From assembly GCA_012519705.1 (NCBI GenBank), contig JAAYPR010000031.1, positions 1-44,265 on the forward strand: a stretch of DNA of 44,265 nt. Reading direction: 5' to 3'. A program made the position numbers and the translations under genes. This DNA comes from Campylobacteraceae bacterium. Lineage in GTDB: Bacteria > Campylobacterota > Campylobacteria > Campylobacterales > Campylobacteraceae. Below the pieces are notes generated by a model that had not been told where the DNA came from, ran no database searches, and saw only the letters and a program-made list of their open reading frames with translations. This document shows positions 1-44,265 of the stretch, in pieces. The stretch's first letter is position 1, and every line of letters starts with the position of its first letter.

Positions 1-804
1 CCCGCCAATACTTGCACTTGGAAGAAGTCCGATTGAACCGCATATCATACTTGCTTCATCACTTAAAATGTCACCAAACAAATTCTCTGTTAAAAGAACG
101 TCAAATTGCTTTGGATCTCTGATTAACTGCATAGCAGCGTTGTCAACATACATAAAGTCAAGGCGAACATCTTCATACTTTTTAGCCATTTTTGTCACAA
201 CTTCACGCCAAAGCTGGCTTGTCTCTAAAACGTTTGCTTTATCAACTAAAGTTACTTTTTTATGTCTTTTAAGAGCTGCCTCAAACGCTACTTTTGCGAT
301 TCTCTCTATCTCTTCAACTGTGTAAATCATAGTGTTAAAAGCTCTATTTTCTTCTTTTTTTCTTGGCTCGCCAAAGTAAAGCCCACCAGTCAGCTCTCTA
401 ACAACTAAAATATCTACGCCTTTTAAAATATCTGGCTTGATAGTTGAAGCATCAACTAACTCATCAAACACAATTGCCGGTCTTAAGTTCGCAAATGCAC
501 CAAGTCCTTTTCTAAGTCTTAGAAGCCCACTTTCTGGTCTTTTGCTTCTATCTTCAAGCTCATCCCATTTTGGTCCGCCAATCGCTCCTAAAAGCACAGC
601 GTCTGAGTTTAGAGCCTCTTCCAAAGTCTCAGCTGGAAGCGGGTCACCTAAAGTATCATAAGCCTCTCCACCGATTAGAAGTTGCTCATAATTTAGTGAA
701 AAGTTGTGTTTATCCGCTACAACATCAAGTACCTTTATAGCCTCATCAACTATCTCAGGCCCTATACCATCGCCTTTTAACACACAAATTTTATAACTAC
801 TCAC
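1..804 (-). CDS. leuB: 3-isopropylmalate dehydrogenase, 3' end outside window
   Basis: Oxidatively decarboxylates 3-isopropylmalate in leucine biosynthesis (cytoplasmic, NAD-dependent). Translating the minus strand from a GTG at 802-804 gives an uninterrupted frame to base 1 (268 codons of an expected ~355). It starts with the family's nucleotide-binding lead [14 protein letters not shown] and, near the window edge, contains [13 protein letters not shown] and [16 protein letters not shown], the metal/substrate-binding stretch of isopropylmalate dehydrogenases. GTG is chosen because the overlapping ATG is followed at once by a stop, and AAGGAA lies just upstream, inside the leuD 3' end. Only one base separates the leuD stop from this start, so the two are co-translated. 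The C-terminus is cut by the window edge. Confidence 0.95.
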
Positions 805-805
805 A

Positions 806-1291
806 TTATTTCCTTAAAATATTTTCTTTAGCGTATTTTATAAGTCCGCCAGCATTTAAAAGCTCTTGCATAAACTCAGGAATTGGCTCGAATTTATACT
901 CTTCGTTTTTAGTTAGGTTTTTAATAATCCCACCGTTAACGTCTATTTCTAAACTATCATTTTCATCTATTTTATCAGCTTCTTTGCATTCCAAAATCAA
1001 AAGTCCTGTATTAAAGCTGTTTCTATAAAAAATCCTAGCAAAACTTTTTGCGATAACCGCTGAAATTCCAGCCGCTTTTAAAGCAATCGGAGCGTGCTCT
1101 CTACTACTTCCACTTCCAAAGTTTTCCCCAGCTACTATAATATCGCCTTTTTGAACCTTTTTAGCAAAGTCTTTATCCGCATCTTCCATTATATATTTCG
1201 CTAGAACATCAGGGTCTGAAGTGTTTAAATATCTAGCCGCTATGATAATATCCGTGTCGATATTATCACCAAATTTCCATACTTTTGCCAT
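806..1291 (-). CDS. leuD: 3-isopropylmalate dehydratase small subunit
   Basis: Small subunit of isopropylmalate isomerase, which with LeuC converts 2- to 3-isopropylmalate in leucine synthesis. The 161-residue protein is the usual length of the short archaeal/epsilonproteobacterial type. It starts [20 protein letters not shown] and contains [14 protein letters not shown] (about residues 56-69), the aconitase-swivel substrate loop. AAAGGAAAATTT precedes the ATG. It is the first gene of its transcription unit, with a TAGAAT -10 box upstream. leuC is not next to it here, although the two subunits work as a heterodimer, so leuC must lie elsewhere, perhaps beyond leuB. Confidence 0.95.
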
Positions 1292-1326
1292 AAATTTTCC
1301 TTTTTTTATAAAAAATTTTATCTGTC

Positions 1327-1332
1327 ATTCTA
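1327..1332 (-). promoter_or_regulatory. Probable -10 box of leuD-leuB
   Basis: Minus strand reads TGGTAGAAT about 35 bases before the leuD ATG, matching the TATAAT-like box with an upstream G/T seen at other starts in this window. No clear -35 is visible, as is usual in Campylobacter. Confidence 0.5.
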
Positions 1333-1472
1333 CCACAAATTTATAAACCCTTACTTTAAAACGGTTCAAATTTATAGATTTAGTTTAAAAATAGTTGATA
1401 TTTTTTTCAAAAAGAGCTGTTTTTTATGACATTAATAAAATATGTTTTTAGTTAGTTTTTCCTATTTCCTTT

Positions 1473-1519
1473 AAAAAGGGGAAAGGAGGCTTGAATTACG
1501 AAGTTGCTCCCCTTTTTTT
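1473..1519. terminator. Strong hairpin with U-tract on both strands
   Basis: AAAAAGGGGA (1473-1482) pairs perfectly with TCCCCTTTTT (1508-1517) around a 25-base loop, and is followed by TTATTTTT on the plus strand. The A/T flanks also make it a terminator on the minus strand. No coding gene ends near it on either strand, so it may end an unannotated short RNA or late readthrough from azlCD. Confidence 0.6.
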
Positions 1520-1636
1520 ATTTTTACTCCAAAAGTGCCGTATATAGGCACATTTTGCCCCCTACGACGTTCAAGGTACTGTGCTTCGCACAGGTTTAAC
1601 TGCTTTTGTTACACAAAAGCTTTTAAATTAAGATAT

Positions 1637-1676
1637 CGTCATTGCGAGATTTACGAAGTAAATCGTGGTAATCCAC
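1637..1676 (+). repeat. CATTGCGAG palindromic repeat, copy 1
   Basis: Begins CGTCATTGCGAG and ends GGTAATCCAC. The inner arms ATTTAC and GTAAAT pair around GAA. The outer arms match the other two copies while the inner stem differs. It resembles the dispersed GTCATTGCGAG...GCAATCC hairpin elements found in several bacterial phyla. Confidence 0.6.
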
Positions 1677-1687
1677 ACTCTCCGCCG

Positions 1688-1724
1688 GTCATTGCGAGCT
1701 TGCGTTGGCAAGTGTGGCAATCTA
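1688..1724 (+). repeat. CATTGCGAG palindromic repeat, copy 2
   Basis: Begins GTCATTGCGAG and ends GGCAATCTA. The inner arms CTTGC and GCAAG pair around GTTG, different in sequence from copies 1 and 3 but still complementary. Preceded by CCGCCG, which has a counterpart (GGCGG) after copy 3. Confidence 0.6.
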
Positions 1725-1840
1725 GTTCTTGAAATTTTAAAGTAAAATTTAGCGAATTTAAATTTTCCGATTTTGTTTTTAAATTTATGGATATAATTTT
1801 TTAAGTGGAAATCTTATAAATTTATCAAGCTTTTATTTGA

Positions 1841-1877
1841 TGGATTGCTTCGTTTATTTCATAAACTCGCAATGACG
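1841..1877 (-). repeat. CATTGCGAG palindromic repeat, copy 3 (inverted)
   Basis: Plus strand runs TGGATTGCTTCG to CGCAATGACG, so the element lies opposite to copies 1 and 2. The inner arms TTTAT and ATAAA pair around TTC. It is the copy closest to the common GCAATCCA outer arm. Confidence 0.6.
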
Positions 1878-2017
1878 ACTCTGGCGGTTTAGCAAATTTA
1901 ATTTTATAAATTTCCCACAACAGCATATCTACCAATCTCATCATTGTAAGTTTTTCATAGAAAATCGTAGAAATACGTTTAAATAAATCTTAATTAAATT
2001 TCAAAATTTATTATCTT

Positions 2018-2374
2018 TTAAACAACCCTTATCAAAACCATATATAAAATAGTCGCCCCAGCTATGCTTAAAAGTGCATTTTTCCGCCAAATTTGAAGTA
2101 AAAAAGCCGCTATTACACCTAAAATTTCAGGCACTCCGTAAGGATAAACGCTAAATTTAGTGTTTTGCAAAGCGTAAAAAATCAAAATAACCATTATAAA
2201 AAGACCGCTATTTTTCTCTATAAACTTAAGCCACTCGCTCTCGTTTTTACCCCTTAATAAAACATAAGGCAAAAACCTAGTTAAAAATGTCGCCAGAGAT
2301 GCCACAAAAATAGCTATAACTAAAAGAGCTGTTTCACTGCCAACACTAACTTTAGAAAAAAGAATTTCTAACAT
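2018..2374 (-). CDS. azlD: AzlD-family branched-chain amino acid exporter, small subunit
   Basis: Small integral membrane protein (118 residues, family-typical) that works with AzlC to export branched-chain amino acids and analogues such as azaleucine. The sequence shows about four hydrophobic segments, including TALLVIAIFVASLATFLTRF and the FLTRFLPYVLL stretch typical of AzlD. Its ATG lies inside the last codons of azlC (7-base overlap), so translation is probably coupled. The neighbouring leucine genes fit a branched-chain amino acid theme, although a large gap separates them. Transport substrate is inferred from the family. Confidence 0.88.
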   Translation of the reverse strand: MLEILFSKVSVGSETALLVIAIFVASLATFLTRFLPYVLLRGKNESEWLKFIEKNSGLFIMVILIFYALQNTKFSVYPYGVPEILGVIAAFLLQIWRKNALLSIAGATILYMVLIRVV

Positions 2375-3048
2375 AGCTTTTTCCTAAACCCAAGCAAAAT
2401 AGCAAACCCAAAAAACAGCGTCGCAACTAGCATATATGAGCTTGGCACAAAAATAAGCCCAAAGCTTCCCAAAAACAGAGCCAAAAACAGCACTTTATAG
2501 TTGCGGTTATCTCTAAAAAGTTCAATTGCCAAAACAACAAAAAGTGCCACTAAACAAAACTCTATGCCTGTGTAGTCTATCTTTAAACTACTTCCTAAAA
2601 CTACACCTAAAATAGTGCCCATTATCCAGTAAATTTGGTTAAAAAACGGAAGCAGAAAATAGACTCTATCCCTATCTTTTTCATCAATTTTTAGAGTTTT
2701 TAAAACCGCAAATGTCTCATCTGTCAAAGCAAACATTGTATAAAACTTAAACTTAAGTTTTGTGATGTCGCCCATAAGCGAAGTTGTGTAGAAAAAATGT
2801 CTTAAATTTAGTAAAAAGCTAGCGATGAAAATTTCCACTAAAGTTGCACCCATTCCAAGCAGGCTAGCTAACAGAAACTGCCCACTTCCAGCATAAACTA
2901 CAAAACTTGCAAAGATTATAAGCCTTAGATCAAGCCCCACTTGAACACCTAAAAGTGCATATGCCATCCCTAGTGGAATGTATCCAAACATCACTGGAAG
3001 ACTAGCTTTAAAAATTTCTTTATTACTCAAATTTATCCTTAAAAACAA
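2368..3048 (-). CDS. azlC: AzlC-family branched-chain amino acid exporter, large subunit
   Basis: Integral membrane protein of 226 residues. The family signature is seen near the N-terminus (FKASLPVMFGYIPLGMAYALLG, split by a turn) and in LLNLRHFFYTTSL (about residues 80-92). Several hydrophobic helices follow, with ALTDETFAV (about residue 107) as another AzlC hallmark. It is predicted to form the export channel with AzlD. It is transcribed away from rpoD, and the two genes share a 111-base divergent promoter region. Substrate range is a family inference. Confidence 0.92.
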   Translation of the reverse strand: MFLRINLSNKEIFKASLPVMFGYIPLGMAYALLGVQVGLDLRLIIFASFVVYAGSGQFLLASLLGMGATLVEIFIASFLLNLRHFFYTTSLMGDITKLKFKFYTMFALTDETFAVLKTLKIDEKDRDRVYFLLPFFNQIYWIMGTILGVVLGSSLKIDYTGIEFCLVALFVVLAIELFRDNRNYKVLFLALFLGSFGLIFVPSSYMLVATLFFGFAILLGFRKKLC

Positions 3049-3114
3049 AGGGACAAATTTTATCGTAAACTCAAAATTTAGTCAAACATTTAGAGCTTTT
3101 TAAGAAAATCTCGG

Positions 3115-3120
3115 TATAAT
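3115..3120 (+). promoter_or_regulatory. -10 box of rpoD
   Basis: Perfect TATAAT preceded by CGG, 39 bases before the TTG start of rpoD, in a T-rich context with no obvious -35. This fits the housekeeping promoter type of epsilonproteobacteria. Confidence 0.65.
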
Positions 3121-3159
3121 ATATATCTTTAATGCACAATCATCACAAGGAGCTTACAA

Positions 3160-5028
3160 TTGTCAACGAAAACTAAAAAACCTATGAGTGTTAAAGAGAG
3201 CTTGGAACAAGTAGAAGAACTTTTTAAAGAAAACACCAAAGAGTATGTAACTTACGAAAAACTTATAAAACTTTTTGAAAAAACTCCAACCGTAGCAAAT
3301 TCCAATAAAATTGAATCTTTAGCCCAAAAGTATGAAGTAACCCTTATGACTTCAGCTGAAGCTGCTGAGATAAAAAACATGGAAGATGCGAAAAAAAGAG
3401 CCCTTAAAGCTCAAAAATATATAGAAGAAAACTTTGACGAAGACTTCGATATAGAAAAAGATAGCGAGCTTTTAGAGTGGAGTAGAAGCGACAACCCTGT
3501 TAGAATGTACCTAAGAGAGATGGGGCAAATCCCACTTCTTACAAAAGAAGAAGAAATCGAGATAAGCAAGCAGATAGAACTAGGTGAAGACATCATAATA
3601 GACGCGTTTTGTTCTGTTCCATACCTAATAGACTTTATCCTTGACTACAAAGTTCCCCTTATAAATAGAGAAAGAAGAGTAAAAGAGCTTTTCAAAAACT
3701 TTGATGATGATGATAGCGGCGATGATGACATAGATGATGAAGAAGAAATCGATGATGAAGAAGTAGAACCAAGAGCGATAAGAAATGACAAAAGAGCTTT
3801 AAGGGTTGAAGAGAGCTTTAAAGCTTTAGAAAAAGCTAAAAAAGACTGGATGAAATTTGCTGAGAAAAATGAAGATGAGATAAAAGACGATGAAGATGGG
3901 CTTCACGCAAGACTAAATCTAGCTTTTAAAAAGAAAATTTTAAAAGAAAAGCTTATGGATTTAGGTCCAACAAGCAAGCTTATAAACGAAATCGTTCGCC
4001 AAATGGAGACAACTCTAAAAAGTGACGGTGAGTTTGAAAGAGAGCTTAAAAGACTAGAGTATAAACTCCCGCTTTTTAGCCCAGAACTTAAAGCAAACCA
4101 TAAAGCCCTACTTGAAGATATCATCCACTTAAGCAAAGAGGAGATAACTGAAAGAGTTCCAGAGGCGACTATGGTTTCAACCTACACTGATATCAAAAAG
4201 CTTTTCCAAACAAAAGAAGCTAGTAAAGATAGCTTTGATATGGACCCTGAAAGACTTGGAGTTATACTTGAACAGATAAAAAGAGGTAAAAACATCTCTG
4301 ATGGTGCAAAAAGCAAGATGGCTAGGTCAAACCTAAGACTTGTTGTAAGTATCGCTAAACGCTACACTAACCGTGGGCTTCCGTTTTTAGACCTTATCCA
4401 AGAAGGAAATATCGGACTTATGAAAGCGGTTGATAAGTTTGAGTATAAAAAAGGGTATAAATTCTCAACTTATGCAACTTGGTGGATAAGACAGGCGATT
4501 TCTAGAGCTATCGCCGACCAAGCAAGGACGATAAGAATTCCTATCCATATGATAGAGACGATTAATAAAATCAACAAAATCAACCGCCAGTATATCCAAG
4601 AGCACGGCAAAGAGCCAGATATTAAGCTAATCGCCGATGAGATAGGACTAAGCATTGATAAAGTTAAACAAGTTATCAAAATCACAAAAGAGCCGATTAG
4701 CTTAGAAGCACCGATTGGCAACGAAGACGATGGTAAATTTGGGGATTTTGTAGAAGATAAAAACTCGCCTGCCCCGCTTGAAAACGTCCTAAGCGATGAC
4801 TTAAAAGAGCAGATAGACGAAGTTTTAGAGCAGCTTAATGAAAGAGAAGAAGCAGTTATTAGAATGCGTTTTGGACTTTTAGAAGATGAAAGCGATAGAA
4901 CTCTTGAAGAGATAGGAAAAGAGCTAAATGTCACTCGTGAGAGAGTTAGACAGATAGAAAGCTCAGCTATCAAAAAGCTAAAACACCCTAAAGTTGGTAG
5001 AAAACTTAAAAACTACATAGAGAGTTAA
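3160..5028 (+). CDS. rpoD: Primary RNA polymerase sigma factor, sigma-70
   Basis: Housekeeping sigma factor directing RNA polymerase to -10/-35 promoters. At 622 residues it has the full primary-sigma layout: region 1.1 at the N-terminus; region 1.2 ([20 protein letters not shown], about 111-130); an acidic spacer of Asp/Glu runs (about 186-202); region 2 with [12 protein letters not shown] and the -10-reading [17 protein letters not shown]; region 3; and region 4 with the helix-turn-helix [13 protein letters not shown] before the C-terminus. The start is TTG: AAGGAG at 3147-3152 sits 7 bases upstream and no ATG fits better. The next gene's ATG follows the stop codon directly. Confidence 0.98.
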
Positions 5029-5718
5029 ATGCTTTTTTTATGCGGCGACACGCACGGAACTTTTGAGATAGATAAGATTTTAAATGATGAGTTTCTAAAC
5101 TCATATCCTTTTACTAGGGACGATGTTTTAGTCGTCCTTGGTGACTTTGGGGTTTTTTGGTTTGATGAGCCTGATGAAAATGAGCTTTATCTACTAGATA
5201 TTTTTGAAAAACTTCCTTTTACACTCTGTTTTATAGATGGAAATCATGAGAATTTTAACAGACTTGATAAGTTTGAAACCATTAATAAATTTGGCGGTAA
5301 AGTTGGCAAAGCGGGCGAAAACTGCTACTGGCTAAAAAGGGGTGAAATCTATGAAATTTGTGGTAAAAAACTCTTTACTTTTGGCGGGGCATTTAGCATA
5401 GATAGAGTTTATAGAGTGTTAAATAAAAGCTGGTGGCTAAGAGAAATTCCTTCACAAGCTGAGATGGACTACGCTCTAGAAAATCTTAAAAACAGCCCTG
5501 ACATAGATATAGTTTTAACTCATACAGCACCGGATTTTATAGTTAAATCAATGGGGTTTTTTGGCGTTGTAGATGAGACTACTCTTTTTTTAGAAAAAGT
5601 TTTTTATAAGATAGAGCCTAAAGAGTGGTATTTTGGACATTTTCATTTAGACAAAAAACTTAGTTATCAAAACTGCAAATTTAGAGTGCTGTATAATGAA
5701 ATCATTCGCCTATCATAA
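5029..5718 (+). CDS. Calcineurin-like metallophosphoesterase
   Basis: Predicted cytoplasmic phosphoesterase of 229 residues with all metal motifs in order: GDTHG (6-10), GDFG (38-41), GNHEN (71-75), LTHTAP (about 164) and GHFH (about 208). These place two metal ions for phosphate ester cleavage. The physiological substrate (nucleotide, protein or other) cannot be read from sequence. The ATG abuts the rpoD stop without a gap, so it is read from the rpoD transcript. It ends two bases before a convergent gene, leaving no room for a separate terminator. Confidence 0.9.
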   Translation: MLFLCGDTHGTFEIDKILNDEFLNSYPFTRDDVLVVLGDFGVFWFDEPDENELYLLDIFEKLPFTLCFIDGNHENFNRLDKFETINKFGGKVGKAGENCYWLKRGEIYEICGKKLFTFGGAFSIDRVYRVLNKSWWLREIPSQAEMDYALENLKNSPDIDIVLTHTAPDFIVKSMGFFGVVDETTLFLEKVFYKIEPKEWYFGHFHLDKKLSYQNCKFRVLYNEIIRLS

Positions 5719-5720
5719 AT

Positions 5721-5945
5721 TTAGCTCACTATAAACTTATCAACACCCTCAAACATCTCTCTTAAATCATAAATATCAAAATATTTTAACTCTTTTAACT
5801 CTATCATTTCGCCGTTTTCATACTTTTTACGAACGCTTTCAAGCTCATCATTTTTAGCCTTTAAAAGTCTGTCCTCATTTTTTGAGATATAAAAGTAAAA
5901 CCCAGCAACTACCAAAAACAGCACCACAATAGCCAAAGAATACAT
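5721..5945 (-). CDS. Small single-span membrane protein, unknown
   Basis: 74 residues. The first ~19 are hydrophobic (MYSLAIVVLFLVVAGFYFYI), then a charged soluble tail rich in Lys/Glu (about 21-74). No family recognised. It starts on the last base of the upstream membrane gene's stop (TAATG-type overlap), so the pair is co-translated. Its function may be linked to that partner. Confidence 0.7.
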   Translation of the reverse strand: MYSLAIVVLFLVVAGFYFYISKNEDRLLKAKNDELESVRKKYENGEMIELKELKYFDIYDLREMFEGVDKFIVS

Positions 5946-6214
5946 TATAAAATCCTTTTAAATTTCAAATAACTATAAACCACAAAAACCACACTCAAAA
6001 CCAAAAAAGCAATGAGCGAGTTTTGATAATACTTCCCATAATCAAGCAAAAAATAAAAAAACCGCATAAACGAAAGCCAGATAAAAACAAAAAAGAGAGT
6101 ATAAATAGCAGGCTCAACTAGCCCTTGAAAACTAGCAGCATACAAAGCCCATAAAACAAAGATTATCAAAAACGAGAGCACCCCAGCCCCAAACAAAATA
6201 AAAAGTTTTTTCAT
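5945..6214 (-). CDS. Small multi-span membrane protein, unknown
   Basis: 89 residues with three hydrophobic segments, at about 4-27 (LFILFGAGVLSFLIIFVLWA), 35-57 and 67-83, ending in a positively charged tail (KFKRIL). No family recognised. It lies 17 bases after the aminotransferase gene and overlaps the next gene by one base, suggesting one three-gene transcript. Aromatic-rich helices, no signal peptide cleavage site seen. Confidence 0.7.
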   Translation of the reverse strand: MKKLFILFGAGVLSFLIIFVLWALYAASFQGLVEPAIYTLFFVFIWLSFMRFFYFLLDYGKYYQNSLIAFLVLSVVFVVYSYLKFKRIL

Positions 6215-6231
6215 CTTACTAACCCATAAAT

Positions 6232-7104
6232 TTAGTCACTATTTTTTGTCTCTAAAATCAGCTTTTCTTTATAAAGCTCTCTTAATTTCATAGAAAATTT
6301 CCCTATTTTTCCGCCATTTATAACTTTACCATCTATCTTAACAACCGGCAATAGTATCCAAGTTGCCGCACTCATAAAAACTTCATTTGCCGTGAAAGCT
6401 TCATCAAGAGTTAAGTTTCTCTCCTCTATCTTAAGCCCTATATCTGAAGCAAATTTCAAGATATTTTTCCGTCTAATCCCAGGAAGTATGGAGTTTGAAA
6501 GCGATTTTGTTATCAAAACTCCGTCTTTTATGATGAAAAATGACGAGCTTGCACCCTCTGTTATAAACCCATCTTCTATCATCACGCACTCTACCGCCCC
6601 AGCTCTATGAGCCTTAGTTTTAGCCATACATTGAGCTAAAAGTGAGATAGATTTTATATCTCTTCTTTTCCATCTAATATCATCAGTGCTTACTATTTCT
6701 ATGCCATTTTTAGCCAAAGGATTTTCTAAAATTTCAGTTTTATAAACAAATGCCATTACCGTTGGCTCTAGGTTCTCTAAAAAAACAAAATTCCTTGGAG
6801 CAACTCCGCGAGTGATTTCTATATAAATCGCACCTTCTATAATGCCGTTTTTCTTTATCAAAGAGTAAGCCATCTGTTCCAACTCGCTCTCATTAACAGC
6901 GAAGTTTATCTCTATCTCTTTTAGGCTATTTCTTAACCTTTCAAAGCACTCATTTTTATCAACCAGCTTTGAGTTTATGATAGGCATAACCTCATAAACC
7001 CCATCCCCAAAGATAAATCCCCTGTCAAAAACACTAACTTTTGCATCTTTTGCCTTGATAAACTCTCCGTTTAAATAGACTATCTGTTCAAAAAACTCAC
7101 TCAT
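6232..7104 (-). CDS. Class IV PLP aminotransferase (D-alanine transaminase/IlvE-like)
   Basis: 290 residues, the usual size of fold-type IV aminotransferases. Features in order: VYLNGEF and FDRGFIFGDGVYEVM (26-40), a stretch typical of D-amino acid transaminases; the PLP lysine in RRDIKSISLL (Lys151); and EGASSSFF (183-190), where the Glu contacts the cofactor ring. LPGIRR follows. The early motif favours a D-amino acid aminotransferase (D-Ala/D-Glu for peptidoglycan) over IlvE or PabC, but these are hard to separate without alignment. Unusual mainly for being first in an operon with two unknown membrane proteins. Confidence 0.85.
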   Translation of the reverse strand: MSEFFEQIVYLNGEFIKAKDAKVSVFDRGFIFGDGVYEVMPIINSKLVDKNECFERLRNSLKEIEINFAVNESELEQMAYSLIKKNGIIEGAIYIEITRGVAPRNFVFLENLEPTVMAFVYKTEILENPLAKNGIEIVSTDDIRWKRRDIKSISLLAQCMAKTKAHRAGAVECVMIEDGFITEGASSSFFIIKDGVLITKSLSNSILPGIRRKNILKFASDIGLKIEERNLTLDEAFTANEVFMSAATWILLPVVKIDGKVINGGKIGKFSMKLRELYKEKLILETKNSD

Positions 7105-7208
7105 TTTTCTAATCCTTTTTATTTTAACCCTGAATTTTAACTAAATTTAGTTTGCTATATGATAAATTTTGGTAAAATGGAGTCAAAAAACTAAAAGGAC
7201 GCTTTAGA

Positions 7209-7700
7209 ATGAAAAAATTTTTATATGAATTTGCTTATGGAATGTTCAGTGTTTCTGATGAGCCTGTGCTTTTTAAAGATTTGCTTGATGCCAACCGTCT
7301 CTTTAACGCAAACAGGTTAGTTGACCCAGGTAGGTTAAACTTTCAATTTAGATATGCGAAATCTCACGTTATGTTTGGAGTGTTTTGCTTGTTTTTATTA
7401 GCTCCACTAATTGCGTTGTCGCACATCTTTTTTAGTGAGCTAGACATCCATATCACGATATTTGTTGTGGTGTTTGCAACGGCGGCGGTTTTCATTAGTT
7501 TTGATCTTTTTAAAGTTTGGGCTAGAAAAAAGCTTACTCAAAAACTTATAAAAGATGCTTGGGAAGTACATTTTCCATACTTTCCGTATGAAAAATATTC
7601 AAATAAAGTGGATGAAATTTACCAAAGTGCTAGGAAAAAAGATCTCCCAAAAAGAGACTTAGAAAAGTACATTTTAGATAGTCTTGTTAAAACTAGTTAA
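7209..7700 (+). CDS. Conserved-looking membrane protein, unknown
   Basis: 163 residues. A soluble N-terminal part (1-50) is followed by two hydrophobic helices (about 54-75 and 80-99), then a basic cytoplasmic tail with WEVHFPYFPYEKYSNKVDEIY and a charged helix. AAAGGAC lies 9-13 bases before the ATG, and a TAAAAT box at 7173-7178 could serve as promoter. No family recognised. Its 3' end overlaps the convergent rmuC 3' end by 8 bases (7693-7700), so each gene's terminator must lie within the other. Confidence 0.75.
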   Translation: MKKFLYEFAYGMFSVSDEPVLFKDLLDANRLFNANRLVDPGRLNFQFRYAKSHVMFGVFCLFLLAPLIALSHIFFSELDIHITIFVVVFATAAVFISFDLFKVWARKKLTQKLIKDAWEVHFPYFPYEKYSNKVDEIYQSARKKDLPKRDLEKYILDSLVKTS

Positions 7701-8748
7701 AATCAAGGTTGTTTATTTTATCAAAGCGATTTGATATTATCTTTGAGTTATCATATAGGGTTTTTGAAGCGTTGCTTAGCTTATCTGCGTAGTTTAAAAC
7801 TGCTAAACTTTGCTTTTTAAAAACCTCAAACTCTTTTGATAACTCAAAAATCTCACTTTTAATGCTCTCTATCTCTTTGCTAATCTTCTCATCCTTTATA
7901 AATAAATTCAGTGAGTTTAAAAGTGCCATAAGAGTCGAAGGCGAAGCAAGAAAAACAGATTTCTCACTCATATAGCTAAAAACTTCGCTTAAATTTGAAC
8001 AAATATAAGTAAAAATCGCCTCACTTGGGATGAAAAGTATAGCATATCTAGTTGTGTAAGGCGGCAGGATATATTTAGATGAGATATCGTTTATATGGGT
8101 TTTTATATCCCTAACAAACTCTTTGTTAGCTCTCTCAAGTAGCGTTTTATCGCCGTTTGTGTTGCAAACTTTCTCATAACTTGTTAGTGGAAATTTAGAG
8201 TCTACTGCTACTATCAAATTCTCTTTTAAATTTAGTGCCACATCTACGATTTTACCATTTGGAAGTCTTTTTTGAGTCTCGTAGAAGCTTTTGTTTTCAC
8301 CATAAGTTAAACTTAATACCCTGTTTAACTCAAACTCGCCGTAATTTCCTCTAAGTTTTTGGTTGCTAAAGACTCTATTTAGTTTCATAACCTCATCTTT
8401 TAGCAAATTTGTGCTCTCTTTTGCATTTTCTAACTCACTAACTTTTTCTAAAATGTTTTTAAATCTCTCATCAAGGGAAGAAAAATTTGAGTTTAGAGTG
8501 TTTGTAGCTTGACGGTTTGAGTTTGCCATGATGTCGTTTAGGTTTTTATTTAACATAAAAAACCTATCGATTAAAGAGTCGTTTATATCACTCATGGAAG
8601 ATTGGCTTTGGATGTTTTGCTCGTTTATAAACTTTTGTAAGCTTAGCATCTGAGTATAAAAGAACTCCCTTTGCTTAAAAAGTAAAAAAACTAAAAGTAT
8701 AATTACAACACTAACAACCAAAGCTACTAAAATTAAAATTTCATTCAT
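7693..8748 (-). CDS. rmuC: RmuC-family protein, putative nuclease-fold recombination factor
   Basis: 351 residues: an N-terminal membrane anchor (about 4-25), a coiled-coil stretch (about 30-130), then the RmuC core with KLRGNYGEFELNRVL and IVAVDSKFPLTSYE (restriction-endonuclease-like DSKFPL). In E. coli RmuC limits DNA inversions at repeats, and its biochemical activity is not well defined. The ATG overlaps the stop of the FtsL-like gene by four bases (ATGA), so it is translated from the rsmH-ftsL transcript. Confidence 0.9.
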   Translation of the reverse strand: MNEILILVALVVSVVIILLVFLLFKQREFFYTQMLSLQKFINEQNIQSQSSMSDINDSLIDRFFMLNKNLNDIMANSNRQATNTLNSNFSSLDERFKNILEKVSELENAKESTNLLKDEVMKLNRVFSNQKLRGNYGEFELNRVLSLTYGENKSFYETQKRLPNGKIVDVALNLKENLIVAVDSKFPLTSYEKVCNTNGDKTLLERANKEFVRDIKTHINDISSKYILPPYTTRYAILFIPSEAIFTYICSNLSEVFSYMSEKSVFLASPSTLMALLNSLNLFIKDEKISKEIESIKSEIFELSKEFEVFKKQSLAVLNYADKLSNASKTLYDNSKIISNRFDKINNLDFN

Positions 8749-9068
8749 TTTTTTAGCTCTATCGTTAATGGGTCTAAAATTTCGTATTTAAATTTTAGTT
8801 TTTCTATGTTTCGCTCTAGGTTTTTGTTTTCCTCAAGTAAAACTGAGTGCTTATTTCTAAGCTCATCTATATCTCTACTGATATAATATATCTCATTTCT
8901 TATATATATCACGGGGATAAATAGTGTAACCATAGTGGCTATAAAAATATACGCTAAAACTAAGCTATAAAAGGAAAGCCCCTCTCCTTTTTGGCTGTCA
9001 TATTCACTTAAAATTTCACTTTTTTCGTCAAAATTTCTATCTTGTAACTCTTGCATCACTCTATCCAA
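8745..9068 (-). CDS. FtsL-like bitopic division protein
   Basis: 107 residues: a charged cytoplasmic N-terminus (1-32), one membrane span (about 33-55), then an external coiled coil (about 60-95) ending near DPLTIELKK. This architecture, size and position directly after rsmH (13-base overlap) match FtsL, the divisome protein that partners FtsB and FtsQ. Sequence identity is weak in this family, so the call rests on topology and context. It overlaps rmuC by four bases downstream. Confidence 0.65.
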   Translation of the reverse strand: MDRVMQELQDRNFDEKSEILSEYDSQKGEGLSFYSLVLAYIFIATMVTLFIPVIYIRNEIYYISRDIDELRNKHSVLLEENKNLERNIEKLKFKYEILDPLTIELKK

Positions 9069-9964
9069 AAAGCTCTAAGTTTAGCAGGCTTGCTTCTTGA
9101 GTTCTCTTTTATCTCACTAGCGCTTGCCGTTAATGGTTTTTTAGTTATGATTTTTCCTTTTTGATGGTTATTTCCACACTCACATTTCATAACAAACTCA
9201 GGGCAGATACAGCTTCTTTCCCACTCTTTGAATTTGTTTTTAACCATCCTATCCTCTAGTGAGTGAAATGAGATGATGGCAACTATAGTGTTGTGAAACT
9301 TAGCATTTTCTATACTAGTTAGTAAGTTTGTTAGCTCATCAAGTTCTTTGTTTACTTCTATTCTAATGGCCTGAAAAACAAGCGTAGCCTTTGATGCTGA
9401 GTTTTTTCTGACACTTTTTTTACCGACAATATCAGATAACTCTTTGCCTGTTAGTATAGGTCTTTGCTCTCTGTGTTTTACTATCTCACTTGCTATAAAC
9501 TTAGCATCTTTTAGCTCGCCAAACTCCCTTAAAACTCTAGTTAGCTCATCAAGCGAGTAGTTATTTACCACAAATTTAGCGTCTAACTCCTGGCTTTTGT
9601 CCATTCTCATATCTAAGTTTTGACTATTTATAGAAAAGCCTCTATCATCTTTGTCTAAATGAAGCGATGAGACGCCGATATCAGCTAAAACTCCCCTAAC
9701 CTCGCTAACATCGATGTTGTGCACCATATTTGCAAAGTTTGTGTGGTGAATTTCTACTCTATCGCTAAACTCACTAAGAGCTTTTTTAGAGTGGTTAATT
9801 GCTTCAATATCTCTATCAAAGCAGATCATTTTAATGTTTTTGTTAGACTCTAAAAGTGCTTTTGTATGCCCAGCGTAACCTAAAGTGCAGTCAACTATAA
9901 CTCCACTCTCAACAGTTTTAAAAATGTCTATTACTTCATCTAGTAAAACGGGTATGTGTATCAT
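9056..9964 (-). CDS. rsmH: 16S rRNA (cytosine1402-N4)-methyltransferase
   Basis: S-adenosylmethionine-dependent methylase of C1402 in the ribosomal P site (formerly MraW). 302 residues. It opens IHIPVLLDEVID and continues with the SAM motif VDCTLGYAGHTKALL (about 24-38). GVLADIGVSSLHLD and RGFSINSQNLDMRMD follow, with IISFHSLEDRMVK late in the chain, all hallmark RsmH blocks. It is first in the rsmH-ftsL-like-rmuC operon and faces the ftsA/ftsZ genes divergently. Its -10 region overlaps that of the divergent gene. Confidence 0.97.
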   Translation of the reverse strand: MIHIPVLLDEVIDIFKTVESGVIVDCTLGYAGHTKALLESNKNIKMICFDRDIEAINHSKKALSEFSDRVEIHHTNFANMVHNIDVSEVRGVLADIGVSSLHLDKDDRGFSINSQNLDMRMDKSQELDAKFVVNNYSLDELTRVLREFGELKDAKFIASEIVKHREQRPILTGKELSDIVGKKSVRKNSASKATLVFQAIRIEVNKELDELTNLLTSIENAKFHNTIVAIISFHSLEDRMVKNKFKEWERSCICPEFVMKCECGNNHQKGKIITKKPLTASASEIKENSRSKPAKLRAFWIE

Positions 9965-9983
9965 CTTAACCTTAACTTTTTGC

Positions 9984-9994
9984 AGTATAATATC
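9984..9994. promoter_or_regulatory. Overlapping divergent -10 boxes
   Basis: Plus strand TATAAT at 9986-9991 points to the aldolase-like gene. On the minus strand the same bases read TATTATACT, giving TATACT (9989-9984) or TATTAT (9994-9989), 20-25 bases before the rsmH ATG. The two boxes share bases, so polymerase could occupy only one at a time. Confidence 0.5.
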
Positions 9995-10019
9995 ACAAAT
10001 TTATTTAAAAAGGCTAAAT

Positions 10020-10595
10020 TTGGAGATAAAAACTCACACTAAAAATATGCAAAAACTCTCCTTATCTATGTTTAGAAAAGGGTTTCTTGGCATTTTTCAC
10101 GGCTCAATTTCAGCAAAAATAGCTCAAAACAAATTTATCATCAACAAAAAAAATGCCGTTTTTGATAGCTTAGAAGAGGAGGATTTTATACTCCTTCATA
10201 ATAAAAAAGATTATAGATGGAACGAAGCAAGTATTGATAGCGATATTCACTTAAGTATATACAACAATATCTTTGAAGCGAAATTTATAGCCTTTACCAT
10301 GCCACAAAATATCGTAAGCTACTCGCTAAATCACGACTTTATAGAACCAAAAGATTATTTTGGATATGAGAGATTTGATAGAATTGAAATTTACAATCCT
10401 AAAAACTATGATGACTGGTATGAGAGAGCTCCTTATGAAATTCCTAAATTTATGCAAAAAAACAAAACAAACTTCATAGTAATAAAAGGATATGGGATTA
10501 TCTCATATAGCAGGGATTTGATAGACTTAGCTAAAGATGTTGCTTTGCTTGATTTTAGCTGCACAGTGCTAAAAAATGAGAAAATTTACAACTAA
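10020..10595 (+). CDS. Class II aldolase/adducin-fold protein lacking metal ligands
   Basis: 191 residues from a TTG at 10020, chosen because AAAAAGG (10007-10012) lies 7 bases upstream and a TATAAT box is in front. An upstream ATG would run through the rsmH 5' end antisense. The N-terminal RKGFLGIFHGSISAKI (19-34) resembles the class II aldolase GNxSxR block, and DSDIHLSIYN (73-82) the LHxxIY helix. The usual zinc HTH is FTM (92-94), and the third His (NHG) is Tyr in KGYG (156-159). Metal-dependent catalysis is therefore unlikely. Probably a non-catalytic or repurposed fold member. Function unknown. Confidence 0.7.
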   Translation: MEIKTHTKNMQKLSLSMFRKGFLGIFHGSISAKIAQNKFIINKKNAVFDSLEEEDFILLHNKKDYRWNEASIDSDIHLSIYNNIFEAKFIAFTMPQNIVSYSLNHDFIEPKDYFGYERFDRIEIYNPKNYDDWYERAPYEIPKFMQKNKTNFIVIKGYGIISYSRDLIDLAKDVALLDFSCTVLKNEKIYN

Positions 10596-10614
10596 TTTAT
10601 ATAAAATCTTCATT

Positions 10615-10718
10615 TAACTAACACTTTGTTAGCTTAAAGTTAGTAAAATACCAAAATATAGCTTCGATTTTAAGCTACTTTAAGTCTAAATTCAGTAAAA
10701 TATTAAATCTGTTAGTTA
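10615..10718. repeat. Nested inverted repeats in the leader before the PpiD-like gene
   Basis: TAACTAACA (10615-10623) pairs with TGTTAGTTA (10710-10718), and inside them CTTAAAGT (10633-10640) pairs with ACTTTAAG (10677-10684). A TAAAAT box at 10696-10701 lies between the right-hand arms. AT-rich sequence makes chance pairs plausible. Confidence 0.4.
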
Positions 10719-10734
10719 GTAGAAAAGGACATTA

Positions 10735-12201
10735 ATGATAAATTGGATGCAAAAACATAGAAAAGCACTTGTTCCGGCGATTTGGATTAGCACTATAGCG
10801 TTTGTTGGTGCTGGTTTTGTTGGTTGGGGTGCTTACAGTATGAAAAGCGACACATCATCAGCTGTTGCAAAAGTTGGAGATACAGCTATAAGCCTACAAG
10901 AGTTTCAAATAAAATACAACAATTTATATAACTATATAAACTCTATCTCAGATGGAAATTTAACCCAAACTCAAGCTGATGAGATGGGGCTTGATATGAT
11001 AGCTTACGCTTCGATTATCAACGATACTATGTGGCTAAATTTCGCTAACGAGCTTGGTATTGGCGTTAGTGATGAGGATGTAGCAAAGTATCTAGTTACA
11101 ATGCCTGAGTTTCAGCTAGATGGAGCTTTTGATAAAAACTTATATTTAAACACATTAGCAAGACTTGGGATTAAGCCTGTTGATTTTGAAGAAAACTTAG
11201 CAAAGAATGTTATTTTAGATAAATTAAATCACGCTTTAAATTTGCCTGTTAATAAAAATGAGATTGAAGCACTATCAAGTTCGTTTTTTATGGAAGACAA
11301 ACTTGAACTAAATATCATAGAGGTAAACCCTGATGATATAAACATAACTGAACCTGAGCTAAAAGAGTTCTGGGAAAAAACTAAGGATAGTTATAAAACA
11401 CTAACAAGCTACGAACTAGATGTGCTAAATGTAAGAATTTCTGATATGGATGTTAAAAAAGAAGAAGTTGAAAAATACTACGAAGAGAATAAAAACCTAT
11501 ATAGAAACCCTGATGATACTATAATGGATTTTGAGAGTGCAAAGCTTGATGTTTTAAGAGACTATAAACTTGAAAATAGCAAAGATGACGCACTAAAAGC
11601 TTATATCGCTCTTAAAAACGACGAGATGAAAACAACTGAAAAGCTAACCGTTAAAGTTGATGATGTTAGCTTCCCGCTTGAAGAGATAGTAGATGAAAAA
11701 GTTGGAGAGTTTATAAAGCCAATAGTCTATAAAGATGGTTATTTAGTAGTAAGAGTATCTAAAATAAACACTCCTGAAACTATGAATTATGAAGAAGCAA
11801 AAGAGCTAGCAAAAGCTGACTTTAGAGTGGTTAAAATAGAAAATGAACTTGACGCTCTAGCTAATAAAACTCTAGAAAGCTTTAGTGGAAAAGATATAGG
11901 TTTCGTGTCAAAAAATAGCGTGATTGAAGGGCTTAGCGAACTTGAATCAAGTATATTTTTAAACGAGCTTTTTAATACGGCAAATGCTTCAAAAGGGTAT
12001 GTTAAATTTGAAAACAAAGCTTTTGTTTATAACATAGTGGAGCAAAGACTAGTAAATCAAGAAAAACTAGATGAATATAAAGATGTTTTAGTTCAAAACG
12101 CAGCTGGTCTTAAAAACTTAGAGTTAAAAACAAGCATATCAAATTTGCTTGAAAAAAGATACAAAGTAGAACAATACTATAAAGGTAGCAGTCTTGAATA
12201 A
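10735..12201 (+). CDS. PpiD/SurA-type membrane-anchored periplasmic foldase
   Basis: 488 residues: a short basic cytoplasmic start (MINWMQKHRKALV), one inner-membrane span (about 13-34), then a SurA_N-like chaperone domain (VAKVGDTAISLQEFQIKYN from about 44). A long helical region and a parvulin-like stretch (about 240-350, ending GYLVVRVSKINTPE) follow. The layout matches PpiD, which helps outer-membrane proteins leave the Sec channel. Critical parvulin residues cannot be confirmed by eye, so isomerase activity is uncertain. AAAAGGA precedes the ATG, and the 3' end overlaps ftsA by 8 bases, a Campylobacter-typical arrangement. Confidence 0.85.
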   Translation: MINWMQKHRKALVPAIWISTIAFVGAGFVGWGAYSMKSDTSSAVAKVGDTAISLQEFQIKYNNLYNYINSISDGNLTQTQADEMGLDMIAYASIINDTMWLNFANELGIGVSDEDVAKYLVTMPEFQLDGAFDKNLYLNTLARLGIKPVDFEENLAKNVILDKLNHALNLPVNKNEIEALSSSFFMEDKLELNIIEVNPDDINITEPELKEFWEKTKDSYKTLTSYELDVLNVRISDMDVKKEEVEKYYEENKNLYRNPDDTIMDFESAKLDVLRDYKLENSKDDALKAYIALKNDEMKTTEKLTVKVDDVSFPLEEIVDEKVGEFIKPIVYKDGYLVVRVSKINTPETMNYEEAKELAKADFRVVKIENELDALANKTLESFSGKDIGFVSKNSVIEGLSELESSIFLNELFNTANASKGYVKFENKAFVYNIVEQRLVNQEKLDEYKDVLVQNAAGLKNLELKTSISNLLEKRYKVEQYYKGSSLE

Positions 12202-13564
12202 TTATTATATACTTGGTTTAGATATTGGATCTGTAAATATCTCAGCAGCCATTGCTAAATTTAGTCCTGACTCTGATAATTTGTCGATATCAGGCATAGG
12301 TAGAGCAAGAACTAACGGACTAAAAAAAGGTGTTGTAACAAATATAGAAAAAGCAAGCACTTCTATTAGACAGGCTGCGAAAGAAGCTATGAAAACAGCT
12401 GGTTGTAAGCCTGACAGAGTGGTTGTTTCTATAGCTGGAGCTTATACAGGAAGTGTTAAATCTCAAGGGATTGTAAGCGTTCCATCCGGTGAGATAAGTA
12501 TAAATGAGATAAAAAGAGCTATGCAGATGGCTCAAGATAACGCCATAATTGATAAAGATCAAGTTATTTTACACGTTCTACCATATGAGTTTAAAGTAGA
12601 TGGGCAAGATCATATAGAAGATCCCATAGGAATGAGTGGCTCAAGACTTGAAGTTTTCACTCACGTTATAACAGCTGAGGGTAACTCTATAAGAAATCTA
12701 ATAAAAGCAACAAATATGGCTGGGCTAAAGATAGATAATATGGTTTTAGCAGGCTACGCTTCAGCTCTTGCAACACTAACAAAAGATGAGAAAGAGTTAG
12801 GCGTTGGGCTTATAGATTTAGGTGGGGCAACTTGCGATATAGTTGTTCATCTTGGAAACTCTATTGTCTATAATGACACTTTGCCGGTTGGCTCAACAAA
12901 TATAACTATGGATTTATCAAGAGCTTTAAACACTCCTTTAGCCAACGCTGAAGAGATAAAGATAAACTACACAAAACTACTTGAGAGTGGTGTTAGCGAG
13001 CTTCAACTTCCAACTATGGGAGAGGTTTCACTAACTCACGAAGCAAGCATGGATATAGTGACAAAAGTTATTTATGCAAGGATTGAAGAGACTATTCTTC
13101 TACTTCTAAATAAATTTGAAAATAGTGGATATCTAAACAAACTAGGCTCTGGTTTGGTTCTAACAGGTGGGATGTCAAAACTAGATGATATTAGAAACTT
13201 AACTTCTCTTATGTTTGACAATATCCCAGTTAGGATAGCAAAACCAAGGTCAGTTGATGGGCTTTTTGAAGTTTCTGAAGATGCCAAAAACTCATGTGTT
13301 GTTGGACTTTGTCTGTATGGAAGTGGTGAGTTTACTAGGTATGAGATAGACTCAAATGGTGAGCTAAAATATAAAGATAGCCATTTAAAAAGCATGACTA
13401 GCACAAAAAGTGTAAATAGTGCTCCTGTTATAGAAAAAGAAAAAGTTGAATATAAAGAAGATAAGTCTGAAGATTTAATAAAAATTTCAAAAATTTCTGA
13501 AAAAAACGCAGAAGACATGCATACATTTACTAAAATTTTAAATAGATTAAAACAATTATTTTAA
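12194..13564 (+). CDS. ftsA: Cell division protein FtsA
   Basis: Actin-like ATPase that tethers FtsZ filaments to the membrane and recruits later divisome proteins. 456 residues. ATP-site motifs: LGLDIGSVNISAAIAK (phosphate 1, about 5-20), GLIDLGGATCDIVVH (phosphate 2, about 204-218) and LVLTGGMSKLDDI (adenosine, about 322). The SHS2 1C subdomain lies between. The C-terminus FTKILNRLKQLF forms the amphipathic membrane-targeting helix. It overlaps the foldase gene upstream and ends 13 bases before ftsZ, with GAGGGGGAGAG serving the ftsZ start. Confidence 0.97.
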   Translation: MNNYYILGLDIGSVNISAAIAKFSPDSDNLSISGIGRARTNGLKKGVVTNIEKASTSIRQAAKEAMKTAGCKPDRVVVSIAGAYTGSVKSQGIVSVPSGEISINEIKRAMQMAQDNAIIDKDQVILHVLPYEFKVDGQDHIEDPIGMSGSRLEVFTHVITAEGNSIRNLIKATNMAGLKIDNMVLAGYASALATLTKDEKELGVGLIDLGGATCDIVVHLGNSIVYNDTLPVGSTNITMDLSRALNTPLANAEEIKINYTKLLESGVSELQLPTMGEVSLTHEASMDIVTKVIYARIEETILLLLNKFENSGYLNKLGSGLVLTGGMSKLDDIRNLTSLMFDNIPVRIAKPRSVDGLFEVSEDAKNSCVVGLCLYGSGEFTRYEIDSNGELKYKDSHLKSMTSTKSVNSAPVIEKEKVEYKEDKSEDLIKISKISEKNAEDMHTFTKILNRLKQLF

Positions 13565-13577
13565 GAGGGGGAGAGAT

Positions 13578-14723
13578 ATGAACGGCTTTATAGTAGAAGA
13601 AAACAGAGGCGTTTATGGCGCTAAAATGAAAGTTATCGGTGTTGGCGGTGGTGGCGGAAATATGATAAACCATATGATAAGAGAAGGCTATGACAGAATT
13701 GATTTAATCGTTGCAAATACTGACTCTCAAGCTCTTGAAGGATCACTTGCTAAAACAAAAATTCAACTTGGTGCTAACAAAACAAAAGGTCTTGGTGCTG
13801 GGATGAACCCTGATGTTGGCAAAGAAGCTGCTGAAGAGAGCTATGACACCCTAAAAGATGCTTTAGAATACTCTGATATCGTCTTTATCTCAACTGGTAT
13901 GGGTGGCGGAACCGGAACGGGAGCAGCACCTGTTGTAGCAAGAGCAGCTAAAGAAAACAAAGCTTTAACTATCGGTGTAGTAACAACCCCTTTTAGATTT
14001 GAAGGTAAAAAAAGATCGAGACTAGCTGAAGCGGGAATCACTGAGCTTAAAAAAGAGTGTGACTCTATCTTAGTTATACCAAACGAGAAACTACTAACTC
14101 TGATTGACAAAAAAGCAGGCATTAAAGAGAGTTTTAAAATGGTAGACGATGTTTTAGCAAGAGCGGTAAATGGGATGAGCTCTATCATCATCGACTCAGG
14201 CGATAGCGATATCAACCTTGACTTTTCTGACGTTAAGAAAATCATGTCTCACAGAGGCTTAGCTCTGATGGGCGTTGGTGTAAGCGAAGGTGAAGATGCA
14301 GCAAAAGAAGCTGTTCAAGACGCCATCCAGTCGCCTCTTCTTGATGATATGAGTATAAATGGTGCGATGGGCGTTCTAATCCACTTTAAAATTCACCCAG
14401 ACTGCTCTTTGATAGAAATCAGTCAAGCAGTTAGCTTAGTAGAAAATGCTGCTCATGATGATGCTGACATCATCTTTGGGACGACTTCTGACCCTAGTAT
14501 AGAAAATAACAGAGTTGAAGTGACTCTTATAGCAACTGGATTTGAGCACTCCCAAAAGGAAGTAAAAGAAACTCCAAAGGAGGATGCTAAAAGCACGCTT
14601 GATGAGACTAGAAGACAGATTATAAACAGACATAGACTACAAAAAGTTAGTGGTGGTTTTGATATATCAGATACTTATGATGAACTGGATGAGCCATCAT
14701 TTATGAGAAATCAGATGGACTAA
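13578..14723 (+). CDS. ftsZ: Cell division GTPase FtsZ
   Basis: Tubulin homologue forming the division ring. 381 residues. GVGGGGGNMINHM (about 21-33) contacts nucleotide, and the tubulin signature GGGTGTGAAPVVA (about 114-126) binds the phosphates. The T7 region NLDFSDVKKIM (about 213-223) supplies the catalytic Asp. The C-terminal linker is short and charged, ending YDELDEPSFMRNQMD, a diverged form of the conserved tail peptide that binds FtsA. Last gene of the rightward division operon, followed directly by a strong terminator. Confidence 0.98.
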   Translation: MNGFIVEENRGVYGAKMKVIGVGGGGGNMINHMIREGYDRIDLIVANTDSQALEGSLAKTKIQLGANKTKGLGAGMNPDVGKEAAEESYDTLKDALEYSDIVFISTGMGGGTGTGAAPVVARAAKENKALTIGVVTTPFRFEGKKRSRLAEAGITELKKECDSILVIPNEKLLTLIDKKAGIKESFKMVDDVLARAVNGMSSIIIDSGDSDINLDFSDVKKIMSHRGLALMGVGVSEGEDAAKEAVQDAIQSPLLDDMSINGAMGVLIHFKIHPDCSLIEISQAVSLVENAAHDDADIIFGTTSDPSIENNRVEVTLIATGFEHSQKEVKETPKEDAKSTLDETRRQIINRHRLQKVSGGFDISDTYDELDEPSFMRNQMD

Positions 14724-14743
14724 AAACTGGCCCTACCTCTTAA

Positions 14744-14771
14744 TAATCCAACCTTTTTTAAGGTTGGATTA
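14744..14771. terminator. Terminator after ftsZ, probably shared with purH
   Basis: Perfect 12-base stem TAATCCAACCTT/AAGGTTGGATTA with a TTTT loop, followed on the plus strand by TATTATTT. It lies between the convergent ftsZ and purH stops (21 bases from each), so it likely serves both, more strongly ftsZ. Confidence 0.85.
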
Positions 14772-14791
14772 TATTATTTAATCTTTCACTT

Positions 14792-16330
14792 TTAGTGTAA
14801 AAAGTGTCTTATCCCTGTAAAATACATCGCCATACCATTTTTATCAGCTTCAGCTATAACTTCATCATCTCTTATTGAGCCACCTGGCTGGATAACAGTT
14901 TTAACCCCTACTTTTGCAGCTATTTCTATACTATCACTAAATGGAAAGAATGCCTCACTTGCTAGAACACAACCGTTTAAATCAAGTCCCATATCATTAG
15001 CTTTTGCAACCGCAGCACGTGCTGCATCAACCCTGCTTGTCATACCCATCCCAATAGCCACCATTGCTGAGTCTTTTACATAAACAACGCAGTTTGACTT
15101 AGTTAGAGCTGCAACTTGCCACGCTATTTTCATATCGTCAAGTTCACTTTTAGAGGCTTCTCTTTTGGTAACGCATTTTGCATTTGTCACCTCATCACTT
15201 TTTACAAAATCTCTTTCTTGATAGACAAATCCACCATCTACATGTCTAAAGTCAAAGCCTTCCCCCGCTCTAACTAAAAACTCACTATCCATTGTAAAAA
15301 TTTTAGTTCTTTTTTTCTCGGTAAACACTTCAACTGCCTCGTCCGTTACATTTGCAGCGATGATTACCTCCATAAAGGTGCCTTTTTTATTTAGCTCAGT
15401 CGCCAACTCCGCATCCAAAGTGCCGTTAATAGCTATAACCCCACCATACGCAGAGACTGGGTCGCACTTAAGGGCTGCTTGGTAACTTTCCATTAAACTC
15501 TCTTTTATAGCAAAACCACACGGATTTGCGTGTTTGCAAATAGCCACAGCCTTTTTATCTCCAAAGCTACTTGCTAGGCTTACTGCTCCGTGAATGTCAG
15601 TCATGTTATTAAAACTAGCTTCGCCTTTTAGAGCTCTAAAGTGCTTGCTAAAGTGGTTTTCAAACTCATATAACGCCCCTTTTTGATGTGGATTTTCACC
15701 GTAACGCGTGTCAAAAACCTTACTTCCAACTATAAATTTCTTATCCCCAAAGTCAGCGTTAAAACGCTTGTTCATGTAGTTTGCTATCATTGCATCATAG
15801 CTTGCGGTATGCTCAAAAGCTTTTATCATCAAGTCTCTTCTAAACTCAAAACTGTCATTTTTACTTTTTAAAGCATCCACTACAAGCTTATAATCAGCCG
15901 GATTTGTAACGATTAGCACATCTTGGAAGTTTTTTGCAGCACTTCTAACCATAGCAGGACCACCGATGTCAATGTTTTCTATAATCTCACTAAAATCATT
16001 AGTTCTTTGGATAGTCTCTTTAAATGGGTATAAATTCACACATACTAAATCAATGCCGTAAACTTCATTTTCCCTAGCTTGCTTTACGTGGCTCTCATCA
16101 CTTCTTTTATGCAAAATTCCACCGTGAATTTTTGGGTGCAGGGTTTTAACTCTGCCTTCAAACATCTCAGGGCTTTTTGTATACTCGCTTACTTCAACGG
16201 CTTTTACGCCATTTTCTACTAGCAGTTTATATGTCCCGCCGGTACTTAAAATCTCAAAACCCAAATTTACTAGCTCTTTAGCAAACTCTACAACGCCACT
16301 TTTGTCACTTACACTAAGAAGTGCTTTCAT
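14792..16330 (-). CDS. purH: Bifunctional AICAR transformylase/IMP cyclohydrolase
   Basis: Last two steps of purine synthesis: formylation of AICAR and ring closure to IMP. 512 residues. The N-terminal cyclohydrolase/MGS-like domain starts [19 protein letters not shown] and includes [23 protein letters not shown] and the VCVNLYPF block. The C-terminal transformylase contains [11 protein letters not shown] (the catalytic Lys-His pair) and [13 protein letters not shown] near the end. Two ATGs lie in tandem (16333 and 16330). AAGGAG is 2 bases from the first but 5 from the second, so the second is preferred. A TAGAAT box lies at 16366-16371. Confidence 0.97.
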
Positions 16331-16365
16331 CATCTCTCCTTAAAAATATATAAATTTAATACTTG

Positions 16366-16371
16366 ATTCTA
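16366..16371 (-). promoter_or_regulatory. Probable -10 box of purH
   Basis: Minus strand GTGATAGAAT, about 36 bases before the purH start. Same TAGAAT form as the leuD box. Confidence 0.5.
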
Positions 16372-16439
16372 TCACAAAAGCTCTATAAGTTTAATAAATT
16401 TAGTTAAGATTTACCATAAAACAACATAAAGGATAACTT

Positions 16440-17063
16440 ATGGAGAAAAAACCAGTAAGAGACAATGTCCGCTTTCCAAAAGGCGATGGTGGGATAGAGA
16501 CTTTAAAAAGGATGAATAAAGAGCATAATAAGGGCTCTTTATGGGCGATATGTAAGCTCGATTTAAGTAAAAGTGCAAATTTAAACATCCTTGATATTGG
16601 TTGTGGCGGTGGGCAAAATTTGATAAATTTAGCTAATGTTTTTAAAAATTCAACTCTTTGGGGAATCGACTACTCGCCAACTAGTATAGAGTTAAGCTCT
16701 AAAACCTGCGATGAGCTTATAAAAAATGAAAGGTTAAGCTTAAAAGTAGCTGACGTTCATGATACTAAATTTAAGAGCGGTAAATTTGACTTAATAACAG
16801 CGTTTGAAACGATGTATTTCTGGGAGAACTTAGAAGTGGCTTTTACCGAAATCAAGCGTATTTTAAAAACGGACGGCGTTTTTATGGCATTTTTAGAAGG
16901 AACTAAAAAGGAGACTTTGGAAAAATGGAGTGCTGGTGTTTTTTTACAAAACAAACTATCGCCAAGCGAGTATAAAGTTATCTTTAAAAAAGCTGGATTT
17001 AAGAATTTAGAAATTTACACTAAAGATGAGAGCGAAATAACATGTTTTATAGCTAGAAGTTAG
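16440..17063 (+). CDS. Class I SAM-dependent methyltransferase
   Basis: 207 residues. SAM-binding motif I is seen in NILDIGCGGGQNL (about 49-61), motif II acidic residue in LWGIDYSPTSIEL, and a motif IV-like FDLITAFETMYFWENL (about 116-131). This is the Methyltransf_11/25 type acting on a small molecule. The N-terminal lead (FPKGDGGIETLKRMNKEHN) is typical of a widespread group of small uncharacterised methylases. Target unknown. AAAGGAT precedes the ATG. It is a single-gene unit, ending within a hairpin shared with the convergent ddh gene. Confidence 0.85.
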   Translation: MEKKPVRDNVRFPKGDGGIETLKRMNKEHNKGSLWAICKLDLSKSANLNILDIGCGGGQNLINLANVFKNSTLWGIDYSPTSIELSSKTCDELIKNERLSLKVADVHDTKFKSGKFDLITAFETMYFWENLEVAFTEIKRILKTDGVFMAFLEGTKKETLEKWSAGVFLQNKLSPSEYKVIFKKAGFKNLEIYTKDESEITCFIARS

Positions 17064-17082
17064 GCTTTTTGCCTAACTTCTA
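17054..17082. terminator. Bidirectional terminator containing both stop codons
   Basis: Perfect 12-base stem TAGAAGTTAGGC (17054-17065) with GCCTAACTTCTA (17071-17082) and a TTTTT loop. The methyltransferase stop (TAG, 17061-17063) is in the left arm and the ddh stop (TAG, 17082-17080) in the right arm. T-rich sequence follows on the plus strand. Confidence 0.8.
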
Positions 17083-18075
17083 TAGTAAATTTTTGATTAC
17101 CATCTCCAAGCTCTCTTTGCTTGTTAGATAAGGTGGTACTTCAAAGATAGTTTTTGCACCGCTCTCGCCCATTTTGTTTAGTCTAGCAGCAGCTCTTGCA
17201 TAAGCTACCAGCACACTTGCTGTAAACTCAGGGTTTGAGCCTAATGTTAGAGCAAACTCTATTATCTGGTTATTTTCACTCTCTTTTATGCCAGTTTTTC
17301 CACCCCTAAAAACATGTCCGCCGTGTGGTAAACCACTGTGATTTTTATCAAGCTCTTCCTGAGTTATGAAATTCACCGTTGTATCGTAGTCTGCAAAATA
17401 GTTTGGCATATTAACTATCTCGCTCTCAACTCTTTTTCTCTCACTCTCTGTGTCGTTTTCAAGCACTACAAAGCACTCTCTTACGTGCTTTTCTCTTGTG
17501 GTATGCTCTTTAAAATTTCCACTTCTTACCTCATCTAAAATCTTACTTGATGGAATCGTGTATTGTTTCGCATCTTTTACGCCTTTTACTCTTCTAACCG
17601 CGTCAGAGTGCCCCTGCGAAATGCCTTTGCCCCAGAAAGTATAGGTTTTACCGTCATTTAAAATACTCTCCATTAAAAGCCTATTTAGCGAGAAAAGTCC
17701 TGGGTCCCAGCCAGTTGAAATGATGCCGATTTTCCCGCTTTTTTTAGCTACATTATCAACATTTTTATAATGCTCCAAAACTTTAGCATGAGTGTCAAAG
17801 CTATCTACGATGTTAAAGCGCTCTACAAACTCAGGGCTTTGCGTCATCAAGTCATTCGCACTACCCCCACAAAGCACCAAAACATCAATTTTATCTTTGA
17901 AACTAAGGCATTCATCTTGAGAAAAAACTGGTGAGTTATAAACCGTTTTTATACTGTTTGGATTACGCCTTGTAAAAATGCCAACTAGCTCCATGTCATC
18001 TGATGCATTTATAGCTATCTCGGCACCACGACCTAAATTTCCATAACCTACAATGCCTACTTTTATTTTTTTCAT
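17080..18075 (-). CDS. ddh: meso-Diaminopimelate D-dehydrogenase
   Basis: NADPH-dependent enzyme converting tetrahydrodipicolinate plus ammonia directly into meso-DAP, the lysine and peptidoglycan precursor, in place of the four-step acylation route. 331 residues. The Rossmann motif GIVGYGNLGRG (about 7-17) is followed by LVGIFTRRNP, VLCGGSANDL and VDSFDTHA (substrate contact region). STGWDPGLFSLNR and WGKGISQGHSDAVRRVKGVKDA are the strongest family signatures. Single-gene unit with AAAGGAC before the ATG. Campylobacters are mostly thought to use the succinylase route, so this may be an acquired or redundant pathway. Confidence 0.92.
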   Translation of the reverse strand: MKKIKVGIVGYGNLGRGAEIAINASDDMELVGIFTRRNPNSIKTVYNSPVFSQDECLSFKDKIDVLVLCGGSANDLMTQSPEFVERFNIVDSFDTHAKVLEHYKNVDNVAKKSGKIGIISTGWDPGLFSLNRLLMESILNDGKTYTFWGKGISQGHSDAVRRVKGVKDAKQYTIPSSKILDEVRSGNFKEHTTREKHVRECFVVLENDTESERKRVESEIVNMPNYFADYDTTVNFITQEELDKNHSGLPHGGHVFRGGKTGIKESENNQIIEFALTLGSNPEFTASVLVAYARAAARLNKMGESGAKTIFEVPPYLTSKESLEMVIKNLL

Positions 18076-18194
18076 ATTTGTCCTTTTTAGTGTTTTAACG
18101 CGGTATTTTAGCGAAATTTTGATAACTTAAACCTATTTTTTAGTATAAATTTAGTAAGATACAAGTTTTTAAGATGATAAAAATAGGAAAATTT

Positions 18195-19160
18195 ATGAAA
18201 ATAGCTATCATTAGACTCTCAGCACTTGGCGATATAATCCAAACTGCCATAGTTTTGGAATTCATCAAAAAACACTATCCTGATGCCAAAATAGACTGGT
18301 TTTGTGATGCAAAATTTGCTGGGATTTTGAAAAATCATAAATTTATAGATAACCTTATAACTCTAAATTTAAAAGATAAAAAGTTCAGTGAGAGTTATCA
18401 AATTTTAAAAAAACAGAACAAAAACAGCTATGACTTAGTTATCGACTTTCAAGGACTTATCAAATCAGCTGTAGTTGCTAGAGTGCTCTCAAAAAACACA
18501 GTTGGCTTTGATAAAAACAGCATTAGAGAGAGATTTGCCACAAATTTTTACAAACAAAAGGTTGCTGTTCCTTACGGGGAAAATGTGATTATCCGCTATC
18601 TTACGCTTTGCTCAAAGGCCTTAAATTTTGAGTTTAGCAAAGATGAAATTTTAACTAAAAAGCCTATTTTTAGTTTTGAACCTGCCAAAATTTCTAATAA
18701 AAAAAGAGTTTTGATTTCACCATTTGCAAGTGAAGCAAGTAAAATTTACATACATTTTGACGCAGTTATTAACACTTTAAAAGATGATGATTTAGATATT
18801 TTTATCTGCTGGGGGAGTGAGAGTGAATATGAAAAAGCCTTAGAACTTTCACAAAAAACTGGAGCGATTTTGCTTGATAAAATGAACTTACAAGAGATGA
18901 TAAACTTCATCTCAAATTGCGATTTAACCATCGGAAACGATAGTGGTATAACTCATCTTGCATGGGCACAAAACAGAGCCTCTATCACACTTTTTGGTAA
19001 CCGCCCAAGCTATAGAAATGCCTATACAACTGATATAAATTTAACTCTAGACACTGGCAAAAAAATAGATGCGATGAAAATCGACAAAACCGACTTTTGT
19101 ATAAATGAAATAGAACCAAATTTAGTTATAAAAACAGCAAAAAAACTTTTAGAAAGGTAA
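18195..19160 (+). CDS. waaC: LPS heptosyltransferase I
   Basis: Adds the first L-glycero-D-manno-heptose to Kdo of the inner core, on the cytoplasmic face of the inner membrane. GT9 family, 321 residues from the ATG at 18195. An in-frame ATG 21 bases upstream exists, but AGGAAAATTT lies just before 18195 and the family start is KIAIIRLSALGDIIQT. The N-domain carries KKHYPDAKIDWFCD, and the C-domain the ADP-heptose-site block IGNDSGITHLAWAQ (about 257). It opens the glycan cluster and lies 2 bases before a second GT9 gene. Confidence 0.93.
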   Translation: MKIAIIRLSALGDIIQTAIVLEFIKKHYPDAKIDWFCDAKFAGILKNHKFIDNLITLNLKDKKFSESYQILKKQNKNSYDLVIDFQGLIKSAVVARVLSKNTVGFDKNSIRERFATNFYKQKVAVPYGENVIIRYLTLCSKALNFEFSKDEILTKKPIFSFEPAKISNKKRVLISPFASEASKIYIHFDAVINTLKDDDLDIFICWGSESEYEKALELSQKTGAILLDKMNLQEMINFISNCDLTIGNDSGITHLAWAQNRASITLFGNRPSYRNAYTTDINLTLDTGKKIDAMKIDKTDFCINEIEPNLVIKTAKKLLER

Positions 19161-19162
19161 AT

Positions 19163-20158
19163 ATGAAAAATATGAAAATTTGCGTTATTTCTCTTGGGCT
19201 TTTTGGTGATGTGATAGCCAGAACTCCAGTAATTAGAGCATTAAAAGAGAAATATCCAAACTCTAAAATAACAGTTGTGGTTGATAAAATCGGTTATGAA
19301 ATTTTAAAAAACAATCCTTATATTCATGAGATTATCACAATGGACAGAAAAAAGAGCAACTATCTAAAATATATCTACTTTAAAATTAGCACTCAAATTA
19401 AACTTATTATAAGAAGATTTGACTTAATGATAGATTTGTATAATGGAAGCTCATCAAGAAGCATGGCAAAACTCTCATTTGCAAAGCAAAATATTAAAAA
19501 CAAAAAAGGCACTAATGTATATAATTTTAAAAATCCGCTTCATATGACAAATTCTCTTTTTGAGATGATTTCGGATATCAAATTTGATAATGTTGATATA
19601 TCCCCTGATTTTTTTATAAATAAATATATATATAAGAATTCTCAAAAATTTCAAAACTCCTACCTACTCTCTCTTGGCTCAGGTGATTTAAATAAAATAC
19701 TTAGTTTTGATAAAACTTTTAAACTGATTAAGCATATTTATAAAAATTACGCTCTAATTCCTACTATAGTTCAAAACCCAGGGCAGGAGTTTTTACAAGA
19801 AAAACTGATAAATGAGTATCTAATTCCAAACGAAATTCCTTATATAAAACTTGATAAAAAAAGCATTGACGAACTAGCTATAATCATCAAAAACTCAAAA
19901 TTTATAATAGTTCCTGATACTGGGATAATGCACCTATCATTTGCCCTTAAAACGCCTGTATTTTGCGTATTTACCGAGACAAATCCTATTATCGTAGAGC
20001 CTGAAAATGATAATATCATTCTAAAATCTAGTTATAAATTAGCAAATCCACCGATTTATGATAGAAATGGTGTTCCAAAATGCACAGGCGACATTGAAAT
20101 AAAAACCATTATAAAAGATTTTGATGAGTTTATGGGAATTTTAAAAAGCAAATCTTAA
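19163..20158 (+). CDS. GT9 heptosyltransferase-family glycosyltransferase
   Basis: 331 residues. The N-terminal KICVISLGLFGDVIARTPVIRAL and PNSKITVVVDKIGYEIL match GT9 enzymes, and the C-terminal block IVPDTGIMHLSFALKTPVFCVF (about 250) is the family nucleotide-sugar motif. GT9 members use ADP-heptose, but the divergent middle part means this could be an outer-core heptosyltransferase or use another donor. It is more AT-rich and Lys/Asn/Ile-rich than waaC. Two bases after waaC, 47 before the pyruvyltransferase. Confidence 0.85.
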   Translation: MKNMKICVISLGLFGDVIARTPVIRALKEKYPNSKITVVVDKIGYEILKNNPYIHEIITMDRKKSNYLKYIYFKISTQIKLIIRRFDLMIDLYNGSSSRSMAKLSFAKQNIKNKKGTNVYNFKNPLHMTNSLFEMISDIKFDNVDISPDFFINKYIYKNSQKFQNSYLLSLGSGDLNKILSFDKTFKLIKHIYKNYALIPTIVQNPGQEFLQEKLINEYLIPNEIPYIKLDKKSIDELAIIIKNSKFIIVPDTGIMHLSFALKTPVFCVFTETNPIIVEPENDNIILKSSYKLANPPIYDRNGVPKCTGDIEIKTIIKDFDEFMGILKSKS

Positions 20159-20205
20159 TAGATTCTTAGATACAATCAAAAAATTATTTTAAGGAGAATT
20201 TTAAA

Positions 20206-21291
20206 ATGAATATAGTTTTTTCAACAACCAGACAGTGGAATCCAGGCGATGAGTTTATTTTAATGGGTACAATAAATTTATTAAATGAGCATTTTACAAT
20301 AAAAGAAAGGGATGGCTTTAATCCCATAATCTATAATAGAAATCCGCAAACAAGAAGAGCTAGAAAAAGAGATATTATAAAAATGATTGATAATTTTTTA
20401 GGAAAGGATTTTATAGAAAAATTCAAAGATAACTCTGTCAAAGATAGAAAACCGCTTGACTATGCTGATTTGGTGGTCTTCGCTGGTTCACCCGAATGGG
20501 TCGGAAGAAGACTTAAGAAACTCTATTCTGAAATTATTAATTATAAAATCCCCACTATATTTTTAGGTATTGGAACTGGTTCTGATAAACCTTTGGTTTA
20601 TAGAGATGCTGTTAATCAAATGGAGGCAAGAGTTTTTGAAAATTTTACGAAACTTGCAACGGCTAGGGATGAATATGCCTTTAATGCAATTAAGCATTTT
20701 GATTTTGCAAGACTTTTGCCTTGCCCTGCTCTATTTGCCAGCAAAACACATAGAAAAGTTCAAAATGTTAAAAAAATTGGACTTATTTATAGCACTGTAA
20801 ATTCTGAAGGCGGAAACAATGTCTCATCCGAAACTCATAAATTTATACTAGATTTTTATAAAAAACTCTTAAAAGAACAAGGTGATAAATACGAATTTGA
20901 ATTTATTGCTCACTATATAGATGAGCTAAGTGAGTTTAAAAAAGATTTTCCAAATGAAACCATGAGATACTCTTACGACTCAAAAGATTATTTAGATATA
21001 TATGCAAAATATGATTTTGTTATAGGATGCAGAGTTCATGGTGTTGGCATAAGTGCATCTCTTGGAATTCCTGGTCTTATGATCTCACATGATGAAAGAT
21101 GTAAAGCTGCTAAAGGATTTTTATCAGATAGCATATCGATAGAAATACTTATAGATGAAGCTATTAAAATAGTAAATGAAAATGTAAAAAACATAGAAGA
21201 AAAATCAAAAGCCGTAATTGAGCATAAAGAAAAAACCAAGCAAGAGTATATGGAGTTATTTGATAAACACATAAGCGATTTATTTATATAA
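20206..21291 (+). CDS. Polysaccharide pyruvyltransferase-family protein
   Basis: 361 residues. It starts NIVFSTTRQWNPGDEFILMG, the GDE entry of the PS_pyruv_trans fold, and includes DLVVFAGSPEWVG, TIFLGIGTGS, TARDEYAF and the signature FVIGCRVHGVGISASLGIPG (about 270-289). The family transfers pyruvate from phosphoenolpyruvate to sugar hydroxyls as a ketal, adding negative charge. Some members are bacterial glycan enzymes of other specificity. AAGGAGAATTTT precedes the ATG. Its place between heptosyltransferases and rhamnose genes suggests a core or O-chain decoration. Confidence 0.82.
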   Translation: MNIVFSTTRQWNPGDEFILMGTINLLNEHFTIKERDGFNPIIYNRNPQTRRARKRDIIKMIDNFLGKDFIEKFKDNSVKDRKPLDYADLVVFAGSPEWVGRRLKKLYSEIINYKIPTIFLGIGTGSDKPLVYRDAVNQMEARVFENFTKLATARDEYAFNAIKHFDFARLLPCPALFASKTHRKVQNVKKIGLIYSTVNSEGGNNVSSETHKFILDFYKKLLKEQGDKYEFEFIAHYIDELSEFKKDFPNETMRYSYDSKDYLDIYAKYDFVIGCRVHGVGISASLGIPGLMISHDERCKAAKGFLSDSISIEILIDEAIKIVNENVKNIEEKSKAVIEHKEKTKQEYMELFDKHISDLFI

Positions 21292-21504
21292 AAAAACATT
21301 TTAAAATAATATTTATTTTAATTTAGACGTATTTTCTCATAATTGCCTTTAGTTATACTCTTGTGCTAAATTATAATTTATTAAAAATTTAGTTTATAGT
21401 AAATTTACTATGATTATGATAGATTTTAGGGTAAGGTTTTAAAGTGCTATTTTAAAAGTAGTTGAAAGATAAATAAATATGACTATAGCAAGGATGTTAA
21501 TACA

Positions 21505-22386
21505 ATGAAAGGTATAATTTTAGCTGGAGGAAGTGGCACAAGACTTTATCCCATAACAAGAGGCGTTAGCAAGCAACTTGTTCCGATTTATAATAAACCT
21601 ATGATTTACTATCCGCTTTCTGTGTTAATGCTTGCAGGGATAAAAGAGATTTTAATCATCACAACTCCAGAAGACCAAAAAAGTTTTCAAAACTTACTTG
21701 AGGATGGTAGTGAGCTTGGTATAAAGTTAGAGTATGTTGTTCAGCCAAGCCCAGATGGGTTAGCTCAAGCCTTTATTTTAGGTGAAGAGTTTTTAGACGG
21801 TGATGATGCTTGTTTAGTGCTAGGAGATAATATTTTTTACGGACATGGACTTACAGAGCTTCTTTCTAAGAGTATAAAAAACGCAAAAGATGAAAATAAA
21901 GCAACTGTTTTTGGCTATTACGTAAAAGACCCCCAGAGATACGGAGTTGCTGAGTTTGACAAAAATGGAAATGTTATAAGCATAGAAGAAAAACCTAAAA
22001 CTCCAAAGTCAAATTACGCTGTTGCAGGGCTTTATTTTTACCCAGCTGACGTTGTAAAAAAAGCTAAAAATATAAAGCCAAGCGATAGAGGCGAGCTTGA
22101 AATCACAACTTTAAATCAAGAGTATTTAGCTGAAAATCGTCTAAAAGTTGAGCTAATGGGACGAGGATATGCGTGGTTTGATACAGGAACTCACGATAGT
22201 TTGTTAGAGGCAAGTCAGTTTATACAAACCATAGAAAAAAGACAGGCTTTAATGGTTGCATGCCTTGAAGAGATAGCTTATAATCTTGGCTATATTGACG
22301 AGAAGCAAGTTTTAAAACTAGCCGAACTGCTTAAAAAGAATGAGTATGGTGAATATCTTTTAAACTTGGTAAAAGGTGGTTTATGA
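21505..22386 (+). CDS. rmlA: Glucose-1-phosphate thymidylyltransferase
   Basis: First step of dTDP-L-rhamnose synthesis: dTTP plus glucose-1-phosphate gives dTDP-glucose. 293 residues, standard length. GGSGTRLYP (8-16) is the nucleotidyltransferase signature. [37 protein letters not shown] and [19 protein letters not shown] follow in family order, and [14 protein letters not shown] lies near 227. A 213-base AT-rich gap in front holds a possible TATGAT box (21415-21420). AAGGAT lies 9 bases before the ATG. First of four overlapping genes in the order A-C-D-B. Confidence 0.97.
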
Positions 22387-22961
22387 TGAAATTCACAAGA
22401 ACAGAAATTCCTGATGTTTTAGTTATAGAGCCTGTTGTTCATGGTGACAGCAGAGGGTATTTTAGTGAGACTTTTAGGAAGGATTTATTAGAAGATTTTT
22501 TAGGTTTTAAACTGAATTTTGTCCAAGACAATGAGTCAAAGTCATCTAAATTTGTTTTTCGCGGGCTTCATTTTCAAGCTCCGCCATTTGCTCAAACAAA
22601 ACTAGTTAGAGTTATAAAGGGTAGAGTTTTAGATATAGCAGTAGATATTAGAAGAGGTTCACCAACTTATGGAAAGCACGTTATGGTAGAGCTCTCAGAA
22701 GAGAATAAAAAGCAACTTTTTGTACCACGTGGGTTTGCTCATGGCTTTATAGTATTGGAAGATGATACTATATTTTCCTACAAAGTAGATAATTACTACA
22801 GCAAAGAGTGTGATAAAGGCATCTATTTTGCGGACGAGGCTTTAGGTATAGATTACGGTGTGGATATAAAAGAGTTTTTATTATCAGATAAAGACACAAA
22901 ACAGCCATTTCTGTCTGAGATAGAAGAGTTTTTTAAATACGAGATTAATTACTATGAATGA
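22383..22961 (+). CDS. rmlC: dTDP-4-dehydrorhamnose 3,5-epimerase
   Basis: Third step of dTDP-L-rhamnose synthesis. 192 residues. Cupin-fold RmlC signatures: [11 protein letters not shown] (21-31), RGLHFQAPP (60-68) with catalytic His63, [18 protein letters not shown], and PRGFAHGF. The C-terminal [10 protein letters not shown] holds the catalytic Tyr. It begins ATGATG on the rmlA stop (four-base overlap), so either Met may be used. The C-terminal few residues overlap rmlD by 8 bases. Confidence 0.96.
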
Positions 22962-23826
22962 GTTTAATATCCTTGTAACTGGGGCTAACGGACAACTTGG
23001 AAGTGAGTTAGAGGCACTTCATGGGCATTATGTTTATAACTTTTGCTTTGCTGGTAGAGACACTCTTGATATCACAAATTTAGATGCTATAAAAAACTAT
23101 ATAAAAGATAAAGATATAAATGTCATCATAAATTGTGCTGCTTATACGGCAGTTGATAAAGCAGAGAGTGAGAAAGAGCTTGCTTTTGAGATAAATGCGG
23201 ATGGTGTTAAAAATTTAGCTTTTGCATCAAAAGAGAATGACATAAAGCTAGTTCACATCTCAACAGACTATGTGTTTAATGGTGAAAACTTTAAGCCTTA
23301 CGTTGAGAGTGATAAAACGGCTCCAAAAGGTGTATATGGAGAGAGTAAGTTAAAAGGCGAAAATGAGATGATAGCTATAAATCCAGCTAATTCTATCATC
23401 ATAAGAACATCTTGGGTTTATGGGTACTATGGGAATAATTTTGTAAAAACTATGCTTCGTTTAGGAAAAGAAAAAAGTGAACTAGGTGTTATATTTGACC
23501 AAGCAGGCTCACCAACTTACGCTAAAGATTTAGCCAAGACCATACTTGATATAATTCCGCTTATAAAAAACGAAAATGTAGAAATTTACAACTACTCAAA
23601 TGAGGGAGTTCTCTCTTGGTATGATTTTTCAAAAGAGATAATGCGTATGGCAAAGCTTGATTGTAAAATAAACCCTATAGAAACAAAGGATTACCCAACA
23701 CCAGCTAAAAGACCGCATTTTTCAGTGCTAAACAAAGCAAAGATAAAAAAAGAGTTTGATATAAAAATTCCATATTGGAAAGACTCTTTAGATGAGTTTC
23801 TAATAAGACTAGGAGAGAGAAAATAA
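22954..23826 (+). CDS. rmlD: dTDP-4-dehydrorhamnose reductase
   Basis: Last step of dTDP-L-rhamnose synthesis (NAD(P)H). 290 residues, extended SDR fold. The Rossmann motif is VTGANGQLGSEL (8-19), with NCAAYTAVDKAE (60-71) and HISTDYVFNG (101-110). The catalytic YGESK is at 128-132, followed by RTSWVYG and DQAGSPTYA. It overlaps rmlC by 8 bases and rmlB by one (TAATG), so the four enzymes are made together. Confidence 0.96.
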   Translation: MNEFNILVTGANGQLGSELEALHGHYVYNFCFAGRDTLDITNLDAIKNYIKDKDINVIINCAAYTAVDKAESEKELAFEINADGVKNLAFASKENDIKLVHISTDYVFNGENFKPYVESDKTAPKGVYGESKLKGENEMIAINPANSIIIRTSWVYGYYGNNFVKTMLRLGKEKSELGVIFDQAGSPTYAKDLAKTILDIIPLIKNENVEIYNYSNEGVLSWYDFSKEIMRMAKLDCKINPIETKDYPTPAKRPHFSVLNKAKIKKEFDIKIPYWKDSLDEFLIRLGERK

Positions 23827-24863
23827 TGAAAACCATACTTGTAACTGGATGTGCAGGGTTTATAGGCTCAAATTTTGTGCCGTATTTTTTAGATAAATAT
23901 GAGAATTATAAAATTATAAATTTGGATTTACTCACTTATGCTGGAAATTTAGTGAACTTAAAAGAGGTTGAAGATCACCCAAGATATAAATTTATAAAAG
24001 GCGATATTTGTAACCGTGAATTAGTAGAGTTTATCTTTAGCGAATATGACATAAGAGGTGTTATACATTTCGCTGCTGAGTCGCATGTGGATAACTCTAT
24101 AAAAAACCCAGGTGTTTTTGTAGAGACAAACGTGAACGGCACATTTGCACTTCTAGACGTGGCTAAAAACTACTGGATGAGTAAACCCTTTATTTATAAA
24201 GATGAGTATAAAGGGTGTAGATTTCATCATATCTCAACCGATGAGGTTTATGGAACGCTTTCAGATGACCCAAAAGATTTGTTTACTGAGACAACTCCCT
24301 ATGCTCCAAACTCGCCTTATTCAGCAAGTAAAGCATCAAGCGATATGATAGTAAGAAGTTATGTTGAAACTTATGGGCTTGACGTGGTTATCACGAATTG
24401 TTCCAACAACTACGGACCAAAACAGCATGATGAAAAACTAATACCGACAATTATAAGAAACGCTCTAAAAGGAAACAAACTTCCTATTTATGGTGATGGT
24501 AAAAACATTCGTGACTGGCTATATGTGCTTGACCATTGTAAAGGCATAGACCTTGTTTTTCATAAAGGCAAAAAAGGCGAAGTTTATAACATCGGCGGTA
24601 GAAATGAAAGGACAAACTTACAGATAGTCGATGCTATTTGCAAAATTTTAGACGAGAGAGTTCCAGCCTCACAAAATGGCTTAAATATAAAGAGCTATAA
24701 AGAGCTTTTAAGCTTTGTAGAAGATAGAGCAGGACATGATAGACGTTACGCCATAGATGCAACTAAAATAGAAACTGAGCTTGGTTGGAGAGCTGATGAG
24801 AACTTTGACAGTGGGATTATAAAAACTGTTGAGTGGTATTTAATTAAATACAATTACTTCTAA
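23826..24863 (+). CDS. rmlB: dTDP-glucose 4,6-dehydratase
   Basis: Second step of dTDP-L-rhamnose synthesis: dTDP-glucose to the 4-keto-6-deoxy sugar, with bound NAD. 345 residues, extended SDR. GCAGFIGSN (8-16), FAAESHVDNS (82-91), HISTDEVYGTL (135-145, catalytic Asp-Glu) and YSASK (165-169) are all present, and GDGKNIRDWLYV binds substrate. Last of the rml genes. The convergent GT2 gene ends 145 bases downstream. dTDP-4-keto sugar may also feed other deoxysugars, but the complete A-C-D-B set points to L-rhamnose. Confidence 0.97.
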   Translation: MKTILVTGCAGFIGSNFVPYFLDKYENYKIINLDLLTYAGNLVNLKEVEDHPRYKFIKGDICNRELVEFIFSEYDIRGVIHFAAESHVDNSIKNPGVFVETNVNGTFALLDVAKNYWMSKPFIYKDEYKGCRFHHISTDEVYGTLSDDPKDLFTETTPYAPNSPYSASKASSDMIVRSYVETYGLDVVITNCSNNYGPKQHDEKLIPTIIRNALKGNKLPIYGDGKNIRDWLYVLDHCKGIDLVFHKGKKGEVYNIGGRNERTNLQIVDAICKILDERVPASQNGLNIKSYKELLSFVEDRAGHDRRYAIDATKIETELGWRADENFDSGIIKTVEWYLIKYNYF

Positions 24864-24894
24864 GAGATAATTCAAAAACTTTTACTAGCCCAAA

Positions 24895-24925
24895 AAATAT
24901 GACTCTATTAATCTAAAATAGAATC
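24895..24925 (-). terminator. Terminator of the leftward GT2/GT4 pair
   Basis: On the minus strand GATTCTATT pairs with AATAGAGTC (one G-U) around a 7-base loop, followed by ATATTTTTT. It lies about 85 bases after the GT2 stop. On the plus strand the stem has a C-A mismatch and no U-tract, so it mainly serves the minus strand. Confidence 0.55.
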
Positions 24926-25008
24926 TATCTGCTAAAAAAATAATAAAATCTTCTATAAAATATCTCCGAATTCATCAGCTTAAACAGTCCTGCACAACCA
25001 TGTAGGCA

Positions 25009-25842
25009 TTATCTCATTTTTACCACTCCATTTTTACAAAAATACCCATCGCCTTTTGAGTGCATAAGCTCCAAAGTTTTTCTCGAGATATCATCGTTAA
25101 AAACTTTTTTATGATATAGATGAACTATAATAGCGGCATTTCTGCAACTTTTCATCTCTATACCACATAGCCTCATTCTTCTTTCTATGTCGGTATCCTC
25201 GCCCGTAGTTGGCATAGTAAAATCCTCATCAAAGCCATTGATTTTTTCTAAATCCGACTTAAAACAAGAGAAATTACAACCTACCAAATGAGATTTTTTA
25301 TCTCTTTTCTTTTTTAATATTTTTCCGATAAAAGAGTTTGGGTTTATAAATATCCCTGCGTCATAATGCTTTGCCTCTTTATCTTTTTTATATTCAAAAA
25401 ATAGTTTTAAATAGTTTTTTCTATATTTTTCTGCTGATATTTCCCTATTTCTAATTTTATTTGAAATACTCTCACCTGGTTCGCTTCTTCTTCCGCATAA
25501 AACACTATTTTTCTTAGCTAGCTTCACGTGCCATTCAACAAAATTATCATAAGGAACACAATCCCCATCTATAAAAATCAAATACTCACATTTTGAAGCA
25601 ATAACCGCCCTATTAAGAGCCCTGTTTTTTCTCCAGCCACTATCTTCTTGCGATGAATGGATTATATTTAAATTACTATATCTATTTTTTACCGCGCAAA
25701 CATACTCGCTCATCCCTTTACTATCACCATCTTCAGAGACAATAACTTCATCTGGCACAACTGTCTGTTTGGACAGAGATTCTAAAATCAAATCCAAACT
25801 ACAAACATCCTTATAAACAGAAATTATTACCGAACATTTCAT
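25009..25842 (-). CDS. GT2-family glycosyltransferase with galactosyltransferase-type C-terminus
   Basis: 277 residues. GT-A fold: SVIISVYKDVCSLDLILESL (4-23), VSEDGD, the donor/metal motif IDGDCVP (91-97) with Asp92/Asp94, and a C-terminal GFDEDF...GEDTDIERRM (203-223) as in chondroitin-polymerase-like GT2 enzymes, where Glu215-Asp216 would act as base. No membrane helix, so a soluble or peripheral core/O-chain transferase. Donor and acceptor unknown. It follows the GT4 gene by 12 bases. An open frame of about 27 codons continues past its TAA stop. Confidence 0.85.
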   Translation of the reverse strand: MKCSVIISVYKDVCSLDLILESLSKQTVVPDEVIVSEDGDSKGMSEYVCAVKNRYSNLNIIHSSQEDSGWRKNRALNRAVIASKCEYLIFIDGDCVPYDNFVEWHVKLAKKNSVLCGRRSEPGESISNKIRNREISAEKYRKNYLKLFFEYKKDKEAKHYDAGIFINPNSFIGKILKKKRDKKSHLVGCNFSCFKSDLEKINGFDEDFTMPTTGEDTDIERRMRLCGIEMKSCRNAAIIVHLYHKKVFNDDISRKTLELMHSKGDGYFCKNGVVKMR

Positions 25843-25854
25843 TTTTAAAATCCT

Positions 25855-26904
25855 TTACAAACCTCCTAAAATTCGCTCTATTTCCCTAAGATGCCTATCT
25901 TCGTCGAATTTTGCGTCCGCTTTTATCTTGCCATTTTTAGCCAGATTAGAGCGGAGTTTTTCATCATCCATTAGCACTTCAAGTTTTTTACTTAAATCCT
26001 CACTACTAAAACTCTCAAACAAAAGCCCCGTTTTTCCATCATCTATTATCTCAAGCGGACCGCCAAAATTACTTCCTAAAACCGCCACTCCGCACCTCAT
26101 CGCCTCAACTAAAACGAGCCCGAAAGTCTCTTTTTTAGTAGCTAAAACGATGAAGTCGCAAATTTGCATAACATCCGTTGGATTATTTACAAATCCCACA
26201 AATTTATCATCTTTGTATCTCTCTTTAAGTCCAGCTAAATACTCATCATCCATCGCCCCACCGACAACTAAAGCTTTGATATTTTTACCTTTTTTTCGCA
26301 AAATTTCACACGCTTCTAGGACGATATGCTGTCCTTTTGCTTCTTCTATCCTACCTATTATTCCTACTACAAATGCGGAACCTAACTCAAATTTGGCTCT
26401 TAAATTTTCTCTCTCATCACTAGAAATAATCCTTGGTTTTTTCACGCCGATATATGAAGTTAGCACCTTTGGACGCACATTTTCAGGGATAAATTTAACA
26501 AGCTGATTTTTGGTTAGCTCGCTTACTGCTATCATTAAATCAATATTTTTATATAGGAATTTGTGGTAAAAATCACTCTTAAACCGCGTCATATGCATAT
26601 GTCTAGTTTGGACAATTTTTGGCTTTTTTTGCGACAAGATTTTAGCTAAAACAACAGTTGGGATGTCTTTTGTATGGTGAAGATGAACTATACTAATATC
26701 AAATTTATCTATGATTTTAGATAGTTTTAAAAACTCATACCGCCCTATTTCAAGGTAGTTTAAACCATCTTTATCAAAAGCAGTTTTTAGCTTTGAGTTC
26801 TTGCTAATAACCGCAACTGCGTTTAGCTTAACGCTCGCTGTTTTCATATAAAGCTCAAGTCCGCCAAGGTCATTTGACAAACAAATTTCTAAAATCTTAC
26901 TCAA
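25855..26904 (-). CDS. GT4-family glycosyltransferase
   Basis: 349 residues, GT-B fold. The N-domain shows LSNDLGGLELYMK (about 9-21) and HLHHTKDIPT. The C-domain has VVGIIGRIEEAKGQHIVLEA (donor-side glycine loop) and the retaining EX7E block ETFGLVLVEAMRCGVAVLG (about 262-280), with GGPLEII. The start is TTG, with AAAAGGG just upstream and no better ATG. TATAAT lies about 31 bases ahead. Likely a core or O-chain hexosyltransferase. Donor unknown. First gene of a two-gene leftward unit inside an otherwise rightward cluster. Confidence 0.87.
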   Translation of the reverse strand: MSKILEICLSNDLGGLELYMKTASVKLNAVAVISKNSKLKTAFDKDGLNYLEIGRYEFLKLSKIIDKFDISIVHLHHTKDIPTVVLAKILSQKKPKIVQTRHMHMTRFKSDFYHKFLYKNIDLMIAVSELTKNQLVKFIPENVRPKVLTSYIGVKKPRIISSDERENLRAKFELGSAFVVGIIGRIEEAKGQHIVLEACEILRKKGKNIKALVVGGAMDDEYLAGLKERYKDDKFVGFVNNPTDVMQICDFIVLATKKETFGLVLVEAMRCGVAVLGSNFGGPLEIIDDGKTGLLFESFSSEDLSKKLEVLMDDEKLRSNLAKNGKIKADAKFDEDRHLREIERILGGL

Positions 26905-26934
26905 TTTTACCCTTTTAGTTTCAACTAATTTGCA

Positions 26935-26940
26935 ATTATA
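26935..26940 (-). promoter_or_regulatory. -10 box of the GT4-GT2 unit
   Basis: Minus strand reads GGTATAAT, a perfect TATAAT about 31 bases before the TTG start. Confidence 0.6.
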
Positions 26941-27056
26941 CCATTAAATTATGCAAATTTTAAACCATTTATGGATAGAATTATAGACTTAAAATTTGAT
27001 AAAATCTAAAATATATGAATATTTTAAGAATTTAAAATTACTTATGGAAAATTGAT

Positions 27057-27830
27057 TTGAAAGATTTAGAACTAATCGCAAAAAAAGAGTTTGAAGTTTC
27101 TAAAGATGAAATAATCTCTTTGGTTTTTGAAGGTAAAAACTACTGGCTTAAAAAAGCAAGAGAGACAAAACCTGATAAAATTCAAGACTTTTTTTATAAA
27201 TTTATACCTTTTGAGCTACTCATTCCGCCTTTAAGAAAAAGCAAAGAAGAAGCCCTAAATTTTGAGGTTTCAAAGCTTGAAAAGCTCTATAATTTAGGCG
27301 TAAATGTCCCAAAAATCGCCATTAAAAATAGCGAATTTTTTGTCTTAGAAGATAGTGGCGAGAATTTAAACGGAGTTTTAAGAAACAAAGAATTAAATGA
27401 AAAAGATTTTTATCACTATATCCATTTAGCGTTAGTTGAGCTTTCTAAAATTCACAACCTTGACTCTTTTCACGGCGGAAGTCAGTTAAGAAATTTCACC
27501 CTAAAAGATGGTAAGGTTTTTGTAATAGATTTTGAAGAGAGTTTTAAAGATGGCACCGATATAAAAAAGCTTCAATATAGGGACTTTTTGCTGTTTTTGC
27601 TCTCATTTTTAAAGATGAAGGAGCTTAGTTTTAAGGTGAATTATGAAAGGATAATCCATAAGTATTTAGAGCTTTCATCAAATTTTGAGTTTAAAGATAA
27701 ACTAGTGAAATTTAGTAAAAAACTTAGTCCTTTTTTATGGCTTTATGAGAGAGAATTTATCAAAAAAAGAGTTGGAAGTGATGTGAGATATTTCTTTGAG
27801 TTAATCAAAATTTTAAAAGAGATGAAGTGA
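27057..27830 (+). CDS. Kinase-fold protein, LPS kinase/Bud32-like (first of two)
   Basis: 257 residues from a TTG. The only nearby ATG (27044) runs into a stop, and no good ribosome site is seen. Kinase-fold marks: a probable ATP lysine in YWLKKA (Lys32/33), a helix-C Glu in EEALNFEVSKLEKL (about 70), the catalytic-loop variant HGGSQLRN (139-146), and the metal Asp in VIDFEES (Asp158). The loop has Gly where protein kinases have Asp. Position in a core locus suggests sugar (heptose) phosphorylation, but the target is inferred. 59 bases precede the next gene. Confidence 0.7.
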   Translation: MKDLELIAKKEFEVSKDEIISLVFEGKNYWLKKARETKPDKIQDFFYKFIPFELLIPPLRKSKEEALNFEVSKLEKLYNLGVNVPKIAIKNSEFFVLEDSGENLNGVLRNKELNEKDFYHYIHLALVELSKIHNLDSFHGGSQLRNFTLKDGKVFVIDFEESFKDGTDIKKLQYRDFLLFLLSFLKMKELSFKVNYERIIHKYLELSSNFEFKDKLVKFSKKLSPFLWLYEREFIKKRVGSDVRYFFELIKILKEMK

Positions 27831-27889
27831 GTTTTAAAAGCTATTAAGCACTTTTTAGCTAAAATCTTAGTTTATTAAAATTAAGGATT

Positions 27890-28645
27890 ATGTTTTTGAG
27901 TAGATATGAGATTCACGTTGATTTTGAGAGTTTTAAAGATTTTTTGCTAGGTATAAAAACTCATTTTGCAAAAAACTTAGGAAATATCCACAAAGCTAGA
28001 AATGAGATAAAAGTAATAAATCACCAAAACACTGACCTAGTTGTCAAATCTTTTAAAATCCCACATTTTCTAAACAAAATTATCTACACTTTTTTTAGAA
28101 ACACAAAAGCGAAAAAATCCTACGAACACGCTTTAAAAATAGGAAATTTTACCCCAAAACCTATTGGGTTTATAGAGTTTTATAAATTTGGCTTATTAGA
28201 TGAGAGTTACTTTATAAGTGAGAAATTTGAGTATGATTTTACCATTAGAGAGCCACTTTTGGATGCTGATTTTCCAGATAAAAGTGAGATTTTTAGGGCT
28301 TTTGCTAAATTTACATATGACTTACATGAGAGCGGAATTTATCATCTTGACTATAGTCCGGGAAATATTTTGATAAAAAAGCAAGGAAGCGGATATATTT
28401 TTAAATTAGTTGATATAAATAGGATGAAATTTCTGCCTTTTGATGTGAGCTTAAGAGCAAAGAATTTTGAAAAACTATGGGCAAAAGATGAGGATTTAAA
28501 AATTATAGCAGGTGAGTATGCAAAACTTTTAAACTATGATGAAAAAGAATTTATAAGCTTAGCACTAAAACACTCTCAAAGCCTAAAAAAACGAAAAAAC
28601 TTCAAAAAAAGCCTAAAAAAATTAATTAGAAAAGAGAAAAAATAA
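27890..28645 (+). CDS. WaaP/InaA-type lipopolysaccharide kinase (second of two)
   Basis: 251 residues. ATP lysine in LVVKSFKIP (Lys53), then the full catalytic loop HLDYSPGN (152-159, Asp154/Asn159) and the metal motif LVDINRMKF (Asp175), very close to the WaaP/InaA LPS-kinase pattern. A Lys-rich C-terminal tail (about 230-251) may bind the membrane. Likely phosphorylates inner-core heptose or Kdo. TTAAGGA precedes the ATG, and the stop overlaps the next ATG by one base. It starts a run of nine tightly packed or overlapping genes to waaL. Confidence 0.82.
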   Translation: MFLSRYEIHVDFESFKDFLLGIKTHFAKNLGNIHKARNEIKVINHQNTDLVVKSFKIPHFLNKIIYTFFRNTKAKKSYEHALKIGNFTPKPIGFIEFYKFGLLDESYFISEKFEYDFTIREPLLDADFPDKSEIFRAFAKFTYDLHESGIYHLDYSPGNILIKKQGSGYIFKLVDINRMKFLPFDVSLRAKNFEKLWAKDEDLKIIAGEYAKLLNYDEKEFISLALKHSQSLKKRKNFKKSLKKLIRKEKK

Positions 28646-29376
28646 TGTCACTAATTAGCGTTATGTATCATCATCTAAATAGCGATAGATGCTCAAATGA
28701 TGTGGGGATTTTTGAAGAGCATTTAAGATATATAAGTAAGAATTTCACAAGCGTTTTCCCAGGCGAAGATGTGGGACAAAAATCCATCTGCCTAACATTT
28801 GATGATGCTTATGCTGATTTTTACTTTTTAACCTATCCGCTGCTTAAAAAATATAACCTTAAAGCAGTTTTAGCCGTTCCAACAAAATATATTTTAGATG
28901 ATACTGATTTGAGTGCTGAAACTAGGATGAATTACGAGCATAATGACCTTTTTATAAACTATGAAAAAGCTACTTTTTGCACCTTTAAAGAACTAAAAGA
29001 AATGCTTGATAGCGGCTTAGTTCAAATCGCCTCACACTCACACACTCACACAAATTTACTAGAAAATGGCGTGAGCTTAGATGATGAGTTAAAACTTTCA
29101 AAAGAGATTTTGGAGGCAAAGTTAAATATCAAGGTTGATAGCTTTTTCTTCCCTTATGGCAAATACAACGCTGAAATTTTAGAAGAGACAAAAAAACTCT
29201 ACAAATACGCTTTTCGTATCGGAAATGCAGTGCATAGAGATTTTAGTGGAATTAACGGCGTGATTTATAGAGTAAATGGGGACGGGCTAAAAAAAGCTGA
29301 TGAGATTTTTACCATGTCAGCCATGATGAGATATAAACTCAAAGCACTAACTAAGAAAATAAGTAGGAAAATTTAA
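28645..29376 (+). CDS. Polysaccharide deacetylase (NodB homology) family
   Basis: 243 residues. It opens SVMYHHLN, and the NodB motifs are present: LTFDDAYAD (50-58, base and metal Asp), IASHSHTHTNL (128-138, metal His131/His135) and FFPYGKYN (about 158). CE4 enzymes remove N- or O-acetyl groups. No signal peptide or anchor is evident, so it would act in the cytoplasm on a core intermediate, unlike exported peptidoglycan deacetylases. It overlaps both neighbours by one base, tying it to the kinase and glycosyltransferase. Substrate inferred to be an acetylated core sugar. Confidence 0.85.
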   Translation: MSLISVMYHHLNSDRCSNDVGIFEEHLRYISKNFTSVFPGEDVGQKSICLTFDDAYADFYFLTYPLLKKYNLKAVLAVPTKYILDDTDLSAETRMNYEHNDLFINYEKATFCTFKELKEMLDSGLVQIASHSHTHTNLLENGVSLDDELKLSKEILEAKLNIKVDSFFFPYGKYNAEILEETKKLYKYAFRIGNAVHRDFSGINGVIYRVNGDGLKKADEIFTMSAMMRYKLKALTKKISRKI

Positions 29377-30125
29377 TGATAAGTGGTGTAGTTTTAGTTA
29401 AAAATAACGCCAAAACCTTGCGTAAAACCTTGCAAAGCTTGGAGTTTTTAGATGATGTTGTAGTTTATGATAACGGCTCGACTGATGGTTCACTAGAAAT
29501 GGCTAAAGAGTTTAAAAATGTGAACTTAGTTCAGGGCGAGTTTATGGGCTTTGGAAAGACCAAAAACCACGCTGCAAGTTTTGCTAAAAATGAGTGGATT
29601 TTGATAATTGATAGTGATGAAGTGGTAGATAATGAACTAAAAAACACTCTTTCAAACTTAAATTTAGACAAAAACATAGTTTATAAGCTTAAATTTAAGG
29701 CTTTTTATAAAGATAGAGAGGTTAAATACTGTGGCTGGAATAACCAAAAAATCAAACGCCTTTATAACAAAAACGTAACTTCATACAACCAAAACGATGT
29801 GCATGAAGATATCATCACAGACTCTCTTAAAATGGAACTTTTGGGCGGCTATGTGGAGCACTATAGTTATGATAGTATTTCGCAATTTGTTCAAAAAGCC
29901 GACCTTTACTCTACTCTTTTTGCTAAAAATAACGCCGGAGTTAGAAAATCAAGCCCAACAAAAGCGTTTTTTAACGCAAGTTACTCGTTTTTTCGCACAT
30001 ATTTTCTAAAAAAAGGATTTTTAGATGGATATGTGGGGCTAGTGATTGCGGTTTCGCACGCCGTAACTAATTTTTACAAATATATAAAACTTTACGAGTT
30101 AAACAATGAACTTACTGATAACTAG
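29376..30125 (+). CDS. GT2-family core glycosyltransferase, WaaE/KdtX-like
   Basis: 249 residues. MISGVVLVKNNAKTLRKTLQSL starts the GT-A fold. VVYDNGSTDGSLEMAKEF and the DXD motif IIDSDEVV (78-84) follow, then the WaaE-family block FYKDREVKYCGWNNQKIKRLYN (split over about 115-136) and HEDI. WaaE enzymes add beta-1,4-glucose to heptose I, which is a likely role here. Start on TAATG with the deacetylase stop. Its last 20 bases overlap the next GT9 gene. Confidence 0.87.
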   Translation: MISGVVLVKNNAKTLRKTLQSLEFLDDVVVYDNGSTDGSLEMAKEFKNVNLVQGEFMGFGKTKNHAASFAKNEWILIIDSDEVVDNELKNTLSNLNLDKNIVYKLKFKAFYKDREVKYCGWNNQKIKRLYNKNVTSYNQNDVHEDIITDSLKMELLGGYVEHYSYDSISQFVQKADLYSTLFAKNNAGVRKSSPTKAFFNASYSFFRTYFLKKGFLDGYVGLVIAVSHAVTNFYKYIKLYELNNELTDN

Positions 30126-31041
30126 ACACGATAAAATCGGCGATTTTGTCCTAACCCTGCCGCTTTTTAAAGCTATAAAGGAGCACTGTCCTAGCGTAAA
30201 ACTAACAGCGCTTGTATCAAAAGTAAATTTTGATTTTGCTAAGAGCTTAGACTTTATCGATGATACGATTTTATACGATAAAAACGATTTAAACAAAACC
30301 TTAGAAGAGATAAAACTGGGGAAATTTGACGCGAGTATATCCTGCTTTATAGATACAGATTTAGGAAAACTGCTCTTTAAAAGTGGAATTAAAAAAAGAG
30401 TTGCACCTGCAACAAAAATAGCTCAAATTTTCTTTAACTCTAGGGTAAAACAAAGACGAAGTAAGGTAGAAAAAACAGAGTGGGGGTATAATCTTGACTT
30501 GGCAAAAGCTATTTTTCCTGATATCAAACCTAGCTTTGAACGCCCAATTTTAAATCTAGATGTAAAAAAAGAAAAAAGAGTTATTTTTCACGCTGGATTT
30601 GGCGGGAGTAGCGATGGAAATTTGAGCTTAGAAGACTATCTAAATTTGGCTAGAAGTATCAAAGATAGCGGATATGAGATAGTTTTTAGCTTTGGACCAG
30701 ATGATGTGAAGTCAAAGGAATTTATAGAGTCAAATTTGGATTTTCAGGCTGTGATTTACGATTCAAAAGGCACTTTGCTTGAATTTACTAAATTCATAGC
30801 AAGTGGGGCACTTTTCGTTAGCACTTCAACAGGACCTATGCATTTAGCAGGGGCTACAAATACACGCACACTATCGTTTTTTGGAGATAGTTTGTTTGCA
30901 AGTAGCAAAAGATGGGCGACAATAAGCGATGAGAGCTTACAAAATAACTTTATGCTAAGCCAAAACTACTCAAGAGAGGATTACCAAAAAATAGAAAATC
31001 GCCTAAAAGAAATTTTAGATAAAGAGGTTAAAAATGCTTAA
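30106..31041 (+). CDS. GT9 heptosyltransferase-family glycosyltransferase
   Basis: 311 residues. MNLLITRHDKIGDFVLTLPLF is the GT9 start, with VIFHAGFGGSSDGNLS in the linker and the donor block FVSTSTGPMHLAGATNTRTLSFFG (split, about 243-266). It differs from waaC and waaF and is probably a third heptosyltransferase (WaaQ-like) for a side-branch heptose. Overlaps the GT2 upstream by 20 bases and the next gene by 8, implying coupled translation. Confidence 0.87.
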   Translation: MNLLITRHDKIGDFVLTLPLFKAIKEHCPSVKLTALVSKVNFDFAKSLDFIDDTILYDKNDLNKTLEEIKLGKFDASISCFIDTDLGKLLFKSGIKKRVAPATKIAQIFFNSRVKQRRSKVEKTEWGYNLDLAKAIFPDIKPSFERPILNLDVKKEKRVIFHAGFGGSSDGNLSLEDYLNLARSIKDSGYEIVFSFGPDDVKSKEFIESNLDFQAVIYDSKGTLLEFTKFIASGALFVSTSTGPMHLAGATNTRTLSFFGDSLFASSKRWATISDESLQNNFMLSQNYSREDYQKIENRLKEILDKEVKNA

Positions 31042-32098
31042 AGAGCCTTTTGTTTGGGACAGCTATTCAGACCAGCCTCACGTCATAAAAGATAAGAATT
31101 TTAAGAAAAACGCAAGGGAAAAACACGCCTTTGACTACCTAAAAATGCTACTTTCATCGCTTTTTATCCTGCCGCTTGCTTTTGTTTTAATGCGGTTTTT
31201 TAGGGGAAATTTGAAAGTAAAAAATAGCGAGTTTTATGGAATTGGGGTAAATTTGGACAAAGATGATGGCAAAAACACTCAACAAAACTTAGTCCAAGAA
31301 CTAGGCGTTAAAAATTTGCTTATCAGAGTGCCACTTTGGGACACAAGAAATTTAGACAAATACGTAGAGTTTGCCAAAAGCTTTGGGGATAAAAATATCA
31401 TGATAAATATCATGCAAGATAGAGAAAATATAGAAAACCATGAACTTTTAAAAACAAATTTAGAGCAGATTTTTACTAAATTTGATGGAATTTGCTCTGA
31501 GTTTCAAGTGGGCTCAACCATAAATAGACTAAAATGGGGATTTTTCGCACCAGCGGAGTATCTGGAGTTTTACAAGGTTGCTCAGGATTTAAGAGACGAG
31601 AAATTTCCACACTTTAAGCTAATTGGCCCAAGTGTGATAGACTTTGAGTATCACTACAACGTCTCAACTATGTTTAACTTTCAAAAAATCAAATTTGATA
31701 AAATTTCCGCTCTACTCTATGTGGATAGAAGGGGTGATCCTGCAAACTATCAATACAGGTTTTTTAACTTAAAAAGCAAGATTGACCTGCTTTTTGCCCT
31801 AACAAAACTCTCCCCAAAATGTGCAAATGAAATTTACATAACAGAGACCAACTATCCACTTGCAAATACCGCACCTTATGCTCCAACGAGTGAAAAAGAG
31901 TGCGTAACTATAGAAAAATACACAGAGTTTATGGTGAAATACCACCAAATCGCTAAAAAAAGCGGGAAAATAAAAAAAGTTTATTGGCATCAGCTAATCG
32001 CCCCAGGGTATGGGCTAGTTGATAACCGTGATGGCAAGATAGTCAAAATGCCACAATTTTACGCATATAAAAAGATGATAAATGAAGATTTTAGTTGA
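31034..32098 (+). CDS. Membrane-anchored glycosidase-like TIM-barrel protein
   Basis: 354 residues. A basic cytoplasmic lead (1-36), one membrane span (about 37-55), then a domain resembling clan GH-A glycosidases: YGIGVNLDKDDG, LLIRVPLWD, SEFQVGSTINRLKWGFFAPAE and IYITETNYPL (267-276), where Glu271 sits as the nucleophile would. The acid/base position, usually Asn-Glu before xxNR, reads Ser161-Thr162. It may therefore be non-hydrolytic or use another residue. It lies between a GT9 and waaF, overlapping both (8 and 17 bases). A role in core assembly at the periplasmic face is inferred. Confidence 0.65.
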   Translation: MLKEPFVWDSYSDQPHVIKDKNFKKNAREKHAFDYLKMLLSSLFILPLAFVLMRFFRGNLKVKNSEFYGIGVNLDKDDGKNTQQNLVQELGVKNLLIRVPLWDTRNLDKYVEFAKSFGDKNIMINIMQDRENIENHELLKTNLEQIFTKFDGICSEFQVGSTINRLKWGFFAPAEYLEFYKVAQDLRDEKFPHFKLIGPSVIDFEYHYNVSTMFNFQKIKFDKISALLYVDRRGDPANYQYRFFNLKSKIDLLFALTKLSPKCANEIYITETNYPLANTAPYAPTSEKECVTIEKYTEFMVKYHQIAKKSGKIKKVYWHQLIAPGYGLVDNRDGKIVKMPQFYAYKKMINEDFS

Positions 32099-33053
32099 AA
32101 TTCCAAACTGGCTAGGGGACGCTGTGATGGCAACTCCTGCTGTGCAAAACTTAATTACCACCTATCCGGATGCAAAGATTACCATCCTTGGTTCATACAC
32201 TTCAAGTTTCGTGTTTAAAAACTATCCAAATGTGGAAAAATTTATGATAAATGAGAGTAAAAAAGGCGGGAATAGGTTTTTAAATTTGATAAAACTTGCT
32301 AAGAGTTTGGGTGAGTTTGATTTAGCTATCTCATTTAGACGGAGCTTTTCATCAAAATTTATGATGTTTTTTATCAACTCTAAGCGTAAATTTCAGTATA
32401 GAAGACTTACCAAAAATGAAATTCATCTAGCTATTCGATACAATGACTTTCTAAACAAAGCTTTGGGTATAAACACAAAAGCTGGTGATTTAAAGCTTTA
32501 TTATAATGCTTTTAAATTTCCAAAGCCAACTCTTGGGATAAACCCGGGTGCGACTTACGGAAGTGCAAAAAGATGGTATCCAGAAGAGTTTGCAAAAGTT
32601 GCCATAGAACTATCAAAAACTTACAATATAGTTATCTTTGGCGGAAAAACAGAAGTAGAAATCGCAAACGATATAGAACAAATTCTTGTGCTTAGTGAAG
32701 TAAAAAACTACCAAAATTTAGCCGGAAAGACAAGTGTTAGCGAACTAATTGAGAAAATCGCAGGGCTGTCGCTGTTTATCACAAACGATAGCGGCCCTAT
32801 GCATATCGCAGCGGCTTTTAAAATCCCAACTATCGCCATCTTTGGACCAACTAAATTTAGTGAGACTTCACAGTGGCAAAACACGTTTGGTAAAATCGTA
32901 ACCAAAAACTTAGCTTGTAGCCCTTGTATGAAACGAACCTGTCCGCTAAAACATCACAACTGTATGAAGATGATAACGGCAGATGATGTATTAGAAGCGA
33001 TAAATGAACCTAAAAAAGTAAAAACAGAAAAGGAAAAAAATGAAAAAATTTGA
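32082..33053 (+). CDS. waaF: LPS heptosyltransferase II
   Basis: Adds the second heptose to heptose I of the inner core. GT9, 323 residues. MKILVEIPNWLGDAVMATPAVQNL is the WaaF-type start. LAISFRRSFSSK, GINPGATYGSAKRWYPEEFA and FITNDSGPMHIAAAFKIPTIAIFG follow, as in waaF. A C-terminal Cys-rich block (ACSPCMKRTCPLKHHNCM) is also usual. It begins within the 3' end of the preceding gene (17 bases) and overlaps the acyltransferase by 14, keeping inner-core and lipid A steps on one transcript. Confidence 0.95.
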   Translation: MKILVEIPNWLGDAVMATPAVQNLITTYPDAKITILGSYTSSFVFKNYPNVEKFMINESKKGGNRFLNLIKLAKSLGEFDLAISFRRSFSSKFMMFFINSKRKFQYRRLTKNEIHLAIRYNDFLNKALGINTKAGDLKLYYNAFKFPKPTLGINPGATYGSAKRWYPEEFAKVAIELSKTYNIVIFGGKTEVEIANDIEQILVLSEVKNYQNLAGKTSVSELIEKIAGLSLFITNDSGPMHIAAAFKIPTIAIFGPTKFSETSQWQNTFGKIVTKNLACSPCMKRTCPLKHHNCMKMITADDVLEAINEPKKVKTEKEKNEKI

Positions 33054-33936
33054 GTATAAAATCACATATTATATCTATGTTATCTTATATACCATTTTTA
33101 AAATAACACCGAAAAAACTAGCTAAATTTCTAATAGATAGCTTTCTTTTTCTTACATTTCCGCTCTCTGCTAGATATAACAAAGTTGGTATGGCGAATTT
33201 AGACCTAGTTTTTAAAGAGACCAAAACAAAAGATGAAAAAAAGAAAATTTTGTTTAATTCATACAAAAGCCTAGCTTATAATATGTATGAACTTTTGGAA
33301 AACCAAAACTTAAAAAAAGAGCAAATTTTAGAAAAAATGACGGTCTTAAACGGTGAAATTATAAGTGATGCTTTAAAAACTGGTAGAAAAATCATCTTTA
33401 TAACCGCACATTATGGTGGCTGGGAGATAACCCTACCAGGAATTGCACTAATGTATGATATGAAAGTTGGAGTTGTAAATAAAAAGATGAGAAATCCTTA
33501 TATTCAAGAAATTTACGCAGCCGCTAGGGAGAAAAATAACATTACCATGATAGAAAAGCACTCAGCTGCTAAAGGAATGCTAAAAACCCTAAGAGAAGGA
33601 AATCAGGTAGCCATTGTGATAGACCAGTACACTGATAAAGGTTGCGAGATAGAGTTTCTAGGCGTTAAAGAAACAGCGACTGATACGGTATCAAGACTTG
33701 CCATGAAGCTTGACGCTCTAATCATTCCGATTCTTACAACAAAAAATGAGTTTAGAAAATATGAAATTACCATATATGAAGCGATAGATCCCTTAAAAAT
33801 AGAAGCTGAAAACAAGGTTTATGAAATCACTAAGCTTCAAAACGATATAATCTCAGATCAAATTTTAAAAGTCCCAGACTACTGGCTTTGGCAACATAGA
33901 AGATTTAGGACATATAATGAAAACATCTATCAGTAA
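33040..33936 (+). CDS. waaM: Lipid A biosynthesis late acyltransferase
   Basis: Adds a secondary acyl chain to Kdo-lipid A at the inner membrane (HtrB/LpxL family, called WaaM in Campylobacter). 298 residues. N-terminal hydrophobic segment (about 10-45), then the catalytic HX4E in ITAHYGGWEI (His124/Glu129). MRNPYIQEIYAAAREKNN and VAIVIDQY are further family blocks, and VPDYWLWQHRRFR lies near the C-terminus. AAAGGAAAAAA precedes the ATG. It overlaps waaF and the GT32 gene (14 and 20 bases). Confidence 0.93.
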   Translation: MKKFEYKITYYIYVILYTIFKITPKKLAKFLIDSFLFLTFPLSARYNKVGMANLDLVFKETKTKDEKKKILFNSYKSLAYNMYELLENQNLKKEQILEKMTVLNGEIISDALKTGRKIIFITAHYGGWEITLPGIALMYDMKVGVVNKKMRNPYIQEIYAAAREKNNITMIEKHSAAKGMLKTLREGNQVAIVIDQYTDKGCEIEFLGVKETATDTVSRLAMKLDALIIPILTTKNEFRKYEITIYEAIDPLKIEAENKVYEITKLQNDIISDQILKVPDYWLWQHRRFRTYNENIYQ

Positions 33937-34717
33937 CAAATATTTATCACTTTTTATAAACCGCTTTGGAAAAATTACTGGCGTTTTTGTAAAGGGGTTT
34001 AGTTATATTTTTCACGCACTTTTTCCAAAAAAACGTTTTACAATACCCAAATTTAGCCCAGCTAAAACTAGCCCTAAGAGCGATGGCGTCAAAGTTCCAA
34101 AAACAATTTGGCAGATTAACTACACTTACAGAGTCTCTTTGCCTGTTTATATAAACTACCTTTTTAACCGCCTTTTATCGCTTGACTGGGACTATAGGCA
34201 TTTTAGCAACGACGATGCGACCGAGTTTTTAAAAGAGCATCTTGATAGTGAGAGTTTTGAGATTTACTCTCTTTTAAATGACGGGGCTGCGAAGGCTGAC
34301 TTTTTTAGGCTTTTTGTACTTGAAAAATTTGGTGGGGTCTATATGGATATAGATGGTAGCTTTTGCCTGCCGCCAAGTATGCTTTTAAAAGATGGTTCAA
34401 ACCATCTGTTTTTGATGACAAAACACCGGTTTAGTAACTATTTTATAGCAAGCTCTCCAAATAATGAGTTTATTAAAAAAACCCTATCTTTAGTGATTGA
34501 AAATATAAAAAATAAAAATGTTGATAAAGGGGTGTACTATCTAACTGGTCCTGATGTTCTAAACCTTGCAATTGTGGATGAAAATAGTGTAAACCACCGC
34601 CATAACCGCTACACCTGCGTTCAAGGAAGCTTTACAAACGAGCACTTTCAATACCTTGATAAACCGCGTGGCAAATGGGTACATATAAAAAATGAAGATA
34701 TCTTAAAAGAAAGCTGA
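33917..34717 (+). CDS. GT32-family glycosyltransferase (OCH1/capsular type)
   Basis: 266 residues. PKTIWQINYTY (61-71) is the GT32 start block, after a basic N-terminal extension that may lie on the membrane. AAKADFFRLFVLEKFGGVYMDIDG (124-147 in two parts) holds the DXD motif Asp144-Ile-Asp146. LTGPDVLNLA is typical of the family C-part. Probably adds a hexose or N-acetylhexosamine to the outer core. A hairpin followed by GTTTTTG lies within it at 34390-34412. Twelve bases precede waaL. Confidence 0.83.
   Translation: MKTSISNKYLSLFINRFGKITGVFVKGFSYIFHALFPKKRFTIPKFSPAKTSPKSDGVKVPKTIWQINYTYRVSLPVYINYLFNRLLSLDWDYRHFSNDDATEFLKEHLDSESFEIYSLLNDGAAKADFFRLFVLEKFGGVYMDIDGSFCLPPSMLLKDGSNHLFLMTKHRFSNYFIASSPNNEFIKKTLSLVIENIKNKNVDKGVYYLTGPDVLNLAIVDENSVNHRHNRYTCVQGSFTNEHFQYLDKPRGKWVHIKNEDILKES
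34390..34413 (+). terminator. Intragenic terminator-like hairpin
   Basis: AGATGGTT (34390-34397) and AACCATCT (34400-34407) pair perfectly, with GTTTTT following, inside the GT32 frame upstream of waaL. It could lower waaL expression, or be chance. The stem is short for this AT content. Confidence 0.3.
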
Positions 34718-34729
34718 TTTGGAGAGTTA

Positions 34730-36019
34730 ATGATAAAGATAAATTATGAAAAAACTTACTTTTATATGGCACTGCTTTTTGCCTTTACTATGCCTATCTC
34801 GAGGGCGGCAATAAGCTTTTTTATCATCGCTTTTCCACTACTTTGGATAATAGAAGGGGATTTTAAAAGAAAATGGGAAGAGATAAAAGAGTCTAAATTC
34901 TTACTTGTTTTTATGGTTTTTTATGCAGTTATACTCATAAGTGCTATCTTTTTCTCAGATGATGGAAAAACTGCTTTTAAATTCTCAAGACTCTATCTCT
35001 ACTGGATAACCATCTTTGTCTTAGCAACTTCGCTTAAAAAAGAGTGGATAAGACCACTTATAACTGCGTTTTTGTTTGGGATGCTTGTTAGTGAAATTAT
35101 AGCTTATGGTGTATTTTTTGAAATTTGGGAATGGAATACTGCAACTAAGAAAAATCCAAGCCCATTTATGATGCATATTGACTACAGTGTATATTTAGCA
35201 TTTACCTCTATACTTCTTTTTAGCAGAATTATCTCAAAAAACTACTCTTTAAAACAGAAATTTTTTATGGGACTGTTTTTCTTAAGCACTACTGGAAATC
35301 TTTTTTTACAAGAAGGAAGAGCTGGTCAAGCTGCTTATATTATAGCAATCATGGTGATGTTTTTTTTACATTATAGATTTAGAATAAAAACTGTAATTTT
35401 TTCAATTCTATCCATTGTTGTTATTTACTCTATAGCTTTTAATGTAAGCGATACTTTTCAAAAGAGAGTTTTTAGAACCATAGATGAAATAAAAATAATA
35501 TCATCTGGAAATTTAGGCACCTCATGGGGAATTAGAATAGGTTTTTATCTAACCACATATGAAATTCTAAAAGAAAATCCTATTTTTGGAATTGGACTTG
35601 GGGATTTTGAAGAAGAAACTGCAAAAATTTTAGCTAATGAAAAATTTAAAGATTACCCAAAGAAGTTTATGAGTTCAAACCACTACCATAATCAATTCCT
35701 GCAATGCACAGTTCAAATGGGGTTAATAGGGCTCATTTTCACCCTAACTCTTTATTTCTTAGGCTTTAAGATGGCTCTTCAAACAAAAGATAGAGAGTTA
35801 AGAGATATTTTTACTCTTTTTATGGTCGTTTATACTATAAGTAGCTTTGCTGATCCACTCTGGAATAAGCAGTTTACTCAAATCATCTGGGTTTTTGTCA
35901 TCTCTATGATGATAGCAAATACTAAATTTGAAAGACAAGAAGCAAAGATAAAAGAAAAAGAGCTGATGTCGAAAAAAAGAAAAATACCTAGAACTAGAGT
36001 TTATAAAGACCAAAATTAA
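34730..36019 (+). CDS. waaL: O-antigen ligase/WaaL-family membrane protein
   Basis: 429 residues with about ten hydrophobic helices. The Wzy_C motif region [20 protein letters not shown] (about 200-219, with the conserved Arg) and the later periplasmic loop [15 protein letters not shown] (about 318-332, key His) match O-antigen ligases, which join O-chains from undecaprenyl carrier to core at the periplasmic face. Wzy polymerases share these features, but core-locus position favours WaaL. The last codons form half of a perfect palindrome, and the stop overlaps the convergent gmhA stop by four bases. Confidence 0.88.
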
Positions 36020-36034
36020 TTTTGGTCTTTATAA
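36001..36034. terminator. Perfect 34-base palindrome at overlapping gene ends
   Basis: TTATAAAGACCAAAATT (36001-36017) is followed at once by its exact reverse complement (36018-36034). The waaL (36017-36019) and gmhA (36018-36016) TAA stops sit at its centre. RNA from either strand can form a long stem ending in UUUGGUCUUU, so it probably terminates both genes. Confidence 0.75.
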
Positions 36035-36603
36035 GCCGCGTCAACTGCCCCGCAAATAGTGTGAGCTATGAAAATGTGCATCTCTTGAATACGGGCTGTA
36101 TCGCTTGAAGGAACTACTAAGTTTAACTCACAAAGAGAGTTCATTGTCCCACCACCTTTTCCACTAAATCCAAGAGTTTTTATATCATTTTCTTTTGCGT
36201 ATTCAAGTGCCTTAATAACATTTGAGCTGTTTCCACTAGTTGAGATGGCTAGTAGCAAATCGCCACTTCTAGCAAGTCCTGCAAGCTGTCTAACAAAAAC
36301 ATACTCAAAGCCGTAGTCATTTCCTATCGCTGTTAGAGCCGATGTGTCAGTGGTTAAAGCGATTCCTGCAAGTGGGTTTCTCTCAGTTTTATAACGTCCC
36401 GTTAGTTCAGCTGCTATGTGTTGTGCATCCGCCGCACTTCCGCCGTTTCCACAGATAAACACTCTATTTCCACTTTTTAGCGTTTCAACCACCATTTTAC
36501 AAGCTTTTTCTATGCTGTCCGCCATCTCATTTTGCACCTTTAGGGCAACTTCCAAATGAGCTTTTATCTCGTTTTCTATCATCAATTTTATGTTTTCTTG
36601 CAT
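36016..36603 (-). CDS. gmhA: Sedoheptulose 7-phosphate isomerase
   Basis: First step of ADP-heptose synthesis. 195 residues, SIS fold. [21 protein letters not shown] (50-70, spanning substrate and zinc His62/Glu66) is the signature. [12 protein letters not shown] is the phosphosugar site, and [17 protein letters not shown] the zinc Gln/His helix. The ATG overlaps the hldE stop by one base. Its C-terminal YKDQN equals that of waaL because of the shared palindrome. Last gene of the leftward heptose set. Confidence 0.96.
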
Positions 36604-37997
36604 CAGTTTTCCTTAATTTTCTCTATCAAATTTGTTGTGCTAAACCCATCTTCAAACTCAATTAAAACAACCTCTTTAGCCACGTCACTTCCAACAACTT
36701 CCTTGCCAGCATAATCTCCGCCTTTAACTAAAATATCAGGCTCTATCTTTTTAATCAACTCATAAGGCGTATCTTCATCAAAAATCACAATATAATCCAC
36801 GCTAGACATTGCACTTAGCACCAAAGCTCTTGAGTTTTGCGAGTTCACAGGGCGACTCTCGCCTTTTAGCCTTTTTACCGAAGCATCAGAGTTTAGCCCA
36901 AGCACCAAAATATCCCCGAGTTTTTTAGCTTTATGCAAGTATTTCACATGCCCAACATGCAAAATATCAAAGCAACCATTTGTAAAAACTACTTTTTTAT
37001 CACTATTTTTTAGGATTTCCATAACTTCATCTGCTGTTTTTACCTTATCTTCTAACTCATCGCCAAAATGGTGGCTATACTTATTTATCTCTTCGAGCGT
37101 AGCTGTTGCACTTCCTACTTTTCCTACTACAACAGCCGCTGCTTTGTTGGCTAAAGCGACCGCACTTTTTATATCAAAACCATTTGCTAAAGCATATCCC
37201 AAAGTCGCAAGCACTGTATCTCCCGCTCCAGTTACGTCAAAAACCTCTTTTGCAATGGCTGGAACGATTTCAAGTTCTTTATCAAAAACCGCCATTCCTT
37301 TATCTGACAAGGTTATGATGGAGTAAGTTAGAGAAATTTCATCTTTTAGTTTTAAAATAGCTTTTTTTAGTGAGCTTTCATCGCAAATTTCAATGCCTGT
37401 TGCTAGTGATGCCTCTTTTAAATTTGGAGTTAAAAGCGTTGCACCTTTGTATTTTGAGTAGTCCTTGCCTTTTGGATCAACTAGGACAAATTTGAAGTTA
37501 ACATTAGCTATTTTTATAATTTTTTCACAAAATTTAGGTGTCAAAACCCCTTTTGCGTAGTCACTTAGTAAAACCGCATCATAGTTTGCAACGATTTCAC
37601 TAAATTTAGCAACTAGCTCATCTTGACTACTCTTTTTAATATCTTCTTTGCTTTCCTTATCAAAGCGGATAACTTGCTGATGAACCGCCATAAGCCTTGA
37701 TTTTTGAGCACTTTTGCGGTTTGTTTCACGGACAAGTTTTTCTATCTTCACATCATCACTACTTAGAAGAGCTGTTATCTCATCAGCGATTAAATCATCG
37801 CCTACAACGCTCATAACTCCGACATTTACCCCAAGTGCTTTTAAGTTTGCGATAACGTTCCCTGCCCCACCAAGCCTTTTTGTCTCTTTTTTCACATCCA
37901 CTACTTGAACGGGGGCTTCAGGTGAAATTCTCTCACACTCCCCCCAAAGATAGTGGTCTATCATCAAGTCGCCAATTACTAAAATATTTTTACGCAT
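36603..37997 (-). CDS. hldE: Bifunctional heptose-7-phosphate kinase/heptose-1-phosphate adenylyltransferase
   Basis: Second and fourth steps of ADP-heptose synthesis in one chain. 464 residues. The ribokinase-like domain (about 1-315) shows [25 protein letters not shown] and the catalytic DVTGAGD (254-260, Asp260). The nucleotidyltransferase domain (about 330-464) has [17 protein letters not shown] (338-354, HxGH) and ends SSVDY...[10 protein letters not shown]. Both domains look intact. Overlaps hldD by 8 bases and gmhA by one. The fused form is common in proteobacteria. Confidence 0.97.
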
Positions 37998-38976
37998 TGA
38001 CTTCGCTCTCGTACAGTTTTTTTATCTCGGGAATGTAGTCTTTTATCCCATCTTCTAAGCTAAACTCTGGCTCATACTCAAGCTCTTTTTTAGTGCTTTC
38101 AATGTCTGCTTGAGTAAAGAATTGATACTGCTTAGCATAAGGATTTTTAATATAAACATTTTCATAGCTTGTGCCAAGTTCGCGTTGTAAAATATCAGCG
38201 ATATCTTGAAAGCTTCTTGCAACACCTGTTGCTGCGTTATAAACCCCATTTTTCTTAGCAAAAAGTGCTAAATAGTTTGCATTTACGATATCTTTTACAT
38301 AGACAAAATCCCTTTTTATCTTATCGCTTCCCTCAAAAAGCTTTGGCGAGTTTCCACTTAGAATTTGAAGCCCAAACTGAAGCACCATAGAGGCGGTTTT
38401 TTCTTTAAAATACTCATTTTTACCATAAACGTTAAAGTATCTTAACCCCACGATATGAAGCTTATCGTAGTATTTTTTCGCTACTCTGTCCATCATAAGC
38501 TTTGAAAACCCATAAACATTTCTTGGCTCTTCACACTCCCAAACTTTTTGTGGGCTTTTTGCGTTTCCATAAGTCGCACCTGAACTTGCATAAATCATCT
38601 TTGAGCCGGTATCTTTGCAAATTTCAAGCAAATCTATAAAAGAGTTAAGGTTTGTTCTCATCATCAAGCTTTGATCTTGAGCCGTCGTATCAGAAATGGC
38701 AGCTTGATGATAAATAGCATCTGGTTTGAATCTCTCTATCTCTTTTAGCATTTTCTCACTATTTATATCGCCTTCTATTATAATACCTTCAAAATCAAGC
38801 AGGTTTTTATAGTGCCCAAAGCTTTTTAAGTTACCATTTTCAAACCTCTCGCCAGTTCTAAAAATATCCACAGCCATCACATTTGCACCCTTTTGTTCAA
38901 AATCAAGTGCTAAATTTGAGCCGATAAATCCAGCTCCGCCAGTTACAACTATATTTTTACCTTTTAAACTTTTCAC
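37990..38976 (-). CDS. hldD: ADP-L-glycero-D-manno-heptose 6-epimerase
   Basis: Final step of ADP-heptose synthesis, NADP-dependent. 328 residues, extended SDR. VVTGGAGFIGSNLA (10-23), YHQAAISDTT, YASSGATYG and the catalytic Tyr155-x3-Lys159 in NVYGFSKLMMDR are present, followed by GLRYFNVYGKNE. It overlaps gmhB by one base and hldE by eight. Product is the donor for waaC, waaF and probably the two other GT9 enzymes of the cluster. Confidence 0.95.
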   Translation of the reverse strand: MKSLKGKNIVVTGGAGFIGSNLALDFEQKGANVMAVDIFRTGERFENGNLKSFGHYKNLLDFEGIIIEGDINSEKMLKEIERFKPDAIYHQAAISDTTAQDQSLMMRTNLNSFIDLLEICKDTGSKMIYASSGATYGNAKSPQKVWECEEPRNVYGFSKLMMDRVAKKYYDKLHIVGLRYFNVYGKNEYFKEKTASMVLQFGLQILSGNSPKLFEGSDKIKRDFVYVKDIVNANYLALFAKKNGVYNAATGVARSFQDIADILQRELGTSYENVYIKNPYAKQYQFFTQADIESTKKELEYEPEFSLEDGIKDYIPEIKKLYESEVNA

Positions 38977-39509
38977 TAAATTTCCTTTGTGTAATTTAAA
39001 ATTTCTTTTATATTTTTTACGGTATTAAACTCATCTGATTTTTCTACTTCTCTGCCTTCCATAAAAAACAGATTTTTTACGCCAGCTCTTTTTCCGGCTT
39101 CTATATCGCTGATTTTATCCCCAACTAAAATTGAGTTTTCTAAGTCGATGTCAAACTCATAATTTGCTTTTAAAATCATCCCAGGATTTGGCTTTCTACA
39201 CTCACAGGTTTCATCCGCTCCATGCGGACAATAATAAACTTTGTCTATTTTAATACCCTTATCTAAAAAAGCTTTAAGCATAAATTCAGTTAATGTGTGA
39301 AAATCTTCTTCTGTGTAGTAACCTCTTGAAATCCCAGATTGATTTGTAATAATGATAAGCAAGTAGTCAAGGTCTTGAAACTTTTTTAAGGTTTCAAAAA
39401 CACCGTCTCTAAACTCAAATTTAGAAATTTCGTAAACATAACCAAAATCTTCGTTTATAACCCCATCTCTATCTAAAAATAGAGCTTTTCTTTTGTTAAT
39501 TTTTTCCAT
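38976..39509 (-). CDS. gmhB: D-glycero-D-manno-heptose 1,7-bisphosphate 7-phosphatase
   Basis: Third step of ADP-heptose synthesis. HAD phosphatase of 177 residues. Catalytic LFLDRDGVINEDFGYV (10-25; nucleophile Asp13, acid Asp15), TNQSGISRGYY, and zinc ligands in YYCPHG...CECRKPNPGM. VGDKISDIEAG is the last HAD motif. The ATG has no visible ribosome site, and a TATAAT box lies just 7 bases upstream, suggesting a leaderless message from that promoter besides readthrough from mnmE 27 bases away. Confidence 0.95.
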   Translation of the reverse strand: MEKINKRKALFLDRDGVINEDFGYVYEISKFEFRDGVFETLKKFQDLDYLLIIITNQSGISRGYYTEEDFHTLTEFMLKAFLDKGIKIDKVYYCPHGADETCECRKPNPGMILKANYEFDIDLENSILVGDKISDIEAGKRAGVKNLFFMEGREVEKSDEFNTVKNIKEILNYTKEI

Positions 39510-39516
39510 AAGGGCT

Positions 39517-39522
39517 ATTATA
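39517..39522 (-). promoter_or_regulatory. -10 box directly before gmhB
   Basis: Minus strand GCTATAATAGC holds TATAAT ending 7 bases before the gmhB ATG, so transcription would begin at or next to the start codon. Confidence 0.5.
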
Positions 39523-39536
39523 GCAAAATGTAGTTA

Positions 39537-40871
39537 CTATTTCCCTAAACAAAAAGATGAAAACATAGCATCTAAGATTTCAGTTCTCTCAAATGGTCTA
39601 GTTATGCTTGAAATTTCACTTATAGCTAAATTTAACTCATAAGCAAAAAGCTCTAGCTCACTCTCATTTAGCAGGCTCATCGCTCTAAAGATAGCATCTT
39701 TTGCGTTTGTTGTGGCTAGAATTTGCCTATTTGAACTAAGCATTAAGCCACTATAATTTTGGCTATCAAGGTAGTTTTTGAGCTCTTTTAAAATCAAATC
39801 AGCATTTGTTTTGGATGAAATTTTAAGTGGGCTATCTAGGGCTTTATCAAATTTAGTCTCTAAATCGCTTTTATTTAAAACATAGATAACTTTTTTGTTG
39901 CCACCATTTTTATTTAAACTTTCGCAAATGTCTAAAATTTTCCTATCTTCTTCGTCAAATTTAGCACTTCCGTCAAAAACAGCGATTATAACATCCGCCT
40001 GGGAAGCCACTCTTTTTGAGTTTTCTATTCCGATTTTTTCAACCTTTGAAATTCCCTCTCTAATGCCTGCTGTATCGATGATGCGAACTAAATGAGTGCC
40101 AACCTTAAGACTCTCCTCAACTGTATCTCTTGTAGTACCAGCCTCGTCACTTACGATGGCTCTCTCAAATTTTAAAAGTGCATTTAAAATAGAACTTTTT
40201 CCGACATTTGGCTTACCGATGATAGCGATTTTAAACCCCTCAATCAATCCTTTTCTCTGCTCGCTAACTCTAACTATCTCATCAAGTTTGTTATAGTTTT
40301 CATCAAGCATGGTTTTAGTTTGGCTTAAAATATCTTCAGGCAAGTCCTCTTCTGCGTAGTCAATGCAAGTTTCCACGTAAGCTAAAGTCATAATCAAACT
40401 ATCTCTTAGTTCATTTACATAGTTACTAAGCTCGCCTTGCATCTGTCTTGATAAAATCTTAAGAGCGTCTTCGCTTCTTGACATTATAAGGCTTTGAATC
40501 GCCTCAGCTTTTACCAGATCAAGCTTGTCGTTTAAAAAAGCTCTTTTACTAAACTCACCTGGTTCAGCAAGCCTTGCTCCTGCTTTTACTAACTCATCAA
40601 GGAGCATATTTGCAACCAAAAAGCCACCATGAGTTTGAAACTCAACTATATCTTCACCGGTAAAACTATTTGGGGATTTAAAGTAGATGATAATGCCTTC
40701 ATCCAAAAAAGCATTATCAAGGGAGTAAATTTTAGCTAGCGTTGCAACTCTTGGCCTTAACTCTTTCTTTTTCAGAAGCTTGAGCGAAATTTCCAAAGCA
40801 TCTTTTCCACTAACTCTGATGATGGAGATAGAGCCGATGCCGTGAGCTGTTGCGATGCTTGCTATTGTCAT
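39537..40871 (-). CDS. mnmE: tRNA U34 modification GTPase
   Basis: With MnmG (GidA) installs the carboxymethylaminomethyl group on wobble U34 of several tRNAs. 444 residues: N-terminal formyl-THF-binding domain (1-~115, [19 protein letters not shown]), helical domain, and inserted G domain with GKPNVGKS (219-226), [16 protein letters not shown] and LNKSDL. The C-terminal CLGK tetrapeptide (441-444) is the functional Cys motif. It starts one base after the khpB stop. AAAATAAAAT before the ATG gives only a weak ribosome site, so coupling is likely. Confidence 0.97.
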
Positions 40872-40872
40872 T

Positions 40873-41715
40873 TTATTTTTTATACTCGTTTACGATGACA
40901 AATTTGCCATGTCTTGAAGAGCGAACGCCCACGTATTTATCAGGGAAAGCCTCTCTTAGTTGTTCTAGAGCGATTTTTACCAAAACACCATCAAGTGGTT
41001 TAGTTTGAGCCTTACCATTGGCTTTTGCTTTTTCTATAACGTCTTTTAGATATACAGAAATCATCTCTTCTTGATTTTTTAAAAACTGAGCTATCTCAAG
41101 CCTGATGTAATAGCCATATTTTGGATAAATCCAGTTATGTAGCATATATGAAAGTGCTTTATAGCGGTATCCTTCTTTGCCTATCAGAAGTGCTGCGTCA
41201 GCTCCGTCTATAATGATATCTATAGTCTCATCATCAAATTTAGATACTTCGATTCTGTCTATGGCAAAACACCCTGTTTTAAAAAGAGCCCCAAGTCCAG
41301 CTTTAACTTCTAAAATAGCTTTTTCTATCTCTACTTTTGCTTTGTCAGTTCTTTCAACCTTTTCTGTTCTTTCAGCTCTCTCTGTTCTTTGGGTTCTCTC
41401 TTTTTTTGGTTGCTTTTCTTTATTATTTCTATTTCTAGGCTCTTTTTTTAAAGCTTTTTGAGAGTCGTTTTTTTGAAAGTCAGTTTTTTGAGAGTCAGCT
41501 CTACTATTTCCTCTCTCTTTTTGCTCTTTTCTTATCTCATTTTTAGGCTCATTTCTGCCTACACTGGCTTCTATAATAGCATTTTTCTTAAAAAGCCCTA
41601 AAATTCCATTTCTTGGATGTTGGATAACTTTTATATTTAAATCCACAACCGAACATCCAAGCTCTGTAGAGGCTTTGGTTATCGCCTCTTCTAATGTAAA
41701 TGCTTCAAATTTCAC
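40873..41715 (-). CDS. KhpB/Jag RNA-binding protein
   Basis: RNA-binding protein of the Jag/SpoIIIJ-associated family, always near yidC. 280 residues: Jag_N domain (1-~52, [20 protein letters not shown] and [17 protein letters not shown]), a long basic linker with degenerate ERTxRTE-type repeats (about 55-130), a KH domain (about 150-205, [20 protein letters not shown], here the IGKxG loop), and an R3H domain at the end ([10 protein letters not shown]). Role as global small-RNA/mRNA binder is known from Gram-positives and inferred here. Overlaps the yidC stop by one base. Confidence 0.9.
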
Positions 41716-43289
41716 TATCTTTTCTCCGCTTTTTCTATCTCTTTTTGTTTATGAAATAGTCTATTTATAACAAGTTGCTGCAAGAAAGCAAAGCTGTTTG
41801 TTGTAAGCATATAAAGCGTAAGCCCCGCTGGGAATGTTAAAAACAGAACCGTTATAAATACAGGCATTAAACGCATGATTTTTTCCTGCATCGGGTCTGT
41901 GAAATTTGTCGGTGTGATTTTTTGATGGAAAAACATCACCGCACCAGCAAGTATTGGTAGGACAAAATATGGATCCCTAACTGCCAAGTTTTCTATCCAA
42001 AATATCCACTCAGAACCTTGAAGTTCGATAGCGTTTAACAGCACTCTATACATCGCAAAGAAAATTGGAATTTGTAGAAGCATCGGTAGACAGCCACCCA
42101 TTGGGTTTGCACCGCTTTTTCTATATAGCTCCATAACTTGAGTTTGCATTTTTTGCGGATCGTTTTTATACTTTTCTTGAATTTCTTTGATTTTTGGTGC
42201 AATATCTTTTAGCTTGTTCATCGACATCATAGCTTTATAAGTTAGTGGAAACAGCACCAATCTTATCGTAAATGTCATAACTACAATCGCCCAACCCCAG
42301 TTTCCAACTAAATCATTTATCCAGCTAAGAAACCAAAATATCGGTTTTGCTATAAAAGTAAACCACCCATACTCAACTACATCTGTAAGTTCTGGGTTTA
42401 TAGATGCTAAAAGTGCTTGATTTTTAGGTCCTATAAAACCATCAGCTTTGAAATTTCCTTTTGCAAGGATAAATGACTGATTTACCCCGTTATTAAGTCC
42501 GTTAACAACGACACTCATCGGAGTTTCAAAGTTATACATTAAAGTTGCATAATATCTATCAAAAGATGAAATTATATCGATATTTTCAAAGCTTTCTCCA
42601 CCAGTTTTAACCTTGCCGTCTTTTAAAATTTCTAATTTATCATCCAAATCTCTTAGAAGCGTCCCGTGAACTGTCAGCCTATCAGGTATAATGTTTGATC
42701 TCATCCCTGGAGCAACGAAGTAGTCAAGCTCTTTGTCCATCTCAACACTCACACTATACTCGCCTCTAGATCCAATAGTTAGGGTTTTTTTGATAATAAC
42801 GTCACCTAAGTTTTGAGTTAAAACAACGCTTTGTTTTCCGCTACTCACATCAAGAGTTGAAGCTGATGCCACGTAAGCAGTAGTAAAAGCTTTTTGATTT
42901 ATCGATGAGTCGGCAAAACGAAGCTCTAAAGGAAATGCTTCAAAGCTTGGGTCTATTAAATTTAGAGCGTTTCCATCCGCGTCTTTATAAATTTCTTCAT
43001 TTAAAATAAATGATGAAATTCTTCCTAAGTCATCAATGGTAGCTGTGAAATAGCTAGAGCTAATAGTCGTGATAACTTTACCACTATTTACAGTTTGTGC
43101 TGGTGTTTCTACGGTTGTTTTTAAGCTTGTAGTTGGAGCTTGATACTCTTGAGCCGTCGTTGTAGTTTGAGCTGTGGCATTAGCCTCAGGTCTAAATTTT
43201 GAAAGATATGCGTAATCATAAAATATAAAAAACATAAAGCCGATAAGTGTGGCTATCAATATCCTTTTTTGAAGTGATTTCTCATCCAT
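41715..43289 (-). CDS. yidC: Membrane protein insertase YidC
   Basis: Inserts and folds inner-membrane proteins, alone or with Sec. 524 residues, the Gram-negative type: an N-terminal span (about 7-25), a large periplasmic beta domain (about 60-315), then the conserved five-helix core with WGWAIVVMTFTIRLVLFPLTYKAM (positively charged groove, in two parts), PKIKEIQEKYKNDPQKMQ, GGCLPMLLQIPIFFAMYRVL and LPILAGAVMFFHQKITP. The short Lys/Glu-rich tail fits ribosome contact. It overlaps yidD by 8 bases and khpB by one. Confidence 0.97.
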   Translation of the reverse strand: MDEKSLQKRILIATLIGFMFFIFYDYAYLSKFRPEANATAQTTTTAQEYQAPTTSLKTTVETPAQTVNSGKVITTISSSYFTATIDDLGRISSFILNEEIYKDADGNALNLIDPSFEAFPLELRFADSSINQKAFTTAYVASASTLDVSSGKQSVVLTQNLGDVIIKKTLTIGSRGEYSVSVEMDKELDYFVAPGMRSNIIPDRLTVHGTLLRDLDDKLEILKDGKVKTGGESFENIDIISSFDRYYATLMYNFETPMSVVVNGLNNGVNQSFILAKGNFKADGFIGPKNQALLASINPELTDVVEYGWFTFIAKPIFWFLSWINDLVGNWGWAIVVMTFTIRLVLFPLTYKAMMSMNKLKDIAPKIKEIQEKYKNDPQKMQTQVMELYRKSGANPMGGCLPMLLQIPIFFAMYRVLLNAIELQGSEWIFWIENLAVRDPYFVLPILAGAVMFFHQKITPTNFTDPMQEKIMRLMPVFITVLFLTFPAGLTLYMLTTNSFAFLQQLVINRLFHKQKEIEKAEKR

Positions 43290-43614
43290 TATTTTCCTTT
43301 TTTAAAGACTTAATCATATAGTATTTTCCCTTACTAAGTGGAACAAACCAAAATATAATATTTAAATTCTTTGAACCAAATTTAGCAGTAGAAAAATCTT
43401 TTTTAACTATAGGATAATCAATTCCCCCCTTGAAAAGCTGGTTACATCTAAGTATCCTAAGAGTTGTAAAAAGTATAGCTCTTGGCAAAGAGTTAGCTCT
43501 AAATTGCCAAATAGCATACTCTGAACAACTTGGATAGTAACGACAACTTGAAGGAAAAAGTGGAGATATAAACTTTTGATAAAATTTAAAACTACTTATA
43601 AAAACTCTTTTCAT
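43282..43614 (-). CDS. yidD: YidD membrane protein insertion efficiency factor
   Basis: Small cytoplasmic-face protein that assists YidC insertion. 110 residues: SFKFYQKFISPLFPSSCRYYPSCSEYA (about 8-34, two blocks) with the three conserved Cys, then NQLFKGGIDYP, the family end motif. The C-terminal ~35 residues past DYP are longer than in E. coli. A six-base G tract encodes KGG, too short to suggest phase variation. Its ATG lies in the second copy of a diverged tandem repeat that also covers the rnpA 3' end. Confidence 0.92.
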   Translation of the reverse strand: MKRVFISSFKFYQKFISPLFPSSCRYYPSCSEYAIWQFRANSLPRAILFTTLRILRCNQLFKGGIDYPIVKKDFSTAKFGSKNLNIIFWFVPLSKGKYYMIKSLKKENNG

Positions 43615-43695
43615 TTAAACGCTTTTCATTCTGACTGCTTCTTGCTTGAGTGTTTTATTTAGACGCTTTCATTTGAATGCTTCTTACTTAAACGC
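43614..43695. repeat. Diverged tandem repeat at rnpA-yidD junction
   Basis: TTTAAACGCTTTTCATTC onward (43614-43652) and TTTAGACGCTTTCATTTG onward (43658-43695) align over about 38 bases with a period of about 44. One copy includes the rnpA stop, the other the yidD start. Confidence 0.55.
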
Positions 43696-44019
43696 CTCTA
43701 GTTTTCTAAATGACCATCTTAAGTTCTTATTTATAGTAGCAAAATCCAACTCATTTATAGCCGCTTTTGTTATGATAATGTAACTTCCAGGCTTTAAATC
43801 ATCTTTTATATCTATAAAAACAGCTCTGATAAGCCTTTTTGCTCTATTTCTTTGAACTGCTTTTCCGATTTTTTTACTAGCAACTACTGCAAATTTTTTC
43901 TCGTCATCTGCTAAAAAATAGACTATAGCACTCTGAGAGTGCCATTTTTTAGCTTTGTCATAAACTTTTTTAAACTCTTTTGTCTCGCTTATGGAGACAA
44001 AACCACCTAAGCTGCTAAT
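43684..44019 (-). CDS. rnpA: Ribonuclease P protein component, non-canonical start
   Basis: Protein subunit that helps the RNase P RNA mature tRNA 5' ends. The minus-strand frame gives about 111 residues with [33 protein letters not shown] and the RNA-binding signature [13 protein letters not shown] (about 57-69), ending KLEAFK. The identity is clear. Between the in-frame TAA at 44034-44032 and the conserved region there is no ATG, GTG or TTG. The best candidate is ATT at 44019-44017, with TAAGG 10 bases upstream, overlapping the rpmH end by 13 bases. ATA at 43992 is a less likely alternative. Confidence 0.85.
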
Positions 44020-44141
44020 CTTGCTCTGCCCTTAGCTCTTCTAGCATTAATAACTCTACGACCATTTTTTGTCTTCATCCTAGCTCTAAACCCGTGAGTT
44101 CTTTTTCTAGGAGTTTTATGTGGTTGATATGTTCTTTTCAT
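44007..44141 (-). CDS. rpmH: 50S ribosomal protein L34
   Basis: 44 residues, the standard length. It reads [20 protein letters not shown] and then [20 protein letters not shown] before RLAA and a TAG stop: the highly conserved L34 sequence of the large subunit. AAAGGAAATTT lies before the ATG. It heads the rpmH-rnpA-yidD-yidC-khpB-mnmE run, and its 3' end overlaps the rnpA frame. Confidence 0.98.
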
Positions 44142-44241
44142 AAATTTCCTTTCTATAAAATAATTTGAAACCAAGATTTTATCTTAAATTTACTTAAAAA
44201 GATATAAGAAAGCTAACTTTTATCTGTTTATCAAACTAGTG

Positions 44242-44247
44242 TATAAT
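44242..44247 (+). promoter_or_regulatory. Perfect -10 box pointing out of the window
   Basis: TGTATAAT on the plus strand, an extended -10 with TG one base upstream. The gene it serves begins beyond base 44265. It is divergent from rpmH. Confidence 0.5.
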
Positions 44248-44265
44248 CACTGCTTTAAAAAACTA

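Follow-up and report, generated by a model that had tools for sequence, protein, structure and literature searches.

Two kinase-fold genes (K1 and K2) and a polysaccharide deacetylase gene (DEAC) stand in a row in the window, a 44,265-nucleotide stretch of DNA from a Campylobacteraceae bacterium analysed here at its full length. Do the three constitute one small core-modification module, as a sequence-only reading had proposed? The open reading frames were found in the order and at the coordinates given by that reading. The overlaps it claimed, K2 with DEAC and DEAC with the next family-2 glycosyltransferase gene (GT2c), amount to one base each (TAATG), and K1 is separated from K2 by 59 bases. 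The setting of all three is an LPS-core locus, with the following features.

18174..19160, + strand: waaC, heptosyltransferase I (TIGR02193, 245.4 bits, passing the cut-off of 185.3)
27057..27830, + strand: K1, protein of 257 aa with a kinase fold, lacking the HxD Asp (TTG start, motif, AlphaFold2 model)
27471..27494, + strand: catalytic-loop motif HGGSQLRN of K1 (residues 139-146), with Gly141 at the position expected for the HxD Asp
27528..27539, + strand: DFEE motif of K1, the DFG counterpart, with D158 and E160 invariant
27890..28645, + strand: K2, 251-aa WaaP/Kdo-kinase-like protein with HLDYSPGN (intact HxD, PF06293 profile)
28645..29376, + strand: DEAC, polysaccharide deacetylase of 243 aa, no signal peptide (PF01522; D53, D54, H131, H135)
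29376..30125, + strand: GT2c, family-2 glycosyltransferase directly 3' of DEAC (Pfam, synteny)
30106..31041, + strand: GT9a, family-9 heptosyltransferase-like glycosyltransferase (Pfam, synteny)
31034..32098, + strand: conserved 354-aa protein of the same gene run (synteny), with no match in Pfam or NCBIfam
32082..33053, + strand: waaF, heptosyltransferase II (TIGR02195, 192.5 bits, cut-off 134.6)
33040..33936, + strand: lpxL/waaM-type lipid A acyltransferase (PF03279, 153.2 bits)

K2 had been described as a canonical WaaP/InaA kinase. Its motif HLDYSPGN bears this out, and HxD...GN, that is the HxD Asp and the following Asn, is present in 76/76 strings of its homologues; in sequence, however, the protein is divergent and narrowly misses the gathering score of PF06293 (19.9 bits, E 5.4e-4, against 21.3). 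A K2 fused to a GT2 in genome G315 (507 aa) passes the cut-offs of both PF06293 (25.2 bits) and PF00535 (66.3 bits). The model of K2, built from a two-row alignment, has a pLDDT of 43. K2 is best read as an ordinary core kinase.

DEAC is a polysaccharide deacetylase (PF01522, 72.1 bits, passing the gathering score of 23.1), but the earlier name NodB is a loose one: the NCBIfam NodB model gives 15.6 bits, and PgaB/IcaB-like proteins are closer, PgaB being the best NCBIfam match (83.4 bits, under its cut-off of 321.9). The Asp-Asp pair D53 and D54 and the two metal His, H131 and H135, are present in 31/31 strings. The protein was correctly described as lacking a signal peptide, its first 40 residues containing no hydrophobic stretch (maximum mean Kyte-Doolittle value over 15 residues, -0.06).

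The first kinase-fold protein is the unusual one. HGGSQLRN in place of the HxD loop, as originally noticed, is seen in the translation of K1 and is followed by IDFEES; HMM alignment sets it on the HGD of Bud32. No matched curated family in Pfam or NCBIfam reaches its cut-off with K1, the scores being 29.9 bits for TIGR03724 Bud32 (cut-off 125), 15.8 for PF01163 RIO1 (cut-off 22) and 11.6 for PF06293 Kdo/WaaP (gathering score 21.3), and a PDB sequence search with K1 as query returned nothing at E 10. The AlphaFold2 model (pLDDT 94.7) is closest in fold to Bud32/PRPK (Z 15.9). WaaP (6dfl_A; Z 13.8, rmsd 3.7, 192 residues aligned, spanning residues 1-253) ranks after Bud32/PRPK and Rio1, rows less than 1 Z apart counting as ties. 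The predicted fold together with the ATP-site Lys, Glu and DFG Asp places K1 among kinase-fold proteins, and Gly141 separates it from the HxD-bearing kinases of PF06293.

Among the homologues of K1 the HxD Asp occurs in 0/62 strings (Gly 40, Arg 18, Ala 4), or 0/58 when contained copies are merged (Gly 36, Arg 18, Ala 4). K32 of the ATP site is found in 61/61 strings aligned at that place, and E70 (C-helix Glu), D158 (DFG Asp), E160, R175 and D176 in 62/62. Residue 146 is Asn in 44 of the 62 strings and Asp in 18; Q143 is likewise kept in 44, and Q143 plus N146 characterise the Gly/Ala-type strings. With dN/dS values of 0.12-0.52 (NG86; 28 pairs, 8 genomes) the gene looks to be under purifying selection. 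Since the loss of the HxD Asp is common to all homologues examined and the gene appears to be under purifying selection, HGG goes beyond chance and can be put down neither to faulty sequencing nor to gene decay. The absence of this aspartate is, by its conservation, a family trait; K1 is, by the residues it retains, a protein with a kept ATP/Mg site whose HxD Asp has been exchanged for Gly, Ala or Arg. The Arg-type genomes (G204, G222 and G254) carry a divergent type. K1 was met in Campylobacterota only, in a single scan of named genomes for near patterns that remote homologues would escape, and the plasmids gave one weak match, a Shinella record.

The neighbourhood of K1 differs from that of the other two genes. 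In family f6, by inference the Arcobacteraceae, waaC and lpxL lie upstream of K1 in 18/19 genomes with an HGG/HAG-type K1, some having a gene of ~120 aa in between, and the same holds for 6/6 named loci (L049-L054). An MsbA-like gene adjoins K1 in 9/12 other named loci, some of them from a shared genome; MsbA was its top NCBIfam match, under the cut-off, in both loci tested. Neither neighbourhood directly adjoins K1 in L090, one K1 of f6, or in L055, L065 and L066 outside that family, and in the window K1 adjoins none of waaC, lpxL and msbA. In a genome of the same genus (G036), K1 is fused to a WaaC-like protein with no stop between them (583 aa), and the waaC of the window is a homologue of the WaaC part of that fusion. 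In the loci read, direct adjacency of K1 and K2 is confined to the window and G036; other copies of K1 mostly have waaC-lpxL or MsbA-like surroundings.

A tighter association was found between K2, DEAC and GT2c in a survey of 377 Campylobacterota genomes. K2 is present in 29/30 DEAC genomes (Fisher p 2.5e-20, phylogeny ignored) and adjacent to DEAC in 25/30, while DEAC lies directly 5' of GT2c in 30/30, as one would expect from the proposed coupling of deacetylation to glycosylation. Most GT2c proteins of DEAC loci group in a single lineage, which is set off by changes at six positions (85, 107, 109, 124, 125 and 164). This signature was chosen on 40 rows, 30 with DEAC and 10 without, two of the latter being set aside; those 10 came from 12 DEAC-less K2 loci, the other two of which gave no GT2c and a cut GT2c, respectively. 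It was then checked on 40/42 further DEAC-negative K2 places (G381 and G344 left out), 13 of which hold a GT2c-like ORF: the signature is absent in 10, full in 2 and one residue off in 1. Three genomes with a DEAC-type GT2c have no close deacetylase (none at E 1e-3 in G353 and G137, only a distant one in G146), so the coupling of GT2c and DEAC is not absolute, and to treat these residues as an unfailing report of DEAC would be too strong. For the larger GT2c tree eight of the 13 ORFs were taken, five at 27-34% identity being dropped; L054 and the second L153 ORF were dropped beforehand from both trees. An exact clade of the 30 DEAC-positive GT2c proteins was rejected (AU p 0.0035), because two DEAC-less rows nest inside it. 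Only 2 independent evolutionary pairs were available, too few for statistics.

Co-occurrence of the trio outside this species had been set beforehand as a test of the module and was found, all three genes being present in 10/377 genomes. Two of the ten (G204 and G254) have the divergent Arg type as their sole K1, leaving eight with a Gly-type K1, in which the three genes lie within ~18 kb; Aliarcobacter vitoriensis (L051) has all three in one stretch. Among the 83 K2 genomes, 10 carry both K1 and DEAC, with no association between the two (Fisher p 0.28; Gly-type K1 only, p 0.53). The 26 K2 genomes of f6, with both genes in 7, gave p 0.97 (Gly-type only, 0.99). The adjacency in the window and these co-occurrences, eight of them within ~18 kb, would suit one obligate module performing two phosphorylations and a deacetylation, but the missing K1-DEAC association, both in K2 genomes at large and in f6, and a K1 that adjoins K2 in two genomes only make such a module very improbable. 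As stated, the trio as a single module was too strong a claim; the LPS-core locus and the K2-DEAC-GT2 linkage stand, and K1 stands apart.

We hold instead, with moderate confidence, that the core locus is in two pieces, a K2-DEAC-GT2c unit and a separate, HxD-less K1 at the WaaC step, so that two functional parts of an LPS/LOS core locus would meet in this stretch. Motifs, conservation, synteny, fusions and the predicted K1 fold are what was observed; every substrate and reaction that follows is our inference. K2 would act as a WaaP-type kinase phosphorylating an inner-core sugar, probably heptose. By analogy with its A. baumannii counterpart, we infer that DEAC deacetylates a core amino sugar: it would strip the N-acetyl group from the sugar added by GT2c, or from its donor, and the outcome would be a free-amine glucosamine-type residue in the core. 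Deacetylation of the nucleotide sugar before transfer has been proposed for Acinetobacter baumannii 2901, where both mutants are reported to lose GlcN altogether (PMC10936431). For DEAC this order of events is conceivable but doubtful, since a DEAC-type GT2c without a close deacetylase in three genomes, one with one residue changed, is easier explained if GT2c transfers the N-acetylated sugar.

K1 would act at the WaaC step, its substrate being nascent lipid A-Kdo-heptose. It is most likely still an ATP-dependent transferase with an altered catalytic arrangement, for which Glu160 of DFE and Gln143 are candidate catalytic residues; a non-catalytic partner of WaaC is less likely. A true pseudokinase, with no transfer chemistry, which would bind ATP or some nucleotide-like ligand and serve WaaC or K2 as a scaffold or an allosteric partner, would accord with the missing Asp in 62/62 strings, with the WaaC fusion in G036 and with the reported need for this Asp in WaaP (PMC6147952). 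We nevertheless think it unlikely, as the Lys, the C-helix Glu and, in Gly/Ala-type strings, the usual Mg ligands N146/D158 and also Q143/E160 are kept, presumably more than binding alone would require. ATP chemistry other than phosphorylation, e.g. AMP transfer, would reconcile an intact ATP/Mg site with the absent Asp and has parallels in the HxD-less SelO and SidJ: SelO is described as a kinase fold without the Asp (PMC3281104), and SelO is reported to AMPylate and SidJ to glutamylate (PMC10870513). The comparison covered the missing Asp, and searches gave no similarity of K1 to SelO or SidJ; we consider this alternative improbable. Returning to a K1 at the WaaC step, we tentatively propose, at rather less than even confidence, a Campylobacterota family of HxD-less kinase-fold proteins with a full ATP/Mg site that works with heptosyltransferase I on nascent LPS, through a new catalytic arrangement, through non-phosphoryl transfer (e.g. 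of AMP) or by sensing nucleotides and regulating WaaC.

Core phosphates are reported to strengthen the outer membrane in Pseudomonas aeruginosa (PMC6147952). In the open-access literature no report was found of a core kinase of this phylum (Campylobacter LOS heptose kinase/WaaP) or of a pseudokinase linked to a heptosyltransferase. The HxD-less K1 family, WaaC-fused in one species, offers a direct test of whether such a fold can act on LPS, and the K2-DEAC-GT2c unit predicts in which species of this phylum the core contains a free amino sugar.

Among known systems, the kinase fold of WaaP, the LPS heptose kinase of P. aeruginosa (PDB 6dfl), matches almost all of K1; WaaP shares the LPS-core setting with K1 and the HxD motif with K2. 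WaaP needs its HxD Asp, D163A reportedly giving no growth (PMC6147952), whereas K1 is without that Asp and scores under the PF06293 cut-off, so its loss in K1 may mean lost kinase activity. His168 of WaaP, as given in the same source, is Asn in both K1 and K2. Bud32/PRPK and the RIO atypical kinases are nearest to K1 in fold and profile searches, but K1 is without the HGD Asp, scores far under the Bud32 and under the RIO1 cut-offs, and differs in having an LPS-core neighbourhood. The gene of KdkA, the Kdo kinase of Pasteurellaceae, may lie near that of heptosyltransferase I. KdkA resembles K1 in being a kinase of small size, and its described site of action is the innermost part of the core (PMC5577588); K1, in contrast, is without HxD. 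The NCBIfam Kdo-kinase model NF002475 gave no match to K1 at E 1 and a weak one to K2 (21.3 bits, cut-off 142).

Deacetylases of LPS-core sugars also include WabN, from Klebsiella, and Ecf1, from plasmids of E. coli. WabN carries the label 'Deacetylase' in a published table and is likened to DEAC on that label; the tblastn matches of DEAC on E. coli plasmids (~28.5%) are genes annotated as polysaccharide deacetylase, in one case as Ecf1. A parallel in arrangement is Pda/GtrOC3 (2901/2900) of A. baumannii, homologous to DEAC (31%) and GT2c (29%), the Polysacc_deac_1 and GT2 genes being reported as adjacent (PMC4172580). This pair differs in several respects: the 8 annotated features around it, taken from a possibly incomplete gene table, include no kinase; at positions 85, 107 and 109 its GT2 does not have the residues of the DEAC type; and the GlcN is described as attached to a third Kdo (PMC10936431). 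The same source describes 2901 as having no secretory signal and mutants of 2901 and 2900 as each losing the core GlcN.

The three ORFs lie in a core locus (LPS/LOS) that also holds rmlA, rmlC, rmlD, rmlB, heptose-synthesis genes of the gmhA, hldE, hldD and gmhB kinds, a lipid A acyltransferase, GT9 and GT2 transferases, and waaF (above the TIGR02195 cut-off). The source genome comprises 1.72 Mb in 52 contigs. Features needed here are:

18174-19160, waaC, above the TIGR02193 cut-off
27057-27830, + strand, K1, kinase-fold protein with HGGSQLRN in place of the HxD loop
27890-28645, + strand, K2, WaaP/Kdo-kinase-like protein
28645-29376, + strand, DEAC, PF01522 deacetylase
29376-30125, + strand, GT2c, family-2 glycosyltransferase
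30106-31041, + strand, GT9a
34730-36019, O-antigen-ligase-type gene

The coordinates, motifs and overlaps reported by the sequence-only reading were all confirmed, as was the lack of a signal peptide in the deacetylase. An odd neighbour, diaminopimelate dehydrogenase (17080-18075; TIGR01921, 413.8 bits, cut-off 180.6), stands immediately 5' of waaC. The 354-aa protein at 31034-32098 has a single hydrophobic stretch and no match in Pfam or NCBIfam; it is conserved across the core loci of several genera, where it sits either right after GT2c or with waaF on one side and GT9a (or a GT4) on the other.

K1 is the unusual part of the gene set, and no paper describing it was found in the open-access collection searched. 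Its nearest kinases by profile search are Bud32/RIO, with HGG aligned onto HGD. Among 62 distinct homologue strings (58 once contained copies are merged), the HxD Asp position is occupied by Gly (40), Arg (18) or Ala (4). Lys32 is present in 61/61 strings aligned at that site, Glu70, Asp158, Glu160, Arg175 and Asp176 in 62/62, and Gln143 in 44/62; position 146 is Asn in 44/62 and Asp in 18/62. Judged by these residues, K1 is a coherent family without the HxD Asp. An AlphaFold2 model (22-sequence alignment; mean pLDDT 94.7) gave PRPK/Bud32 (Z 15.9) and WaaP (Z 13.8 across residues 1-253) as best fold matches. K1 is under purifying selection and evolves faster than the adjacent acyltransferase (NG86 dN/dS 0.12-0.52 vs 0.08-0.24; 28 pairs each, 8 f6 genomes).

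K1 matches occurred in 21/120 genomes of the family-level draw, being close in four (its own, G036, G008 and G009), and in 45/377 genomes of the phylum draw at E 1e-12; for 27 of the 45, E was 3e-29 or lower. A single scan of named genomes gave 18 loci, every one in Campylobacterota. In family f6 (presumably Arcobacteraceae), waaC and the acyltransferase lie upstream of an HGG/HAG-type K1 in 18/19 genomes, and the order waaC, acyltransferase, K1 holds in all six loci L049-L054 (Arcobacter, Aliarcobacter, Malaciobacter and two MAGs). An MsbA-like gene directly adjoins K1 in 9 of the 12 remaining named loci, some from one genome; in L062 and L063, two loci of a single Sulfurovum MAG, the MsbA-like gene comes after a gmhB-type gene (family model applied to L062). 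G036 encodes a 583-aa protein with a WaaC-like N-terminal part and K1 as its C-terminal part. In the window K1 shares the locus with waaC, yet is not adjacent. These neighbours and the fusion place K1 most probably at the lipid A-Kdo-heptose I stage. Window K1 is 67% identical to that of Arcobacter cryaerophilus vs 48% to the nearest homologue in its own genus, and the window's rmlA and rmlB (within 21505-24863) are 84% and 81% identical to the same Arcobacter locus, which suggests core-gene exchange.

Some members occur as paralogues or divergent relatives:

L056:7944-9466, L058:7725-9696, L061:2564-4278, convergent K1 pairs (HGGSQ and HGASQ) beside an MsbA-like gene
L045:9239-9973, L046:8857-9585, L047:8724-9512, L048:8364-9104, Arg-type relatives, HGRPALRD

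An NAD-dependent DNA ligase gene precedes the HGASQ copy in L055 and L056. The 18 Arg-type members are divergent (HGRPALRD, HSRPALRD, HSRPAIKD). Of the 27 phylum-draw genomes, G204, G222 and G254 carry this type; in the family-level draw, 14 g4 genomes had such a relative. A PepSY gene adjoins it in four g4 loci (L045-L048), with a ribonucleotide-reductase small-chain gene beyond in 3/3 tested (L045-L047). In G051 (L044) the neighbour is an MFS gene, and nucleotide-sugar genes lie about 4-6 kb off. BLAST found no waaC, waaF or lpxL homologues in these five stretches (L044-L048).

According to excerpts of PMC6147952, WaaP mutants K51A, D163A and D188N did not support growth and E78A shifted the EDTA MIC 128-fold; an ordinary kinase mechanism is therefore unlikely for K1. 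SelO is argued, in part of PMC3281104, to be still active without the Asp, and excerpts of PMC10870513 report AMP transfer by SelO and glutamylation by SidJ. The intact nucleotide site with conserved Gln143 and Glu160 favours an ATP-dependent reaction of some sort. In view of the G036 fusion, K1 may instead serve as a partner of WaaC.

The K1, K2 and DEAC draws of 377 genomes were taken as one set, since their handles agree. K2 (E 1e-12) occurred in 83 genomes and close DEAC (E 1e-45) in 30, with both in 29 (p 2.5e-20, phylogeny uncorrected). K2 was present in 24/27 K1 genomes (22/24 for Gly-type K1), and all three genes in 10 (8 with Gly-type K1); among K2 genomes K1 and DEAC showed no association (p 0.28; 0.53 with Gly-type only). 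K2 adjoins DEAC in 25/30 genomes (20 co-directional, 5 divergent), and GT2c directly follows DEAC in 30/30. In G036 (L037:7658-13488) K2 is separated from DEAC by the O-antigen-ligase-type gene, and GT9a from the 354-aa gene by a GT4 gene. Without DEAC, K2 often leads directly into GT2c (G009, G346, G209 and others). In G315 a K2-type kinase and a family-2 glycosyltransferase form one 507-aa protein (L179:3011-4534), a natural link of K2 to a GT2.

On a 40-row GT2c tree the DEAC label required 2 changes vs 9.1 in shuffles (0/500 as low). Six positions separate the DEAC-type (D, F, A, Q, K, S in 29/30; exception L149) from the others (S, R, N, D/E, variable, mostly P in 8/10 rows without DEAC), and the two DEAC-less rows nested among the DEAC-type have five of the six changed. 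Once 8 of the 13 extra sequences were included, DEAC and signature were both present in 29, both absent in 15, signature alone in 3 and DEAC alone in 1; the set holds two independent evolutionary pairs only, too few to test. From the exceptions in this table GT2c would seem able to act without DEAC, and sugar transfer would then come first and deacetylation afterwards.

PMC7248181, a review of C. jejuni LOS, and PMC2147049, on the A. butzleri genome, name no kinase or deacetylase of these sorts in the parts consulted. E. coli plasmid genes labelled polysaccharide deacetylase, one as Ecf1, also match DEAC. A. baumannii shows the same gene order: a homologous deacetylase gene (31% to DEAC, E 1e-17; hhalign probability 99) stands before a homologous GT2 gene (29% to GT2c) and overlaps it by 4 bases. 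Excerpts of PMC4172580 give pda and gtrOC3 in this order, and in those of PMC10936431 deletion of either 2901 or 2900 abolishes core GlcN; by gene order, the compared genes would be pda/gtrOC3 and 2901/2900. K2, DEAC and GT2c are the ordinary part of the set: known enzyme kinds in a new arrangement, with good functional precedent.
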